This document shows positions 1-64,000 of a stretch of 64,000 nt of DNA, one piece after another. Every line of letters starts with the position of its first letter. Position 1 is the stretch's first letter. The position numbers and the translations under genes are program-made. Source of the stretch: Natronolimnobius baerhuensis (GTDB lineage Archaea > Halobacteriota > Halobacteria > Halobacteriales > Natrialbaceae); the NCBI RefSeq assembly GCF_002177135.1, contig NZ_MWPH01000002.1:930001-994000 (forward strand). Reading direction: 5' to 3'. A model generated the notes under the pieces. That model did no database searches. It was not told where the DNA came from and saw nothing but the letters and a program-made list of their open reading frames with translations.

Positions 1-1141
1 GCTCGAGCAATTCACCACCGATATCGTAGACCGTCCGCGTGCGGGTGAGACTCGCCCGCCGGTGGTCGACGCGCTGTGGGGTGTCCTGCTCGACGGTTGT
101 TCCCTCGAGTTCCGAAAGCGCTGCCTCGAAGGTCTCCTCGTCGAGTGGCTCGGCGAACTCGACATCGGCGCGGTATTGCTTGCTCGCGTCGTGTTCTTTG
201 ACGCGTTCGACCATGTCGTAGGTCGCCAGTCGGAGGCCGTCGACTTCGACCGACCCAGCGGCGGCCTCGTTGATCTCCTCCTCGAGCGTTTCGGGGTCCG
301 GATCGCGTCGCTTTGGGCGTTTGACCTCGAGGACGAACGGGCGGCCGGTCTCGAGCATGCGGGCGTCGACGTCCTCGCGGCCCGCGCCGTGGAATTTGCC
401 TTCGTCGCCGTCCATCGCCTCGACGACGTGCGGGCGGACGACCTGCTCGACGCTGGTGTCGTATAGGTAGCCCGAGCCGCCGCAGTAGTCACAGGGCTCT
501 TCACCGGTGTCTGCCAACTGGACGCCGCTGCCGCCACACTCCCGGCACGGCCACTCCGTCTGTGGAATATCGCGCTCGAGTTTCCGGTAGCGCCCGTAGA
601 CGAACGCCGGATTGATCTGGACGTCGACCGCGTGGCTCGTCACCGAGTCGTCGTCGACGGCCTCGAGCGGGTCGAACGCCTCGAGATCGATGATGACGAG
701 GACGTCCGGGCGGTCGAAGTCGACGTCAGTGCCTGTCTTTGCGCCGACGCGGCGGCCGACCTCACGGTTGAATTCGCGCTTGAACGACTCGCCGACGTCG
801 GGTTCGAGGTCGGCATCCTCGCGCAGGAGGCGTTCGTTCTCCTCGGCCAGCGGCGGGACGCGCGTCCCGACCTGGTAGGTCGCAAAGTCGACGCCCTCGA
901 GAGCATCGACGATGGTGTCGGCGATGGCGTCGTAGGTGTCACAGTAGCCATCACAGACCCAACACTCCGCGGGTGGCGTGGGGTCGAAGTCGGTGTCGTC
1001 CTCGAGTGCAATCGTCGTTCGTAGCGCCCGGCCGCGCTCGGCGTTCGTCAGTCCGAAACTCCGCTCGGCGAAGGGGCGGCCGAGACAGGAGTCACAGATC
1101 GACCCGGTCGCAAGCAGCGCGCGGGCGTCGTCCGTAGTCAT
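1..1141 (-). CDS. pus10: tRNA pseudouridine synthase Pus10, C-terminus cut by window edge
   Basis: Makes pseudouridine 54 and 55 in the T-loop of archaeal tRNAs. About 380 residues are visible, starting from the ATG at 1141; the C-terminal end lies beyond base 1. The N-terminal part has two cysteine pairs (CDSC at residues 16-19 and CWVC at 60-63) that form the zinc site of this family, then a THUMP-like region, then a second CxxC cluster. The catalytic-domain motif GAGREDVDARML, which carries the family's catalytic aspartate, is clear near 366-401. It is divergent from the protease gene that follows. TrmY, which methylates the pseudouridine made at position 54, lies 2.4 kb away. The family assignment is firm; only completeness is unknown. 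Confidence 0.95.
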   Translation of the reverse strand, partial: MTTDDARALLATGSICDSCLGRPFAERSFGLTNAERGRALRTTIALEDDTDFDPTPPAECWVCDGYCDTYDAIADTIVDALEGVDFATYQVGTRVPPLAEENERLLREDADLEPDVGESFKREFNREVGRRVGAKTGTDVDFDRPDVLVIIDLEAFDPLEAVDDDSVTSHAVDVQINPAFVYGRYRKLERDIPQTEWPCRECGGSGVQLADTGEEPCDYCGGSGYLYDTSVEQVVRPHVVEAMDGDEGKFHGAGREDVDARMLETGRPFVLEVKRPKRRDPDPETLEEEINEAAAGSVEVDGLRLATYDMVERVKEHDASKQYRADVEFAEPLDEETFEAALSELEGTTVEQDTPQRVDHRRASLTRTRTVYDIGGELLE

Positions 1142-1281
1142 ACCTCGAGCATCAGGGTGCTGGGGGTAACACGTTTTCCCTTCACCGGCCACAACGCCCG
1201 CGGTGTGTGAGCTTTCATCAGGCTGTCTCGAGCAGCAGGGTCTCCCCGGTGTTCAAATGGGTGGGGTCCTACCAGTCGGCT

Positions 1282-2391
1282 ATGAACGACGCTCGAGTGC
1301 ACCGTCGTCGGCTCCTCGCTGTCAGCGGTGCTGGCCTGCTGAGTGCTGTTGCGGGCTGTTCTGCCCCACGAGAATCCAGTTCGATTGAAGGCGGATCGAC
1401 GCGAGAGATTGATCGCGACAATCTCGCGGATGGCTCGACATTTACTGACGTCTACGACTCGATTATCGACTCCGTCACACAGGTCCGCGTCTTCGGCATC
1501 AGCAACCCACTGACCGATGCTGAGGGCCGCGGCCAGGGATCGGGCTTTCTCTACGACGAGAACCACATCGTCACGAACGACCACGTCGTCGCCGGCGGCG
1601 AGGAAGTCGACCTCCAGTACATCAACGGCGATTGGACCGGCACCCGACTCGTTGGGACGGACCACTTCAGCGACCTCGCCGTCCTCGAGGTCGATCACGT
1701 GCCCGACGCGGCGACACCGCTCTCACTGTCCAACGAGCGCCCCGTCGTCGGCCAGGAAGTGCTCGCCATCGGCAATCCCTACGGCCTCGAGGGGTCGATG
1801 TCACAGGGAATCGTCAGCGGCATCGAACGCTCGGTCAACGCGCCGGATCGACGGTTTTCCTTCCCCGATGTCGTCCAGACCGATGCCGCGGTCAACCCGG
1901 GCAACAGCGGCGGTCCGCTCGTCGACCTCGATGGCAACGTCATCGGTGTCGTCCACGCGGGCGGCGGCAACAACATCGGCTTTGCCATCTCGGCTGCGCT
2001 GGCTGACCGTGTCATCCCCGGGCTGATCGCAGACGGCGAGTACAAACACTCCTATCTGGGAATCGGCCTCCTCTCGGTCGACCGGATCGTCGCCGAAGAA
2101 AACGATCTCGAGGCTGCAACCGGGATCGCCGTGACCGATATCGTCTCGGGCGGGCCAGCGGATGGCGTCTTGCAGGGTGCAACGGGCACTGTCGAACGCC
2201 GCGGCGAACCGATTCCCGTCGGTGGCGACGTGATCTTCGAAATCGACGGTGAGCCGATTCCGGACCGTCACGCACTCGCCACACACCTCGCACTCGAGAC
2301 CAGTCCCGGCGAGACTATCGACATCCGACTCTGGCGGGACGGGACCGAGACGACGGAATCGCTGACACTCGATGCGCGAACGGTCAACTGA
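1282..2391 (+). CDS. HtrA/DegP-like serine protease, Tat-type lipoprotein, with PDZ domain
   Basis: Trypsin-fold quality-control protease expected at the outer face of the membrane. The ATG at 1282 is chosen because it puts an Arg-rich stretch (HRRRLL) directly before a hydrophobic segment ending in a lipobox-like AGC near residue 23; an upstream GTG at 1207 would bury this signal. The catalytic triad is visible: His101 (in NDHVVAGG), Asp131 (in HFSDLAVLE) and Ser209 (in NPGNSGGPL). The last 100 residues form one PDZ-like domain (GGPADGVLQ, then GGDVIFEIDG), so it is the single-PDZ type. The length, 369 residues, is normal for haloarchaeal HtrA proteins. It appears monocistronic. Confidence 0.93.
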   Translation: MNDARVHRRRLLAVSGAGLLSAVAGCSAPRESSSIEGGSTREIDRDNLADGSTFTDVYDSIIDSVTQVRVFGISNPLTDAEGRGQGSGFLYDENHIVTNDHVVAGGEEVDLQYINGDWTGTRLVGTDHFSDLAVLEVDHVPDAATPLSLSNERPVVGQEVLAIGNPYGLEGSMSQGIVSGIERSVNAPDRRFSFPDVVQTDAAVNPGNSGGPLVDLDGNVIGVVHAGGGNNIGFAISAALADRVIPGLIADGEYKHSYLGIGLLSVDRIVAEENDLEAATGIAVTDIVSGGPADGVLQGATGTVERRGEPIPVGGDVIFEIDGEPIPDRHALATHLALETSPGETIDIRLWRDGTETTESLTLDARTVN

Positions 2392-2598
2392 TCGAATCCC
2401 TCACTCACGCAGCGCCTACCGGGCTCTAGTCACCGCCTTCGGAGCAGTCAACGGCCGTATCGGGCCGATACAGGTCAGTATTGATTGAGTTCTTTTTGAC
2501 TGAATAATGCGAACCGAATTAGAGCAACGAATCATGATAATCGCTGCGAGCAGGGGTTAGCATCTCGATAACTATGCTCCTCTAGGCCATCGACTCAG

Positions 2599-2823
2599 AT
2601 GGCGAACCCCCGCCTGTCTGCTATGTCACCGAACACCGACGCCACGGATGGATCGACCACACTCGAGTCGGCCACACCTGACCTGGTGAGTGTCACCGTC
2701 GAAAACGACGATGCACCCGACGAGTGTGCGATCTTTCCCGACGACGCAAGCGAGGACGAACTAATGACCAACTGGATCAGCGCGCAGAGCGACTCGTTCG
2801 TTGCCCTCGAGTCGATGCGCTAA
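2599..2823 (+). CDS. small DUF7511-type haloarchaeal protein
   Basis: A 74-residue acidic protein with the pattern typical of DUF7511 proteins: a short strand (VSVTVEND), DECAIFPDDASEDELMTNWI, and a closing FVALESMR. No function is known for the family. An internal ATG eight codons in (2623) is an equally plausible start. The stop codon is 4 bp before the next small gene on the same strand, so the two are probably co-transcribed. Confidence 0.75.
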   Translation: MANPRLSAMSPNTDATDGSTTLESATPDLVSVTVENDDAPDECAIFPDDASEDELMTNWISAQSDSFVALESMR

Positions 2824-2827
2824 GCCA

Positions 2828-3031
2828 ATGCACCTGGGGAGCACTCTCACCGGCGTCGGCTTCTGGCTCGGAACCCTCCTGCCAGTCGCTTATCTCCCCG
2901 TCTTCATCAGTGGCATCGACTCACTGACCCGGCTGGGACTACTGTTCGGCCTCGTTACGGTCAACGTCCTCGCACTCGCAGTCGGCCAAGACTACTCTCC
3001 CGACTGCGACCGCACCCAGAACCGGGTGTGA
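2828..3031 (+). CDS. small two-helix membrane protein, function unknown
   Basis: A 67-residue protein with two strongly hydrophobic segments (about residues 8-28 and 35-54) joined by a short loop and ending in a charged tail. The start is the ATG 4 bp after the preceding DUF7511-type gene, which suggests translational coupling. I do not recognise a family with confidence. Confidence 0.7.
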   Translation: MHLGSTLTGVGFWLGTLLPVAYLPVFISGIDSLTRLGLLFGLVTVNVLALAVGQDYSPDCDRTQNRV

Positions 3032-3061
3032 GTGGCCCGACTCACAGTCTCGAGTCGGCTG

Positions 3062-3247
3062 TCACGACGACGGCGTCCAGACCTGTGCCTGCGGCGTGCC
3101 ACAGTCTTCGCAGACGACCGCCTGATTGTCCTTGTACGTTCCTCGCTCGAGGTCGCCATCACACGACCCGCTCGGACACGTCCTGCCCTCGAGTATCGCC
3201 AGTAGCTGACTGTCTGTCTGGTCCGTTGTTGACTGCGATTTCGCCAT
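3062..3247 (-). CDS. HVO_A0556-family zinc finger protein
   Basis: A 61-residue protein with two cysteine-containing elements, CPSGSC and CEDC, and the segment LERGTYKDNQAVVCEDCGTPQAQVW that is typical of the HVO_A0556 zinc-finger family of haloarchaea (given here as a description: LERGTY, then CEDCG, then PQAQVW). The ATG at 3247 is preferred because the family starts just before the LLAILEGRTCP segment; reading further upstream only adds an Arg-rich out-of-character extension. Role unknown; small zinc fingers of this kind are often regulatory. Confidence 0.8.
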   Translation of the reverse strand: MAKSQSTTDQTDSQLLAILEGRTCPSGSCDGDLERGTYKDNQAVVCEDCGTPQAQVWTPSS

Positions 3248-3494
3248 ACAGGGACAGCATACTGGCTCACCCGAAACGCTTGACCCTGGGTATGCAATGA
3301 TTCCGAGGGAACATATCCGCGCTGACGGTGCTCGATGACGCAGTCCCTGACCTCGAGACCGGCGCGTCGCGACCCAGTGCGGCGCATCTGTGTGGACCAT
3401 CGAAGTCGGCGGTGTACCGAGAACCGACTCACCGACCGTCGGCACATCCGCACGAAACCGTGGCGACTATCCCTGTGATCGTCAACGCTCGAGT

Positions 3495-4097
3495 ATGCGC
3501 CAGTTCGTTCTACTCGGACACGACGTGCCCCTCAACGCCGACTTTGCACTCGATGACCTCGCCGGCGGTGCCGGCCGACTCGATGCACTTTGCCGCTCGA
3601 TTACAGCCGCGTTCGTCACCTCTCACGGGATCCGCGAGGACGTCCGCGTCCATCTCGTCGTCCAGGATACGCTCACGATCACCTTCGACGGCCGTGACCT
3701 CCGCCGACTCAACCCGGATGAACGCTCCACCGCTGCACTGGTCCGGAACGCACTCGCACACCGCGAGGAAGCCATCGGCTCCCTGCCAGCCGAGCCAAGC
3801 CCCGGCGTCGAACTCTATCGGCGCGACTTCGAGGCCACCCTCGAGGCACTCGAGGGTGACGGGCCGATTGTCCAACTCCACGAAGACGGCGCTGCGATGG
3901 TCGACCTCGAGGCCGATGCGCTCGTGGACTCGATTTTCGTTCTGTCGGATCACCACGATTTCACCGAGAGTGAGGAGCAACTGCTGGCCGATGTCGTCGA
4001 TCAGCGACTTCGACTCGGTCCCGAACTGCTACATGCAGATCAGGCGATCACCGTTGCCCACCACTATCTGGATACTGGTGGCTACGAGCAGCTCTAA
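3495..4097 (+). CDS. trmY: tRNA (pseudouridine(54)-N(1))-methyltransferase TrmY
   Basis: SPOUT-class SAM-dependent enzyme that converts pseudouridine 54 to 1-methylpseudouridine in archaeal tRNAs. The ATG at 3495 begins MRQFVLLGHDVPL, the typical TrmY start, and gives the usual length of 200 residues; a longer reading from 3390 is not supported. The C-terminal GPELLHADQAI segment matches the family's trefoil-knot cofactor region. It acts on the product of Pus10, whose gene is at the left edge of the window, and sits directly upstream of a tRNA gene. Confidence 0.93.
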   Translation: MRQFVLLGHDVPLNADFALDDLAGGAGRLDALCRSITAAFVTSHGIREDVRVHLVVQDTLTITFDGRDLRRLNPDERSTAALVRNALAHREEAIGSLPAEPSPGVELYRRDFEATLEALEGDGPIVQLHEDGAAMVDLEADALVDSIFVLSDHHDFTESEEQLLADVVDQRLRLGPELLHADQAITVAHHYLDTGGYEQL

Positions 4098-4170
4098 GCT
4101 CCCAAAGCGTGTCTGTTCTCAGTTCCAGCCCCACAAACGTTAAGCGAATTGACGTTCTTGGTTCGGTTGC

Positions 4171-4243
4171 GGGCCGGTGGGGTAGCTTGGTATCCTTCGG
4201 CCTTCGGGTGGCCGTAACCGCAGTTCGAATCTGCGCCGGCCCA
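4171..4243 (+). tRNA. tRNA-Pro(CGG)
   Basis: A full cloverleaf can be folded by hand. The acceptor stem GGGCCGG (4171-4177) pairs with CCGGCCC (4236-4242), with discriminator A at 4243. The anticodon stem CGGCC/GGCCG encloses the loop TTCGGGT, giving anticodon CGG at 4205-4207, which reads CCG (Pro). The T-stem CGCAG/CTGCG encloses TTCGAAT, so it has the U54-U55 positions that Pus10 and TrmY modify. No intron, and CCA is not encoded. Confidence 0.95.
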
Positions 4244-4323
4244 TTTCTGCCCGCGAATTCTAACCGACGAGCGAAGCGAGTCGCGTTCGTGAGCGGGCAG
4301 AAATGGATCCAAGCAGATTCGAA
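4224..4323. repeat. inverted copy of the tRNA 3' end plus downstream flank
   Basis: Bases 4224-4254 (T-loop, T-stem, acceptor 3' strand and 11 bp of flank) recur in reverse complement at 4293-4323. The outer 11 bp (TTCGAATCTGC/GCAGATTCGAA) and the inner 13 bp (CATTTCTGCCCGC and its complement) are perfect; I count 26 of 31 matches. A further small hairpin lies between the arms. This looks like a recombination or integration scar at a tRNA target, but in inverted rather than direct orientation. Confidence 0.8.
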
Positions 4324-4987
4324 GTAGACCAGACGCGCGCAGCGAAGTCGTTCGGAAGACACGAAGCGTCTTCCGTGATGACGAGAGAGCGACGCTCTCT
4401 CGAACCACGAGCACGTCTGGGCGTGGTTCGTAATCTACGCCGGCTATTGGACACGAATATCGCGTCCAGTGTTCTCCGACAGTTCGTGGCTGCTTTGCGG
4501 GGTAGTTTGCGTGACGGTTTCGCCCCGACTGTCGGCCAGCAACTGACTCGAGGACTCGCCATCACCACTCGAGTTAGAGGCGAGGGTGGGAGTTAATCAA
4601 CGTATAGTAAGTTGTGAAATCCAAGATGGCTCTGGTAGTTAGGGAGAGTTTTGCAGATCGGAGAAAATAGAGTACTATAACCAGAATATATCAGTTAGTT
4701 CGAGGTAGGGCTGCGTTTTACGACCAATAAGAGCGGTGGAATCGTAGTACTATGTAGAAGTTGTTGTATGAGAAGCGCACCATCCGTCTACTGTTGGGAA
4801 ATCGAATACCAACCATCAATAACAGATTTCATCGGATTTAACAACGTTTCAGAAACGTGAGGACGTGGCACACAGCATGACCAGTCAAATTACTATAAAT
4901 TAGGAATTTCAGGGCAAATAAACAATAAGATCGTTTATCATACGTCTCCAATCGAACGGCCACCGGCACACGAAACTGCCGATGGGA
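4324..4987. other. gene-free stretch with hairpins, then AT-rich DNA
   Basis: No convincing gene. The left part has two perfect hairpins, GGAAGAC...GTCTTCC (4354-4374) and CGAGAGAGC...GCTCTCTCG (4382-4402). From about 4595 the base composition becomes much more AT-rich than the neighbours until the permease stop codon. Position next to a tRNA with a duplicated 3' end suggests the remnant of an integrated element; this is inference. Confidence 0.6.
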
Positions 4988-5893
4988 TTATGACTTCCCG
5001 ACGCCTTCTGCAAGCCCCTTGACGATGTAACTCTGGAGCAAGAAGAAGACGATCAACATTGGGATCGTCGCGCCGAGTGCGCCCGCCATGAGCATATCCC
5101 AGTTGAGCGCGTACTGGCCGATCCACTCGGCCATTCCCGGCGGCAGCGTCTTGCGTGAGGAGTCATTGATCAGGACCAGTGCGAAGACGAACTCGTTCCA
5201 CGCGAGCACCCACGTGAAAATCGCTGTCGTCGCGATTGCCGGTGCCGACAGCGGAAGCACGACCCGAACGACAGCACCGAACCTAGTACTCCCGTCGATC
5301 ATCGCTGCTTCCTCGAGCGACTCGGGGAGGTTTTCATAGAACCCACGGAGCATCCAGATTGCAAACGGCAGGGTGAACGCGACGTAGGCGATCACGAGGC
5401 CCGTCAACGTGTTGAACAGCCCGAAGTCCCGGAAGACCAGGAACAGCGGGATTGCAAGCAGGATGGCGGGGAACATCTGCGTGATCAGCAAGAACGTTGC
5501 GACGGCTGTGCGACCGCGGTAGCGCAGGCGACCGATGCTGTATGCACCGAACGTACAGACGCCAACGCTCAGGATCGTTGCACCGACGCTGACGATCAGA
5601 CTGTTCCGGAACCAGTACCGGAAGTCAGACTGGTACCACACCTGTCTGTACCCGGAGAGATCGACACCGGCAACCCACCCGACTGGATCACCAATGAACG
5701 ACTCGAAGCCGGTTTGATTGAGCGAGACGACGAGCATCCAGAACACTGGGAACAACACGATAGCGATTAGCGACCACAACAGTGCGTGGAAGCCAATCCC
5801 CTTTACGCGCTGTGTTTGCTCGTAGTCCAGTGCGAGGAAGCCGTCTTTGGTTCGCTCGTCCGGAATGGAATCGGGCTGTGTATCTGTTGCCAT
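4988..5893 (-). CDS. carbohydrate ABC transporter permease, MalG type
   Basis: Inner-membrane subunit of a sugar importer, 301 residues with six hydrophobic segments. The EAA loop that contacts the ATPase is clear (EEAAMIDGSTRFGAVVRVVLP, residues about 193-213), as is the family's C-terminal arrangement. The N-terminus is a charged cytoplasmic tail of about 30 residues. It ends the operon; the upstream MalF-type permease stops 2 bp before it. The substrate cannot be read from the sequence. Confidence 0.93.
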   Translation of the reverse strand: MATDTQPDSIPDERTKDGFLALDYEQTQRVKGIGFHALLWSLIAIVLFPVFWMLVVSLNQTGFESFIGDPVGWVAGVDLSGYRQVWYQSDFRYWFRNSLIVSVGATILSVGVCTFGAYSIGRLRYRGRTAVATFLLITQMFPAILLAIPLFLVFRDFGLFNTLTGLVIAYVAFTLPFAIWMLRGFYENLPESLEEAAMIDGSTRFGAVVRVVLPLSAPAIATTAIFTWVLAWNEFVFALVLINDSSRKTLPPGMAEWIGQYALNWDMLMAGALGATIPMLIVFFLLQSYIVKGLAEGVGKS

Positions 5894-5895
5894 GG

Positions 5896-6825
5896 TTACT
5901 TCCCTCCAACATCTTCGCGGTATAGTCGTAGGTAGATCAGCCCGTACGTCATCATGACGATGAGCATGACGACGGCGATTGCGCTGGCCAGTCCCATCTC
6001 ACTCAGGTGGAACGCTCGTTCGTAGATGTACACTGGTAACACCATCGAGGTGTTGCCGGGGCCACCGCCGGTCATCACGTAAATCAACGTGAAGTGATTG
6101 AGTGTCCAGAGACTCATCAGCAGCGTCATCACGACCGCAATCGGCTGCAAGAACGGCATCGTGATGTGACGGAACTGATCGAGTTTCGTCGAGCCATCGA
6201 CGCGTGCGGCTTCATACAGGTCGCCGGGAATCCCCTTCATGCCAGCCAGGAACGTCAGCATGAAGAACGGGAAGTTCCGCCAGACCCATGCAAGCATGAT
6301 CGAGAACAGCGCATAGCGTGAGCTCGCGATCCACGGAAGCCCTTCGGTAATTCCGGTCATTCTGAGGAAGCCATTCAGCGGCCCCAACTCGAAGTTATAC
6401 ATCAAGCGCCAGTTCAGTGCAATCGAAATGAACGGCACTGCCCACGGAAGCAACAGCAACGTCGTCGCAACTGACCGGCCGCGGAAATCACGGTTGAGCA
6501 AGACCGCAAAGCCAAGCCCAATCAGGGCCATAACAACGACTGCGGCGAACGCCCAAACCAGTGTGTTCCGCATGACCACCCAGAACTCGGTCCAGCCGAG
6601 AATCGTTACGTAATGCTCAAGGCCGACAAATTCTGGGTCAGCGATGCCATCGTACTCGAAGAAGCTGAGGTAGATACCTCGAAAGAGGGGGTAGACACTT
6701 ACCAGCCCAAGCGCAAGCAGCGATGGGAGTAAGAATAGCCATCCCCAAACGCTCTCTTTCGAAAACCAATGATAGTACTCCCGCGGGAGTTCGAAATTTC
6801 GGAGTTTGTCTGTCGTAGTTGCCAT
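5896..6825 (-). CDS. carbohydrate ABC transporter permease, MalF type
   Basis: Partner permease of the sugar importer, 309 residues with six predicted membrane segments. Its EAA loop reads YEAARVDGSTKLDQFRHITMP near residues 205-225. It lies 52 bp downstream of the binding protein gene and 2 bp upstream of the second permease, so the three are one transcription unit. The ATPase is not in this operon but at 11272-12477. Confidence 0.93.
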   Translation of the reverse strand: MATTTDKLRNFELPREYYHWFSKESVWGWLFLLPSLLALGLVSVYPLFRGIYLSFFEYDGIADPEFVGLEHYVTILGWTEFWVVMRNTLVWAFAAVVVMALIGLGFAVLLNRDFRGRSVATTLLLLPWAVPFISIALNWRLMYNFELGPLNGFLRMTGITEGLPWIASSRYALFSIMLAWVWRNFPFFMLTFLAGMKGIPGDLYEAARVDGSTKLDQFRHITMPFLQPIAVVMTLLMSLWTLNHFTLIYVMTGGGPGNTSMVLPVYIYERAFHLSEMGLASAIAVVMLIVMMTYGLIYLRLYREDVGGK

Positions 6826-6877
6826 GTATGGTGACTGTGACTATGGAGGGTCCCGAAGACGGGGCGGAGATAGCGAG

Positions 6878-8449
6878 TTAGTCGTATGGGTTCCAGATCT
6901 GTGGCGTGTCGCCGTTGCCTTCGATCCAGTCGGTGAGTTCGTCCGGTGCGTCCTCGAGTTCAGGCATCTCGTCGTTCTGTGGGAGGTCGTAGTCGACTTC
7001 GCCACTGATCGTATCGCGGACGTGGTTTGCCTGATCGACAACCGCTTCCTGTGGGTCGCTGTCCGCGCCGAGGATTCCGGAGATAGCAACGGAATAAGCA
7101 TCCATCTCGCCCTCGAGGTCGCCGAGGAATGGCGCACTCAGTTGAGGGCCGGTAATCCCATAGCGGGCGGTGTCTTCGGCCTGGTCGAGGCGGGCGTCGA
7201 TCCACTCGTCGGGGATCTCCGTGTTGTTCTCGGTGAACGGTTGGATCTCCTCTTGGGCCTCTCGGACGGGAAGGAAGTTCGGTGCGGCTTCGGGGAAGTA
7301 GCCTTCCATGGTGTCCGGAAGCGTCATGTACTGGATGAACTCCATGGAGAGTTCGTCGTCGACGTCGTACTGCGTGTAATCCGATTCGAACGCCGAGAGA
7401 CAACTGCCGCCCATGAAGGCAGTGTTTGTCCCCATCGGGCCTTCTGGAATCGGTGCGAGTTCGGTCACCTCGGCGATGTCCTCGCCCTGGCTGACCATCT
7501 CGTTTGCGGCGTCACCGCCGTTTAGCATCATTGCGACGTTTCCTTCGCGGTAGAGCTGTTCGGCGTCAGTGCCGTCCATGCCAGCCCAGCCGCCGGGTGC
7601 GATGTCCCACTCTTCCTGGAAGCTTGCCATCCAGAGATGGCTAAACAGCGACGTTGGCGAGTCGAGTTCGACCGACCACTCGTCGCCGTCGTGGTCGAAG
7701 AACTCGCCGCCGGACTGAACGGTTGCACCGTAGAGAATTTGCCCGGTTCCGGTGTCCTGTGCGGCACCGGAGACGAGACCGTTTTCGTCGGTTTCGTCTG
7801 TGACGTCGATAGCCGAATTGATCATCTCCTCCCACGTCTCGGGGATGCTGTCGTGGCCAGCCTCCTCGAGGAGGTCCATGTTCGCATAGAAGTTTCGCAC
7901 TTCGATGAACCACGGGAAGCCCCACTTCTCGTCGTCGTACAGTCCCCAGTAGGATGGCGTGTCGTACCAGTCGTCGTGGTCTTCGTACAGTTCGGTGTTC
8001 GGTTGCACGACGCCGCTTGCACCGTAGTCGACGGCGTGCTCGTTGGCCATCTCACTGACGTTTGGCGTGTTCTGGCCCTGAATTGAGGACGTCCACTGCT
8101 CGAAGACCTGGTCCCACGTAATGACGTTCGTCGTGAGATTGACTTCCTCGTCGGAGTAGTCCTCGAACCCATCTGCGGTGTCTTCGATTGCAGCCGTTTC
8201 CTCTGGGATGTACCCTCGCATCGTCCACCAGAGGAAGTCACCTTCACCAGTTCCTTCGGTGTCGTCGCTTCCGAACCCATCGAGACAGCCAGCAAGTCCT
8301 GCAGTGGCACCCGCAGCCCCCATTGCACCGGCCGTCTCCATGAATCCACGCCTCGAGTAGTCCTCGGCGTCCGCGTCGGATTGAGACGGCGATGACTGGG
8401 CAACCGAGTCATCTGTCTCACTCTCGTTGGGCATGTTCGTTCCTGACAT
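6878..8449 (-). CDS. extracellular solute-binding protein of sugar ABC importer, Tat lipoprotein
   Basis: Family 1 type binding protein, 523 residues, that would capture the sugar outside the membrane and deliver it to the two permeases downstream. A twin-arginine signal (SRRGFM, residues 32-37) precedes an Ala/Gly-rich segment and a lipobox LAGC with Cys55. The mature protein is very acidic. The ATG at 8449 is preferred over a GTG four codons upstream because a TATA box centred about 32 bp upstream predicts a nearly leaderless mRNA. It is the first gene of the importer operon. Confidence 0.93.
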   Translation of the reverse strand: MSGTNMPNESETDDSVAQSSPSQSDADAEDYSRRGFMETAGAMGAAGATAGLAGCLDGFGSDDTEGTGEGDFLWWTMRGYIPEETAAIEDTADGFEDYSDEEVNLTTNVITWDQVFEQWTSSIQGQNTPNVSEMANEHAVDYGASGVVQPNTELYEDHDDWYDTPSYWGLYDDEKWGFPWFIEVRNFYANMDLLEEAGHDSIPETWEEMINSAIDVTDETDENGLVSGAAQDTGTGQILYGATVQSGGEFFDHDGDEWSVELDSPTSLFSHLWMASFQEEWDIAPGGWAGMDGTDAEQLYREGNVAMMLNGGDAANEMVSQGEDIAEVTELAPIPEGPMGTNTAFMGGSCLSAFESDYTQYDVDDELSMEFIQYMTLPDTMEGYFPEAAPNFLPVREAQEEIQPFTENNTEIPDEWIDARLDQAEDTARYGITGPQLSAPFLGDLEGEMDAYSVAISGILGADSDPQEAVVDQANHVRDTISGEVDYDLPQNDEMPELEDAPDELTDWIEGNGDTPQIWNPYD

Positions 8450-8477
8450 AGTTCTACTCACAAGATACCGAGGACGG

Positions 8478-8485
8478 TATAAATA
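8478..8485 (-). promoter_or_regulatory. TATA box of the importer operon
   Basis: TATTTATA on the minus strand, centred about 32 bp from the ATG at 8449, which fits an archaeal promoter with a leader of only a few bases. Confidence 0.65.
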
Positions 8486-8658
8486 TCTTTGTGATTTATA
8501 ACCTTCATTTGCTCAGGTGGCCCGTTATATGGGTAAGTCGGCTGGATTTGGCAGTGGTATGATGAAGAATACCGCGAGAAAGCAGGCGGGATTTGACCGG
8601 CCAAGTCTGTGTCGAGGGCAATCTTTTATTATGGTTCGGCCGAATCTATCGAACGATC

Positions 8659-8850
8659 ATGGCGGTGCAAAACCTTTCGTCACAGAAAACGGGTATAGCT
8701 GGGGGGCTACTCGTCGCGTTCGTCGCCCTTGCAGCGATTGGTATCTGGTACATTTACGAACAGGCCTGGGGGCTCGTCTTTGAGCTTGCGTACATCCTGG
8801 GATTGCTGATTGTCTTTTTGATCATCGCTGACCAACTATTTATTCGATAG
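8659..8850 (+). CDS. small two-helix membrane protein, function unknown
   Basis: A 63-residue protein with two hydrophobic segments separated by YIYEQAWGLVFE. The ATG at 8659 is chosen because an AT-rich element (TTTTATTATGG, near 8625) lies about 31 bp upstream, consistent with a leaderless start; an earlier ATG at 8593 would precede that element. It is divergent from the sugar-binding protein gene and 47 bp upstream of the chaperonin gene. No family recognised. Confidence 0.65.
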   Translation: MAVQNLSSQKTGIAGGLLVAFVALAAIGIWYIYEQAWGLVFELAYILGLLIVFLIIADQLFIR

Positions 8851-8897
8851 CCGCCAGACGAAAGGACTTATGAGACTCATTACTCACCACCAGAGAG

Positions 8898-10559
8898 ATG
8901 CCGGAGCATAACGCGACGTCGATTGGCAGTTGGGAGCGACTCACTCCCGAGGAGACGAGACAGGGGATCCAAACAGCCGCCGCGGAGATGGGCGGACTCG
9001 TTCGGAGCACGCTTGGCCCAGTCGGTGTCGACAAGATGGTTGTCCGCCGAATGGACGACGACCGACTGCGCACGTTCGTCACGAACGATGGGGTCGCGAT
9101 TTTAGAGGAGTTCGAAGGCGAGACTGACCACCCAATCGCAAACCAGTTTATCCATCTCGCAGAAGCCCACGAAGACGAACTGGGCGATGGGACCACCACG
9201 ATGACCCTGCTCGCAAGCGAACTCGTGACCGCAGGTGTCGACCTCATCGAAGAGGGCGTTCCACCTGCAGCCGTCGTCGACGGGTTCTCAATCGGTGCCC
9301 AGCGAACCCTCGAGGTCTGGAACGAGATTGGCATCCCGCTTGCAGATACCGATCAGCCGATGACCCGCAGTTCCTTCGATGAATCCCGACTCGAGCAGAT
9401 CGCCCACTGCGGGATGACCAACGGACGGACTGGCGAATGGCACCTCGAGGAACTGTCGAGCGACGTCGTCGAGGCAGTGCTTCGCGCGTGGGAGCCACAG
9501 CGCGGAACGGTCCATCTTGGCTACGTCTCAATCGAGGCAATTCCCGGCGGAGATGCCGGTGCCTCGGAGTTGATCCCTGGCACGCTCCACCCCTACGAGC
9601 CAATGGCCGGCGAGCAACACCTCCCAGTCGACGGGGGCATCCTCGTCATCGAAGGCTCACTCAAGCCACGGTCGATCCGGGCCAATGTCTCGATCAGCGG
9701 CGACTACAGCAACTCACTCGGCGGCCTCGGCGACGACGCCAGCGCAATCGCAGACGCACTTGCCCAGTCGAACGCCAGCGCCGTCTTCGTCGCCGATGAT
9801 GTGACTGACGCAATCGCGACTGAACTCGCCGCCCGCGGAATCGTCTGCTTCCGAAACGTCAAGGAGTCGGATCTCGAGCGACTCTCGCGGGTGACTGGCG
9901 CAACGATCCGTGGTCCTGTCACGCCGACGGCCCCCGCATCCATCGACGACTGTGGCCGCGGAAATATCCGACTCCGCGACGCCGAAGGCGACAAAACCTG
10001 GCTCGAGGTGACTGCGCCCCCAGAATCCGAGCCACGAAGCGTCGGGCTGGTCGTTCGCGGCGGCACCGAAAGCGCAGCCGCCGAGACACGGCGGCGGATC
10101 AAAGTCGGCCTCAACGCGGTTCGCGCTGCGATTAAGCGGCCGGTTGCACTCCCCGGCGGTGGCGCAGCCGAACTCGAGGCGGCCCGTGCGGTCTCCGAAC
10201 TCGCACCGAAATTCGATGGCCGCGAGCAACTCGCCATTGAACGGTTTGCCGAAATTCTCGAGTCATTGCCGCGGACGCTCGCGCGAAACGCAGCGCATGA
10301 CCCAATCGATGCACTGACTGACCTACGCGCACGTCACGACGCTGGGCACGTGCGAGCGGGGATCGACGCGAACGGCCGACTCGTTGACGACGTTGTGGCC
10401 GAAAGCGATGCACTCGATGCCCAACTCGTTCGAACGAGTAGTCTGACACGCAGCATCGAGTTTGCGAACTCACTGTTGACGATTGATGGAGCCATTTTCA
10501 ACACCGCCCCGCCGTTCGATCCTGAAGATCTGCCGACGCCTAGACGAGGAATGCGATAA
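8898..10559 (+). CDS. divergent group II chaperonin (thermosome/TCP-1 family) paralogue
   Basis: A 553-residue chaperonin-family protein. The N-terminal equatorial domain has the nucleotide motifs LGPVGVDKM, TNDGVAIL and GDGTTT, the last with the catalytic aspartate retained. The C-terminal equatorial half keeps LPGGGAAELEAARAV and a LLTIDGAI segment corresponding to the usual LRIDDVI. The apical domain is poorly conserved, and the C-terminus lacks the Gly/Met-rich tail of main thermosome subunits. It is probably a specialised paralogue rather than the housekeeping thermosome. Its 3' end overlaps the opposing Yip1-like gene by 20 bp, and it splits the sugar importer locus. Confidence 0.88.
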   Translation: MPEHNATSIGSWERLTPEETRQGIQTAAAEMGGLVRSTLGPVGVDKMVVRRMDDDRLRTFVTNDGVAILEEFEGETDHPIANQFIHLAEAHEDELGDGTTTMTLLASELVTAGVDLIEEGVPPAAVVDGFSIGAQRTLEVWNEIGIPLADTDQPMTRSSFDESRLEQIAHCGMTNGRTGEWHLEELSSDVVEAVLRAWEPQRGTVHLGYVSIEAIPGGDAGASELIPGTLHPYEPMAGEQHLPVDGGILVIEGSLKPRSIRANVSISGDYSNSLGGLGDDASAIADALAQSNASAVFVADDVTDAIATELAARGIVCFRNVKESDLERLSRVTGATIRGPVTPTAPASIDDCGRGNIRLRDAEGDKTWLEVTAPPESEPRSVGLVVRGGTESAAAETRRRIKVGLNAVRAAIKRPVALPGGGAAELEAARAVSELAPKFDGREQLAIERFAEILESLPRTLARNAAHDPIDALTDLRARHDAGHVRAGIDANGRLVDDVVAESDALDAQLVRTSSLTRSIEFANSLLTIDGAIFNTAPPFDPEDLPTPRRGMR

Positions 10560-11223
10560 GTACGCCGGCGAGCGTGACAGGCAACACGCTCGCAACACTT
10601 CGTTTTTCGTCGATTTCGTACAGGTGCTGAACGATTGGCAACATGAGGAAGCCGGTGATGATCCACCCGGCAGCCTTCAGAATCTGGACGACGTGCATCT
10701 GTGGTGTGTCGTGGACGAACGAGTAGGCAGTCGTCGCGAACTCGCTGAAGTCATCGCCGTTTTCGACAGCCACCTGTGCCCCTTCAGCCGGGGCAGTGAC
10801 GGTCAGAATAATAACAGACCCAAGAAGGAAGATCGGAGCGAAAATCGCGGTCAGATAGCCCCCGAACTTGAACGTGTCAAACGCTAAATCGTGTTTCGAG
10901 GAGAAGAACCCGGCAATGACGCCGATCAGTCCGAAGTAGACGAACCACGAGAAAATGACGATAAACGTCCCAAAGAACAGACTCACCGCGAGTGCGGCCG
11001 GCCACCAGGTGAAAAAGTATCCCTCTGTGATGACAAATGGATCACTCATGTACTCGAAAACGCCTCGCGCAAGCGAGTGCAACGCAACGCCAAACAGCGC
11101 TGGAAGCCACCCATACTGTCGGACAACATCGATCATCGCCGAAATAGTGTCTGCACCCAGCAGTTCGCGCCATGGCTGAAGTATCGTCCAGTCCGACGTG
11201 CTGGAACTCGCGCGCTGGCTCAT
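10540..11223 (-). CDS. YIP1-family integral membrane protein
   Basis: A 227-residue protein with five or so hydrophobic segments and the look of the Yip1 domain family (LHSLARGVFEY near the first helix, FGGYLTAIFAPIF in the middle, ending in a hydrophobic helix). Function unknown. It is convergent and tail-overlapping with the chaperonin gene and follows the importer ATPase by 48 bp on the same strand, so it may be co-transcribed with it. Confidence 0.75.
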   Translation of the reverse strand: MSQRASSSTSDWTILQPWRELLGADTISAMIDVVRQYGWLPALFGVALHSLARGVFEYMSDPFVITEGYFFTWWPAALAVSLFFGTFIVIFSWFVYFGLIGVIAGFFSSKHDLAFDTFKFGGYLTAIFAPIFLLGSVIILTVTAPAEGAQVAVENGDDFSEFATTAYSFVHDTPQMHVVQILKAAGWIITGFLMLPIVQHLYEIDEKRSVASVLPVTLAGVLIAFLV

Positions 11224-11271
11224 ACTCGCACCTGCGCCCTATCGGCAAAAAAGATGGCGTTTAGTGGCGAG

Positions 11272-12477
11272 TTAGGCTGTCGGCGGTTCCTCCTGTTCCT
11301 CTCTGACGACGTGTTCGATATTTGCGCCAGTGTTCGCATCGAAGAGGTCCGCCTGCTCGAGGCTGAGGTCTAGATACACTTCGTGGGCGTCGGCCGAAAT
11401 CGACTCGGGATCGATGAACGCCTTTCGTTCGGCGACTTCACCCTCCGGCGAGGCCTCGTCCTCGAGTGCAGCAGCATCACCCGAGACGAGGCTGTCGTCG
11501 TCTGTCTCGCTCTCGAGTGTGAAGTACAGAAGGTCACGTGCGCCAAGCGGTTCGATGATGTCAATGTATGCGTTGACGTGGTCCTCGCCGCTCGTTCGAC
11601 TGACGTTGACGTGCTCAGGGCGGATGCCGAGTTTGAGATCCGTTGCGCCAACGGCTTCGATCTGTTGGGCACGCTCGGCATCGATTGGAATGTTGATGTC
11701 ACCTGTCAGTCGACCGCCGTTGTCGGTCGCTTCGTACGTGACGTCGAAGATGTTCATCGATGGACTCCCGATGAACTGCGCGACGAACAGGTTGTGTGGG
11801 TCGTTGTAGACTTCACGCGGTGTACCGACCTGCTGTAGTTCACCGTGATTGAGAATCGCGATCCGGTCGGACATCGTCATCGCTTCCTCCTGATCGTGGG
11901 TCACGTAGATCGTCGTCGTATCGAGTTCCTTCTGGATGCGCTGGAGTTCCGTCCGCATGTGCTTGCGGAGTTTGGCGTCGAGATTCGACAGTGGCTCGTC
12001 AAAGAGGAACACTGCGGGTTCACGAACGATTGCCCGACCGGTCGCAACACGCTGTTGTTGGCCGCCCGAGAGCTGTTTCGGCCGATCATCGAGCAGTTCT
12101 GGAATTCCCATCAGTTCGGCGGCGTCCTCGACACGGTCGTAAATCGCCTCATCGGGCAGGTCAGTCGACCGCTTCAGCCCGAACGCCATGTTCTCGCGAA
12201 CGCTGAGGTGCGGATACAGCGCGTAACTCTGGAACACCATCGCGATGTCGCGATGGCGAGGCGGGAGCATGTTGACGACCTCATCACCGATTGCAATTGT
12301 CCCCCCCGAAATGTCCTCGAGTCCCGCGACCATCCGAAGGAGCGTCGATTTCCCGGACCCACTCGGTCCGACCAGTGTGAGAAACTCACCACTTTGAATT
12401 GTCAGGTTGAAGTCCTCGACAGCGACAATATCACCATCGTACACCTTCGTCACGTTCTCGAAATTGATCGAACTCAT
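11272..12477 (-). CDS. sugar ABC importer ATPase (UgpC/MsmX type)
   Basis: ATPase of the carbohydrate uptake (CUT1) type, 401 residues. Walker A GPSGSGKST is at 37-45, the signature LSGGQ at 136-140, Walker B VFLFDE at 156-161, and the switch histidine is in YVTHDQEEA. After the ATPase domain (about 235 residues) comes a TOBE-type domain with an acidic insertion near residues 320-350. It is separated by about 4 kb from the permease genes it should serve; a shared ATPase for several importers is also possible, as known for MsmX. Confidence 0.95.
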   Translation of the reverse strand: MSSINFENVTKVYDGDIVAVEDFNLTIQSGEFLTLVGPSGSGKSTLLRMVAGLEDISGGTIAIGDEVVNMLPPRHRDIAMVFQSYALYPHLSVRENMAFGLKRSTDLPDEAIYDRVEDAAELMGIPELLDDRPKQLSGGQQQRVATGRAIVREPAVFLFDEPLSNLDAKLRKHMRTELQRIQKELDTTTIYVTHDQEEAMTMSDRIAILNHGELQQVGTPREVYNDPHNLFVAQFIGSPSMNIFDVTYEATDNGGRLTGDINIPIDAERAQQIEAVGATDLKLGIRPEHVNVSRTSGEDHVNAYIDIIEPLGARDLLYFTLESETDDDSLVSGDAAALEDEASPEGEVAERKAFIDPESISADAHEVYLDLSLEQADLFDANTGANIEHVVREEQEEPPTA

Positions 12478-12502
12478 TGGTACACACGTTCGAAAGCAAA
12501 AG

Positions 12503-12510
12503 ATAATATT
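12503..12510 (-). promoter_or_regulatory. TATA box of the ATPase gene
   Basis: AATATTAT on the minus strand, centred 30 bp from the ATG at 12477, indicating a leaderless transcript. It sits in a 225-bp divergent promoter region shared with the isomerase gene. Confidence 0.6.
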
Positions 12511-12667
12511 CTTTGGGGTGGGTTCCGATGGTAATTGACTCGAGTAAATCGACAGTGATCAACGACTGGAACCCGAGAACCGACGAAATCCCATATTCAT
12601 CAGTACAGCATCACTTCTTCGCTAGCAAGCGCCGTCGACCTCACAGTCAGTCACAGTTGTTGTATAC

Positions 12668-12676
12668 ACTTATGTG
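12668..12676 (+). promoter_or_regulatory. TATA-like element of the isomerase gene
   Basis: ACTTATGTG centred about 31 bp before the ATG at 12703; the preceding TGTATACA is self-complementary and could be an operator. Confidence 0.5.
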
Positions 12677-12702
12677 TCAGGACACCGCACCACACAGTAC
12701 CG

Positions 12703-13668
12703 ATGAACGTTGGTGTACTTACGGCGCCCCTGTATGACCAGTCAGTCGAAGAAGCAATCGAATATTTAGACAGCATCGGCGTCGACGCCATCGAACTCGG
12801 CTGTGGTGGCTTCGTCGGCGACGAACACCTGAGCACGGACGCTCTGGACGACGAAGAGACCCAGGCCGAACTACTCGAGGCCGTCGACCAGTACGACATG
12901 GAGATTAGCGCACTGGCGACGCACAACAACCCGATTCACCCCGACGACGAGAAAGCTGCCGAAGATGACCAGCAACTTCGAGACGCTATTGCACTCGCTG
13001 GCCAACTCGATGTCGATGCAGTCACCTGTTTCTCCGGACTGCCCGGCGGGAGTCCGAACGACGAGACGCCGAACTGGATCACCGCCCCCTGGCCGCCCGA
13101 GCATCTCGAGGCACTCGAGTATCAGTGGGAGGTCGGTATCGACTACTGGAGCGAGATCAACGATCTCGCCGAGGAACACGACGTCGATATCGGGATCGAG
13201 ATGCATCCAAACATGCTCGTGTACGAGCCTGACGGAATGCTCAAACTTCGCCGGGAAGCAGGCGACCGAATCGGGGCAAACTTCGATCCCTCACACCTGT
13301 ACTGGCAGGGCATCGACGTGACCGAGGCAATTCGGATGCTCGGCGAGGAAGACGCAATTCATCACTTCCACGCCAAAGACACCAAGGTCTACGACGCCAA
13401 CGCCCGCACGAAAGGCGTTCTCGACACCGCACCGTACACCGAGGAAGCCGACCGCTCGTGGCTGTTCCGCTCTATCGGCTACGGACACGGCGAAGAACAC
13501 TGGAAAGACGTTGTTTCCACGCTCCGAATGGTCGGCTACGACGGCGCACTCTCAATCGAACACGAAGACTCGCTGACCAGCGGCCGCGAAGGTCTCGAGA
13601 AAGCAGTCGACGTGCTCTCTCGAGCCGTTTTCGAGACGGAACCCGGCGACGCCTACTGGGCCGAGTAG
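12703..13668 (+). CDS. sugar phosphate isomerase/epimerase (xylose isomerase-like TIM barrel)
   Basis: A 321-residue AP-endonuclease/xylose-isomerase-fold enzyme. The expected metal ligands are visible along the barrel: Glu166 in IGIEMHPN, Asp and His in NFDPSHLYW, His in HFHAKD and Glu in SIEHED. It is divergent from the ABC ATPase gene and followed by a Gfo/Idh/MocA oxidoreductase, the pairing seen in inositol-like and unusual-hexose catabolic clusters. The substrate cannot be named. The likely role is processing of the sugar brought in by the importer nearby. Confidence 0.9.
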   Translation: MNVGVLTAPLYDQSVEEAIEYLDSIGVDAIELGCGGFVGDEHLSTDALDDEETQAELLEAVDQYDMEISALATHNNPIHPDDEKAAEDDQQLRDAIALAGQLDVDAVTCFSGLPGGSPNDETPNWITAPWPPEHLEALEYQWEVGIDYWSEINDLAEEHDVDIGIEMHPNMLVYEPDGMLKLRREAGDRIGANFDPSHLYWQGIDVTEAIRMLGEEDAIHHFHAKDTKVYDANARTKGVLDTAPYTEEADRSWLFRSIGYGHGEEHWKDVVSTLRMVGYDGALSIEHEDSLTSGREGLEKAVDVLSRAVFETEPGDAYWAE

Positions 13669-13714
13669 GGACGTCTACGCCACCTCGTTCCGGCCTCGAG
13701 TCCGGCACTCTATT

Positions 13715-13734
13715 CTCGTGACTCGAGTCACGAG
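13715..13734. repeat. perfect 20-bp palindrome between isomerase and oxidoreductase
   Basis: CTCGTGACTCGAGTCACGAG is perfectly self-complementary. It lies 46 bp after the isomerase stop and 43 bp before the oxidoreductase ATG, just upstream of that gene's TATA-like TCTATTTG. It could be an operator or a transcript-end hairpin. Confidence 0.7.
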
Positions 13735-13751
13735 TCGGAATCTATTTGCAG

Positions 13752-13767
13752 TGTGGCAATCGCCACA
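13752..13767. promoter_or_regulatory. inverted repeat at expected transcription start of oxidoreductase
   Basis: TGTGGCAATCGCCACA has perfect 6-bp arms around AATC and lies between a TATA-like TCTATTTG (about 13740-13747) and the ATG at 13778. A repressor bound here would block transcription. Confidence 0.5.
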
Positions 13768-13777
13768 TAGACAATCG

Positions 13778-14869
13778 ATGACATACGACATTATCCAGGT
13801 CGGAACCGGCGGACAGGGCGGACGCTGGTGTACCGAGTATCTCCCGCCGAACGTCGAGAACGGGCGTCTCAACGTCGTCGCCGCAGTCGATACGGACGAA
13901 TCGGCGCTGGCAAACGCCAAATCGGGGCTTGGATTGAGCGACGATCAGTGTTATACCGATGCCGAGACTGCCTTTCAGGAACAGGATGCCGACTGCTGTG
14001 CAATCGTCGTCCCACCCCAGTTCCACGAAGACATCGTTGATGCCGCACTCGCACACGACCTGCACATTCTCTCGGAGAAACCCATCGCGGACACGCTTGA
14101 GGCGGCCGTCCGAATCGCAAAAAAGGTCGAGCGCGCAGGCAAGAAAATGGGCGTGACGATGAGCCATCGGTTCGACCGCGATAAGACAACATTACGGCGG
14201 GAACTTCGGACAGGCAACCACGGTCCACTTGACTATCTGATGCTTCGGTTTACGTGTAATTGCCGCTCGTACGGGAGTTGGGGCGCGTTCCGGCACGATA
14301 TCGAGGATACGCTCCTGATCGAAGGTGGTGTCCACCACCTCGATATTCTTGCCGACCTCGCAGACGCACGTTGTGAGACGATCTACGCCCAGACATGGCT
14401 CCCCGAGTGGGGCGAGTACGCTGGCGACGCACAGGCGCTCGTCAATATGACGTTCGAAAACGGGACACGAGCAGTGTACGAAGGCGCAAAGACGAACGCC
14501 GTCGCACTCAACGGCTGGGGGAACGAATACATCCGCGCCGAATGCCGTGACTCCACGCTCGTCCTCGACGAACGTGACCTCGAGCAGTACGAATACGATC
14601 CGGCCGCTGAACCACAGTTGACTGACGGCGCCGACGACAGTGCAGCCGATTCAATTGCGCTCTCGACTGATGGGCCATGGGCTAACACGTGGCTCATCGA
14701 GCAGTTCGTCGACTGGCTCGACGGTGGCGAGCCGATGGCGACGAACGTCCAAGACAATTTGCAGTCAATGGCACTCATCGAGGCCGCAATCCAGAGCAGT
14801 ACCACCGGCGAGCCCGTGGCCGTGCAGGAACTACTCGAGGAGACGACCCGACGCGTTTCACTCGAGTAA
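13778..14869 (+). CDS. Gfo/Idh/MocA family oxidoreductase
   Basis: NAD(P)-dependent sugar or inositol dehydrogenase family, 363 residues. The N-terminal Rossmann motif is GTGGQGGRW (residues 9-17) and the family's EKPI signature is at 100-103, followed by the C-terminal beta-sheet domain with GGVHHLD. The ATG at 13778 is used because the upstream in-frame extension would run through the promoter and operator-like repeat. Together with the isomerase and the ABC importer it forms a likely carbohydrate catabolic unit. Confidence 0.93.
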   Translation: MTYDIIQVGTGGQGGRWCTEYLPPNVENGRLNVVAAVDTDESALANAKSGLGLSDDQCYTDAETAFQEQDADCCAIVVPPQFHEDIVDAALAHDLHILSEKPIADTLEAAVRIAKKVERAGKKMGVTMSHRFDRDKTTLRRELRTGNHGPLDYLMLRFTCNCRSYGSWGAFRHDIEDTLLIEGGVHHLDILADLADARCETIYAQTWLPEWGEYAGDAQALVNMTFENGTRAVYEGAKTNAVALNGWGNEYIRAECRDSTLVLDERDLEQYEYDPAAEPQLTDGADDSAADSIALSTDGPWANTWLIEQFVDWLDGGEPMATNVQDNLQSMALIEAAIQSSTTGEPVAVQELLEETTRRVSLE

Positions 14870-14896
14870 TTCGAGGGTGCTACCGGTGTTAGACGG

Positions 14897-14902
14897 TTTT
14901 TT
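14897..14902 (+). terminator. T-tract after the oxidoreductase gene
   Basis: A run of six T 27 bp after the stop codon, in a stretch that turns AT-rich; archaeal termination often occurs at such tracts. Confidence 0.4.
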
Positions 14903-15428
14903 GTGCCGATTTTATTATAGACGACAGAACAGTACAAGAGGGCTGCCAGGGACGATACAGGACTGAAAGAAAACAACAATTGTTGTGAATATTCAGGCAA
15001 TAATAGTGGATGTACACTATGTAATCAGCAACTACTATTGTACTCAACAATTTTGGTGGGCGAGAGGCACGTTCTCGACAATTACGGGCATACTTCCGTA
15101 AATGCAGTGACTAAAACTGTACTGTTTTTTCGCAATCGTTTGTTGAAATCTGTGATTTGGTCTCATTGTCCATAGAATATATGCACTAGGTATGTCTCTG
15201 TTAAAAAGCACCCCCTCTCGAGTAAGTCAGATCCAACACAGAGGACGCATCCACAACTGAACACAGTTGGTTCGAGAGAGAACAGTGATGGGAACGCTCG
15301 ACACAGACCGTCTGGATGGCTCACTGCGGTAAAAAAGCCATTCGACGAAGAGCGCACACTGAGAGTCGCCTCGAGAAGCAACGACTCAGTAAGGACATGC
15401 TACTGGAACGATAGGAGCCACTGCAAGT
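14903..15428. other. gene-free AT-richer region
   Basis: No coding region is supported. It holds a perfect 14-bp palindrome ACAACAATTGTTGT near 14976-14989 and a degenerate partial end of the MITE-like element (15410-15427, GATAGGAGCCACTGCAA) directly before the full copy. Confidence 0.5.
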
Positions 15429-15513
15429 GATAGTGGCCACTGAAAGTCAGTGCACATCTGATCGCCAGACGGATTGGCGATTAGTATGTAAATCGGTTCA
15501 GTTGGTACGATAG
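15429..15513. repeat. MITE-like palindromic element, copy 1
   Basis: About 85 bp. The left arm begins GATAGTGGCCACTGAAAG and reaches CTGATCGCC; the right arm read in reverse complement begins CTATCGTACCAACTGAA and reaches CTAATCGCC. Related copies are at 38807-38962 and 44539-44622. No coding capacity. Confidence 0.75.
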
Positions 15514-15544
15514 TGCCAGAACGGAGTCTCGAGAGCGTTGTCTG

Positions 15545-15946
15545 TTAGTCGGTACGGGGTGCAATGACGTTGTCTGGTCGGATACGCAGAATCACTCGCT
15601 CGGTTTCAATCGGCATCTCGTAGGCCGACCCCGTGTATCGTCTCGCGAGTTCGTCGATATGATCACGGGCACCGTCGGTCGTAATCTCGGTTACTTCACC
15701 GATAACAGAGAGATACTCGTAGGGGTTTTCGGGATCGACCATACTCAGTCCGACTGCAGGGGTCGAACGGACGTTTTGCTCTTTCTGTCGACCGCGTTCT
15801 GTGTTGACCAATAGTCGATCTGCCTCCGGGTCGTAGTCGATCCAGACTGGCGTCACATGGGGTGCTCCACTTGGGGTTACCGTCCCAAAGTGGGCGAACG
15901 TTTCTTTCTCGAACAACTCGTGGAGGGAGTCGGGAATCGATGACAT
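15545..15946 (-). CDS. pyridoxamine 5'-phosphate oxidase-fold (PPOX class) oxidoreductase, probably F420- or FMN-dependent
   Basis: A 133-residue split-barrel flavin/F420-binding protein. Features of the PPOX class are visible: an N-terminal helix, FGTVTPSGAPHVTPVWIDYD strand pair (described here only by its ends FGTV and WIDYD), then LLVNTERGRQKEQN, the typical cofactor-contact segment, and YLSVIGEVTEI. The length fits the short F420-type subgroup. It is a single gene; the reduced substrate is unknown. Confidence 0.85.
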   Translation of the reverse strand: MSSIPDSLHELFEKETFAHFGTVTPSGAPHVTPVWIDYDPEADRLLVNTERGRQKEQNVRSTPAVGLSMVDPENPYEYLSVIGEVTEITTDGARDHIDELARRYTGSAYEMPIETERVILRIRPDNVIAPRTD

Positions 15947-15981
15947 ACTACAGCCATTGCGCTATGTCGTCTTTTGTCTAG

Positions 15982-16113
15982 GGGAGACCGCGTTCACTCA
16001 CGGCTCACTTCGTTTACCGTCTGCTCACGGGCACGAGTGCCCGTTCGCTTTTCCGCGGTTCTCACTCACTACGTTCGCTCCGAACCGCGTACTCGTTCCG
16101 AACCGCGTCTCCC
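15982..16113. repeat. intergenic repeat bounded by 7-bp inverted arms
   Basis: Bounded by GGGAGAC (15982-15988) and GTCTCCC (16107-16113). Inside, 16042-16089 matches 38870-38917 at 44 of 48 positions; the latter is the core of the MITE-like element copy 2. The shared segment is itself partly palindromic (GCGGTTC...GAACCGC). Confidence 0.7.
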
Positions 16114-16130
16114 AAATCGCGCGCACGTGG

Positions 16131-16517
16131 TCACAGATCACGCAACCGAATCCCATCCTGAACAAGTCGGGCGTTTCGCTCCCGCTCGAGATGGGGAGCC
16201 AAGTCGTCGTGTTCGTACAACTGGGCGATGATATCGGCGTACAGCGTCCGCCACGTCAGGGCATAGACCGGCGATTGTCCCCATGCACGGAGTTCGGGGA
16301 CGAGTTGGTCGTACGTCTCGTATCGGTCCTCGAAACGGTCGATTGCCTCGAGAACGCGACTGGCTGCCTCGCGGTCGTCATCGGCCGCAGCCACGGCCTG
16401 ATTCAATTTTCGTTCCCAATCAGCAACAGCAGTCTGCATATCCGCTGCCGTCCCCGGTTCATCGTCTGGCAAGCGCTCGAGGAGTGGTTCTGGAACACCA
16501 AGTGAGAGTTCGTCCAT
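16131..16517 (-). CDS. unrecognised haloarchaeal protein
   Basis: A 128-residue acidic, largely helical soluble protein with no signal peptide or membrane segment. Features include a helix near WERKLNQAVAAADDDREAASRVL and a Trp-rich centre (RAWGQSPVYALTWRTLYAD, positions about 82-100). No family recognised. Its coding character is supported by acidic composition and third-position GC like its neighbours. Confidence 0.65.
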   Translation of the reverse strand: MDELSLGVPEPLLERLPDDEPGTAADMQTAVADWERKLNQAVAAADDDREAASRVLEAIDRFEDRYETYDQLVPELRAWGQSPVYALTWRTLYADIIAQLYEHDDLAPHLERERNARLVQDGIRLRDL

Positions 16518-16984
16518 ACCTCACGTATCGGAGCCACTGATAAGAAACCTGCTGGCTCCGTGAGTATCCAATTTTATATCGCAATATAGAGTTTATTTGG
16601 ACAGGGGACGAACAGAGTAGCAACCAGCATAAGACAGCATATGTGAGAGTCCGGAAATACAGAAAACCCGAACGACAGCGTATAGAGCACCACATTTATA
16701 CCCGACAATCAAGTTGTCCATAGCAGTGAACATGGCTACGGCTGCTCCGGGAGGACAACCTCGATTACGTCCGACTCGAGGTGTCTACTGCGGTCACCAC
16801 TCAGTCCCAGCGGGGACCAACCAGTCGTGGCGCAGGCACTCGAGTCCAACAGGGAGACCCGTAAACTGGACTCGAGCGGTCGAGGTAGCTCCACACCGTA
16901 CTCGAGCCACAAGTCGACTGGGAACAGCGAGTAACGTGACTGGCAGGCAGCATACCCAACTGATGGGAGACGACTAATACGACT
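16518..16984. other. 467-bp upstream region of the response regulator operon
   Basis: No supported gene. A TATA-like ATTTATAC lies near 16693-16700, far (about 285 bp) from the response regulator start, so a long leader or an unseen small RNA is possible. Arg-rich readings here are not convincing proteins. Confidence 0.4.
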
Positions 16985-17443
16985 ATGAATGCAGAATCCG
17001 GGACGGCAGAGGGAGCACAGATTTTGCTCGTTGAGGATAACCCGGGTGATGTTCGGCTCACGAAAGAGGCGTTCAAACAGGGACGCATCGAAAATGATCT
17101 CTATGTCGTCTCTGATGGGACTGAGGCGCTCGAATTTCTCACACAGGAACACGAATACAGCGATGCCCCACGGCCGGATCTGATCCTGCTCGATCTCAAT
17201 CTCCCGCGAACTGACGGCGAAGAGGTACTCCTCGAGTTAAAGGCAGATCCAGAGTTGCGGTCGATTCCGGTCATCGTACTCACGAGTTCGCGTGCCGAAG
17301 AGGACATCGCACGGTCGTATGAACTACACGCGAATGCATACCTCACGAAACCGGTCGATCCGGACGAGTTCATCGAAACCGTTCGTGCGTTCGAGGAGTT
17401 CTGGTTTTCTGTCGTCCGGTTACCCCCAGAGGTCGAAAAGTAA
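16985..17443 (+). CDS. single-domain response regulator (Rcp1-like)
   Basis: A 152-residue stand-alone receiver domain. The acidic pocket EDNPGD is near residues 17-22, the phospho-acceptor aspartate is in [11 protein letters not shown] (about residue 63), and the conserved Thr and Lys are in VLTSS and YLTKPVD. The form with [10 protein letters not shown] and a C-terminal FWF helix is typical of Rcp1-like receivers paired with haloarchaeal sensor kinases. Its TAA overlaps the ATG of the next gene by one base (TAATG), so the two are translationally coupled. No cognate kinase is in the window. Confidence 0.92.
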
Positions 17444-19185
17444 TGAGCAAAACAGACACAGACTCTCACTCAGCAGATGAGAAGAGTACAGACGGTGAGA
17501 ACGAAACAAGTGACCTCGAGCCCGACGACACCACGGAGACCAGCGAGACGCTTCGAATCCTCCTGATCGAGGACAATCCCGGCGATGCGCGACTCATCGA
17601 GGAGATGCTCAAAGATACCGAAGAGCTTGCCCAGCGAGTACGCGGTGACGACGCTGCAAGTGGAACCCCAACGCTGACACACAAGTCGCGTCTCGAGGAG
17701 GGGCTTGCTGTCCTCACAGATACCGCAATCGACATCGTCTTGCTCGATTTGAACTTGCCCGACAGCAGTGGCCTCGAGACACTCGAATCAGTTCATGGCG
17801 AGAGTGACGAGACGCCGATTGTCGTGTTGACTGGGTTAAGAGACCAACAGGTCGGTGTGGAGGCGATTCAGCGCGGAGCCCAAGACTTCCTCGTCAAAGA
17901 CGAAGTGACGAGTGAGTTGCTCGTGAGGACGATCCATCACGCAATCGAGCGCGCTCGCCAGGAACGCGAGCGACGACGCCAGCGCGAGCAACTCGAGTCG
18001 CTCAATCGCCTGAATCGGGTTGGTCACGACATTACGCAGGCGGTAATTACAACGGAAACGCGAGCGGAACTCGAACAGCGCGTCTGTGACCGACTCGCCG
18101 AATCGGACGCCTACCGCTTTGCCTGGATCGGTGGCGTCAATCCCGGAAGCGACCAGATCGTACCGAAAGCGGCCGCTGGCGTCGAAGATGGGTATCTCGA
18201 GACAGTCGATATCAGCGTCTCGGAGGACGAACCAAGCGGGCAAGGGCCAACCGGCACCGCGATTCGAACCGGTGACGTACAGGTTGCGAACAACATCCAG
18301 ACCGATCCTGCGTACGAACCCTGGCGTGGGGCGGCAATCGAACGCGGATATAACTCCTCAGTCTCAATTCCAGTTGCACACGAAGATCTCGTCTACGGGG
18401 CGTTAAACATCTATGCAGTGGATGCAGACGCATTTAACGGACCCGAAACGACGATTCTCTCCAGAATTGGGGACACCATCGCACACGCCATCACGGCAAT
18501 CGAGCGCCGCGATGCACTGGTCAGTGATGCCGTCATCGAACTCGAGTTTCGAGTCGAGGCGATGGCCGAGGAACTCGTTTCACTGTCGGCAACCGAATCG
18601 TGTACGATAAAACTCGAGCAACTCGTCCGGGGCGACGAGACACTGCTTGCCTACGGGTCGGCGACGGACGTCTCACAGGAGGCATTCGCGGAGGCAGTCG
18701 AAGACACCAACGGCATCGATGACGTTCGATTCCTCGCAGCCAAACGCGAGGCATTCGAGTTCGAACTCGTTGCACCCGCAGCTGTCTCCCTATTCGAAAC
18801 AATCGCAACGCACGGCGGCCGTGTCGACTCCGCAACGATCAGCGACGGCGAGTTCCGCTTCGTCGTCGAACTCCCGCGCGGTCGAGACACCCGGCAGATG
18901 ATCGAACTCCTCAAAGAGGACCACTCGGGCGTTACCTACCTCGCCCAGCGGACGGCCGAACGAAGCGACTCGACGAACGGCAACTCCACGAGCGTCCTCG
19001 AGGACGAACTCACCGAAAAGCAACGAGCAGCCCTCGAGACGGCGTACTTTGCGGGATACTTTGACTGGCCGCGCGAGAGTACCGGTGAAGAAATCGCTGA
19101 GCGCCTCGGGATTGCGCCTGCAACGTTCAACCAGCATCTGCGGACTGCCGAGCGAAAGTTTTTCGACGCGACGCTCGACGAGTAG
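17443..19185 (+). CDS. REC-GAF-bacterio-opsin-activator HTH regulator (Bat-like)
   Basis: A 580-residue transcriptional regulator. After an acidic N-terminal tail comes a receiver domain (about 37-165) with EDNPGDARL and phospho-Asp in LLDLNLPDSSG, a short coiled linker rich in Arg/Glu, a GAF domain (about 190-345), the bacterio-opsin activator domain with the motif LEFRVEAMAEELVSLSA, and an HTH_10 domain at the C-terminus (LTEKQRAALETAYFAGYFDWPR, then IAERLGIAPATFNQHLR). It probably responds to phosphorelay plus a small ligand or redox signal. The overlapping single-domain receiver upstream is a likely partner. Confidence 0.9.
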   Translation: MSKTDTDSHSADEKSTDGENETSDLEPDDTTETSETLRILLIEDNPGDARLIEEMLKDTEELAQRVRGDDAASGTPTLTHKSRLEEGLAVLTDTAIDIVLLDLNLPDSSGLETLESVHGESDETPIVVLTGLRDQQVGVEAIQRGAQDFLVKDEVTSELLVRTIHHAIERARQERERRRQREQLESLNRLNRVGHDITQAVITTETRAELEQRVCDRLAESDAYRFAWIGGVNPGSDQIVPKAAAGVEDGYLETVDISVSEDEPSGQGPTGTAIRTGDVQVANNIQTDPAYEPWRGAAIERGYNSSVSIPVAHEDLVYGALNIYAVDADAFNGPETTILSRIGDTIAHAITAIERRDALVSDAVIELEFRVEAMAEELVSLSATESCTIKLEQLVRGDETLLAYGSATDVSQEAFAEAVEDTNGIDDVRFLAAKREAFEFELVAPAAVSLFETIATHGGRVDSATISDGEFRFVVELPRGRDTRQMIELLKEDHSGVTYLAQRTAERSDSTNGNSTSVLEDELTEKQRAALETAYFAGYFDWPRESTGEEIAERLGIAPATFNQHLRTAERKFFDATLDE

Positions 19186-19577
19186 TCGCTGTTGGGTATC
19201 GCAGATTTACCGTGTGTAGTGACTTTTCAGTGGTATCGGTCGAAGAGCAGCGGCGTACAGCGGGACGAGGGATAGCTCTGCGACGCTGCCAACTGCTGCC
19301 AGGTTTGGCACGGACTGTGCTGTTCTGTTGCTTGTTTACGGGGAAGACGTGAGGAACACCCGTTCGACGACTCAGTAGAAATAAAGTGTATGGTGCTATA
19401 TGAAATAGATCTCGGCGAGCGATAGAGCGCGAACTCGAGGCCGAAGCCACACTCTGAGTCTGCAGTAGAGAGACCATACACTCGAGTAGGGAGATGATAC
19501 ACCGTGTGACGGATGTCTCCGACCGACTCACCTGCTCACAGCGTGTCCGGGAACGTGACTCGCGGCGCTAAAACAGA
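19186..19577. other. gene-free convergent region
   Basis: About 390 bp between two converging genes. I see no supported gene, RNA or clear repeat; composition is mixed with several short AT-rich runs. Confidence 0.4.
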
Positions 19578-21329
19578 TTACGTCTCTTCGACGTGGCGGA
19601 TCTCGCAGGCGATACCGCGCGTACTCTCGGTCATTTCGCGGCCGAACATCTCTGCGCGGCCGATGGCGAACGCCTTCGGCCCTTCGACGATCACTTCGTC
19701 GCCGACACGAATGTCCTCGTCGGCGTCGACGACACCCGGCGCGAGCACGCTGCCGTGGGGGACGAAGCCGTCGATTTCGACGCGCTTCGTGGGAGCGTCG
19801 CTCTCGAGCCAGCGTTTTGCGCCCTCGAGCGTAAACGAGAGGGTGCCGTACTGGGGAACCATCGTCGCGAGTTGGGTGTCCTCGCGGTCGCGGACCTGAA
19901 TCTTGGGGTAGCGACTCGTGGTCTGGATGTCTGCAAAGAGGTCGTCGCCAGCGCCGTCGCCGAGCAGGTAGTCCGCGATGGCGCGGACGGTGTTGTGCTC
20001 GCGCTCGCGTTTGGAGTATTTGAGTTCGCCCGACAGCGCCTCGCCGAGGTTCGCGAGTGACTCGTCGTCGGTCGGATGCTCGGCAACGGTGTAGGTGATA
20101 TCGAGGTCGAGTGACTCCTCGACGCGGCCCACGATGTCGCGGTAGCCCTCTCCGGGAACGTGTGCGATAATCTTCGAGTACTCGTTGCGCTCGAGGTAGC
20201 GCTCAAGCACCGAACTCACGAACTGTTTTTCGTCTTCGGACCAGCGACCGGTGACGACGGTGTCGTAGTGTTGGGCCGGGTAGGTCGTCTCGAGTTCCTG
20301 TGGAACGACGCCGATGGGACTCGTCATCGAGACGAGGTGGGCGCGCCACTGGATAACATCGTGGAACTGGCGGTGGCTCTGGGACTCGCTGTAGGGTTTG
20401 GCGGCCGAGCAGGGGACGAGCACGAGCGGGTTATCGAATCGATTTCGGTACCGACTCGTCACGCGGTCGGCGTAGCGCTGGATCTCAACGCGCCGGAGCG
20501 TGTCTTCGGTCGCGGCCGAAATCTGCGAATCACGGAGGATCGGCGTTCGCTCCTCGAGATAACCCCACTGCGAATCCAGTTCGCGCATCGCGGCGGTGAG
20601 CCACTGATCCTGGCGGGCCTGTCCCTCGAGATAGTCTCGGAGTCGGCCGTCGCGGATGCGCCGGCGGACGATACCGAGTTCCGCCTGGAGGGCGTTTCGG
20701 TTGTGCTCGGCGCAGTCCTCGCGAGTGAACTCCTCGCGGGACTGCTGGCAGGCCGGACACGAGCAGGGCAGTTCCTCGAGATCCTCGAGGAAGTACGCCT
20801 CGTCGGTGGTGAGATAGCGGCCCTCGGTGCCCTTGATGACGGCGGCGGTCTCATCGAACAGGTCGACGCCAGCGTAGGCGAGCAACGCAACGTTTCGCGG
20901 GGTGGCAACACCGGAGAAATAGAGCGCGGTGTCGGCGGGAATCGATTCGCGGACGTTTACGACGGTTTCGACCAGCGCCGCGCCGTGGCCCATCGCAGAC
21001 TGCACGTCAGAGACCGCATACGCATCGGTGCCGTGGTCCTCGGCCGTCTCGCTCGAGATGACGGCGACACTCGGGAACTCGACGTCCGGGTGCTCGACAG
21101 CGAACGACGCTTGGACTTCCTCGGCCGTACCACCGGGGAATCCGCGGTGGGGGAGGACGGTAAGCGTTGACTCGTCGCCCTCGGGAACGTCGCGGTCGGT
21201 GGCCCACAGCGAGCCCGCATCCTCGAGTATGTCGTCGACGAGCGCAGGGGTTGTCCGGGCGTCGGCGAGTCGCAACTCACCGATGCGCGCGGCCCCGTCG
21301 CGCTCGTGAACTTCGAAGTAGTCGGTCAT
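19578..21329 (-). CDS. arcS: archaeosine synthase ArcS
   Basis: Converts preQ0 at position 15 of tRNA towards archaeosine, acting after TgtA. The 583-residue protein is a TGT-like paralogue. It keeps the zinc-site pattern (CSCPAC, then a distant His) but has the ArcS-specific LVPCSAAKPYSES motif in the middle. A PUA domain closes the protein (residues about 505-583, with VGDEVIVEGPKAFAIGRAEM). TgtA lies 0.9 kb downstream on the same strand, with a TRAM protein and a HalOD1 gene between. The next gene upstream is a regulator on the other strand. Confidence 0.94.
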   Translation of the reverse strand: MTDYFEVHERDGAARIGELRLADARTTPALVDDILEDAGSLWATDRDVPEGDESTLTVLPHRGFPGGTAEEVQASFAVEHPDVEFPSVAVISSETAEDHGTDAYAVSDVQSAMGHGAALVETVVNVRESIPADTALYFSGVATPRNVALLAYAGVDLFDETAAVIKGTEGRYLTTDEAYFLEDLEELPCSCPACQQSREEFTREDCAEHNRNALQAELGIVRRRIRDGRLRDYLEGQARQDQWLTAAMRELDSQWGYLEERTPILRDSQISAATEDTLRRVEIQRYADRVTSRYRNRFDNPLVLVPCSAAKPYSESQSHRQFHDVIQWRAHLVSMTSPIGVVPQELETTYPAQHYDTVVTGRWSEDEKQFVSSVLERYLERNEYSKIIAHVPGEGYRDIVGRVEESLDLDITYTVAEHPTDDESLANLGEALSGELKYSKREREHNTVRAIADYLLGDGAGDDLFADIQTTSRYPKIQVRDREDTQLATMVPQYGTLSFTLEGAKRWLESDAPTKRVEIDGFVPHGSVLAPGVVDADEDIRVGDEVIVEGPKAFAIGRAEMFGREMTESTRGIACEIRHVEET

Positions 21330-21385
21330 ACCAAAACTGGGTGCGGGCGCGTGAAAGAGGCTGTCGGTCGCCGGTCGCCCGACTC

Positions 21386-21748
21386 TTAGGCACGACCCTG
21401 AAACGCCGCGGTCGCGGACGTATGGCCACGGTTAAACGAGAGAATCTTTGCCTCGAGGGTGTCTCCAGCCTCGAGGTCGGCAGGGATGTCTTCGACAAAA
21501 ACAACGAAGCCTTCGATCTTGCAGACGGCCTGTTGCTCGCCGGTGTGGTGTTCGGTGAACTCGTGGACGGCAACGGTATGAGTGTCGCCGATATCCACGG
21601 GCGGATCGCGTTGTTGGGCTTCCTGGTGGCGGGCTTGAGACTCGCGCTTGGCGGCGCTGGTCCCCCCGCCACGGAAACGTCGAACCAGCCACGTGAGGAA
21701 TATGACGCCCACGATTGTACCAAGTACAAGTGAGGTGGTCCCGAGCAT
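21386..21748 (-). CDS. membrane-anchored TRAM-domain protein
   Basis: A 120-residue protein. The ATG at 21748 is used because it starts immediately before the single hydrophobic helix (LVLGTIVGVIFLTWLV); a further-upstream start would add a basic, uncharacteristic stretch. After an Arg/Gln-rich linker, residues about 52-118 form a TRAM domain (DIGDTHTVAVHEFTEHHTGEQQAVCKIEG, noted by its ends DIGDTH and KIEG; then FVVFVED and AKILSFNRGHTSATA). TRAM domains bind RNA. It sits directly upstream of arcS on the same strand, which suggests a tie to tRNA modification; that link is inferred. Confidence 0.8.
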   Translation of the reverse strand: MLGTTSLVLGTIVGVIFLTWLVRRFRGGGTSAAKRESQARHQEAQQRDPPVDIGDTHTVAVHEFTEHHTGEQQAVCKIEGFVVFVEDIPADLEAGDTLEAKILSFNRGHTSATAAFQGRA

Positions 21749-21892
21749 ATGACTTGAATCAGGTGCCGCGGCCGTCTTTGCTGTTCTGGTCCGCCGACGT
21801 GACGGCGCTTGCGGGACGAATACCGCAGTAAACACGTCTGAAATGGTGACTATCGCCAATGGCCTTTTATGTACTCGAAGGGTGTGATGACC

Positions 21893-22219
21893 ATGAACCA
21901 GACAGCCACCGGACTCGAGTCCATCACGGGAACTGCCGAACCAAAACTCAGTGTTGCGGTTATCACCGCAGTTGCGAACCGTCAGGGATGTGATCCGAGC
22001 GACTTACCACCACTGTACGATGCAATCGATCCGGATGCACTCGATGCAGTCTTCGACTCGACACGCGCGGATGGCGCGCGACAGGGCCGACTCTCGTTTA
22101 CATACGATGGTCACGAAGTCGTCATCGACTCCGATGAGCAGACACAACTCATCATCGACGGGACCGTCGTCGGTGGAACACAGGCAACGATTGGGTCGGA
22201 TTCGCCGGCCGGCTTCTGA
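21893..22219 (+). CDS. stand-alone HalOD1 output-domain protein
   Basis: A 108-residue protein with the HalOD1 pattern: LSVAVITAVANRQGCDPSDLPPLYDAIDPDALDAVF at the N-terminal half (noted by LSVAVI and LPPLYDAIDPDALD), a strand pair FTYDGHEVVIDSD, and a Gly-rich end. HalOD1 domains are usually fused to haloarchaeal signalling proteins; this one is free-standing. The ATG at 21893 is favoured because TTTTAT at 21865-21870 gives the spacing of a leaderless promoter; ATGs at 21887 and 21869 are alternatives. Confidence 0.8.
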   Translation: MNQTATGLESITGTAEPKLSVAVITAVANRQGCDPSDLPPLYDAIDPDALDAVFDSTRADGARQGRLSFTYDGHEVVIDSDEQTQLIIDGTVVGGTQATIGSDSPAGF

Positions 22220-22269
22220 GAATAGGCGTCAGTCTGGGCGTGAGACGGTATATTCGTTTGTGCAGGCGC

Positions 22270-23745
22270 TTACTCTGCAGTGAGGTCTATCAGCGCCACA
22301 CTAGCAGGAACACACTCGAGCACACTTGCGGGCCAGCCACGATGCCCGAGCGTCATGTCGGTGTCGGGGTTGGCCTCGACAAGTCGGGCGACCCCCTCGG
22401 CTGCGGCCTCGAGTGCAGCTCGGTCGGTTCTGTCGGGCACTTCAGCAGTGAGCGGATAGCTTTTCGAGAGCGCGCGCGGGAACGGGCCAAACGGTGGTTC
22501 GACGCGCCAGGAGTCGTCGAACTCGTCGCTACTGGTGGGTTGGCCCTCCGTGAGGAACAGCGACTCCGGCACCGAGAGGCGCTCGAGACGCTGCTGATGG
22601 CGCACCACTTCGGGTCGGCGGGCGCTCTCCTGTGAGGTATAGAAGAAGGCACCCTTCGAGACGGGATCGGACTGCTCGAGTTGGGCGGCATGGTCGAGCA
22701 GGGCGCGGTAGCCGTCGAGCATGGTGGGGTGTGCGCGGGCGCGCTGTTCAACCAACTCGAGGAGGTTGCCGGCGCGAATCGCCTGCTTGATGCGGCGAAT
22801 TTCCTCGAACGTGACGTGGAGGTTGTGAGCGGCGAGTTCCGTTTCCCGCGCGTCGTCGTCCAGCGCGCGCAGGTCGTCGGGCGAGTGCTCGGTACAGACG
22901 GGACACGAACAGGGCAGGTAGTCGAGGTCCTCGAGATGGCGCGTGCCGCGAACGGTCAGGTAGCGGTCATCGCGCGCGTAGAGCGCGTAGGCGGCGGAAT
23001 CAAAGAGGTCACAGCCCATCGCGACGCCCAGCGCGAACATCATGGGGTGGCCGGCACCGAAGAGGTGGACGGGCGCATCGGCACCGAGTCCGCGTTTTGC
23101 GCCGGCGACGGCGTCGACCATGTCGTCGTAGCGATAGTCGTTCATCAGCGGGACGACCGCGCCAACGGGGAAGACGTCGAGGGCCGTCGCGTTCGCGTGA
23201 CGGCCCGCCTCCTCGCGGAGGTCGGGGTAGGTCGAACCCTGTACCGGCGCGTTGACCAGCATCTCGCCCGTCTCGACGCCTTGGGCGCGCTCGAGTCGGT
23301 CCTGGGTCGTCGCCAGTTCGTCTTCGGCGCGCTCGCGGTGGACATCGGGCGGCGTCGGAATGTCGACGGGCGTCCCGATATCGGAGCCGATTGCGTGCTG
23401 GAACTCGAGGATTTCCTCGCTTGTGACGTCGATTTCGCCGTACTCGGAGAGTTGGAACGAGCCGGAGTCGGTCATGATCGCGCCGGGGAAATCGAGGACC
23501 TCGTGGAGGCCGTTCTCGAGGGCGCGTTCGCGGATGTCGTCGGTACTGTGGATGATGTAGGAGTTCGTGATGAGGATTTCAGCACCGAACTCCTCGGCCA
23601 TTCGGCGGGGACTGAGGGTATCCAGATTTGGATTGATCACCGGCAGGAGAGCGGGCGTCTCGACGGTGACGCCGGCGCGCGGAACGGTCAACTCGCCGAT
23701 CCGCCCGCCAGCATCGAGATCCCGAATTTCGAAGCACTCGCGCAT
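22270..23745 (-). CDS. tgtA: tRNA-guanine(15) transglycosylase TgtA
   Basis: Exchanges guanine 15 of archaeal tRNAs for preQ0, the first tRNA-bound step of archaeosine synthesis. The 491-residue protein has the catalytic TIM barrel with TDSGSFQ (general acid/base Asp), the nucleophile-region [43 protein letters not shown], and the zinc site CSCPVC with a distant His. The C-terminal part is shorter than in TgtA proteins that carry a full PUA domain; here RNA binding may rest on the remaining C-terminal domain and ArcS. It shares the strand with arcS. Confidence 0.95.
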
Positions 23746-23967
23746 TGGGTGGTGGTTGCGCCCACGAACGTAAGTCAGTGAAGATTCGTGATTTCGCCCC
23801 AGAATCGTCGCTGTGGCAACACGACTGCGATGTAGCGCGCGGAATAATGGCTCGATTTATCGGTACATGAATACGTGGCGGCCAACGCAAGCACAACGGC
23901 CACCCCCACTCGAGGAGCGGTTTCTCATGCGAGCACCGAGACACTCTCGGGATCCAAGGGGATGAAA

Positions 23968-24044
23968 CACTGATTAGCGACCGTTCCAGAAGTTCTAACT
24001 GTGCTTGTTTCTGAGGTAACGCCGTAACAGTCTGCTCGTTTTAG
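23968..24044 (+). promoter_or_regulatory. conserved promoter block of acidic paralogue 1
   Basis: Two boxes, CACTGATTAGCGA (23968-23980) and GTAACAGTCTGCTC followed by GTTTTAG (24024-24044), recur upstream of the second paralogue with the same 56-bp box spacing and the same 27 bp to the ATG. TTTTAG is placed like a TATA box for a leaderless start. Confidence 0.7.
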
Positions 24045-24071
24045 TCCGGATCAGGCGATAGCTCAAGTCGC

Positions 24072-25481
24072 ATGGCTTCACGACCGCAGCAACTCGGTGT
24101 CGTATTTGTCGCATTGTTCGTTGCACTCTCGAGCCCCGCGCTCGCAGGTGCAACCTCACAAACAGCAGCCGACGGACCAAGCGCAACGCTTCAAGACACG
24201 GAGGTAGAGACGCTCGAACTCGAGAATGTAACAGTCGAAGACGCGACCATTGAGGAACTGAACGTCGACGAACTTGACGTCGACCAGGATGAACTCGATG
24301 ACGCGCTCGAAGCACACAACGGCGCTGATGACGCCGACGATGAAGACGCTGACGACGAAGACAACGATGTCGACGAGGCTGACGACGATGATAATGGCCT
24401 CGACGATGACGACGAGGCTGACGACAACGGCGTCGAAGATACAGATGACGCCGACGAGGTGACCATCTCGGACATCGAGATCGAACACCTCGAACTCGAG
24501 GATGTCTCCCTCGAGGACCTCGAAGTAAACGGTGACGACGTCGATGAGGCCGACGATGATGATAACGGCCTCGATGACGAGGACGACGCTGACGAAGACA
24601 ACGGCGTTGACGAGGCCGACGATGACGAGGACGACGCTGACGACGAAGACAACGACGCTGACGATAACGGCGTCGACGATAACGACGAGGCTGACGACGA
24701 ATTCGATCTGATTGACGAGGACGCTGACGAGCTCACCATCGAAGAGCTCACCATCGAAACGATGGACGTCGATCACCTGACTCTTGAGGAACTGACTGTC
24801 GAGGACGACGAGGCTGATGACGACAACGGCCTCGACGATGAGGACGAGGCTGACGACGACGATAACGACGTTGACGAGGCCGACGACGATGACGACGAGG
24901 CTGACGACAACGGCCTCGATGACGACGCAGACGCTGACGACGAGGACAACGGCGTTGACGACGCCGACGATGACGAGCACGACGACGCAGACGGTGAGCA
25001 GATCGACGAACTCACCATCGAGCAGTTCGATGTTGAGGAACTCACCGTCGAATCGATGACCATCGAATCACTCGAGGAGGCTGACGACGACGACGAGATG
25101 GCTGACGACGAAGATGATGCCGCTGCTGACGATGACGACAACGGCCTCGACGACGATGACGAGGCTGACGACAACGGCGTCGACGACGATGAAAACGACA
25201 TGAACGACGAGGACGACGAAATGGACGATGACGAGATGACTGACGGCGAGACCGTCAGCGAACTCTCCGCCTCGTCGATCACCGTCACTGACGCAACCGC
25301 AGAATCGATCAGCGTTGACGACCTCTCCGACCTCGAGGACTACGACGCTGACGACGATGCAGATGCTGACGATGACGATGAGATGGACGACGACGATGAT
25401 GACATGGATGACGACAACGATGAGGATGAGGATGAGGACGATGACGACAACGGCATCCTCTCCATCGGCATCCTGGGCTAA
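24072..25481 (+). CDS. secreted Asp-rich pentad-repeat protein, paralogue 1
   Basis: A 469-residue protein with a Sec-type signal peptide (LGVVFVALFVALSSPALAG, cleavage likely after ALA). The mature part alternates two textures. Five blocks of about 20-25 residues fall into five-residue units of the form acidic-x-hydrophobic-x-hydrophobic, for example ETLEL, ENVTV, EDATI, EELNV, DELDV. Between them are long linkers made of D, N, E, A and G with frequent DDDNG. The units resemble one turn of a pentapeptide-type beta solenoid, and the linkers resemble Ca-binding acidic loops. No catalytic motif, lipobox or surface anchor is evident; the end is a short hydrophobic ILSIGILG. I do not recognise a named family. 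Confidence 0.85.
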   Translation: MASRPQQLGVVFVALFVALSSPALAGATSQTAADGPSATLQDTEVETLELENVTVEDATIEELNVDELDVDQDELDDALEAHNGADDADDEDADDEDNDVDEADDDDNGLDDDDEADDNGVEDTDDADEVTISDIEIEHLELEDVSLEDLEVNGDDVDEADDDDNGLDDEDDADEDNGVDEADDDEDDADDEDNDADDNGVDDNDEADDEFDLIDEDADELTIEELTIETMDVDHLTLEELTVEDDEADDDNGLDDEDEADDDDNDVDEADDDDDEADDNGLDDDADADDEDNGVDDADDDEHDDADGEQIDELTIEQFDVEELTVESMTIESLEEADDDDEMADDEDDAAADDDDNGLDDDDEADDNGVDDDENDMNDEDDEMDDDEMTDGETVSELSASSITVTDATAESISVDDLSDLEDYDADDDADADDDDEMDDDDDDMDDDNDEDEDEDDDDNGILSIGILG

Positions 25482-25790
25482 CGACCAGTAGCCACACCAC
25501 CAGCACTCGACTACCAGCCCGCACTCACCCCGTGTGGTCACGTGAGAACGGGCCAGTTCCGATTCGGTTTCTTTTTCGTCATGCTCGAGCAGCGACCGTG
25601 TTGGTGTCCCACGGACTCCAGCGACTGGACACGGACAGCCGCTGCGGCCGCTGTGGGTGCAACAGACAGTAATCTCATGTTCTCTGAGAGGAGCAATAAC
25701 TGCGTAGCACTCGCAGGCAACACGTAGATTCTACTCGAAAAGAGCCTGACAATCGACGCTCAGACAAGGGGCGTTCAGGCGCGAATGAAC
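25482..25790. other. intergenic DNA between the two acidic paralogues
   Basis: No supported gene. A T-rich tract (TTTCTTTTTCGTC, near 25568) about 90 bp after the stop may end transcription of the first paralogue. Confidence 0.4.
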
Positions 25791-25867
25791 CACTGATTAG
25801 CGAACTGTGCTGGCGCGCCAACTGCACTTTGTCTCGTGATAATTCTGTAACAGTCTACTCATTTTAG
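25791..25867 (+). promoter_or_regulatory. conserved promoter block of acidic paralogue 2
   Basis: Same two boxes as before paralogue 1: CACTGATTAGCGA (25791-25803) and GTAACAGTCTACTC followed by ATTTTAG (25847-25867), 27 bp before the ATG. Sequence between the boxes differs, so the boxes themselves appear constrained. Confidence 0.7.
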
Positions 25868-25894
25868 CCGGAACAGCGCAGTAGCTCTGAGCGC

Positions 25895-33980: not shown

Positions 33981-35801
33981 TTACTCGAGCAGTGCCTCGA
34001 GTTCGTCTAACCGATCTCCGTAGGTCGCGAGCGCGCGGTCGATTGGCTCGGACGTGCTCATGTCGACGCCGGCGACCCGCAGGAGTTCGAGGGGATAGTC
34101 CCGCGAGCCCTGCCGGAGGAACTCGAGGTAGTCCTCGGCGGCGTCACGCTCGGGGTCGCTTCCGGGGCCATCGGGGAGGATGCCGTCGACGATGGCGAGT
34201 GCAGCCGAGATGCCGGTCGAGTACTGGTAGACGTAGAACGCCCGGTAGAAGTGCGGGATACGCATCCACTCGCGGGCAATGCGGTCGTCGACGACGGCCG
34301 GTTCGTAGTACTGCTCCTTGAGGTCGCCGTAGAGTTCGTCCAGTCGGTCAGCGGTGAGGGGTTCGCCTTCCTCCTCGAGTTCGTGTGCCTTGTGCTCGAA
34401 CTCCGCAAAGAGGGTCTGGCGGTACAGCGTCGAGCGCACGCGCTCTAAGAACTCGTTGAGCACGTGTTTTTTGAACTCGGGATCTTCCACGGTGTCGAGC
34501 AGGTGATTCGTCAGCAGGGCCTCGTTGACCGTGCTGGCGACTTCGGCCACGAAAATCTCGTACCCCGAGTAGACGTAGGGCTGTTCCTCCTTCGTCAGTT
34601 CGGAGTGCATCGAGTGGCCCAGTTCGTGGGCCAGCGTGTACATCGAGGAGATGTCGTCCTGATAGTTCATCAGGATAAACGGCTGCGTGTCGTAGGTGCC
34701 GCCCGAATAGGCCCCGGACTGCTTACCCTGATTTTCGTAGACGTCGACCCACTGGGACTCGAGGCCCTCCGCAACGCGCGATTGGTACTCCTCGCCGAGT
34801 GGCTCGAGGGCGTCGACGATGTACTCGGTCGCTTGGTCGTACTCCACGTCGGGACCCTCATCGCCCGTCAGTGGCATGTAGAGGTCCCACATCTGAAGGT
34901 CGTCGACCTCGAGCGCCTGGCGTTTGAGGTCGGCGTGGTGGTGGAGTTTGTCGAGGTTGTCGTGGACCGTCTCGACCAGGGTGTCGTAGACGGAGACGGG
35001 GACGTTCGGGCCATCCAGTGCGGCTTCGCGCGCGGTGTCGTAGTTGCGCGCCTGCGCCGTCTTCACGTCGGCTTTGACGCTGTTCTTGTAGGCCGCGGCG
35101 ACGGTGTTTCGCATGTCCGACCACTCGTCGAAGTAGCCCTCGTAGACGCGCTGGCGAAAGTCTCGGTCGGGTCGTTTCAGGAGGTTCGTGAAGTTGCTCT
35201 GGGTAATTTCGATTGCGTCTTCCTCGTCGTCTGCGGGTGCGTCGACCGTCGGAAATTCCATATCCGCGTTCGAGAGCATGGTGTAGACCTCGCCGGTCCC
35301 GCCCATGACCTCGCCCAAATCCGCGAGCAACTCCTCGACTTCGGACGAGCGCGTGTGCGGTTTCATCCGCAACACGTCGTCGACGTAGTGCTCGTAGGTC
35401 TCGAGGGTGGATTCCGATGCGACCATCTCGTCGAACTCCTCGCGCGTTAACTCCTGTAGTTCGGGTTCGATGAACGACGCCGCGGACTGGGCATCGGATC
35501 CGAGCGACTGCGCACGCGCGGTCAGCGCCTGATACTGCTGATTCGTCGTATCCTCGTCGCGGCGCATCCGCGCGTAGGCGGCCACGGTCGAGACTTCGCG
35601 CATGATGTCGTTTCGCAACTCGAGGACCTCGAGGAGCGTTTCGGCGTCGTCGGTGACCTGGCCCTCATAGCCGGCGAGTTCGTCGACGCGCTCCGCGACG
35701 GCGTCGTAGGCGGCTTCCCAGTCCTCATCGCTCGCGTAGATGCTCTCGAGATCCCAGGTATAGTCCTCGTCGATCTCGGAGCGGTCGGGTACGGAACTCA
35801 T
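33981..35801 (-). CDS. pepF: oligoendopeptidase F (M3B)
   Basis: Cytosolic zinc metallopeptidase that cleaves oligopeptides, 606 residues as usual for PepF. The zinc motif HELGH lies in LAHELGHSMHS, with the first His at residue 392, and the downstream Glu ligand is in EVASTVNEALL. The N-terminal segment DYTWDLESIYASDEDWEAAYD (given by its ends) is typical. The ATG at 35801 is correct because longer readings cross the divergent M28 peptidase gene. It is divergent from that peptidase over 96 bp, and both act on peptides. Confidence 0.95.
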   Translation of the reverse strand: MSSVPDRSEIDEDYTWDLESIYASDEDWEAAYDAVAERVDELAGYEGQVTDDAETLLEVLELRNDIMREVSTVAAYARMRRDEDTTNQQYQALTARAQSLGSDAQSAASFIEPELQELTREEFDEMVASESTLETYEHYVDDVLRMKPHTRSSEVEELLADLGEVMGGTGEVYTMLSNADMEFPTVDAPADDEEDAIEITQSNFTNLLKRPDRDFRQRVYEGYFDEWSDMRNTVAAAYKNSVKADVKTAQARNYDTAREAALDGPNVPVSVYDTLVETVHDNLDKLHHHADLKRQALEVDDLQMWDLYMPLTGDEGPDVEYDQATEYIVDALEPLGEEYQSRVAEGLESQWVDVYENQGKQSGAYSGGTYDTQPFILMNYQDDISSMYTLAHELGHSMHSELTKEEQPYVYSGYEIFVAEVASTVNEALLTNHLLDTVEDPEFKKHVLNEFLERVRSTLYRQTLFAEFEHKAHELEEEGEPLTADRLDELYGDLKEQYYEPAVVDDRIAREWMRIPHFYRAFYVYQYSTGISAALAIVDGILPDGPGSDPERDAAEDYLEFLRQGSRDYPLELLRVAGVDMSTSEPIDRALATYGDRLDELEALLE

Positions 35802-35897
35802 ACACACGGTTTCGGAACGTAGGTGGTAAAGCGTGTCGAAGCCCCACACATTGTGGCCGAGCCTGCGATTTTTGCCGGCGGCTGTCGTTGAACGCGT

Positions 35898-37310
35898 ATG
35901 GCAGACCACGGAAACGGCGGGCAGGCGAACGAAGACACACTCGAGCGCGCCCTCGGCCGCGCGTGGACGGACGACCGTGCCTGGAACCTGCTGACGAACC
36001 TGACCGAACTCCCGCATCGAATGGGCGGCTCGGCTGGCGAGCGCCGCGCGGCTGAATCCGTCCGGGCAGCCCTCGAGGACGCCGGACTCGCGGACGTGCA
36101 GGTTGACGAGTTTCCGATGCAGTGCTGGGAGCGCGGGTCGACGACGCTCACTGTTCTGGGCGGCGACGGATCTGACAGCACCACCTCGACAGCGGACGGA
36201 ACGGACACGGCCCGCCTCGAGCGCGAATTCGACGCCCTCGCGCTCCCGTACTCGCCCGCCGCCAGCGTCGAGGGACCGCTCGTCGACGTCGGCTACGGCA
36301 CCCCCAAGGAGATTGCTGCGGCCGATCTGCAGGATGCAATCGCCGTCGCGAGTACGACGACGCCGCCGGAACAGCGCTTCGTCCACCGCATGGAGACGTT
36401 CGGTCACGCCCTCGAGGCCGGTTCCACCGCGTTCATCTTCGCCAACCACGTTCCCGGTCAGTTACCGCCGACGGGCGCGCTGACGTTCAACACCGAAGCC
36501 GCCGCACCCGGTGTCGGCGTCAGCGCGGAAACGCACGACTGGCTCACGGAGTACGCCGAGCGCGGGACGCGCACACGAGTTCGGGTCGACGCCGAGACGA
36601 CCGCAGGCTCGAGTCAGAACGTCCACGGAACTGTCGGCCCGGACACCGACGAGGAAGTCCTCGTCGTCGCCCACTACGACGGCCACGACATCTCCGAAGC
36701 CGCGCTGGACAACGGCTGTGGCATCGCGACCGCCGTCGCCGCGAGCGCGATCCTCGAGTCGATTGCGGACGACCTCGCGTGTCAGGTCCGGATCGCCGGC
36801 GTCGGCTGCGAGGAGATCGGTCTGTTGGGTGCCGAAGCCCTGGCCGAGGGAGCCGACCTCGAGTCGGTTCGAGCCGTGGTCAACGTCGATGGCGCAGGCC
36901 GCTTTCGCAATCTCCGGGCGCTGTCACACGGCTCCGAGTCGCTGGCCGACCTCGCGGCCGACGTGGCGAGCGATGCTGGCCAGCCGCTCGGACACGATCC
37001 GGATCCACATCCGTTCAGCGACCACTGGCCGTTCCTTCGGGCCGGGGTGCCGTCGCTACAACTGCACAGCGAACCACCCGAGGGCCGCGAACGCGGGCGT
37101 GGCTGGGGCCACACTACAGCCGACACGCGTGACAAAGTCGACCCGCGGAACCTGCGCGAGCACGCAATGCTGACGGCGCTGCTAGTGCGGGCACTGACGC
37201 GGGCCGAGATTCCGCGGACCGATGCGGACGAGCTGCGCGACCAGTTGCGAGAACAGGAGTACGAACCCGGCATGCGGGCAGCCGATATCTGGCCGCCAGG
37301 GTGGGACTGA
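35898..37310 (+). CDS. M28-family zinc peptidase with PA-like insert
   Basis: A 470-residue aminopeptidase-type protein. The co-catalytic zinc ligands are visible: AHYDGHD (His and Asp), ALDNGCG (bridging Asp), GCEEIGLLGA (catalytic Glu pair), NVDGAG (Asp) and FSDHWPF (His). A protease-associated domain is inserted between the N-terminal helix and the catalytic core. There is no signal peptide, so it is probably cytosolic. It is divergent from pepF, which suggests a shared role in peptide turnover. Confidence 0.92.
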   Translation: MADHGNGGQANEDTLERALGRAWTDDRAWNLLTNLTELPHRMGGSAGERRAAESVRAALEDAGLADVQVDEFPMQCWERGSTTLTVLGGDGSDSTTSTADGTDTARLEREFDALALPYSPAASVEGPLVDVGYGTPKEIAAADLQDAIAVASTTTPPEQRFVHRMETFGHALEAGSTAFIFANHVPGQLPPTGALTFNTEAAAPGVGVSAETHDWLTEYAERGTRTRVRVDAETTAGSSQNVHGTVGPDTDEEVLVVAHYDGHDISEAALDNGCGIATAVAASAILESIADDLACQVRIAGVGCEEIGLLGAEALAEGADLESVRAVVNVDGAGRFRNLRALSHGSESLADLAADVASDAGQPLGHDPDPHPFSDHWPFLRAGVPSLQLHSEPPEGRERGRGWGHTTADTRDKVDPRNLREHAMLTALLVRALTRAEIPRTDADELRDQLREQEYEPGMRAADIWPPGWD

Positions 37311-37340
37311 GATCGGGTTTCAGTGTGCCTACCGCGGACG

Positions 37341-38123
37341 TTATGCCGGCTCGCTTCCGGCTCCGTCCGCTCCGTCCTGTGCGTCGGCGGTCTCGGTCAC
37401 GCTCGGCAGGTTCGGATCGCGGTACGGGTTCCGACCATAGGCAGGCAGGTCGTCCTCGAGTTGCTCCTTCAGGACCCGCCGAAGCCGGTTGAGACTCGTC
37501 GTATCGAGCCCGTACGTTGCGGCGAGTTGCTTGAACCGTGACTCGTCGGTGATGTCGTGGGCACGGTACTGCGCGAAGAGGTCTTCCATCCGGTCGGCAG
37601 ACAGCGCCTGCGCGTCGATATCGTCCAGCCCGAAATAGGCTCGGCGGTCGACATCGACCACGTGGCGAATCGCGACGAGCGCGACCTTCTCGATGGCGCG
37701 CTGGCTGCCAAACTCCGTCAGATCGATCTCGTCCATGACGCCGAGTGCGAGGTCGCGCTGCCACGGCGTCACCTCGAGTGCGTTACACAGTGCTTGCGTC
37801 GTCCGGAGTCGGTCGAGGTGGTGGGCGCGCTCGCTGTAGCCGGGCGTCGCCGCGTGCTGTTCGTCGTGGAGGCGGCGGACGCTCTCGGAGAGGTCCGCGT
37901 CGGGCGACTCCGCGCGGCCGATGACGGTCGCACTCGGCGTGACGATCCCCCACTGGCGGACCGTCGAGTCGCGCTGGACGTCCGCCCGGGAGAGCGACCC
38001 GGAGCCGGGCCGGGTCTCGAGGCGGCGCTCGCGCCCGTCGTCGTACTCGCCGCGTGGAGGCTGCTCGCGATTGTGCTCGCGGCCCGGACCGCGCGGACCG
38101 GGTTCGGGACCGTCGTCGTGCAT
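37341..38123 (-). CDS. haloarchaeal RNA polymerase subunit epsilon-type protein
   Basis: A 260-residue soluble protein. The N-terminal 50 residues are basic and disordered-looking. The body carries the pattern STVRQWGIVTPSATVIGRAE, ESVRRLHDEQHA, TQALCNALEVTPWQRD and DTTSLNRLRRVLKEQLEDD, which I recognise from haloarchaeal proteins annotated as DNA-directed RNA polymerase subunit epsilon. Biochemical evidence for the subunit role is limited, so the name is by family. It is convergent with the M28 gene. The repeat array begins 140 bp upstream of its start. Confidence 0.78.
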   Translation of the reverse strand: MHDDGPEPGPRGPGREHNREQPPRGEYDDGRERRLETRPGSGSLSRADVQRDSTVRQWGIVTPSATVIGRAESPDADLSESVRRLHDEQHAATPGYSERAHHLDRLRTTQALCNALEVTPWQRDLALGVMDEIDLTEFGSQRAIEKVALVAIRHVVDVDRRAYFGLDDIDAQALSADRMEDLFAQYRAHDITDESRFKQLAATYGLDTTSLNRLRRVLKEQLEDDLPAYGRNPYRDPNLPSVTETADAQDGADGAGSEPA

Positions 38124-38263
38124 CTTGGTACTCGCTCAGACAGGGAGACGGAAAAAGGCTCGCTCGTTTCTGTCGGCATCTGTCAGACGTGTTGCAAATC
38201 GAAGTCGATGAGCGCAGTCGCTCGACGGTAAGGTGACCCGCAAAAAGCCCTTCGTAGCTTCAT

Positions 38264-38286
38264 CTTGTGACCAGAAGCACTTAAAG
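38264..38286 (+). repeat. TTGTGACC repeat, copy 1 (core only)
   Basis: Core CTTGTGACCAGAAG followed by CACTTAAAG. The 5' flank belongs to neither of the two flank types seen in the other copies. First of ten same-strand copies. Confidence 0.85.
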
Positions 38287-38389
38287 AACGTCAGGCAGGA
38301 GTCCGCTGGCGGTCGGCCGTACCTCGAGTCGACACCCTCGAAAACAGCGGGCAGAATCGCGAACGTCGTGACTATCGAACGCGGATTCT

Positions 38390-38438
38390 CGGAGAATTTC
38401 CCGTCATAACTTTATCTTGTGACCAGAGGTACGTAAAG
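38390..38438 (+). repeat. TTGTGACC repeat, copy 2 (flank type II)
   Basis: Flank CGGAGAATTTCCCGTCATA, then core CTTGTGACCAGAGG followed by TACGTAAAG. It lies 63 bp upstream of the small membrane protein gene. Confidence 0.85.
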
Positions 38439-38500
38439 AACTGCGGGATGTAGCCCACACAACCAACACGTGTATCTCATGCGTCACGAATGAGAGGTAC

Positions 38501-38749
38501 ATGACGACCGAGACGGAACGCCAGCGAGATCTGCTGTCGATGCTCGTTGCCATCCAGTTCACCCTGTTCATCATCCTGATCCCGTGGGCGTGGCCGCTGC
38601 TGGCCGTTCCAGTGCTCGTGACGATTCACGTGCTGCGCGCAGAGTACCACCGGCGACTGGCCGAACACGAATCAGGCTCTACAACTGGAGCGCCCTCATC
38701 CGCGACACAGAACCTCGAGTCCGACGACGACTCACTGACAGAGCAGTAA
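38501..38749 (+). CDS. small membrane protein inside the repeat array
   Basis: An 82-residue protein: a basic/acidic N-terminus (TTETERQRD), a long hydrophobic region that can form two helices (about 12-47), then a polar C-terminal tail ending DDDSLTEQ. The start is the ATG at 38501. It lies between repeat copies 2 and 3. No family recognised, and the coding call rests on length, amphipathic design and composition. Confidence 0.6.
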   Translation: MTTETERQRDLLSMLVAIQFTLFIILIPWAWPLLAVPVLVTIHVLRAEYHRRLAEHESGSTTGAPSSATQNLESDDDSLTEQ

Positions 38750-38783
38750 CTCGAGAACGTATCGACTGGTCACGCACACTACC

Positions 38784-38990
38784 CGGAGAATATCCCGTCG
38801 TATCTATAGTAACAACTGCAACTATTTTCACACTGATCGCCGATCCTGCTCGCGGTTCACTGCGTTCGCCGCTCGCTTTTCCGCGGTTCTCGCTCACTTC
38901 GTTCACTCCGAACCGCGCATCCGTCTGGCGATCAGGTGTGCATTGACTTGCAGTGGCTACTATACTCCTTGTGACCAGAGGCACTTAAAG
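38784..38990 (+). repeat. TTGTGACC repeat, copy 3 (flank type II), split by MITE-like element
   Basis: Flank CGGAGAATATCCCGTCGTAT, interrupted at CTA by the 156-bp element 38807-38962, then TACTC and core CTTGTGACCAGAGG followed by CACTTAAAG. Copies 5 and 8 show the same site uninterrupted (CGTATCTACTC). Confidence 0.85.
38807..38962. mobile_element. MITE-like element, copy 2, inserted in a repeat with TA duplication
   Basis: 156 bp with imperfect terminal inverted repeats of about 38 bp (TAGTAACAACTGCAACT at one end; TAGTAGCCACTGCAAGT at the other in complement), both running to GATCGCC. TA flanks each side (38805-38806 and 38963-38964), while the empty site in copies 5 and 8 has a single TA. 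The centre (38870-38917) is shared with the repeat at 15982-16113. No coding capacity. TA duplication is typical of IS630/Tc1-mariner-type transposition. Confidence 0.8.
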
Positions 38991-39047
38991 GAAAACCGCT
39001 TCGAGACCAAAACGAGTGCAGCGTTCCCACTGGGGAACGTGAATCCA

Positions 39048-39100
39048 GTAGAACCCGCCTTCCTGCTATATCTTCACCTTGTGACCAGAGACACTTAAAG
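39048..39100 (+). repeat. TTGTGACC repeat, copy 4 (flank type I)
   Basis: Flank GTAGAACCCGCCTTCCTGC then TATATCTTCAC, core CTTGTGACCAGAGA followed by CACTTAAAG. It ends 18 bp from the 3' end of the nucleotidyltransferase gene. Confidence 0.85.
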
Positions 39101-39118
39101 GAAGATAGCCACCGGCTG

Positions 39119-40054
39119 TCACTGCACAGCAGCGATCAGGTCGTCGACGAACGCGTTCAACCGCTCCGGGTCGGGGCCCTCGAGTGCGTGAACCGCCGGA
39201 TCGATCCGTTTCGGCGGGTGTGCGAACTCGCGGCCGACCTGATCGCCGGCGACTGCGCTCCCCTCACCGCGACGCTTTCGCTCGAGGAGGTCGCGGGCGC
39301 GGTCGATCCGGTCGGCCTCGAAGACCGCCGGGGCCTGTTCGTCCAGAAACATCTCGAAGTCGATCACCGGCAACTCGTGTGCGCCATCGTCGCCCGTTGC
39401 CGTGAGATAGTACGCGGACATCGCCGCGCGGGTGATCGTGAGGTTGCGCTTGACCGTTGGCTTCGTCTGCGTTTCCGAAAACCGCTCGTCGTCAGCGGCG
39501 ATGGTCATGGTCTCCTCGCCGGTTCCGTCGTCATCGCAGGCGACGAGATAGCCGTCTGCCGTGCGCTCGAGGATGGGAAAGATCTCGTCGTCGCTGCGGA
39601 CCAAGTGGTCCGAGAGGTACTTCCGGTAGTTGGTCGATGCGATGGCGCGCCAGTCGTGATACAGGTCGATTGGATTGTACGCGCGCGTCATGTACGCCTC
39701 GAGGTCGGTCGGATCGAACTGCGTTCGATACTGGACGGGGCTGCGAAGGAGATCGAGTGCGCTCTCGTTCGAGTCGGCGAGCAGAGAGGCGAAGGTCCGG
39801 ACGCTCAGCCCCTGTAGTTCGATCTCGCCGCGGCTGTCGTCGATGGTCTCGGTGGTGCCGCCGAGATGGGCGTACTGCCGAAGGTCGTCGGGGACGAAGA
39901 CGAACCCAACGTCGTAGTCGCTGTCAGGACTCGAGCCGTTCCAGGCGCGGCTGCCGCGGGCGACGGCGAGCGGGATTGCGATTTCGTGTGCCGCCTCGAG
40001 ATCCGCGAGTGTGGCGTCGATACGTTCCCGAACGGCAGTCGAAACGGATGGCAT
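39119..40054 (-). CDS. RlaP-like nucleotidyltransferase (DNA polymerase beta superfamily)
   Basis: A 311-residue protein. The nucleotidyltransferase motif is clear near the N-terminus: ARGSRAWNGSSPDSDYDVGFVFV, with GS and the DxD metal pair (described by GSRAW and SDYDVGF). This matches the RNA-ligase-associated (RlaP, PF10127-type) subgroup. The following segments (LDLLRSPVQYR, NYRKYL, KRNLTITRAAMSAYYL) also fit. No RNA ligase is adjacent, so an RNA-repair role is only inferred from the family. It lies between repeat copies 4 and 5 and is transcribed against their direction. Confidence 0.85.
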   Translation of the reverse strand: MPSVSTAVRERIDATLADLEAAHEIAIPLAVARGSRAWNGSSPDSDYDVGFVFVPDDLRQYAHLGGTTETIDDSRGEIELQGLSVRTFASLLADSNESALDLLRSPVQYRTQFDPTDLEAYMTRAYNPIDLYHDWRAIASTNYRKYLSDHLVRSDDEIFPILERTADGYLVACDDDGTGEETMTIAADDERFSETQTKPTVKRNLTITRAAMSAYYLTATGDDGAHELPVIDFEMFLDEQAPAVFEADRIDRARDLLERKRRGEGSAVAGDQVGREFAHPPKRIDPAVHALEGPDPERLNAFVDDLIAAVQ

Positions 40055-40079
40055 GGCGATGGCTCGAAGTGAAACGGTC

Positions 40080-40129
40080 AGCGAGAAAATCCTGTCGTAT
40101 CTACTCCTTGTGACGAGAGTGACTTAAAG
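40080..40129 (+). repeat. TTGTGACC repeat, copy 5 (flank type II, intact)
   Basis: Flank AGCGAGAAAATCCTGTCGT then ATCTACTC, core CTTGTGACGAGAGT followed by GACTTAAAG. It gives the empty site for the element in copy 3. It lies upstream of the nucleotidyltransferase start, in antisense orientation. Confidence 0.85.
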
Positions 40130-40199
40130 AACGGCGGGCCTCGAGTCGACTCACGCGAACAGTTTGGAGACAGCGGCCGCTGTCACGAATGCGATATCG

Positions 40200-40252
40200 G
40201 TAGAACCCGTCTTCCTGCTATATCTTCACCTTGTGACCAGAAGCACTTAAAC
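40200..40252 (+). repeat. TTGTGACC repeat, copy 6 (flank type I)
   Basis: Flank GTAGAACCCGTCTTCCTGC then TATATCTTCAC, core CTTGTGACCAGAAG followed by CACTTAAAC. Last copy before the ABC exporter operon. Confidence 0.85.
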
Positions 40253-40299
40253 GAACGCCGATCTCGGCTGGCCTGTGGGACAGCGAACCACACGACCGG

Positions 40300-40307
40300 T
40301 ATATTAA
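40300..40307 (+). promoter_or_regulatory. TATA box of the ABC exporter operon
   Basis: TATATTAA about 148 bp upstream of the GTG start, predicting a leader of over 100 bases, unlike the leaderless genes elsewhere. The start is backed by a Shine-Dalgarno-like GGAG (40434-40437) and GGTGA (40440-40444). Confidence 0.5.
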
Positions 40308-40447
40308 TTGATGACTCGAGACCACACAATCGTATGTTCTCTTCGGTGGGTCGATTCACGGCGCGGTCGTCTCGATGGCAGCGACACAGGGGTTCCACCC
40401 TCCGGGTCGCTCGCAGCATTTCGCACACCGTTTGGAGTGGGTGAGAC

Positions 40448-42409
40448 GTGACGGAGAGCCAGTTCGAGCCACCCGACCACGTCGACAACTCGCTGTGGCT
40501 GCTGGTCCGCCGGTACGCCCGGCCCCACGCGCTCCGGTACGTCCTCGCGGCAATCGGAACGCTGATCGCCCAGATCCCCCAGCGGCTGCCGGCGCTCGTC
40601 ATCGGCGTCGCGCTGGATGCGATCCTCCTGCAGGACACGCCGTACGCGCTCCCGTTGCTTCCCGACGGCTGGATTCCCGAGACAACGACCGGTCAGGTCC
40701 AGTTCACTATCGGGTTGCTCGTCGCGGCCTACGTCCTCGACGGGACGATGACCTGGCTCGCCGGCCGACTCGAGGGGACGGCGCGGCTGCAGACGCTCCA
40801 CGAGATTCGAGTCGACGCCTTCGATGCGGTCGTGGGCCACGAACGGTCGTTCTTCGACCGCCACCAGACTGGCGACGTCATGAGCGTCCTGAACAACGAC
40901 GTCTCGAACATGAACCGCTTCGGGAGCAACGCCTACGAGGGAATCAGGCTCTCGGCGCAGATCCTCGTCGCCTTCGCGTTCATGCTCACGATCCACGTCC
41001 CGCTGGCCGCGCTACTGGCGCTCATGCCGCTGCTGCTGATCGGGCTCTGTCAGTGGTACACGACCCGCGTCGGGCCCCGCTACGAGCGAGTCCGCGAGAG
41101 CGTCGGCCGGGTGAACTCGCGACTCGAGGACAGTATCGAGGGCATCGCGACGGTCAAAGCCTTCGCGCGCGAGGACGCGGAACGGGATCGGCTCGAATCC
41201 GCCTCGCGGTCGTACCTCGATCGCAACTGGTCGGTGATCCGGCTGCGGCTTGTCTTCAGTCTCGCGAGCTGGGTGATCGTCTCGGGCGCGTTCATCGGCC
41301 TGTTCTCCCTCGGCGCGTATCTCGTCCTCGAGGGGACGCCAGCGTGGTTCGGCGGCTCGCTGACCGCCGGCGCGCTGTTGACGTTCCTGATGTACAGCCA
41401 GTCGTTCTACGCGCCGATCCGCCAGCTGATGCTCGACGTGCTGGACAGCTACGAGGATGCGCTGGCCTCGAGCAAGCGAATCACCTCGGTACTGGAAGGC
41501 GACCACCCCGACCGGAACGAGGGCCGGGAACTGACGGTCCTCGAGGGTCGCCTCGAGTACGAGGACGTCTCTTTCACCTACGAGGGGGCCGACGAGGAGA
41601 CGCTAACCGACGTGAGTTTCGCGGCCGAGCCGGGATCGCTCGTCGGCGTCGTCGGTCCGACGGGTGCGGGAAAGTCGACGCTGACGAAGCTGCTCTTCCG
41701 GTTCTACGAGCCGGACCGTGGCGCGATCCGAATCGACGGCACCGACATCAGCGATGTCTCCCGCCGGAGCTTGCGCGAGCACCTCGGCTACGTCTCGCAG
41801 GACCCGTTCCTCTTCTACGGGACGGTGCGGGAGAACATCGTTTACGGAGTCCGTGAGTTCGACACTCGGGCTGACGCACCAGAGATCGACCACGCAGACG
41901 TCGTCGCCGCCGCGAAACTCGCGGGTGCCCACGAGTTCATCACCGACCTCGAGGATGGGTACGACACCCAGGTCGGCGAGCGCGGTGCAAGCCTCTCGGG
42001 CGGCCAGCGCCAGCGAATCGCCATCGCGCGGGCGCTGCTGAAAGACCCCGACGTCCTCGTGCTGGACGAGGCGACGAGTCACGTCGACAACGAGACCGAA
42101 CGCCAGATCCAGCGAAGTATCGACGCGACGGCGGGCGAACAGACGACAATCGCGATTGCCCATCGACTGTCGACGGTTCGCAACGCCGACCAGATCCTCG
42201 TCGTCGACGACGGCGAGATCGTCGAGCGCGGCACCCACGACGAACTCGTCGAACAGGACGGCCTCTACGCCGATCTCTGGCGGGTACAGGTTGGCGACCT
42301 CGAGGCCGTCTCAGAGGCGTTCCTCGAGCGTGCCCGTGCCCGCTTTGGTGAGTCTGCGCAGCGGCGTGTCACAGAGGAAATCGAGACGACTGAGGAGGTG
42401 TCGCGATGA
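40448..42409 (+). CDS. ABC exporter half-transporter, subunit 1
   Basis: A 653-residue fused membrane/ATPase protein of the MsbA/MdlB type. Six transmembrane helices are followed by an ATPase domain with Walker A GPTGAGKST (near residue 402), signature LSGGQRQR, Walker B VLVLDEATSHVD (catalytic Glu present) and the switch His in AHRLST. It starts with GTG at 40448, supported by the GGTGA site just upstream. Its end overlaps the next gene by ATGA. The substrate (lipid, peptide or drug) cannot be deduced. Confidence 0.93.
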   Translation: MTESQFEPPDHVDNSLWLLVRRYARPHALRYVLAAIGTLIAQIPQRLPALVIGVALDAILLQDTPYALPLLPDGWIPETTTGQVQFTIGLLVAAYVLDGTMTWLAGRLEGTARLQTLHEIRVDAFDAVVGHERSFFDRHQTGDVMSVLNNDVSNMNRFGSNAYEGIRLSAQILVAFAFMLTIHVPLAALLALMPLLLIGLCQWYTTRVGPRYERVRESVGRVNSRLEDSIEGIATVKAFAREDAERDRLESASRSYLDRNWSVIRLRLVFSLASWVIVSGAFIGLFSLGAYLVLEGTPAWFGGSLTAGALLTFLMYSQSFYAPIRQLMLDVLDSYEDALASSKRITSVLEGDHPDRNEGRELTVLEGRLEYEDVSFTYEGADEETLTDVSFAAEPGSLVGVVGPTGAGKSTLTKLLFRFYEPDRGAIRIDGTDISDVSRRSLREHLGYVSQDPFLFYGTVRENIVYGVREFDTRADAPEIDHADVVAAAKLAGAHEFITDLEDGYDTQVGERGASLSGGQRQRIAIARALLKDPDVLVLDEATSHVDNETERQIQRSIDATAGEQTTIAIAHRLSTVRNADQILVVDDGEIVERGTHDELVEQDGLYADLWRVQVGDLEAVSEAFLERARARFGESAQRRVTEEIETTEEVSR

Positions 42410-44289
42410 GCGACGACCCCGGCCGCGAGGGTGAAGGCGAAATCGCGGCCGCCGCCGACGAACGGTGGCCGCTGGTCGCCCTGTTGCGCGAACACGGTCG
42501 GGGCGACCTGAAGTGGCTCGGCCTCGGCAGCGCCACCTCTGCCGGCTCACAGTTTCTCTCGAACATCGACATGCTGATCATCGGGCTGGCGTTCGACGCG
42601 ATGTTCAACGACGAGCCCTACGCGCTGTTCCTGGTGCCCGACGCCTGGATTCCGGCCGACCCGGCCGGACAGCTCCTGTTTACGGTCGCGCTGCTGGCAG
42701 GAATAAAGGTGATTGACATGGGCCTGGCCATCTTCTCGCTGTGGGCGCTGTTCCTGTTCGGCCAGCGAACCATCCACCGCATCCGAGTCGCCGTCTACGA
42801 TGACGTCCAGCGCCTGGACGCCGGCTTCTTCGACGACCAGCGGACTGGCGAGGTGATGAGCGTGCTCAACAACGACGTCAACTCGCTAGAAGAGTCGCTG
42901 ACGCAGGGGCCGAACCTCGCGGTCTTCGCGACGACGACCGTCGTCAGTTCACTGCTGTACATGCTGATCCTGAACTGGCAGTTAGCGCTGCTCTCGCTGG
43001 GGTTCGTCCCGATCATCGCCGTCGTCAACTGGTGGTTTAGTCGGCAACACGAGCAGCGCAACGACGAGGTCCGCGAGGAGACCGGCGTCGTCAACGCCCT
43101 GCTGGAGACGAACGTCAGCGGCGTCTCGACGGTCAAAGCCTTCGGTGGGGAGCGATACGAGACCGGCCGCGTCAGAGACGCTTCCGACGCCCAGCGAGAG
43201 GCCTCCTGGTACGCCCACGTGGTCGGCGTCCTCCACCAGCCGTCGATGCGGCTGCTCGCCGGCGCGGCGTTCGTCCTCACCCTGTTCGTCGGCACCGAGT
43301 GGGTCCTCGACGAGCGGTTCTGGCTCTTCGCCGGCACGATCACGGCCGGCGAACTCATTCCGTTTCTCTACTACACGCAGCAACTCGCGCAGCCGATGCG
43401 GTTTCTCGCCTGGGTGACCGGCCTCTACAAGGCCGGAAAGGCCGCCGCAAAGCGCGTCCTCGGGCTTCGGCGACTCTCCCCGCCGCGCGAGGACGGCGAC
43501 CACGTCCTCGAGAATCCGCGTGGTGCGGTCGAATTCGACGACGTCACGTTCGGGTACGACGCCGACGAGGACACCGACCCGGTCATCCGAGACGTGTCCG
43601 TCGATGTCGAACCCGGCGAGACGGTCGGGCTGGTCGGCCACACGGGCGCAGGCAAATCGACGCTGCTGAAGCTCTTGCTGGCGTACTACGAGCCTGACGA
43701 AGGGCGAATTACGGTCGACGGTCACGACCTGCAGGACGTTTCGCGGTCGTCCTTACGCCAGTCGATTGGGTACGTGCGACAGGACCCGTTCCTGTTTTCG
43801 GGGACGGTGCGGGAGAACATCGCCTACGGGCTGGATGATCCCGCAGACGGCGACAGCACGGTCACCGACGACGAAATCGTGGCCGCCGCTCGAGAGGCAG
43901 GTGCCCACGCGTTCATCACGGAACTGGACGACGGCTACGACACCGAGGTCGGCCAGCGTGGCACTCGACTCTCGGGCGGCCAGCGCCAGCGCATCGCCCT
44001 GGCCCGCGTGTTGCTGACTGACCCCGCGATGTTCGTCTTCGACGAGGCGACCAGCCACGTCGACAACCGGACCGAAGTCCTGATTCAGCGGAGTCTCGAC
44101 CGACTCACGGCCGAGAAGACGACGTTCGTCGTCGCCCACCGGCTCTCGACGGTGCGAAACGCAGATCGGATTCTCGTTCTCGACGACGGCGAGATCGGCG
44201 AACGCGGCACGCACGACGAACTGCTCGAGCGCGATGGAACCTACGCCGACCTCTGGAAGGTACAGGTTGGCGAACTCGAGGCCGACTGA
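42406..44289 (+). CDS. ABC exporter half-transporter, subunit 2
   Basis: A 627-residue partner of the preceding protein with the same design. Walker A is GHTGAGKST, the signature LSGGQRQR, Walker B MFVFDEATSHVD with catalytic Glu, and switch His in AHRLST. Both members keep a full set of catalytic residues, unlike many heterodimeric exporters in which one site is degenerate. The ATG overlaps the upstream stop by 4 bp, so a heterodimer is likely. Repeat copies lie on both sides of the operon. Confidence 0.93.
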   Translation: MSDDPGREGEGEIAAAADERWPLVALLREHGRGDLKWLGLGSATSAGSQFLSNIDMLIIGLAFDAMFNDEPYALFLVPDAWIPADPAGQLLFTVALLAGIKVIDMGLAIFSLWALFLFGQRTIHRIRVAVYDDVQRLDAGFFDDQRTGEVMSVLNNDVNSLEESLTQGPNLAVFATTTVVSSLLYMLILNWQLALLSLGFVPIIAVVNWWFSRQHEQRNDEVREETGVVNALLETNVSGVSTVKAFGGERYETGRVRDASDAQREASWYAHVVGVLHQPSMRLLAGAAFVLTLFVGTEWVLDERFWLFAGTITAGELIPFLYYTQQLAQPMRFLAWVTGLYKAGKAAAKRVLGLRRLSPPREDGDHVLENPRGAVEFDDVTFGYDADEDTDPVIRDVSVDVEPGETVGLVGHTGAGKSTLLKLLLAYYEPDEGRITVDGHDLQDVSRSSLRQSIGYVRQDPFLFSGTVRENIAYGLDDPADGDSTVTDDEIVAAAREAGAHAFITELDDGYDTEVGQRGTRLSGGQRQRIALARVLLTDPAMFVFDEATSHVDNRTEVLIQRSLDRLTAEKTTFVVAHRLSTVRNADRILVLDDGEIGERGTHDELLERDGTYADLWKVQVGELEAD

Positions 44290-44340
44290 CGGCGAGCACT
44301 CGGACGAATAGCGCAGTCGCTCGAGAAAAGTGAAGACGTA

Positions 44341-44393
44341 ATAGAACCGGTCTTCCTACTATATCTCTACCTTGTGACCAGAAGCACTTAAAT
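44341..44393 (+). repeat. TTGTGACC repeat, copy 7 (flank type I)
   Basis: Flank ATAGAACCGGTCTTCCTAC then TATATCTCTAC, core CTTGTGACCAGAAG followed by CACTTAAAT. First copy after the exporter operon. Confidence 0.85.
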
Positions 44394-44473
44394 GATGAGC
44401 GGAATCCGCCCTCGAGGAACGGAGTCACGCTCTCGAGTGGGGGCGCAAACGCAGCGCTGTCGAGTGCAGGTCG

Positions 44474-44521
44474 CGGAGAATGTCCGTCGTATCTACTCCT
44501 TGTGACGAGAGGTACTTAAAG
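44474..44521 (+). repeat. TTGTGACC repeat, copy 8 (flank type II, intact)
   Basis: Flank CGGAGAATGTCCGTCGT then ATCTACTC, core CTTGTGACGAGAGG followed by TACTTAAAG. Second empty-site comparator for the insertion in copy 3. Confidence 0.85.
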
Positions 44522-44538
44522 GGAGTACGCAGGGAAGG

Positions 44539-44622
44539 GATAGTAGCCACTGCAGGTCAATGGCCACCTGATCGCAGACGAGTCGACGATCAGTGTGTGA
44601 ATAGTCGCAGTTGGTATTATAG
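44539..44622. repeat. MITE-like palindromic element, copy 3
   Basis: 84 bp: GATAGTAGCCACTGCAGG to CTGATCG, a 12-bp centre, then CGATCAGTGTGTGAATAG to GGTATTATAG. The arms are imperfect complements of each other and match copies 1 and 2. It lies between repeat copies 8 and 9. Confidence 0.75.
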
Positions 44623-44669
44623 AGACGACTGAAACGCACCACAATGCTCTCGCTCTGAGCAAAAATGCC

Positions 44670-44722
44670 GTAGAATCCGTCTTCCTGTTATATCTTCACC
44701 TTGTGACCAGAGACACTTAAAG
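44670..44722 (+). repeat. TTGTGACC repeat, copy 9 (flank type I)
   Basis: Flank GTAGAATCCGTCTTCCTGT then TATATCTTCAC, core CTTGTGACCAGAGA followed by CACTTAAAG. Here and in copy 4, CTTCCT in the flank is complementary to AGGAAG after the core. Confidence 0.85.
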
Positions 44723-44794
44723 GAAGGTCGGGAGTGCAACGAACGACAGCGAGCGAGGTCGCCAACACAGTCGCTACTCGGAAAGAGAGACGCA

Positions 44795-44849
44795 GTAGAA
44801 CCGGCGTTTTCCCGTCACAGCTTCACCTTGTGACCAGAGGCACTTAAAC
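44795..44849 (+). repeat. TTGTGACC repeat, copy 10 (flank type I, diverged)
   Basis: Flank GTAGAACCGGCGTTTTCCC then GTCACAGCTTCAC, core CTTGTGACCAGAGG followed by CACTTAAAC. Last copy; the mptA gene starts 160 bp further on. Confidence 0.85.
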
Positions 44850-45009
44850 AACGACGAGAGATTGAACAGTCCTCGAGTGCGGAGCGACTCGTCTCGACTA
44901 GTGGACAACGACGGGCGTATCGCTCGAGGCGAGACCCCAACCCGCAGTGACCACGGGCGAAATTGTGTGTTCCGAAAGGCCTAATCGGACGCTGTCCTGA
45001 GTATCGCCA

Positions 45010-45951
45010 ATGAGTCATCAGCTTCCGGACGTGCAGGCAACGTCGCCCGACGTGACCGTTGGCCTGAGTCAGGTCGGCGTGACCGGCGTCGAAAAGCTCG
45101 TCAAGATCGCCCGCGAGGACGACCGCCCAATCGTCCTCACTGCCGAATTCGAGGTCTTCGTCGACCTCCCCGCGTGGCGCAAAGGCGCGGACATGAGCCG
45201 CAACATGGAGGTCATCGACGAAATCCTCGAGGATGCGACCCGCGAGGAAGCCTACCGCGTCGAGGACGTCTGTGGCGACGCCGCCGAACGGCTCCTCGAG
45301 AAACACGACTACACTTCCACGGCGAAGGTCTCGATGGAGGCAGAGTTCATGCGCCGCGAGAAAACGCCCGCGAGCGACCGCGAGACCCAGCACACCGTCG
45401 ATATCATCGCCTCCGCGACAGCGACCGACGAAGGCACGCGCGAGGAGATTGGCGCGGAAGTGACGGGGATGACCGTCTGTCCGTGCTCGCAGGGAATGTC
45501 AGCTGCGCGCGCGAAACAGACGCTCGAGGATCTGGGCGTCGAGGAGGAGACGATCACCGAGTTCTTAGACGAAGTCCCACAGCCGGGTCACTCCCAGCGC
45601 GGGCACGCGACGCTGACGGTCGAAGCAAGCGGTGATCCCGAGGTCGATCTGAACGACGTCATCGACATCGCGCGGGATTCGATGAGCGCGCGGATTTACA
45701 ACCTCGCAAAGCGCCCGGACGAGGATCACATGACCTTCGATGCGCACTCGGACGCGAAGTTCGTCGAGGACTGTGTCCGCGCACTGGCTGACGGCGTCGT
45801 CGATGAGTTCGACCACCTCGCAGATGATGCGGTCATTACGATGAAACAGTCCAACGACGAGTCGATCCACCAGCACAATGCCCACGCAGAGCGTATCGTC
45901 GAGATGGAGACGCTGCGCGAGGAAGTCAACGGCGGCAACGACGGCGAGTAA
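45010..45951 (+). CDS. mptA: GTP cyclohydrolase MptA (FolE2/COG1469 family)
   Basis: Metal-dependent GTP cyclohydrolase, 313 residues. The metal/catalytic cysteine motif [10 protein letters not shown] lies near residues 155-164; the N-terminal half has [25 protein letters not shown] (noted by LPDVQA and [10 protein letters not shown]) and the C-terminal half [14 protein letters not shown]. In haloarchaea this enzyme feeds both folate and the preQ0 precursor of archaeosine, which links it to tgtA and arcS in this window. It lies just right of the repeat array. Confidence 0.95.
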
Positions 45952-45957
45952 CGGCGC

Positions 45958-46761
45958 TCAAAACTGCAACGGCTCAGCCTCTTCCCACCGCGGGACGAAC
46001 TCCTGATTGACGCTCGCGGCGAACTCCGGATCTTTCAGGTCGATCATGCCGAAGGCCTCGCCCGAAGAAAGCGGATTCGGTACCTGAATACAGATCTCGA
46101 GATCGTCGAGGATGTTGAACGAGCCCGTTACGTCGTCGTTCGTCCGCACGTCGAAATCGTCCCGCGCCTGCAGCGTCTCGCGATATCGCCGCCCCACCTT
46201 CTCCGAGAGCGAGGCAACCATCTCGCGCGTCATCAACACGTCAACGGACACGCCGCGGTCGAGTGCGTCCTCGAGTTGTGCCAGTACCTCTTCGCTGACG
46301 GCCTGCATGTCCCGTTCGGGGACCGGATCGGCAGCGACCATCACGATGTGGTTGTCCGCGGCTGCCAGTCGCTCGAGCAAGAGATCGGTCGTCTCCTCGG
46401 GGCCGACGGCGGCGGTCCAGAACTGGTCCTCGACGGGATCGGCCGCGTCGAGTTCGTCCGAGAGGTCGTCGACGATTGACTCGTACTGGTCGGCCTTTTC
46501 GTCGAGTTCGCGTTTCTTGTCCTCGAGCAGCCGATCCAGCGCGGTCGATGGCTCAACCGCGACGTACTTTTTCGGACGGCTCGCGGTCTGACTCCGCACG
46601 AGATTGTACTGTTCGATGCTGTTGAGCACGTCGTAGATCCGACCCATCGGCACGTCGCTCGCTCGCGACAACTCCTTGGCCGTTGTTGGCCCCGTACTCA
46701 ACAGTGCACGATACGCTCGAGCCTCGTACTCCGAGAGCCCGAGGTCCCTAAGACTCGCCAT
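45958..46761 (-). CDS. TrmB-family transcriptional regulator
   Basis: A 267-residue regulator. The N-terminal winged helix reads LGLSEYEARAYRALLSTGPTTAKELSRASDVPMGRIYDVLNSIE (noted by LGLSEYEARAYRALL and MGRIYDVL), followed by a coiled coil (about 80-105) and a sensor domain. The ATG at 46761 is preferred because the domain begins immediately after it; the longer start at 46788 adds only nine residues. TrmB proteins often control sugar genes; the regulon is unknown. Its 3' end faces mptA 7 bp away. Confidence 0.9.
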   Translation of the reverse strand: MASLRDLGLSEYEARAYRALLSTGPTTAKELSRASDVPMGRIYDVLNSIEQYNLVRSQTASRPKKYVAVEPSTALDRLLEDKKRELDEKADQYESIVDDLSDELDAADPVEDQFWTAAVGPEETTDLLLERLAAADNHIVMVAADPVPERDMQAVSEEVLAQLEDALDRGVSVDVLMTREMVASLSEKVGRRYRETLQARDDFDVRTNDDVTGSFNILDDLEICIQVPNPLSSGEAFGMIDLKDPEFAASVNQEFVPRWEEAEPLQF

Positions 46762-46829
46762 AGTCCAAGCAACCGACTGGAGAAACATAAACGCTGTGGT
46801 GGTTTGCCCGAAAACGCAATCGGCGTCGT

Positions 46830-48515
46830 TCAGGCCTGTGTGCGCTCGAGCACAGCCTGGACGCGTTCGCTCAACTCAGCTGGAGTTTCAGCGAGGGCGG
46901 ACTGGTCGTCGCCGCGTTCGACGCGGGCCGTACCGGCCTCGAGCGCGCTCGCGTTCGGGACGACGACTTTCTCGTGATCGGCCATCCGAAGCGCCGCGCG
47001 GTGGAGGTCCGAACCAGGCTGGTCGGCGACAGCAATCGTGAGCGGTCCCTCGAGGAGCCTCGAGACAGCCGTCGCGTAGTGGGCGATCTGGACGCCGAAA
47101 CGGTCGCTTGCACCAGCGAACGCGGAAAGCGTCTCGCGGGCGTAATTGCGGTATCGCTCGGCGTCGATGTCGACACCGCCAACGTCCGCGTCCGCGAGTG
47201 CCGCGAGATCGATCAGCGCGTCCGCGAACGCGACGTTCGCATCGAGCGGCCGAAGTGGGCGCTCGAGCAAGCCTGCGCCGGTGCGAGGACCGTCGACGAA
47301 CGAGTCGCCGTCGTGGAGTCGCTCGAGTGTCGCCTCGGCGACTGCGACGGCATCCTCGAGAACGCTTGGCTCGAGGACGCTTCCGGCCGTCGTGAGCGCG
47401 GCGAGCGTGCGGGCCTGCGTGATCAGCAGCGGCGTCGGCTCGCTGTCGTCGGTCGCAGTCTCGTACTGGTGAGCCACAACGCCGTCCGCGAGCAGGTCCT
47501 CGCGGAGGACGGCGAGTGCGCGTTCGGCGTAGCGACGAGCGCGTTCGTCGTCGGTGTAGGCGGAGTACGTGAGCAGGCCCTCGATTGCGAGCGCGTTCGG
47601 CCCGGCGAAGACGCCCGCATCGACCGGCGGGTCGTCGACGGCCGCGCGCTCGGTTGCGTCGATGCTGTGGGCAGCAGGCTGGCCGGGTGCCTGACTGTTC
47701 GCGAAGGCATCGATCTCGTCGTTCCAGAGCGTTGTCGTCAGATAGTCGATTGTCCGCTCGGCTGGCTCGCGGTACTCGTCGCTGCCCGTATGGAGGTAGG
47801 CGTTGGCGAACGCTCGGACAAGTGCCGCGTTCGAATCGAGCAGTTTTTCGTGTTGGACATTCGACCAGTCTCGCTCGCCGGCGAAGCGATAGAAGCCGCC
47901 GTCGTAGGCATCCAGCAGGTTCGCACCGACCGCGTCGAACGAGCGCAGCGCCATCTCGCGGTCGCGTTTCAGCGCGAACTCGAGGGCGTCCGGCAGCGGA
48001 AACTTCGGCTCGGTGCCCCAGCCACCGGCAGTCTCGTCGTAGGTTTCGGTCAATTGGCCGAGCATGGCGGCCTCGATATCGGACGTGAGTTCGCCCGCGG
48101 GCGGGTTGTCTTCGCGCAGCGGCCGTGGCACGCTGGCCGCGTCGTCGCCTTTCGTCTCCCACATCGTCCGGACGCTCTCGAGCACCTGGCGCATCCCATC
48201 TTCGCCGAGATAGCCCGCACCCGTCAGAACGGTCCCGTCGGGCGCGAGAAACACCGTCGACGGAAAGCCGCCCATGTTGTACCGATCACGCACGCGCGGG
48301 TGGCGGTCGACGTCGACGCGAACCGGGACGAAGCTATCGTTGATATTCGCCGCGATCCGGGGCTCGGCGTAGGTTTCTGCATCCATTTCGTGACAGTGAT
48401 CACACCACGTCGCCGTCAGCGAGAGCAACACGGGGATCTCAGCCTCCGCAGCCTCCGCGAAGGCGTCTTCTCCCCACTCGCGCCACTCGACGCGCGTCCC
48501 ATCGTCTCGTACCAT
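46830..48515 (-). CDS. thioredoxin-domain DUF255 (YyaL/SPATA20-like) protein, short form
   Basis: A 561-residue protein. An N-terminal thioredoxin-like domain has ATWCDHCHEMDAET, with CxxC at residues 38 and 41, and GGFPSTVFL. The remainder is an all-helical six-hairpin-type domain with GGWGTEPKFPLPDALEF and GGFYRFAGERDW. Full-length family members of bacteria exceed 650 residues, so this is a compact form. The start at 48515 is used because longer readings run into the promoter of the divergent gene at 48624. Catalytic role unknown. Confidence 0.85.
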   Translation of the reverse strand: MVRDDGTRVEWREWGEDAFAEAAEAEIPVLLSLTATWCDHCHEMDAETYAEPRIAANINDSFVPVRVDVDRHPRVRDRYNMGGFPSTVFLAPDGTVLTGAGYLGEDGMRQVLESVRTMWETKGDDAASVPRPLREDNPPAGELTSDIEAAMLGQLTETYDETAGGWGTEPKFPLPDALEFALKRDREMALRSFDAVGANLLDAYDGGFYRFAGERDWSNVQHEKLLDSNAALVRAFANAYLHTGSDEYREPAERTIDYLTTTLWNDEIDAFANSQAPGQPAAHSIDATERAAVDDPPVDAGVFAGPNALAIEGLLTYSAYTDDERARRYAERALAVLREDLLADGVVAHQYETATDDSEPTPLLITQARTLAALTTAGSVLEPSVLEDAVAVAEATLERLHDGDSFVDGPRTGAGLLERPLRPLDANVAFADALIDLAALADADVGGVDIDAERYRNYARETLSAFAGASDRFGVQIAHYATAVSRLLEGPLTIAVADQPGSDLHRAALRMADHEKVVVPNASALEAGTARVERGDDQSALAETPAELSERVQAVLERTQA

Positions 48516-48623
48516 ACCGGAGCGAGGGCAGTCGCGGGCGTAAGCCCTTCGCTCGCGGACGAGGCCAGCCGACTCGAGGATGCGACGCTGGTGTTTTTGG
48601 TAGTCTGGTTCGTACATCGTCCC

Positions 48624-49613
48624 ATGCAAATCGTCACGACGCTTCCTTCGGCGACCGAGATCGTCGCCGCGCTCGGGTGCGATCCGGTCGGCGTCTCTCA
48701 CGGCTGTGACTTCCCGCCCAGAGCCACGTCGATCCCGTCGATCACGCACTCGCGAATCGACGCCGACGCCTCGAGCGGCGAGATCGACGACCAAGTCCTC
48801 GAGACGACGGCTGAAAGCGACGACACCGGCGTCTACGACATCGATACGGCCACGCTCGAGGCGCTCGAGCCGGACCTGATCGTCACGCAGGGGATGTGTG
48901 ACGTCTGTGCGGTCGACGAGGTGATCGTCGCGGACGCGGTCGACGAGATAGACGCGGACCCCGACGTGCTGACGACGGACCCACACAGCATGGCGGACGT
49001 CCTCGACGACATCGAGCGCATCGGCCGGGCAGCAGACCGTGAGGACCGCGCCCGTGAACTCCGGGCTGACCTCGAGGCGCGCATTGACCGGATTCGAGAG
49101 CGAACACGGGCCGCGGACCTCTCGAGTGCGGACCGCCCGCGAGTCACAGTTTTCGACTGGACCGACCCCGTCATGCTCGCGGGCCACTGGACGAACGAAC
49201 TCGTCGAGTGGGCCGGCGGCGAGTACGGCCTGGGCGCACGCGGCGAACGGTCGCGCCCGCGCGAGTGGGACGAGATTCTCGAGTACGACCCTGAATGCAT
49301 CGTCGTCGGCCCCTGCGGGTTCGACCTCGGACAGACTGCAGCGAACCGTTCAGACCTGACCGGCCGCGACGGCTGGGCGGACCTGACGGCGGTCCAGGAG
49401 GGCCGCGTCTGGGCGATGGACGGCAATCACTACTTGAACCGACCCGGCCCACGGCTGGTCGACACCCTCGAGACGCTGGCCCCGATCATCCAACCGGACC
49501 TGTTCGACCAGTCGGTGACGCCCGCGAGTGAGGGCCGAATGGCCGTTCCATTCAGCGACCTCGAGACGCACGCCTCGGGCGACGGGGAGACTCGAGTAGA
49601 GACTAGGCCGTGA
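48624..49613 (+). CDS. BtuF-like cobalamin/metal-chelate binding protein without signal peptide
   Basis: A 329-residue protein of the periplasmic-binding-protein fold used for cobalamin and siderophores. Family segments include IVTTLPSATEIVAALG, LEALEPDLIVTQGMCDVCAV, HSMADVLDDIERIG and the C-terminal GRVWAMDGNHYLNRPGPRLVDTLE (noted by VWAMDGNHY and RPGPRLVD). There is no signal peptide or lipobox, so it is probably cytosolic, unusual for a transport binding protein and known for some archaeal homologues. Its stop overlaps the GTG of the next gene by 4 bp. Confidence 0.85.
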   Translation: MQIVTTLPSATEIVAALGCDPVGVSHGCDFPPRATSIPSITHSRIDADASSGEIDDQVLETTAESDDTGVYDIDTATLEALEPDLIVTQGMCDVCAVDEVIVADAVDEIDADPDVLTTDPHSMADVLDDIERIGRAADREDRARELRADLEARIDRIRERTRAADLSSADRPRVTVFDWTDPVMLAGHWTNELVEWAGGEYGLGARGERSRPREWDEILEYDPECIVVGPCGFDLGQTAANRSDLTGRDGWADLTAVQEGRVWAMDGNHYLNRPGPRLVDTLETLAPIIQPDLFDQSVTPASEGRMAVPFSDLETHASGDGETRVETRP

Positions 49614-50113
49614 CGCCAGCGCCGGACGATAGCACGCGAGCGGACGCGACTGCACCTGTGGACGAACAGCCAGTGCTCGTCATCCCAACCGATGTTCGAG
49701 AGGCAATCCTCGAGCGCGCTCGAGACGGCTCCCCCGCCGAAATCTGCGGGATTCTGGGCGGCGAGTTCACTCCCGACGAGAGTCGCGTTTGCTCACAGTA
49801 TCCCGCCGAAAACGTCGCCGACAGCCCGCGAACGCGTTATCGAATCGACCCCGAGGAGCAACTCGAGGTGTTCGAGCGACTCGAGGGTCGCGGCGAGCAG
49901 ATCGTCGGCTTCTATCACACCCATCCTCGTGGTCCGGATCGGCCGAGCGAGACGGACGCCCGACAGGCGACCTGGCCCGACCGCTCGTATCTAATCATCT
50001 CGCTCGAGCCACCTGCGGTGAGGTCGTGGCGGTGGCGAGCCGGAGACGGACGCGACGAGTCGCCGGCGTCCACCGGCGGTCAGTTTGAACGCGAGCAGGT
50101 CGTCCTCGAGTGA
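49610..50113 (+). CDS. JAMM/MPN+ metalloprotease, desampylase-like
   Basis: A 167-residue zinc protease of the HvJAMM1 type that removes SAMP ubiquitin-like modifiers. The JAMM signature is complete: Glu44 (in AEICGILGG) and H103-T-H105-P, with Ser113 and Asp116 in HTHPRGPDRPSETD. The N-terminal 20 residues are an acidic extension. The start is the GTG at 49610, overlapping the preceding stop (GTGA), so the pair is translationally coupled. The family match is strong; the coupling to a BtuF-like protein is unexplained. Confidence 0.87.
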   Translation: MTPAPDDSTRADATAPVDEQPVLVIPTDVREAILERARDGSPAEICGILGGEFTPDESRVCSQYPAENVADSPRTRYRIDPEEQLEVFERLEGRGEQIVGFYHTHPRGPDRPSETDARQATWPDRSYLIISLEPPAVRSWRWRAGDGRDESPASTGGQFEREQVVLE

Positions 50114-50176
50114 CTCCCAGAAGAGCGCCACCGCATCGTGAGTATAATTATGTCGGGCGAGAAAGGTAAACACAAT

Positions 50177-50635
50177 ATGGGGGTCGATCTGCGGGAGTTC
50201 GTTGCGGAGGATCTGTGGCTACTGATCGGACTCGTAACGTTCGTGTTGATCAGTCTCGCCGGCGTCGTCGGCCTCGAGATGCTTGCGGGAGTACTCGCGA
50301 TCATCGGCTGGTTCCTCCTGGTCCCGATTTTCCTCTTCTGGGGCGAGGAAGCCGCTGCGCTCATGTTTGATGAGGACACGGCCATTGGCACAAAAGCGAC
50401 AGACGGAGACCGTGACCACGACCGCGATGCATTCGAGGAACTCAAACACCAGTACGCCAGCGGGACGATCAGCGAAGCCGAGTTCGAACACCGACTGGAC
50501 CGTCTGCTCGAGGCCGACGATGCGTTCGAGGACGGGACGCGGCCAGACCGGTCGAGGACGAGCCGGAACAACCGGACGGAACCGAGAGACGACAGACAAC
50601 GGCGCGAGCGAGAGCGGGACCGAGAGTTCGAGTAG
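50177..50635 (+). CDS. membrane protein with SHOCT domain (1)
   Basis: A 152-residue protein with two transmembrane helices (about 10-32 and 36-58), a charged linker and a SHOCT domain (DAFEELKHQYASGTISEAEFEHRLDRLL, noted by ELKHQYASG and FEHRLDRLL). The end is a highly charged Arg/Glu tail. The ATG at 50177 fits a TATAAT at 50143-50148 in leaderless spacing. A related protein lies at 52801, on the other side of the sulfatase gene. Confidence 0.88.
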   Translation: MGVDLREFVAEDLWLLIGLVTFVLISLAGVVGLEMLAGVLAIIGWFLLVPIFLFWGEEAAALMFDEDTAIGTKATDGDRDHDRDAFEELKHQYASGTISEAEFEHRLDRLLEADDAFEDGTRPDRSRTSRNNRTEPRDDRQRRERERDREFE

Positions 50636-50668
50636 CAGTCCGCTCGAGCGCACCACTCGGAGTCGATT

Positions 50669-51130
50669 CTATTGGGCGTCGTCTGCAGCGGACTCGAGGT
50701 CGGCCGCGCGCTGGCGTGCCTTCGCGGCCCGCTCGCGGAACTCGTCCATCTCGTCTTGCAGTTTCTTCCCGACGAGATATTTGAAATCGTCTGGCATCAG
50801 CCCGCGCTGTACGTCGATTGTGACCATCACGTCGCAGTCGTCGACGATTTCGGGCGCCCACTTGCCCTGGGCAAGTTTCGACTCGTCGGTGACGACCGCC
50901 TCGCCGTCCTCGATATCGATAAATGCCGTCACGATGTTCCAGATGTTCGGGTTGCTTGTCGTCGCCTCGTCGAACAGCCCCTCGAGTCGTGACTCTCGAA
51001 CTGACTCATCGCGAAGTTCGACGACCAGCTCCTCGAGTGCGTCGACGGTTTCCTCGTATTCGGCGGCCTCCGCACGCAGGTCGGCGGGATCGGGGTCTGG
51101 ATCGCCGCCGGAATCCGGCTGTGGGGTCAT
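50669..51130 (-). CDS. haloarchaeal coiled-coil protein, function unknown
   Basis: A 153-residue, strongly acidic protein. After a Pro/Asp-rich start comes a helical coil (about 18-50), a folded core with strands (NIVTAFIDIEDGEAVVTD; DDCDVMVTIDVQRG) and a C-terminal coiled coil (KKLQDEMDEFRERAAKARQRA, noted by its ends). I do not recognise the family. It is transcribed in the same direction as the sulfatase, which ends 72 bp upstream of its start. Confidence 0.75.
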   Translation of the reverse strand: MTPQPDSGGDPDPDPADLRAEAAEYEETVDALEELVVELRDESVRESRLEGLFDEATTSNPNIWNIVTAFIDIEDGEAVVTDESKLAQGKWAPEIVDDCDVMVTIDVQRGLMPDDFKYLVGKKLQDEMDEFRERAAKARQRAADLESAADDAQ

Positions 51131-51202
51131 GTCGTGACGGTAGCCGCTTTAGGACCGTAAACGTACGCTTCCGCGTCGGTGGGTTGTGGGGAGACGGGGT
51201 TG

Positions 51203-52684
51203 TCAGTCGTCCGCGCGCGAGGCCCGCTCGAGGACGGCAGGCACCCACCCCTGATTCGGGTCGTCCGTCTCGGCCATCCAGTCGACGAGTCGCTCGCGTA
51301 TCTCGGCGCGAACGTCGCCGTACTCAGGGTGGTCGATCAGGTTGGTGAGTTCCGCGGGGTCGCGCTCGAGGTCGTACAATTCGTCGATATCGGGGCCGTT
51401 GTAGACGTACTTGTACCGGTCCGTCCGAACCATTCGCTGCGTGTAGAGGCCGAACTCGTCGCCGTGATACTCGGAGAACGTCGAGTCGGGCCACGCTTCG
51501 GGAACGGCACCACCACCCTCGAGCAACGGGACAAGGCTCCGAGCATCGAACGCGTCCGGCACTGGAACATCGCCAATCTCGAGGAAGGTAGCTGCGAGGT
51601 CGTGCAAGTGAACCGGTGCCGTGCAGACCGAACCCGGCTCGGTGACGCCGGGCCAGCGAACCTGCAGCGGGATGCGGTACGTGTCGTCGTACATCAACGG
51701 CCCCTTGTTGAACTGGCGGTGGTTTCCCACGAAATCGCCGTGGTCCGACGCGTGGACGACGGCCGTCTCCTCGTCGAGACCGTGCGCCTCGAGTGCGTCG
51801 AGAACCCGCTCGAATTGGTCGTCGATCAGCGTCACAAACCCCCAGTACTTCGCGGTCGCGTCGGCCCAGTGGTCCCACTCGAGGCCGTCTGCGCCCCGGT
51901 AGTACAGATAATTCTCGTGGACCTGCGGTTTGCCCGCGTAGGTTTCGGCGTAGCTCGCGGGCGGGTCGATCTCGTCTGGGTCGTACATCGAGGCGTAGGG
52001 CTCGGGGACGACGTAGGGGTGGTGCGGGCCGTAGAAATCCGCGCGGTGGAAGAAGGGGTCGGTTTGGTCGCCCGCCGCGTGGGCCTCGATTGCGTCGATA
52101 GTCCGCTCGGCGAGGAACCAGGCTCGCGTCTCCTCGACGTCGACCGGCGTCGTCGCGGCGACGAACGTCCCCTCGCTGCCGTCTCGAGGGTCATCACCGG
52201 TGTACAGTTCGTCCTCGAGGTCGACGTCGCCGACTGGGACACCGCGCTCCCGGCGGTACTCGCGAAACGCATCGTCGATATCGTCGTGGTGGACGTCGCT
52301 GCCGCCGAGGTACGAGAAGCCAAAGTCTTCGGGCGTCTGATCGCGGCCCACGTGCCACTTGCCCGTGTAGCTGAGTTCGTAGCCAACATCAGCCAGTAGT
52401 TCGGAGAACGTCTCCAAGTCAGCCGGCAGATTCGGCTGAATCGCATCCGCCTCGTGGCTGTTGTTGAGCATCCCGTGTCCGTGGGGATACCGGCCGGTCA
52501 TGAGCGAGGCACGCGCGCTCGTACAGATACTGATCGGCGTGACGGCGTGGTCGAAACGCATCCCCTCACTCGAGAGGCGATCCATCGTCTCGGTCTCGAC
52601 GGGTGGCCCATCGGACGCGGTGCAGTCGTAGCGCTCCTGATCCGTGAGGACGAACAGGACGTTCGGTCGGGTGTCGTCAGCCAT
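51203..52684 (-). CDS. sulfatase (arylsulfatase family)
   Basis: A 493-residue alkaline-phosphatase-superfamily enzyme. The active-site sequence CTSAR at residues 54-58 fits the C/S-x-P/A-x-R consensus whose Cys is converted to formylglycine. Metal-site residues are in LFVLTDQ (Asp15), HASDHGDFVGNH and nearby, and GKWHVG provides the usual Lys and His. No signal peptide, so it may be cytosolic. No formylglycine-generating enzyme is visible in the window. Sugar sulfate or other ester substrate unknown. Confidence 0.92.
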   Translation of the reverse strand: MADDTRPNVLFVLTDQERYDCTASDGPPVETETMDRLSSEGMRFDHAVTPISICTSARASLMTGRYPHGHGMLNNSHEADAIQPNLPADLETFSELLADVGYELSYTGKWHVGRDQTPEDFGFSYLGGSDVHHDDIDDAFREYRRERGVPVGDVDLEDELYTGDDPRDGSEGTFVAATTPVDVEETRAWFLAERTIDAIEAHAAGDQTDPFFHRADFYGPHHPYVVPEPYASMYDPDEIDPPASYAETYAGKPQVHENYLYYRGADGLEWDHWADATAKYWGFVTLIDDQFERVLDALEAHGLDEETAVVHASDHGDFVGNHRQFNKGPLMYDDTYRIPLQVRWPGVTEPGSVCTAPVHLHDLAATFLEIGDVPVPDAFDARSLVPLLEGGGAVPEAWPDSTFSEYHGDEFGLYTQRMVRTDRYKYVYNGPDIDELYDLERDPAELTNLIDHPEYGDVRAEIRERLVDWMAETDDPNQGWVPAVLERASRADD

Positions 52685-52800
52685 CGGCCGTCGTACACCG
52701 CCTGCGTAATTAACGCTGGGCCCGGAGGCTGAATCGGCGACGAGACGGAAAGTGTACTCGACCCAATAGCTACAAGTGATCGAGCGCTATCAGTTGGAAC

Positions 52801-53157
52801 ATGGCATCCAGGCGGGCAACTGGCACTCTCATCGTTGCGATCTCGTCGTTCGGGCTCGGGTTTGCGTTGCACCCGTTCGTCGAGAATCTCAGTATCAGCC
52901 TCATGTTCTTCGGGCTGTTCGTCGGCGCACCGCTGTTTTACTTTCTGTACCCCACTGTTGTCGGCGAATCCAGCGATCAATCCGAAACGAAATCGGACAC
53001 TGACCACGCTGACCCGCTCGAAACACTCAAACACGAGTACGCAGCCGGTCGACTCACTGAGTCCGAATTCGAGCACAAACTCCAACGACTCGTCGACCTC
53101 GAGGACGAAGCCCCAGAGCGTCACGCTCACAATCCGAACCTCAATCGAGAACGGTAG
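52801..53157 (+). CDS. membrane protein with SHOCT domain (2)
   Basis: A 118-residue protein with two hydrophobic segments (about 9-24 and 34-54) and a C-terminal SHOCT domain (ETLKHEYAAGRLTESEFEHKLQRLV, noted by LKHEYAAG and FEHKLQRLV). Similar in plan to the protein at 50177. It is divergent from the sulfatase and convergent with hisS, whose stop is 5 bp away. Function unknown; SHOCT domains are oligomerisation modules. Confidence 0.88.
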   Translation: MASRRATGTLIVAISSFGLGFALHPFVENLSISLMFFGLFVGAPLFYFLYPTVVGESSDQSETKSDTDHADPLETLKHEYAAGRLTESEFEHKLQRLVDLEDEAPERHAHNPNLNRER

Positions 53158-53162
53158 ACAGC

Positions 53163-54467
53163 CTACTCGAAGTCCGAAATCGTCGGGCGCTCGAGGTCGC
53201 CGGGGAATTCCTCAACCGGAACCTGCGTCTGGTCACCGGATTCCATGTTTTTGATCGTTACCTCGTCATTTTCCAGATCCTGCTCGCCGGCGATGACGAC
53301 AGTCTCGGCGTTGATCGAGTCGGCGTAGTTGAGTTGCGCACCGAAAGATCGGCCGGCAACGTCGGTTTCGACGACGTGGCCGCGCTCACGGAGGTCGCGT
53401 GAGATCCGTGCCGCCTCGGGACGAGTATCACCGATCTGAAGCACGTAGTAGTCCGTCGAGACTTCTTCCTCGGGCCAGACGCCGGCGCGCTGACAGAGTA
53501 GCGACAGCGTCGCGTGGCCGGGTGCAACGCCGACCGCGGGTGTCGGCTGGCCGCCGAAGCTCTCGATGAGGTCGTCGTAGCGGCCGCCGCCGAAGATCGA
53601 CCGCGAGACCTCGCCAGTCGAATCGAAGCACTCGAAGACGACGCCCGTGTAGTAATCCAGCCCGCGGGCCGTCTCGAGCGAGATCGTACAGTGCTCGCGC
53701 GCGCCGAAGTCTTCGGCTGCCTCGAGGACGTTCTGGAGGTTCGAAACGGCGTCGTCGACCCGTTCGGAGTCCGCAAATGCAGCGACGTCCTCCAAGTCAC
53801 CGCCTGCGATGAGATCGTCAAACTCGGCGGCCTGATCGTAGGTCAGCCCGGCCTCGACGAGTGCGTCGTGATACTCCGGCGTCGAGAGTTTGTCAGATTT
53901 GTCGACCGCGCGGATCGCCTCGTCGATCTCGAGGTCGGCGTCGTAGCTCTCGAGGACGCCGCCCAGAATGTCGCGGTGGGAGATACGGAACTCGAAGTGC
54001 TCGTCGGTGAGTCCGAGGTTCGTCAGTGCGTCGCCAGCCCACGCCAGAATCTCGGCGTCGGCTTCGGGGTCGCTCGAGCCGAAGATGTCGACGTTCGTCT
54101 GGTAAAACTCGCGCTGTCGGCCCTGCTGGACCTGCTCGTAGCGCCAGAACGGTCGCGTCGAGACCCACTTGATCGGCTTCGAGAGCTCCTGTTGTTTGGC
54201 GACAACCATCCGCGCGACGGTCGGCGTGAGTTCGGGCGTCAGCGTGACGTGGCGGCCACCCTGATCCTCGAAAGAGTACAGTTCGTCGACGATATCGTCG
54301 CCGCTCTTGTCCGTCCACAGCTCCGCGCGCTCAAGCGCCGGCGTGCCTATCTCGCGAAAGCCATACCGCTGAGCGGTGTCCTCGAGCGTGTCGATGGTGT
54401 CCCGACGCGCGGTCATCTCGCCGGGGTAGAAGTCACGAAAGCCCTTGATCCGGTCGTACATGACCAT
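53163..54467 (-). CDS. hisS: histidyl-tRNA synthetase
   Basis: Charges tRNA-His; class II enzyme of 434 residues. Motif 1 and 2 regions (GTPALERAELW; RYEQVQQGRQREFYQ), the histidine-specific motif ARGLDYYTGVVFE and motif 3 (GGGRYDDLI) are visible, with the anticodon-binding domain at the C-terminus (about 330-425). Start taken at 54467; an ATG two codons on (54461, MYDRIKGF) is equally good. It is the last gene of the minus-strand run S19e-PDCD5-DUF7411-hisS. Confidence 0.96.
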   Translation of the reverse strand: MVMYDRIKGFRDFYPGEMTARRDTIDTLEDTAQRYGFREIGTPALERAELWTDKSGDDIVDELYSFEDQGGRHVTLTPELTPTVARMVVAKQQELSKPIKWVSTRPFWRYEQVQQGRQREFYQTNVDIFGSSDPEADAEILAWAGDALTNLGLTDEHFEFRISHRDILGGVLESYDADLEIDEAIRAVDKSDKLSTPEYHDALVEAGLTYDQAAEFDDLIAGGDLEDVAAFADSERVDDAVSNLQNVLEAAEDFGAREHCTISLETARGLDYYTGVVFECFDSTGEVSRSIFGGGRYDDLIESFGGQPTPAVGVAPGHATLSLLCQRAGVWPEEEVSTDYYVLQIGDTRPEAARISRDLRERGHVVETDVAGRSFGAQLNYADSINAETVVIAGEQDLENDEVTIKNMESGDQTQVPVEEFPGDLERPTISDFE

Positions 54468-54531
54468 CCGTTCGAGAACGCCGAACTTCTATCCTTTCGT
54501 TTCGCCGCTCGAGCGAAGGTCTCAACAAACG

Positions 54532-55122
54532 CTACTGCACGTCGGTGACGTACGTCTGCTCGTGATCCGGAAAGTAGTCCCGAATCGCCTCGTGGCCGTC
54601 TTCAGCGGCTATAATCGCTCGCAACTCCCCCTCGTAATCGGCGCGGTTGATCTCCTCGCTGGGTCCGACAGTGACCTCGAGTTGGGCGTCGACGAGTCGG
54701 TCGACCGCGCCGCGGCCAAAGCCCGACAGCGGCGAGATGTAGTCGATCCCGTGGCGATCCTCGAGACTCTGGGCCTGTGCGCGCGAGACAGTCGGCACGC
54801 GGTCGTCCCGGCGCGTGCCGTCGGCAATTGCGTCGAACCCTGACGCGGCGAGTTGCTCGAGGGCGTGCTCGTGGACGTGTTGGACGCCGTTTCGCGGGAA
54901 GCCATCCTCGCGGATACGGGCGACAGCCTCGTGGGCGACATCGGAATCGAGCTCCAGCTGTTCGAACGGGAACTCGAGCGCGTCGGCCGTTTGCTCGGCG
55001 TGTTCCCAGTCGTCGGTGATCTCGAAGGTAGCCGTGACCAGCGTCACGTCGTAAAACTCCTCGAGAAGCAACGCGGCGAGCGTGGAGTCCTTACCGGCAC
55101 TGTAGAGCAGTCCGAGCTCCAT
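54532..55122 (-). CDS. PP-loop ATPase-like protein (DUF7411 type)
   Basis: A 196-residue nucleotide-binding protein of the adenine nucleotide alpha hydrolase fold. The PP-loop YSAGKDSTLAALLL lies at residues 7-20, and ADGTRRDDRVPTVSRAQAQSLEDR in the middle matches a haloarchaeal family. Such PP-loop enzymes activate substrates by adenylation, often in tRNA or sulfur chemistry; the reaction here is unknown. Its ATG overlaps the stop of PDCD5 (TAATG). Confidence 0.85.
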   Translation of the reverse strand: MELGLLYSAGKDSTLAALLLEEFYDVTLVTATFEITDDWEHAEQTADALEFPFEQLELDSDVAHEAVARIREDGFPRNGVQHVHEHALEQLAASGFDAIADGTRRDDRVPTVSRAQAQSLEDRHGIDYISPLSGFGRGAVDRLVDAQLEVTVGPSEEINRADYEGELRAIIAAEDGHEAIRDYFPDHEQTYVTDVQ

Positions 55123-55469
55123 TACCGGCGCTGGATATCGAAGCTCTTGGAATCGGGCTTCAGCTCTTGGAGCAGCTGTTTCATCTTCTCGTCGTCAATT
55201 TTGCCCTGCAGACGGCCGCTGCGGGCGAGTGTCACGACCTGGCGTTCGACCTGCTCGCCGAACTGGGGCTTGCTCATTTTGACCGTGTTGAGACGTTTGC
55301 GCGCCTCGTCGGTCAGGTGCTGGCGCAGAACGGCATTTTTCTGGGCTTCGGCCTGCTGCTGGGCAGCCTCCTGTGCCTCGCCGCTTTGGCCCTCGGTGCG
55401 GTCCTGCAGTTCCTCCATCTTCTGCTCGCGAAGTTCCTCGAGTCGCTCGTCGTCTTGGCGTTCACTCAT
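55122..55469 (-). CDS. PDCD5-family DNA-binding protein
   Basis: A 115-residue archaeal homologue of PDCD5. The charged, helical N-terminus ([14 protein letters not shown]) is followed by the core with [36 protein letters not shown] and [12 protein letters not shown] (noted by [10 protein letters not shown] and LKQLLQEL). The ATG at 55469 (MSERQ) is used rather than an ATG three codons earlier. It sits next to rps19e, the usual archaeal pairing. Confidence 0.93.
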
Positions 55470-55572
55470 GGGTATCACTTCTGGTGCAGTAAGGAAAATG
55501 ATTACGGACGATGCCCGTTACGGGGAAGGGCAGTCGCTCCTGGTGAGATAAACAGAGAGCTGCGCGTAAGGC

Positions 55573-56028
55573 TTACGCGTAGCGCTCGAGTTCCGGACGG
55601 TCGAGATCCTCGAGAACAGAGCCGGCAGTGTCATCAAGCAGACTGCGGCCGTCAGCGGTAATGCGTCGGCCTTCACCCTCGGCGGTTTCGACGAGGTCTT
55701 CTTCTTCGAGTTGCTGGAGGATCGTTCGGATCAGGTTGCGCGAGCCGTCGACACGTTTGTCGGGGGCGACGCGGTAGCGGTTCGAACCCGGCTTGCCGCC
55801 GCCGTACTCGGTTGCGAGTCGTTTGACACCGACAGGGCCGCGGTCGGCGACCTTGCGCAGAAGACTTGCCGCACGAACTGCCCAGAAGTCTTCCTGTTCT
55901 GGTGGCAGTTCGCGGTCGACGCCAGCCTTTGCAAACTGCGCCCAGTCGGGTTCATCGAGTCGTTCCTCGAGGTCCTCGGCGAGCGCTTCGATAAGCGCAT
56001 CCGCCGGAACGTCGTACATCGTAGCCAT
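55573..56028 (-). CDS. rps19e: 30S ribosomal protein S19e
   Basis: Small-subunit ribosomal protein of the archaeal/eukaryotic type, 151 residues. Family segments include ATMYDVPADALI, FWAVRAASLLRKV, LATEYGGGKPGSNRYRVAP and ILQQLEEEDLVE. The ATG at 56028 gives the standard length; the twelve extra codons upstream are not family-like. It heads the S19e-PDCD5-DUF7411-hisS run. Confidence 0.96.
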   Translation of the reverse strand: MATMYDVPADALIEALAEDLEERLDEPDWAQFAKAGVDRELPPEQEDFWAVRAASLLRKVADRGPVGVKRLATEYGGGKPGSNRYRVAPDKRVDGSRNLIRTILQQLEEEDLVETAEGEGRRITADGRSLLDDTAGSVLEDLDRPELERYA

Positions 56029-56129
56029 TGGGGTTTGGTTTCCGTCGGCCGCATTTAAGGCCATCGTATCGCCTGCGTCAGCGACGGCCGTCCCGGACCG
56101 CTTTTCGTCCTCGAGTCAGAACGTGGCGT

Positions 56130-57038
56130 ATGGACGAACGCGGGGCACTGGCGCTGCTTGCGGACGAACTCGAGCCTGTTGGTGACGATGCAGCCGTGGT
56201 CGACAATCTCGTGATAACGACGGATATGCTCCACGAGCGGACGGATTTTCCACCTGGAACGACTCGCTACACCGCGGGCTGGCGGGCTGTCGGCGCGTCG
56301 CTGTCGGACGTAGCTGCAATGGGAGCCGACGCGCAGGCGGCGGTTGCAGCCTACGCCGTCCCCGAATTCGACCGCGAGGAACTGCTTGCGTTCGTGCGCG
56401 GTGCAAGCGACGTCTGCGAGGCTGTCGGCGCGGAGTACGTCGGCGGCGACCTCGACGGCCACGAGGAGTTTACCGTCTCGACGACGGCTATCGGCCGGAC
56501 GGACAACCCGGTCCCGCGCAGCGGCGCGAGCGCCGGCGAAATTGTCTGCGTGACGGGTACGCTCGGGCGAAGTGCCGCCGGCCTCGAGTTATTCGAGCGC
56601 GCGAGCGACGAAGCCGACGAACAGGCAGCGGCCCGACTCCGCGAGCGCGCGAACGACCTTTTTCGATTCGAGCCACGAGTCGACGCCGGGCGCACGCTTG
56701 CGACCGAGGCGACCGCAATGATGGACTCGAGCGATGGCCTCGCCCGCTCGCTCCACCAGCTTTCGGAGGCCAGCAACTGCGGGTTCGAGATCGACTCGGC
56801 GACGGTGCCGGTCGACGACGCCCTCGTCGAACTCGCCGCGGACGACGCCGACGCCCTCGAGCGCGCGACGACCTTCGGCGAGGACTTCGAACTGGTCGCG
56901 ACGCTTCCTGAAGACGCACTCGAGGAAGTACAGGCGGCAGTCGACGTCCCTGTGACGCCACTCGGCTCAGTGACGGCCGCCGAATCGGGCGTGAAAATGG
57001 ACGGAAACGCACTCGAGGATCGCGGCTTTACGCACTGA
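56130..57038 (+). CDS. thiL: thiamine-monophosphate kinase
   Basis: Phosphorylates thiamine monophosphate to the diphosphate; 302 residues. The ATP/Mg motifs are visible: GDDAAVVD near 18-25, TTDMLHERTDF, VGASLSDVAAMGA, GGDLDGHEEF and MMDSSDGLARSL, with the C-terminal TTFGEDFELV. The start ATG follows a short spacer after the divergent S19e gene. Solitary in its direction here. Confidence 0.94.
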   Translation: MDERGALALLADELEPVGDDAAVVDNLVITTDMLHERTDFPPGTTRYTAGWRAVGASLSDVAAMGADAQAAVAAYAVPEFDREELLAFVRGASDVCEAVGAEYVGGDLDGHEEFTVSTTAIGRTDNPVPRSGASAGEIVCVTGTLGRSAAGLELFERASDEADEQAAARLRERANDLFRFEPRVDAGRTLATEATAMMDSSDGLARSLHQLSEASNCGFEIDSATVPVDDALVELAADDADALERATTFGEDFELVATLPEDALEEVQAAVDVPVTPLGSVTAAESGVKMDGNALEDRGFTH

Positions 57039-57050
57039 TCGAGAAACGCG

Positions 57051-58208
57051 TTACTGAATAATCTCGATTGGGACTGGCATAAAGCAGAGCACGCCGAGGA
57101 CGAAGGTTACGAGTCCGAGGAGGAATCGGCCAGCGCCGAGTCGCTCATCTTGAACGGGCTGTGCCGGGCCGACAGAGGCGAGGACGGCGGTGAAGATGCC
57201 CCAGAGACCCCAGATGAACACTGAGTCTACGCTGTGGCCACCAACGTAGTAGAGGTACGCACCCAGACCGAAGAGCGCGCCCGGGACAAGGGCGGCGATC
57301 AGTTGCTGAGAGCGGCCAGCCATCGCTCGCAAAATGTGTCCACCGTCGAGCTGACCGACCGGGATCAGATTCAAGAATGTGATGAACATCCCAACCCAGC
57401 CGCCGATAACGACCGGGTTCACCGCCATCGTGGGATCGTCGCGATACAACGGCTGGTCGAACGCCGCTGCAAGCCCCTCGAGCAACGGTGGATAACCGAG
57501 TTGAATCTGTATCGCACCGGGGTCCTGGATGACCGAGTCAGGTGCGGTCACTGGCGGCAGATGAAGGCCGACGATTGTCACTCCAACCGTCGCGATGAGG
57601 CCCGCGAGTGGCCCAGCGACACCGATATCGAACAGCGCCTTTCGGCTTGGCATTCGACCGTTCATTTTGATGACCGCGCCCATCGTCCCGATCAGCGTCG
57701 GCACCGGGATGAAATAAGGCAATGAGGCGTCGACGTCGTGATAACGACTCAGCACGTAGTGACCCATCTCGTGAACCCCGAGAACGCCCAAAATGGCGAC
57801 CGTAAACGGCCACGCACGCCACATTTCTTCGGGATTCGCAATCGGGTCGATATGGTACCACATCGAGCCAGCAAACAGCGTCGAGAGGACTGTCAGCCCA
57901 AACAACAGGAGATTCGTCCATGGAATCCCGTCGATCCCAACGTTCGTCGGTTCCGCGACGAGGACGAACGACCCCTCGCGCGTCGTCAACTCGAGATCGT
58001 ACCCTTCTTTGTGAAACACCGGCCAGAGCTCGCGGATGGCCTGTTCCGGTTGTTGTAACGGCTCGCCGTAGTAACAGAGTCGCTCATCCTCGATTCGCGT
58101 CTCGTAGACGGCAAACACCGACTCGATGCGCTCGAGTGGCGGCCCGACCTCGAGGTCTCGAGTGCCGGGACGCGGTGGTGCGAATTCGGACGGCTCGCCG
58201 TCATCCAT
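57051..58208 (-). CDS. site-2-type intramembrane metalloprotease (M50)
   Basis: A 385-residue polytopic protease. A 95-residue cytoplasmic N-terminal region precedes about seven transmembrane helices. The zinc motif HEMGH is at residues 146-150 in VHEMGHYVLSR, and the third ligand motif is NLIPVGQLDGGH. The segment PYFIPVPTLIGTMGAVIKM is typical of the haloarchaeal/plant EGY-like group. Its stop faces thiL 12 bp away. Substrate unknown; such proteases release membrane-bound regulators. Confidence 0.93.
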   Translation of the reverse strand: MDDGEPSEFAPPRPGTRDLEVGPPLERIESVFAVYETRIEDERLCYYGEPLQQPEQAIRELWPVFHKEGYDLELTTREGSFVLVAEPTNVGIDGIPWTNLLLFGLTVLSTLFAGSMWYHIDPIANPEEMWRAWPFTVAILGVLGVHEMGHYVLSRYHDVDASLPYFIPVPTLIGTMGAVIKMNGRMPSRKALFDIGVAGPLAGLIATVGVTIVGLHLPPVTAPDSVIQDPGAIQIQLGYPPLLEGLAAAFDQPLYRDDPTMAVNPVVIGGWVGMFITFLNLIPVGQLDGGHILRAMAGRSQQLIAALVPGALFGLGAYLYYVGGHSVDSVFIWGLWGIFTAVLASVGPAQPVQDERLGAGRFLLGLVTFVLGVLCFMPVPIEIIQ

Positions 58209-58346
58209 TACCCGTGGTTCACTATTGGGACGTATAAATCGCCTGTGGTCAGTTCCACAGACGAAGACAGCAAGAGGGGACCGTGATCGATGGCGCGATC
58301 ACGAACAGGGCGGGTGTGCCGGATGGCGTCTGTAACGCGTCGGCAC

Positions 58347-58437
58347 GGTGTGCGTGTGTGTCTGCGATGGCGCAGTGTCGTGTGTTGTGCAGTGTGTGAG
58401 TGCACAACGGTTGGTGTGTGTCGTGTGTGCGTGTGAC
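58347..58437. repeat. GT/CA-rich low-complexity tract with inverted repeat
   Basis: About 90 bp dominated by GTGTG on the plus strand (CACAC in the minus-strand transcript), with an inverted repeat TTGTGCA (58385-58391) and TGCACAA (58401-58407). The 296-bp interval 58209-58504 holds nothing else recognisable. Confidence 0.65.
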
Positions 58438-58504
58438 CGTCAGCGGGGGTCAGGGGGTCAATTTAGGGAGTGGTTTGTGCGGGGGAGCGAACAACCACGA
58501 ACTG

Positions 58505-58750
58505 TTAGGCTGGCTCAACACGCCAGGTGGTTGCGCTCGTGTACGACCACTTCTCGATCTCGAGTTCGGTGGCCGACTCGGAGAGTTTGACCATGAGCGC
58601 ACCGATTTCTTTCGGGGACATACCGACTTCGTCCGCGATGAACTTGCCTTTGAAGTACAGTTCGCCTTCTTCAGCGCGGTCGCGAAGGTACTGTTTGAGG
58701 CGGCGTTCCTTGGTTTCCGTGGAGGGTTGTGCTGTGGTGCTCATCGACAT
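58505..58750 (-). CDS. small DUF7123-type protein
   Basis: An 81-residue winged-helix-like protein. Family pattern: KERRLKQYLRDRAEEGELYFKGKFIADEVGMSPKEIGALMVKLSE (noted by YFKGKFIADEVGMSPKEIG) and a closing IEKWSYTSATTWRVE. It probably binds nucleic acid but no target is known. The first ATG at 58750 is used because a TATA box at 58774-58779 is placed 27 bp upstream. Confidence 0.8.
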   Translation of the reverse strand: MSMSTTAQPSTETKERRLKQYLRDRAEEGELYFKGKFIADEVGMSPKEIGALMVKLSESATELEIEKWSYTSATTWRVEPA

Positions 58751-58773
58751 CTCCTGCTTGTCGGGACAATATG

Positions 58774-58779
58774 TTATAA
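58774..58779 (-). promoter_or_regulatory. TATA box of the DUF7123-type gene
   Basis: TTATAA centred about 27 bp from the ATG at 58750, giving an essentially leaderless mRNA. Confidence 0.6.
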
Positions 58780-59000
58780 AGGAAGGTTACTTCGGGAAAT
58801 TTCGATTGCCTTCAGAAATCCAGCCGGTAATAGACGTTTTATCTTCAGTTACAATTCATTTTATAACGGCTTCAGATTGCTCGAGAATTTTTAAAGCCGG
58901 TTCTAACGTATTATCTCCGGTCAGTCACTCTCGAGGGATAATGTATCGTGAAATAGAGACGTTCATTCATTGCTTGAAACCTGTGGCTAAATATTTTCTG

Positions 59001-59834
59001 CTATGGCCGGTCATGAACCCAGAACTCATCGTCAACCGTCACCTCTTTTTTGAACAGCGGCACCTCGTCTTTGAGCCGATTGATGCCGTCTTCGACCGCC
59101 CGAAACGCCTCCTCGCGGTGGCCAGCGAGCACGACGACGAAAACGATGTCCTCGCCGTCTTTGATGACGCCCGTTCGATGCGCGAGTTCAACCTCGAGGA
59201 CGCCCTCGCGGGCCTCGAGTTCGGTTTCAATCGTCTGCATGCGCTCGTCGGCGACGCCGTCGTACTTCTCGAACTCGAGGTACTCCGTGCGCGCGTCGTC
59301 GTCGCTGTCTTTCGCCCGGACGCGGCCGGTGAAAGTCGCAATTGCGCCCGAGCGCGCCGCTCGCGGGGAGCGTTTAACGCGGGCAACGAGTGACTCGAGC
59401 GTGTGATAGGGATCGGTGGCCTCGAGGGCAGCGACGAGGTCGTCGTCAACGTCGACAGGCCCGTCGACGCGGGCGAGTACTGCCCCGTCTGCGTCGGCGG
59501 TTTCCGCGGCGTCACCGACGAGAATCGACGGATAGCGCAGATTCGAGAGTCCGACGACGAGTGCGTACTCACAGTCCGGTGCTAGATTATCGAGGGCGTC
59601 CTGTACCGAAAGGCCGGTCCCGGTCGCTGTCCAGTCCCCATCAGCGCCGAGGTCGTACGTAACGTCGCCGCCGATGGGACCGGCCTCGTGGACCGCTGTG
59701 CCATCGGCAATCGTCGCATCGTATCTGATAACGCCGACGCGGCCCGACTGCGCGAGAACGTCGACAACGCGGTCGACAACCTGCTCGAGTGTGTCCTCGC
59801 GTGCCCCACGGCTACAGATTCCGAGTACGTGCAT
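59001..59834 (-). CDS. moaE: molybdopterin synthase large subunit MoaE with N-terminal extension
   Basis: A 277-residue protein. The C-terminal half (from about residue 140) is MoaE: SGAIATFTGRVRAKD, LEFEKYDGVADERMQTIETE, LAHRTGVIKDGEDIVFVVVLAGHREEAFRAVEDGINRLKDEVPLFKKE (noted by AHRTG, GHREEAF and VPLFKKE). The N-terminal 130 residues (MHVLGICSRGARED...) look like a separate domain related to MobB-type nucleotide-binding proteins; this part is less certain. The ATG at 59834 is chosen because the upstream extension overlaps the divergent gene's promoter. Confidence 0.88.
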   Translation of the reverse strand: MHVLGICSRGAREDTLEQVVDRVVDVLAQSGRVGVIRYDATIADGTAVHEAGPIGGDVTYDLGADGDWTATGTGLSVQDALDNLAPDCEYALVVGLSNLRYPSILVGDAAETADADGAVLARVDGPVDVDDDLVAALEATDPYHTLESLVARVKRSPRAARSGAIATFTGRVRAKDSDDDARTEYLEFEKYDGVADERMQTIETELEAREGVLEVELAHRTGVIKDGEDIVFVVVLAGHREEAFRAVEDGINRLKDEVPLFKKEVTVDDEFWVHDRP

Positions 59835-59922
59835 AGTCTGAATATGGGTGTGTTGGGGTTTGTAGCTGTCGGCGAGGAGCCGTTTTGCAGTTTTGGTGGC
59901 GAAGACACGAAGCGATGTACAG

Positions 59923-59928
59923 CTATAT
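59923..59928 (+). promoter_or_regulatory. TATA box of the SGNH hydrolase gene
   Basis: CTATAT centred about 29 bp before the ATG at 59955, supporting that start. Confidence 0.5.
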
Positions 59929-59954
59929 CTCGAGTCGGGAAAAACGGCCCCATT

Positions 59955-60968
59955 ATGCACTCTTCGCGCTATCCGTCTGTCTCACTCCACAACGTCGCCG
60001 CACTCGAGACTGCCCCATGGGCTGACGACGGACAGCAACTCCTTAGGCTGCCGAGTAACGTCCGCGAGCAACTGAACGTCTCTGCGCGCACTCGAGCGCG
60101 CCATCCAGCTGGCTGTGAACTTCGATTCGTCCCGTCTCGAGACGAGTGTTCGATTACGGTCACGCTATCAGCGGCGACCGGAACACGAGTGCTGCCGTAC
60201 TGGGGGCCGTTCCAGTCAACCGAGTCGATTCCGGTCGGCCCGGAGCCGACGACCGCCACGTTCGCGGTTCCCGACCGGGTTCGCCGCCTCGAGACCGAGT
60301 CGATCTCGAGTGCGTTCGATCCGCGGGTGTGTCGGCTGCGGTTCGATCCCGAATCGCCGATAGCGATCCACGCGGTGACTGGCGACTGTCGCCCGCCGCG
60401 TGCGGGCGAGTTGCCCGCCCGGCGCTATCTCGCCTACGGAACCTCGATTACGGCGGGTTACGGCTCACAGCCACACTGCTCCTACGTCGCACAGGCCGCA
60501 CGCCACCTCGCACTCGACCCGATCAATCTCGGGCTGGCGGGGGCCGCGTTTTGCGAGCCCGCGATAGCCGACTACCTCGCCGCGCGCGAGGACTGGGACG
60601 TTGCCACGCTCTCGCTGTCGGTAAACATGGCCAATCGCGGCTTCACACAAGAACAGTTCCGCGAGCGCGCCGACAATCTGGTCGAAACCGTCGCCAACGC
60701 TCACCCAGAAACGCCAATCGCCTGCATCACTCTATTTCCGTACCACGCAGACCACGTCCGCGGTGACGACCGCGACCGCGCAGCGGCGTTTCGCCAGCAT
60801 CTCCGCGATATCGTCGCCGAAACCGACCACGACGAGCTGGTCTTGCTCGAGGGGCCGGACCTCCTCGAGCCGACGGGGCTGACGACCGATCTGTTGCACC
60901 CGGGCGATGAGGGACTCATCGACATCGGGCGTGCCCTTGCAGGCGAACTGGATGGGATTCTCGAGTGA
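59955..60968 (+). CDS. SGNH/GDSL-family hydrolase with N-terminal beta domain
   Basis: A 337-residue esterase-fold protein. Residues 1-150 form a beta-rich domain of the carbohydrate-esterase type. The SGNH blocks follow: YGTSITAGYGS (nucleophile Ser, near residue 158), LGLAGAAFCEP (Gly), SVNMANRG (Asn), and DLLHPGDEG near the end (Asp and His). No signal peptide, suggesting a cytosolic esterase or deacetylase. Substrate unknown. Confidence 0.87.
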   Translation: MHSSRYPSVSLHNVAALETAPWADDGQQLLRLPSNVREQLNVSARTRARHPAGCELRFVPSRDECSITVTLSAATGTRVLPYWGPFQSTESIPVGPEPTTATFAVPDRVRRLETESISSAFDPRVCRLRFDPESPIAIHAVTGDCRPPRAGELPARRYLAYGTSITAGYGSQPHCSYVAQAARHLALDPINLGLAGAAFCEPAIADYLAAREDWDVATLSLSVNMANRGFTQEQFRERADNLVETVANAHPETPIACITLFPYHADHVRGDDRDRAAAFRQHLRDIVAETDHDELVLLEGPDLLEPTGLTTDLLHPGDEGLIDIGRALAGELDGILE

Positions 60969-61037
60969 AGGCTCGAGACGAATGCGCGGGTGCGTGCACC
61001 CTGTGGGCCAGTCGCGCTCGCTCGCCAGTTGGCAACC

Positions 61038-61045
61038 CTTAAGAT
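61038..61045 (+). promoter_or_regulatory. TATA-like element of pyrH
   Basis: CTTAAGAT centred about 30 bp before the ATG at 61071. Confidence 0.45.
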
Positions 61046-61070
61046 AGCAACCCGGTTACTCCGGGGTAGT

Positions 61071-61802
61071 ATGAAAGTGGTCGTCTCTATCGGTGGCAGC
61101 GTGCTCGTGCCCGAGCCGAGTGGCGCGCGGGTGGCCGAACACGCTGACGTTATCGAGGAACTGGTCGCGGATGGCTGTCGCGTCGGTGCCGTCGTTGGGG
61201 GCGGCGGCGTCGCACGCGAGTACATCAGCGCCGCACGCGATCTCGGCGCGAACGAGATCGAACTCGACCAGTTGGGCATCGACGTGACGCGACTGAACGC
61301 CCGACTGCTCATCGCCGCCCTCGGCGAGGACGCCGTCACCGCGCCGGCGACGACCTACGACGAGGCCGGTGAAGCACTCCGCCGAAGCGATATTTCGGTC
61401 ATGGGCGGTGTCGCGCCGGCCCAGACGACCGACGCCGTCGGTGCCGCACTCGCAGAGTACGTCGACGCCGACTTGCTCGTCTACGCGACGAGCGTTCCCG
61501 GCGTCTACAGCGACGATCCCAACGAAACTGACGACGCGACGAAGTACGACCGCCTCGCGGCGAACGACCTCGTCGACGTGATTGCCGGCCTCGAGATGAA
61601 CGCGGGAGCCTCCGCCCCCGTCGACTTGCTGGCCGCCAAAATCATCGAGCGCTCGGGAATGCGTACAATCGTCCTCGACGGCACTGACCCCGACCGAATC
61701 GCTCGAGCGGTTCGCTACGGCGACCACGACGGCACGGACGTGATTCCGGACGGCGTCGGCGAAGAACCGACCTACTGGGCGAGCCACGAAGACGACCAAT
61801 GA
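61071..61802 (+). CDS. pyrH: UMP kinase
   Basis: Phosphorylates UMP to UDP; 243 residues of the amino-acid-kinase fold, archaeal type. Visible motifs: VVSIGGSVL (nucleotide loop) at the start, VVGGGGVAREYI, MGGVAPAQTTDAVGA and YATSVPGVYSDDP, the last two shaping substrate and ATP binding. The first ATG of this reading that lies after a TATA-like element is 61071. It overlaps lysS by ATGA, forming a two-gene operon. Confidence 0.94.
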   Translation: MKVVVSIGGSVLVPEPSGARVAEHADVIEELVADGCRVGAVVGGGGVAREYISAARDLGANEIELDQLGIDVTRLNARLLIAALGEDAVTAPATTYDEAGEALRRSDISVMGGVAPAQTTDAVGAALAEYVDADLLVYATSVPGVYSDDPNETDDATKYDRLAANDLVDVIAGLEMNAGASAPVDLLAAKIIERSGMRTIVLDGTDPDRIARAVRYGDHDGTDVIPDGVGEEPTYWASHEDDQ

Positions 61803-63499
61803 GCGCGGACGAGCCAGACACCGAGGTCCCCGAGGTGCCGGACGAATACAGCCCGTATACGCTCCAACACGACGACGGCGACGAACAACACGCCTTCTGG
61901 GCGGATACGGTCGCAGATCAGATCGAAGCGCGCGACCCCGACGAGCCAATCGTCGTCAAAGGCGGCATCTCCCCGTCCGGCGTTCCCCACTTGGGCAACG
62001 TCAACGAGATCATGCGCGGCTACTTTGTCGCCGAAGTGCTTCGCGAGCGCGGCCACGAGGTCCGCCAGGTCTTTACCGCCGACGACCGCGACCCGCTGCG
62101 CGGACTGCCCCGCACTCTCTGTGATCTCGAGGGCAATCTCGTCGATCTGGGCGATGTCGATGCGGGCGCGCTCGGGCGCAACCTCGGCTCGCCGTACACC
62201 GACATTCCGGATCCCTTCGGCTGCTGTGACTCCTACGGCGACCACTTCTCGACGATCATCGCGGACAGTGCCGACGCTGTCGACGTGCCAATCGAACTGC
62301 TCTCGAACACGGAACTGTACGAATCGTGCGCCCTCGAGGAGGTTACCCGATCCGTCCTCGAGAATCGCAAGCGCGCACGCGAAGTCCTCTCGAAGTATCA
62401 GGACACCGTCGACGCTGACGGCGAGTACGTGCCGTTCAACCCGATCTGCGAGGAGTGTGGGAAGGTTACGGAGACGGTCACGAGCGTCGACCTCGAGAGC
62501 GAACCCGCGACGGTCGACTACGAGTGTACTGACATGGACGCCGGCGACCAGACGATCAGCGGCTGTGGCCACGAGGGCACCGCGACGCTACGCGAGGGAA
62601 AACTTCCGTGGCGCTTCGAGTGGCCCGCCCAGTGGCAGGAACTCGGCGTCGACTTCGAGCCCTTCGGCAAGGACCACGCCGAAGGCTCCTGGCCGAGCGG
62701 GCAAGACATCGCCCGCAACGTCTTCGAGAACGAGCCACCCGTCCCGATGGTCTACGAGTGGTTCACCCTCGATGGCGAGCCCTTCTCCTCGTCGGCCGGC
62801 AACGTCATCCTCGTCTCGGACGTCCTCGAGTTGTTAGAGCCCGAGGTTCTGCGATACTTCTTCGCGAAAGACCCCTCGAAGGCACGGGATTTCAGCATCG
62901 AACGCCTCGATCAACTGGTCGACGAGTTCGACCGCCTCGAGTCGATCTACTTCGACGAGATCGAGGGCAGTGAGGACGAACAGGCGTTCGCGGAGCGTGT
63001 CTACCCATTCGTGGTGGATGAACCGCGTGCAGAGCGGATTCGACTCCCCTACACCTTTGCCGCCGTGCTGGGCATGACCGACGACCCGGATCTGCGCGAA
63101 GAAATCGCCCGGCGCGAGGGTCACATTCCTGAGGGCGCCCCCGAATGGGCGGTTGAAGGTGCGCTCGAGCGGGTCGAACAGGCCAGAAACTGGGCTCGTC
63201 GGACCGAAAACGAGTTCGACTACGAACTCAAGCGCTCCGAGATTCCGGATCACGACTTCGACGAGGCAACCGAAGCCGCACTCGCAGACCTCGCGGACTT
63301 CATCGAGGCTGGCAACGACGCCGAGGAGATTCAAGGCGAGATCTACGAGGCAGCCAGACGTCACGACGTCGACGTCGGCGATTTCTTCAGCGCCGGCTAC
63401 CGGCTCTTTTTCGACGAAGAGCAAGGGCCGAAACTCGGCCCGTTCCTCGCGAAAGTCGACCAGTCGTTCGTCGTCGGACGGCTTCGGCGCGAACAGTAG
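61799..63499 (+). CDS. lysS: lysyl-tRNA synthetase, class I
   Basis: Class I archaeal LysRS of 566 residues. The HIGH-type motif is PHLGN at residues 63-67 and the KMSKS-type motif is FSSSAGNVI near 322-330. Two CxxC zinc elements are seen (ICEECGK; ECTDMDAG...GCGHEG region). The C-terminal anticodon-binding helices follow. The ATG overlaps the pyrH stop by 4 bp. Confidence 0.96.
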   Translation: MSADEPDTEVPEVPDEYSPYTLQHDDGDEQHAFWADTVADQIEARDPDEPIVVKGGISPSGVPHLGNVNEIMRGYFVAEVLRERGHEVRQVFTADDRDPLRGLPRTLCDLEGNLVDLGDVDAGALGRNLGSPYTDIPDPFGCCDSYGDHFSTIIADSADAVDVPIELLSNTELYESCALEEVTRSVLENRKRAREVLSKYQDTVDADGEYVPFNPICEECGKVTETVTSVDLESEPATVDYECTDMDAGDQTISGCGHEGTATLREGKLPWRFEWPAQWQELGVDFEPFGKDHAEGSWPSGQDIARNVFENEPPVPMVYEWFTLDGEPFSSSAGNVILVSDVLELLEPEVLRYFFAKDPSKARDFSIERLDQLVDEFDRLESIYFDEIEGSEDEQAFAERVYPFVVDEPRAERIRLPYTFAAVLGMTDDPDLREEIARREGHIPEGAPEWAVEGALERVEQARNWARRTENEFDYELKRSEIPDHDFDEATEAALADLADFIEAGNDAEEIQGEIYEAARRHDVDVGDFFSAGYRLFFDEEQGPKLGPFLAKVDQSFVVGRLRREQ

Positions 63500-63590
63500 A
63501 CTGGCGACTCGAGGCGCACTGTTTCGACTCGCGGGGCCGGTCGGAGACAGACAAAAGCCATTTGAGACCGCCACCCCTGAGAGAAGATAG

Positions 63591-64000
63591 ATGGAATACG
63601 GCGTGTTTACGTTCGTCTCGGTGCCTGAACTGTTCGGCTCCGAGTTACTTACCTGGGCCGTCATCGGACTGGCACTCTACTGGCTCGGGGTTATTGCGCT
63701 CAGACAGGCGGATCTTCTCCCCTCATTCGTCGGGACGCAGGGGCCGATTCTGACGTTCCACACGAAACGTGGGCGGGACTTTCTCGACTGGGCCGCTGGC
63801 CCGAAACGGTTCTGGCGAGCCTGGGCGAATCTCGGTATCGGCATCGCTGTCATCGTGATGGTCGCAATGTTCGGTTTCCTCCTGCTTGCCGCCGTCGGCG
63901 CACTGACCTCTCCGCAGCCGACGACCGTCCAGCAGCCACGGAACGTCCTCGTCATCCCCGGCGTCAACGACTTTCTGCCGCTCTCTGCGACGCCCGGCAT
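63591..64000 (+). CDS. S2P-like (M50) membrane protease, N-terminal part, cut by window edge
   Basis: 136 codons are visible before the window ends. Two or three hydrophobic helices are separated by GTQGPILTFHTKRGRDFLDWAAGPKRFWRAW (noted by PILTFHTKRGRDFLD and KRFWRAWAN) and followed by VIPGVNDFLPL. This matches the N-terminus of haloarchaeal site-2 protease-like proteins. The active-site motif lies beyond the edge, so the call is by N-terminal pattern only. Confidence 0.7.
   Translation, partial: MEYGVFTFVSVPELFGSELLTWAVIGLALYWLGVIALRQADLLPSFVGTQGPILTFHTKRGRDFLDWAAGPKRFWRAWANLGIGIAVIVMVAMFGFLLLAAVGALTSPQPTTVQQPRNVLVIPGVNDFLPLSATPG

Follow-up and report, generated by a model that had tools for sequence, protein, structure and literature searches.

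Ten copies of the sequence CTTGTGACSAGANNNACTTAAA lie within the 64-kb window (the whole stretch of DNA that was analysed), between a divergently transcribed epsilon gene and mptA, which reads in the same sense as the repeats. All are on the plus strand (starts at 38264, 38416, 38968, 39078, 40107, 40230, 44371, 44499, 44700 and 44827); nine of the ten match exactly, and the copy at 38416 carries one mismatch (ACGTAAA). A search of the whole genome (3.91 Mb, both strands, up to three mismatches) recovered the same ten copies and no other, confirming the count and common orientation given by the sequence-only reading, and the reversed pattern gave no match in the same genome. Both 5′ flank types described in that reading are present, as are the genes it placed between copies (a small membrane protein, an RlaP-like nucleotidyltransferase and an ABC exporter operon). 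The features of the locus are:

37341..38123, minus strand: epsilon gene, 260 aa, proposed trans-acting partner; homology to annotated epsilon proteins, cyclin-fold core model
38246..38295, plus strand: element copy 1 (core 38264-38285; extent from the sequence logo)
38398..38447, plus strand: element copy 2 (core 38416-38437, ACGTAAA variant)
38501..38749, plus strand: 82-aa ORF between copies 2 and 3; hydrophobic stretch by eye; homologue in locus L040; no Pfam match
38785..38806, plus strand: detached 5′ flank of element copy 3, separated from its core by a MITE-like insertion
38964..38999, plus strand: remaining 3′ part of element copy 3 (core 38968-38989)
39060..39109, plus strand: element copy 4 (core 39078-39099), directed at RlaP, whose stop codon is ~20 nt away
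39119..40054, minus strand: RlaP-family nucleotidyltransferase (PF10127, E 3e-25)
40089..40138, plus strand: element copy 5 (core 40107-40128)
40212..40261, plus strand: element copy 6 (core 40230-40251)
40448..44289, plus strand: two ABC exporter genes (40448-42409 and 42406-44289), cargo between copies 6 and 7; PF00664 and PF00005
44353..44402, plus strand: element copy 7 (core 44371-44392)
44481..44530, plus strand: element copy 8 (core 44499-44520)
44682..44731, plus strand: element copy 9 (core 44700-44721)
44809..44858, plus strand: element copy 10 (core 44827-44848)
45010..45951, plus strand: mptA (TIGR00294, E 1.5e-122), often the far border of the array in relatives

The array does not stand by itself: it sits between the epsilon gene and mptA, a layout that recurs in relatives. 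RlaP is flanked by two elements in the window and in many RlaP-bearing relatives. Copy 3 is interrupted by a MITE-like insertion, ~157 bp long (about 38807-38963), that separates the type II flank from the core. The confinement of the copies to 38.26-44.85 kb, as first described, holds for the window genome but not for relatives, where dispersed copies outside arrays were also found among the matches listed. The repeat is clustered in the window genome but is not peculiar to it: a directional element of ~50 bp, it occurs across haloarchaea.

The element has the consensus CCC[GT]TC[GA]TA[GT]CTnCAC-CTTGTGACCAGARGCACTTAAA-GAACGRnCGG. Its 3′ half contains a BRE-type A/G run followed at a fixed distance by a TATA box (CAGARNNACTTAAA) and matches the BRE/TATA core of tRNA promoters in the window genome, in agreement with the earlier remark that the CTTAAA end resembles a TATA box. 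The core pattern A[AG]N2-4CTTA[AT], picked after viewing tRNA upstream sequences, occurs in 10 of 30 tRNA upstream windows (from 30 of the 42 tRNA genes found) compared with 5 of 2905 control windows. In comparisons among relatives the spacers drift through indels and the elements stay constant. The stretches considered are 80 of 105, and the contrast of 409 to 0 obtained with the element scoring matrix partly repeats its own input, because pattern hits in those very loci were used to train the matrix. No Rfam family matched positions 37000-46000 at E≤1, and a literature search with words of the element sequence returned no archaeal paper, judged by title; these results agree with the statement that no named element of this kind was known.

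The presence of a BRE/TATA core, together with a typical unit length of 108-150 bp, would suit a promoter for a short regulatory RNA behind each copy, as had been suggested. The sequence downstream of the element is nevertheless unconserved even inside the genus, with no terminator-like T-run signal and no melting region rich in A and T (AT content 0.28-0.36 at +25 to +40, which is not raised). Together with the drifting spacers and the lack of an Rfam match in 37000-46000, these observations speak against the suggestion, and we regard short RNAs as improbable. Leaderless protein genes behind each copy were rejected, because ATG codons do not peak at +45, where such genes would be expected to start (5 there, mean 3.2), and the peaks that do occur, at +25 (13) and +28 (11), fall too early. 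Among 181 tandem gaps of less than 600 bp between elements the 5th percentile is 108 bp, which would lie near the span covered by a polymerase complex. Helical phasing of the spacing was rejected (Rayleigh p 0.29, 154 gaps).

A comparable case comes from halovirus HF2, whose class I intergenic repeats of 56-58 bp are reported to carry promoters (PMC8707807, excerpts). Like the present element, these repeats are directional, of similar length, intergenic, located in haloarchaeal DNA and equipped with BRE and TATA motifs. They differ in that they are viral and work in Haloferax when no other HF2 genes are present, and the excerpts mention no cognate polymerase subunit. Compared by quoted words, their conserved words CTTTAAGT and CGTCTNNTAGAG differ from those of the element.

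By sequence, the protein encoded beside the array is a homologue of proteins that carry the name RNA polymerase epsilon. Among eleven homologues in plasmid records, six (H1-H4, H7 and H10) bear the annotation 'DNA-directed RNA polymerase subunit epsilon' and the other five 'hypothetical'; H1-H4 share 57.5-62.0% identity with the window protein over 79-82% of its length. The tie to the purified subunit runs through this shared name and through PMC8305020, which in the portions available describes epsilon (rpoeps / OE_1279R) as a haloarchaeal RNA polymerase subunit, calls its relevance enigmatic, reports that epsilon-containing polymerase transcribes native templates efficiently, and cites papers of 1983 and 1989 that described it. 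In the portions of the epsilon literature available, no DNA element was found tied to the subunit.

Because the full-length model of epsilon reached a mean pLDDT of only 62, the core was modelled alone (pLDDT 79, pTM 0.71), giving one cyclin domain. By title and chain, the best 50 rows of a structure comparison are TFIIB/TFB/Brf proteins or cyclins (Z 9.3-11.5; for example 5oqj_M, Z 10.6, and archaeal TFB 1d3u_B, Z 9.7), with the caveat that Z below ~13 is no proof of fold kinship for helical proteins. Foldseek E-values were weak (best 0.30 and 0.45), and a sequence-profile search in the PDB returned nothing credible. The window protein matched no family at E≤0.01, and 28 epsilon members matched no TFIIB family at E≤1. 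As modelled, then, the core is a TFIIB-like cyclin fold, but the protein is not a TFB, given its one modelled cyclin domain, its single cysteine and the lack of a family match, where TFB proteins have two cyclin repeats, a zinc ribbon and sequence matches to known models. TFB/TFIIB and alternative sigma factors are small initiation factors with a dedicated promoter class. Epsilon differs from them in its one modelled cyclin domain and its description as a polymerase subunit, and the element in its extra constrained 5′ half.

The element and epsilon occur together. Across 195 genomes from the order, the pattern of the element was present, among the matches listed, in 90 of the 96 with epsilon (threshold E≤1e-50) and in one of the 99 without. 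In three of the six epsilon-bearing genomes that miss the pattern (G118, G074 and G091) a variant adjoins epsilon; G177 has epsilon and no element copy, and G183, a draft 87% complete, has element copies, with no epsilon detected. Among loci retrieved by protein match, an outward-pointing element stands beside 25 of 27 epsilon genes (the exceptions are L229 and L238); a further five of the 32 protein-matched loci, set outside this count for gene-call or duplicate reasons, all contain the element. An element lies divergently upstream of 77 of 82 epsilon genes and on the opposite strand of that region in none of the 82, most of these loci having been collected through the element itself; locus genes were called by a custom script rather than a standard gene caller. 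This outward-facing position makes feedback on epsilon likely. Epsilon stays beside the element across families, and in loci retrieved from those other families tblastn with the window mptA and RlaP as queries detected neither of the two.

The 5′ half of the element also tracks the epsilon clade. A class-B epsilon clade (8 of 46 tree rows, support 99/95, in a tree that omits the C and D paralogues and where the B label of L318 comes from copies in other parts of its genome) groups four genomes from the family of the window with members of other families. With a search pattern fixing only the 3′ half, the copies in these four genomes were class B by eye (2/2, 3/3, 5/5 and 5/5 in G012, G010, G007 and G034), and 11 of the 15 lie on contigs other than that of epsilon. 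Element class follows horizontally moved epsilon rather than host family. The class regex is coarse, L122 having been put into class B by hand; L230, outside the class-B clade, is an exception, and two class-C paralogues do not group and have very long branches. Diverged epsilon paralogues, one of them on a plasmid, adjoin element variants of their own. The paralogue-variant pattern matched once each in 6 of 16 paralogue-bearing genomes and in none of three others, each match lying at a distance of 105-293 nt from the part of the paralogue that was matched; among the ten without a match, two (G124 and G108) contain a different variant and a third, G098, has a near match. In L044 a 284-aa neighbour was considered as a diverged epsilon and rejected, its 16-18% identity being unconvincing.

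That the element travels and co-evolves with epsilon suggests that it is the site epsilon recognises. An activator or TFB paralogue inherited along with epsilon could instead be the reader, because co-occurrence and co-variation would also arise for something that merely co-evolves. Such a reader seems a poor candidate: epsilon is the constant neighbour across families where mptA and RlaP are not, its paralogues have adjoining variants of their own, and element class goes with moved epsilon rather than host family. We consider it likely that epsilon binds the element directly, and, with somewhat less assurance, we favour a model in which a promoter-like element paired with epsilon is present in the array in ten copies, each a recognition site for epsilon; the protein-binding array considered in the sequence-only reading fits this evidence. 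TFB and TBP could bind the 3′ half as a haloarchaeal BRE/TATA core, the 5′ half would be read by epsilon through its one TFIIB-like cyclin domain, and both halves together would position a polymerase that carries epsilon so that it faces one way. An element present with epsilon, nearly absent without it and changing with its clade offers a concrete DNA target for an enigmatic subunit and, if the model is true, an unusual example among archaea in which a polymerase subunit has a promoter-like site of its own.

Whether the element fires as a promoter rather than merely seating a complex is close to an even question, tilted slightly against firing. In one alternative, epsilon (with TBP/TFB) on the element would form a roadblock, insulator or chromosome-organising clamp and make no RNA, in keeping with the lack of a conserved RNA and of terminator or melting signals. 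The placement of single copies points the same way. Of the single copies that lie away from epsilon and could be classified, 12 of 45 are in convergent gaps, compared with 158 of 1161 gaps longer than 60 bp, and divergent gaps are also used. In same-direction gaps copies oppose the genes rather than run along them by 27 to 11 (86 single copies); for the 51 copies that are not beside epsilon the ratio is 14 to 3. Retention of a directional BRE/TATA core, as in real promoters, argues against a non-initiating site, which we judge unlikely though not negligible. In yeast, promoter-type complexes may occupy DNA without a gene product, at extra-TFIIIC sites and tDNA insulators; it is the placement of the element that hints at a similar role here. 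A fuller version of the preferred model is more tentative: epsilon may be a sigma-like promoter-specificity subunit that recognises its own element class by the 5′ half and moves between lineages with that class, the paralogues being private versions with private sites, and the sites mostly seating polymerase that shapes transcription of the neighbourhood rather than making mRNAs.

Single copies have no common gene theme among their neighbours, and an operator of a gene set was rejected, as the recurrent neighbours (Prs, a Na/Ca exchanger, UbiA, MgtE, PhoU/TrkA-C, MutS, CDC48 and SerRS) share none. The location of RlaP, the ABC pair and other genes between copies, and the overlap of the RlaP stop codon with an element in nine cases, could suggest recombination sites or a mobile repeat carrying gene cassettes. 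This reading is weak because recombination does not predict that the 5′ half tracks the epsilon clade. In addition, copies keep the BRE/TATA core, some single copies recur next to one gene family, in four loci for each family (clusters 10-12 and 15), and no recombinase or integron-type integrase was seen among neighbours scanned with Pfam. Viral carriers were rejected, with no IMG/VR contig matching the element pattern; looser patterns gave 4 + 18 = 22 matches in contigs of 0.35-0.58 G+C that look like chance (class-A matrix score -5.7 or less, not a fair test for the 4), and no viral relative of one eps2 protein was found. We consider recombination sites or a mobile cassette-bearing repeat very improbable.

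Two smaller observations concern the genes of the array. The RlaP promoter may lie inside the 5′ end of element copy 5, in the minus-strand reading, and mptA has its own conserved BRE/TATA-like word immediately 5′ of its ATG.

A pattern search located ten copies of CTTGTGACSAGANNNACTTAAA in the window, all on the plus strand, and found no further copies on either strand of the whole 3.91 Mb genome when up to three mismatches were allowed. This search bears out the sequence-only reading, which had described ten same-strand copies confined to this stretch. The relevant features are:

37341-38123, minus strand: epsilon gene, homologue of proteins annotated DNA-directed RNA polymerase subunit epsilon
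38264-44848, plus strand: ten copies of the element, a directional repeat of about 50 bp
39119-40054, minus strand: RlaP, nucleotidyltransferase gene
45010-45951, plus strand: mptA, frequent far border of the array

A logo of 281 distinct copies (from the loci fetched by that stage) had its strong positions between about -16 and +31 relative to a core whose invariant letters are partly set by the search pattern, giving the consensus CCC[GT]TC[GA]TA[GT]CTnCAC-CTTGTGACCAGARGCACTTAAA-GAACGRnCGG. With up to two mismatches the element pattern was present in 39 of 61 genomes, and the reversed control gave one match. An exact scan of public genomes returned 105 stretches with the element; among the 80 listed, most were from Natrialbaceae, and the rest included Halarchaeum, Halobonum, Haladaptatus, Haloarchaeobius and Halosimplex. 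A search of IMG/VR gave no match. Searches of openly accessible literature on subunit epsilon, the element's words, haloarchaeal intergenic repeats and start-site motifs yielded no account of the element. The nearest parallel they turned up is in halovirus HF2, where promoters are carried by intergenic repeats of 56-58 bp according to PMC8707807; for Haloferax start sites, a passage of PMC4983044 gives CGAAA as the BRE and TTWT as the TATA motif.

In many relatives the array starts beside the epsilon gene, heads away from it and extends to mptA, often with RlaP in between, while other loci hold single copies only. Elements lay outside genes, as called by a custom script, in 429 of 430 cases, and 238 of 245 neighbouring pairs less than 1.5 kb apart shared the same orientation. 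Tandem gaps below 600 bp (n = 181) had a median of 134 bp, with the 5th percentile at 108 and the shortest gap at 63. When the window is compared with the same-genus locus, the elements are nearly unchanged but the spacers have drifted apart, indels included; the same contrast was observed among four Natronococcus-like loci and among four Natrinema-like loci. These alignments indicate that constraint acts on the element, not on any product downstream of it. Two MITE-like insertions, related to each other and oppositely oriented, also lie in the window, with terminal words TAGTARCMACTGC and an apparent TA duplication: one (~38807-38963) separates the flank of element copy 3 from its core, and the other (~44541-44620), in the spacer of copies 8 and 9, has no counterpart in the same-genus locus L040.

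Across 195 genomes of the order, 96 had a strong epsilon match (E ≤ 1e-50). The element pattern was found in 90 of these 96 versus one of the remaining 99, a group in which five genomes have diverged paralogues only (Fisher p 5e-47, ignoring relatedness). Three of the six epsilon genomes missing the pattern (G118, G074 and G091) carry a variant beside epsilon, leaving G136, G162 (72% complete) and G177 as misses of the pattern; the reverse exception, G183, has element copies and no epsilon found in a draft 87% complete. One genus in the family of the window includes a genome with both epsilon and element (G012) and two with neither (G152, G187). For 27 distinct epsilon genes in protein-fetched loci, the element was divergently upstream in 23, outward on the 3' side in 7 and in either position in 25; the remaining 5 of the 32 loci, left out of this count for want of a distinct full gene call, also show the element without exception. 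By tblastn, epsilon homologues occur in 11 plasmid records, six annotated DNA-directed RNA polymerase subunit epsilon (matches H1-H4, H7 and H10) and five hypothetical. The gene is plasmid-borne in some Halorussus (locus L313, Halorussus halophilus, 63 kb; match H2, Halorussus vallis). Passages of PMC8305020 describe epsilon as an extra subunit present in Halobacterium and a subset of haloarchaea, report that epsilon-containing polymerase transcribes native templates efficiently, and call the relevance of epsilon enigmatic.

The 3' half of the element, TTG-NNN-C-N-AGA-NNN-ACTTAAA, is nearly constant, and the 5' half falls into classes, including class A (TCGTATCTnCAC) and class B (CTCACTACGAACC). 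A tree built from 46 epsilon proteins placed the class-B rows, locus L230 excepted, in one clade (8 rows, support 99/95), where genomes of families f7 and f8 and of Halosimplex stand together with four from the family of the window (G007, G010, G012 and G034). Searching these four with the 3' half only recovered 5, 3, 2 and 5 copies, respectively; all 15 were class B by eye, and 11 of the 15 lie off epsilon's contig. The presence of class-B elements in genomes with a foreign-clade epsilon argues that element class follows the epsilon gene, not the host. The epsilon gene has apparently moved between lineages, and plasmid-borne epsilon may be a route by which its classes pass from one to another. 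In four loci (L094, L123, L153 and L155; two are Natrinema ejinorense and N. versiforme), a lone element separates an mgtE-type gene from a convergent PhoU/TrkA-C gene; single copies may thus be passed on vertically.

The element's core, in the form A[AG]N2-4CTTA[AT], a pattern picked after viewing tRNA upstream sequences, also occurred in 10 of 30 tRNA upstream windows of this genome (30 of 42 tRNA genes fetched) versus 5 of 2905 control windows. Neither Pfam nor NCBIfam gave a match to epsilon at E ≤ 0.01. When the core of epsilon (158 residues) was modelled with AlphaFold2 (pLDDT 79, pTM 0.71), the model aligned, in the 50 rows listed from a structural comparison, to TFIIB, Brf2, archaeal TFB and cyclins, including 5oqj_M (Z 10.6, rmsd 2.3, 96 residues) and 1d3u_B (Z 9.7, rmsd 2.8, 100 residues); the highest-ranking row was 8tqc_B, from the CDK8 module (Z 11.5), and Foldseek alone gave weak E-values, 0.45 at best. 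These alignments of a predicted structure make a TFIIB-like cyclin fold likely for epsilon. In TFB and TFIIB, cyclin-type folds contact promoter DNA beside TBP.

We propose a model in which epsilon would read the 5' half of the element and TFB/TBP would take the BRE/TATA half, so that a polymerase bearing epsilon would be seated in a single direction; the spacing of copies, usually no less than ~108 bp, would fit one complex per copy. Feedback on epsilon is likely, because its gene adjoins outward elements. The same complex could instead be a roadblock or clamp rather than a firing promoter. Firing is argued against by the lack of an AT-rich stretch for melting, of a terminator signal and of a peak of start codons at +45. 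Away from epsilon, single copies occupy convergent gaps at or above the expected share (12/45 versus 158/1161 gaps), and among 86 single copies those in same-direction gaps oppose the genes in 27 cases versus 11. A roadblock or clamp is therefore the main rival to the promoter model.

RlaP is squeezed between two elements, its stop codon a few nucleotides from one of them in many loci and overlapping it in 9 cases. The RlaP start lies 25-46 nt from the 5' edge of an element in the 12 shortest of 97 pairs, and on the opposite strand the 5' end of many copies reads TACGAAGGGCTTTT, a BRE/TATA-like word; some copies may thus also serve as the promoter of RlaP. Distinct from the element, a promoter-like word, TTCCGAAAG...TNAATCG, is strongly conserved ~28 nt upstream of the mptA start codon (ATG) in the aligned loci (window ~44973-45010).

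Diverged epsilon paralogues repeat the pairing in part. The variant ATTGTYGCARGRANNNCTTAAAG was found in 6 of 16 paralogue-bearing genomes, one copy each, and in 0 of 3 genomes without a paralogue; each of these copies lies 3' of the paralogue, at a distance of 105-293 nt from its matched part. A second variant, CATATAGATAC, accompanies two further paralogues (loci L235 and L247), with a near match in genome G098. The class-C pair of paralogues did not group in the tree, where their branches are very long. The Halobacterium hubeiense plasmid pSTJ003 (L247, L314) bears an epsilon-like paralogue accompanied by its own variant of the element and, two genes away, a gene for a TATA-box-binding protein.
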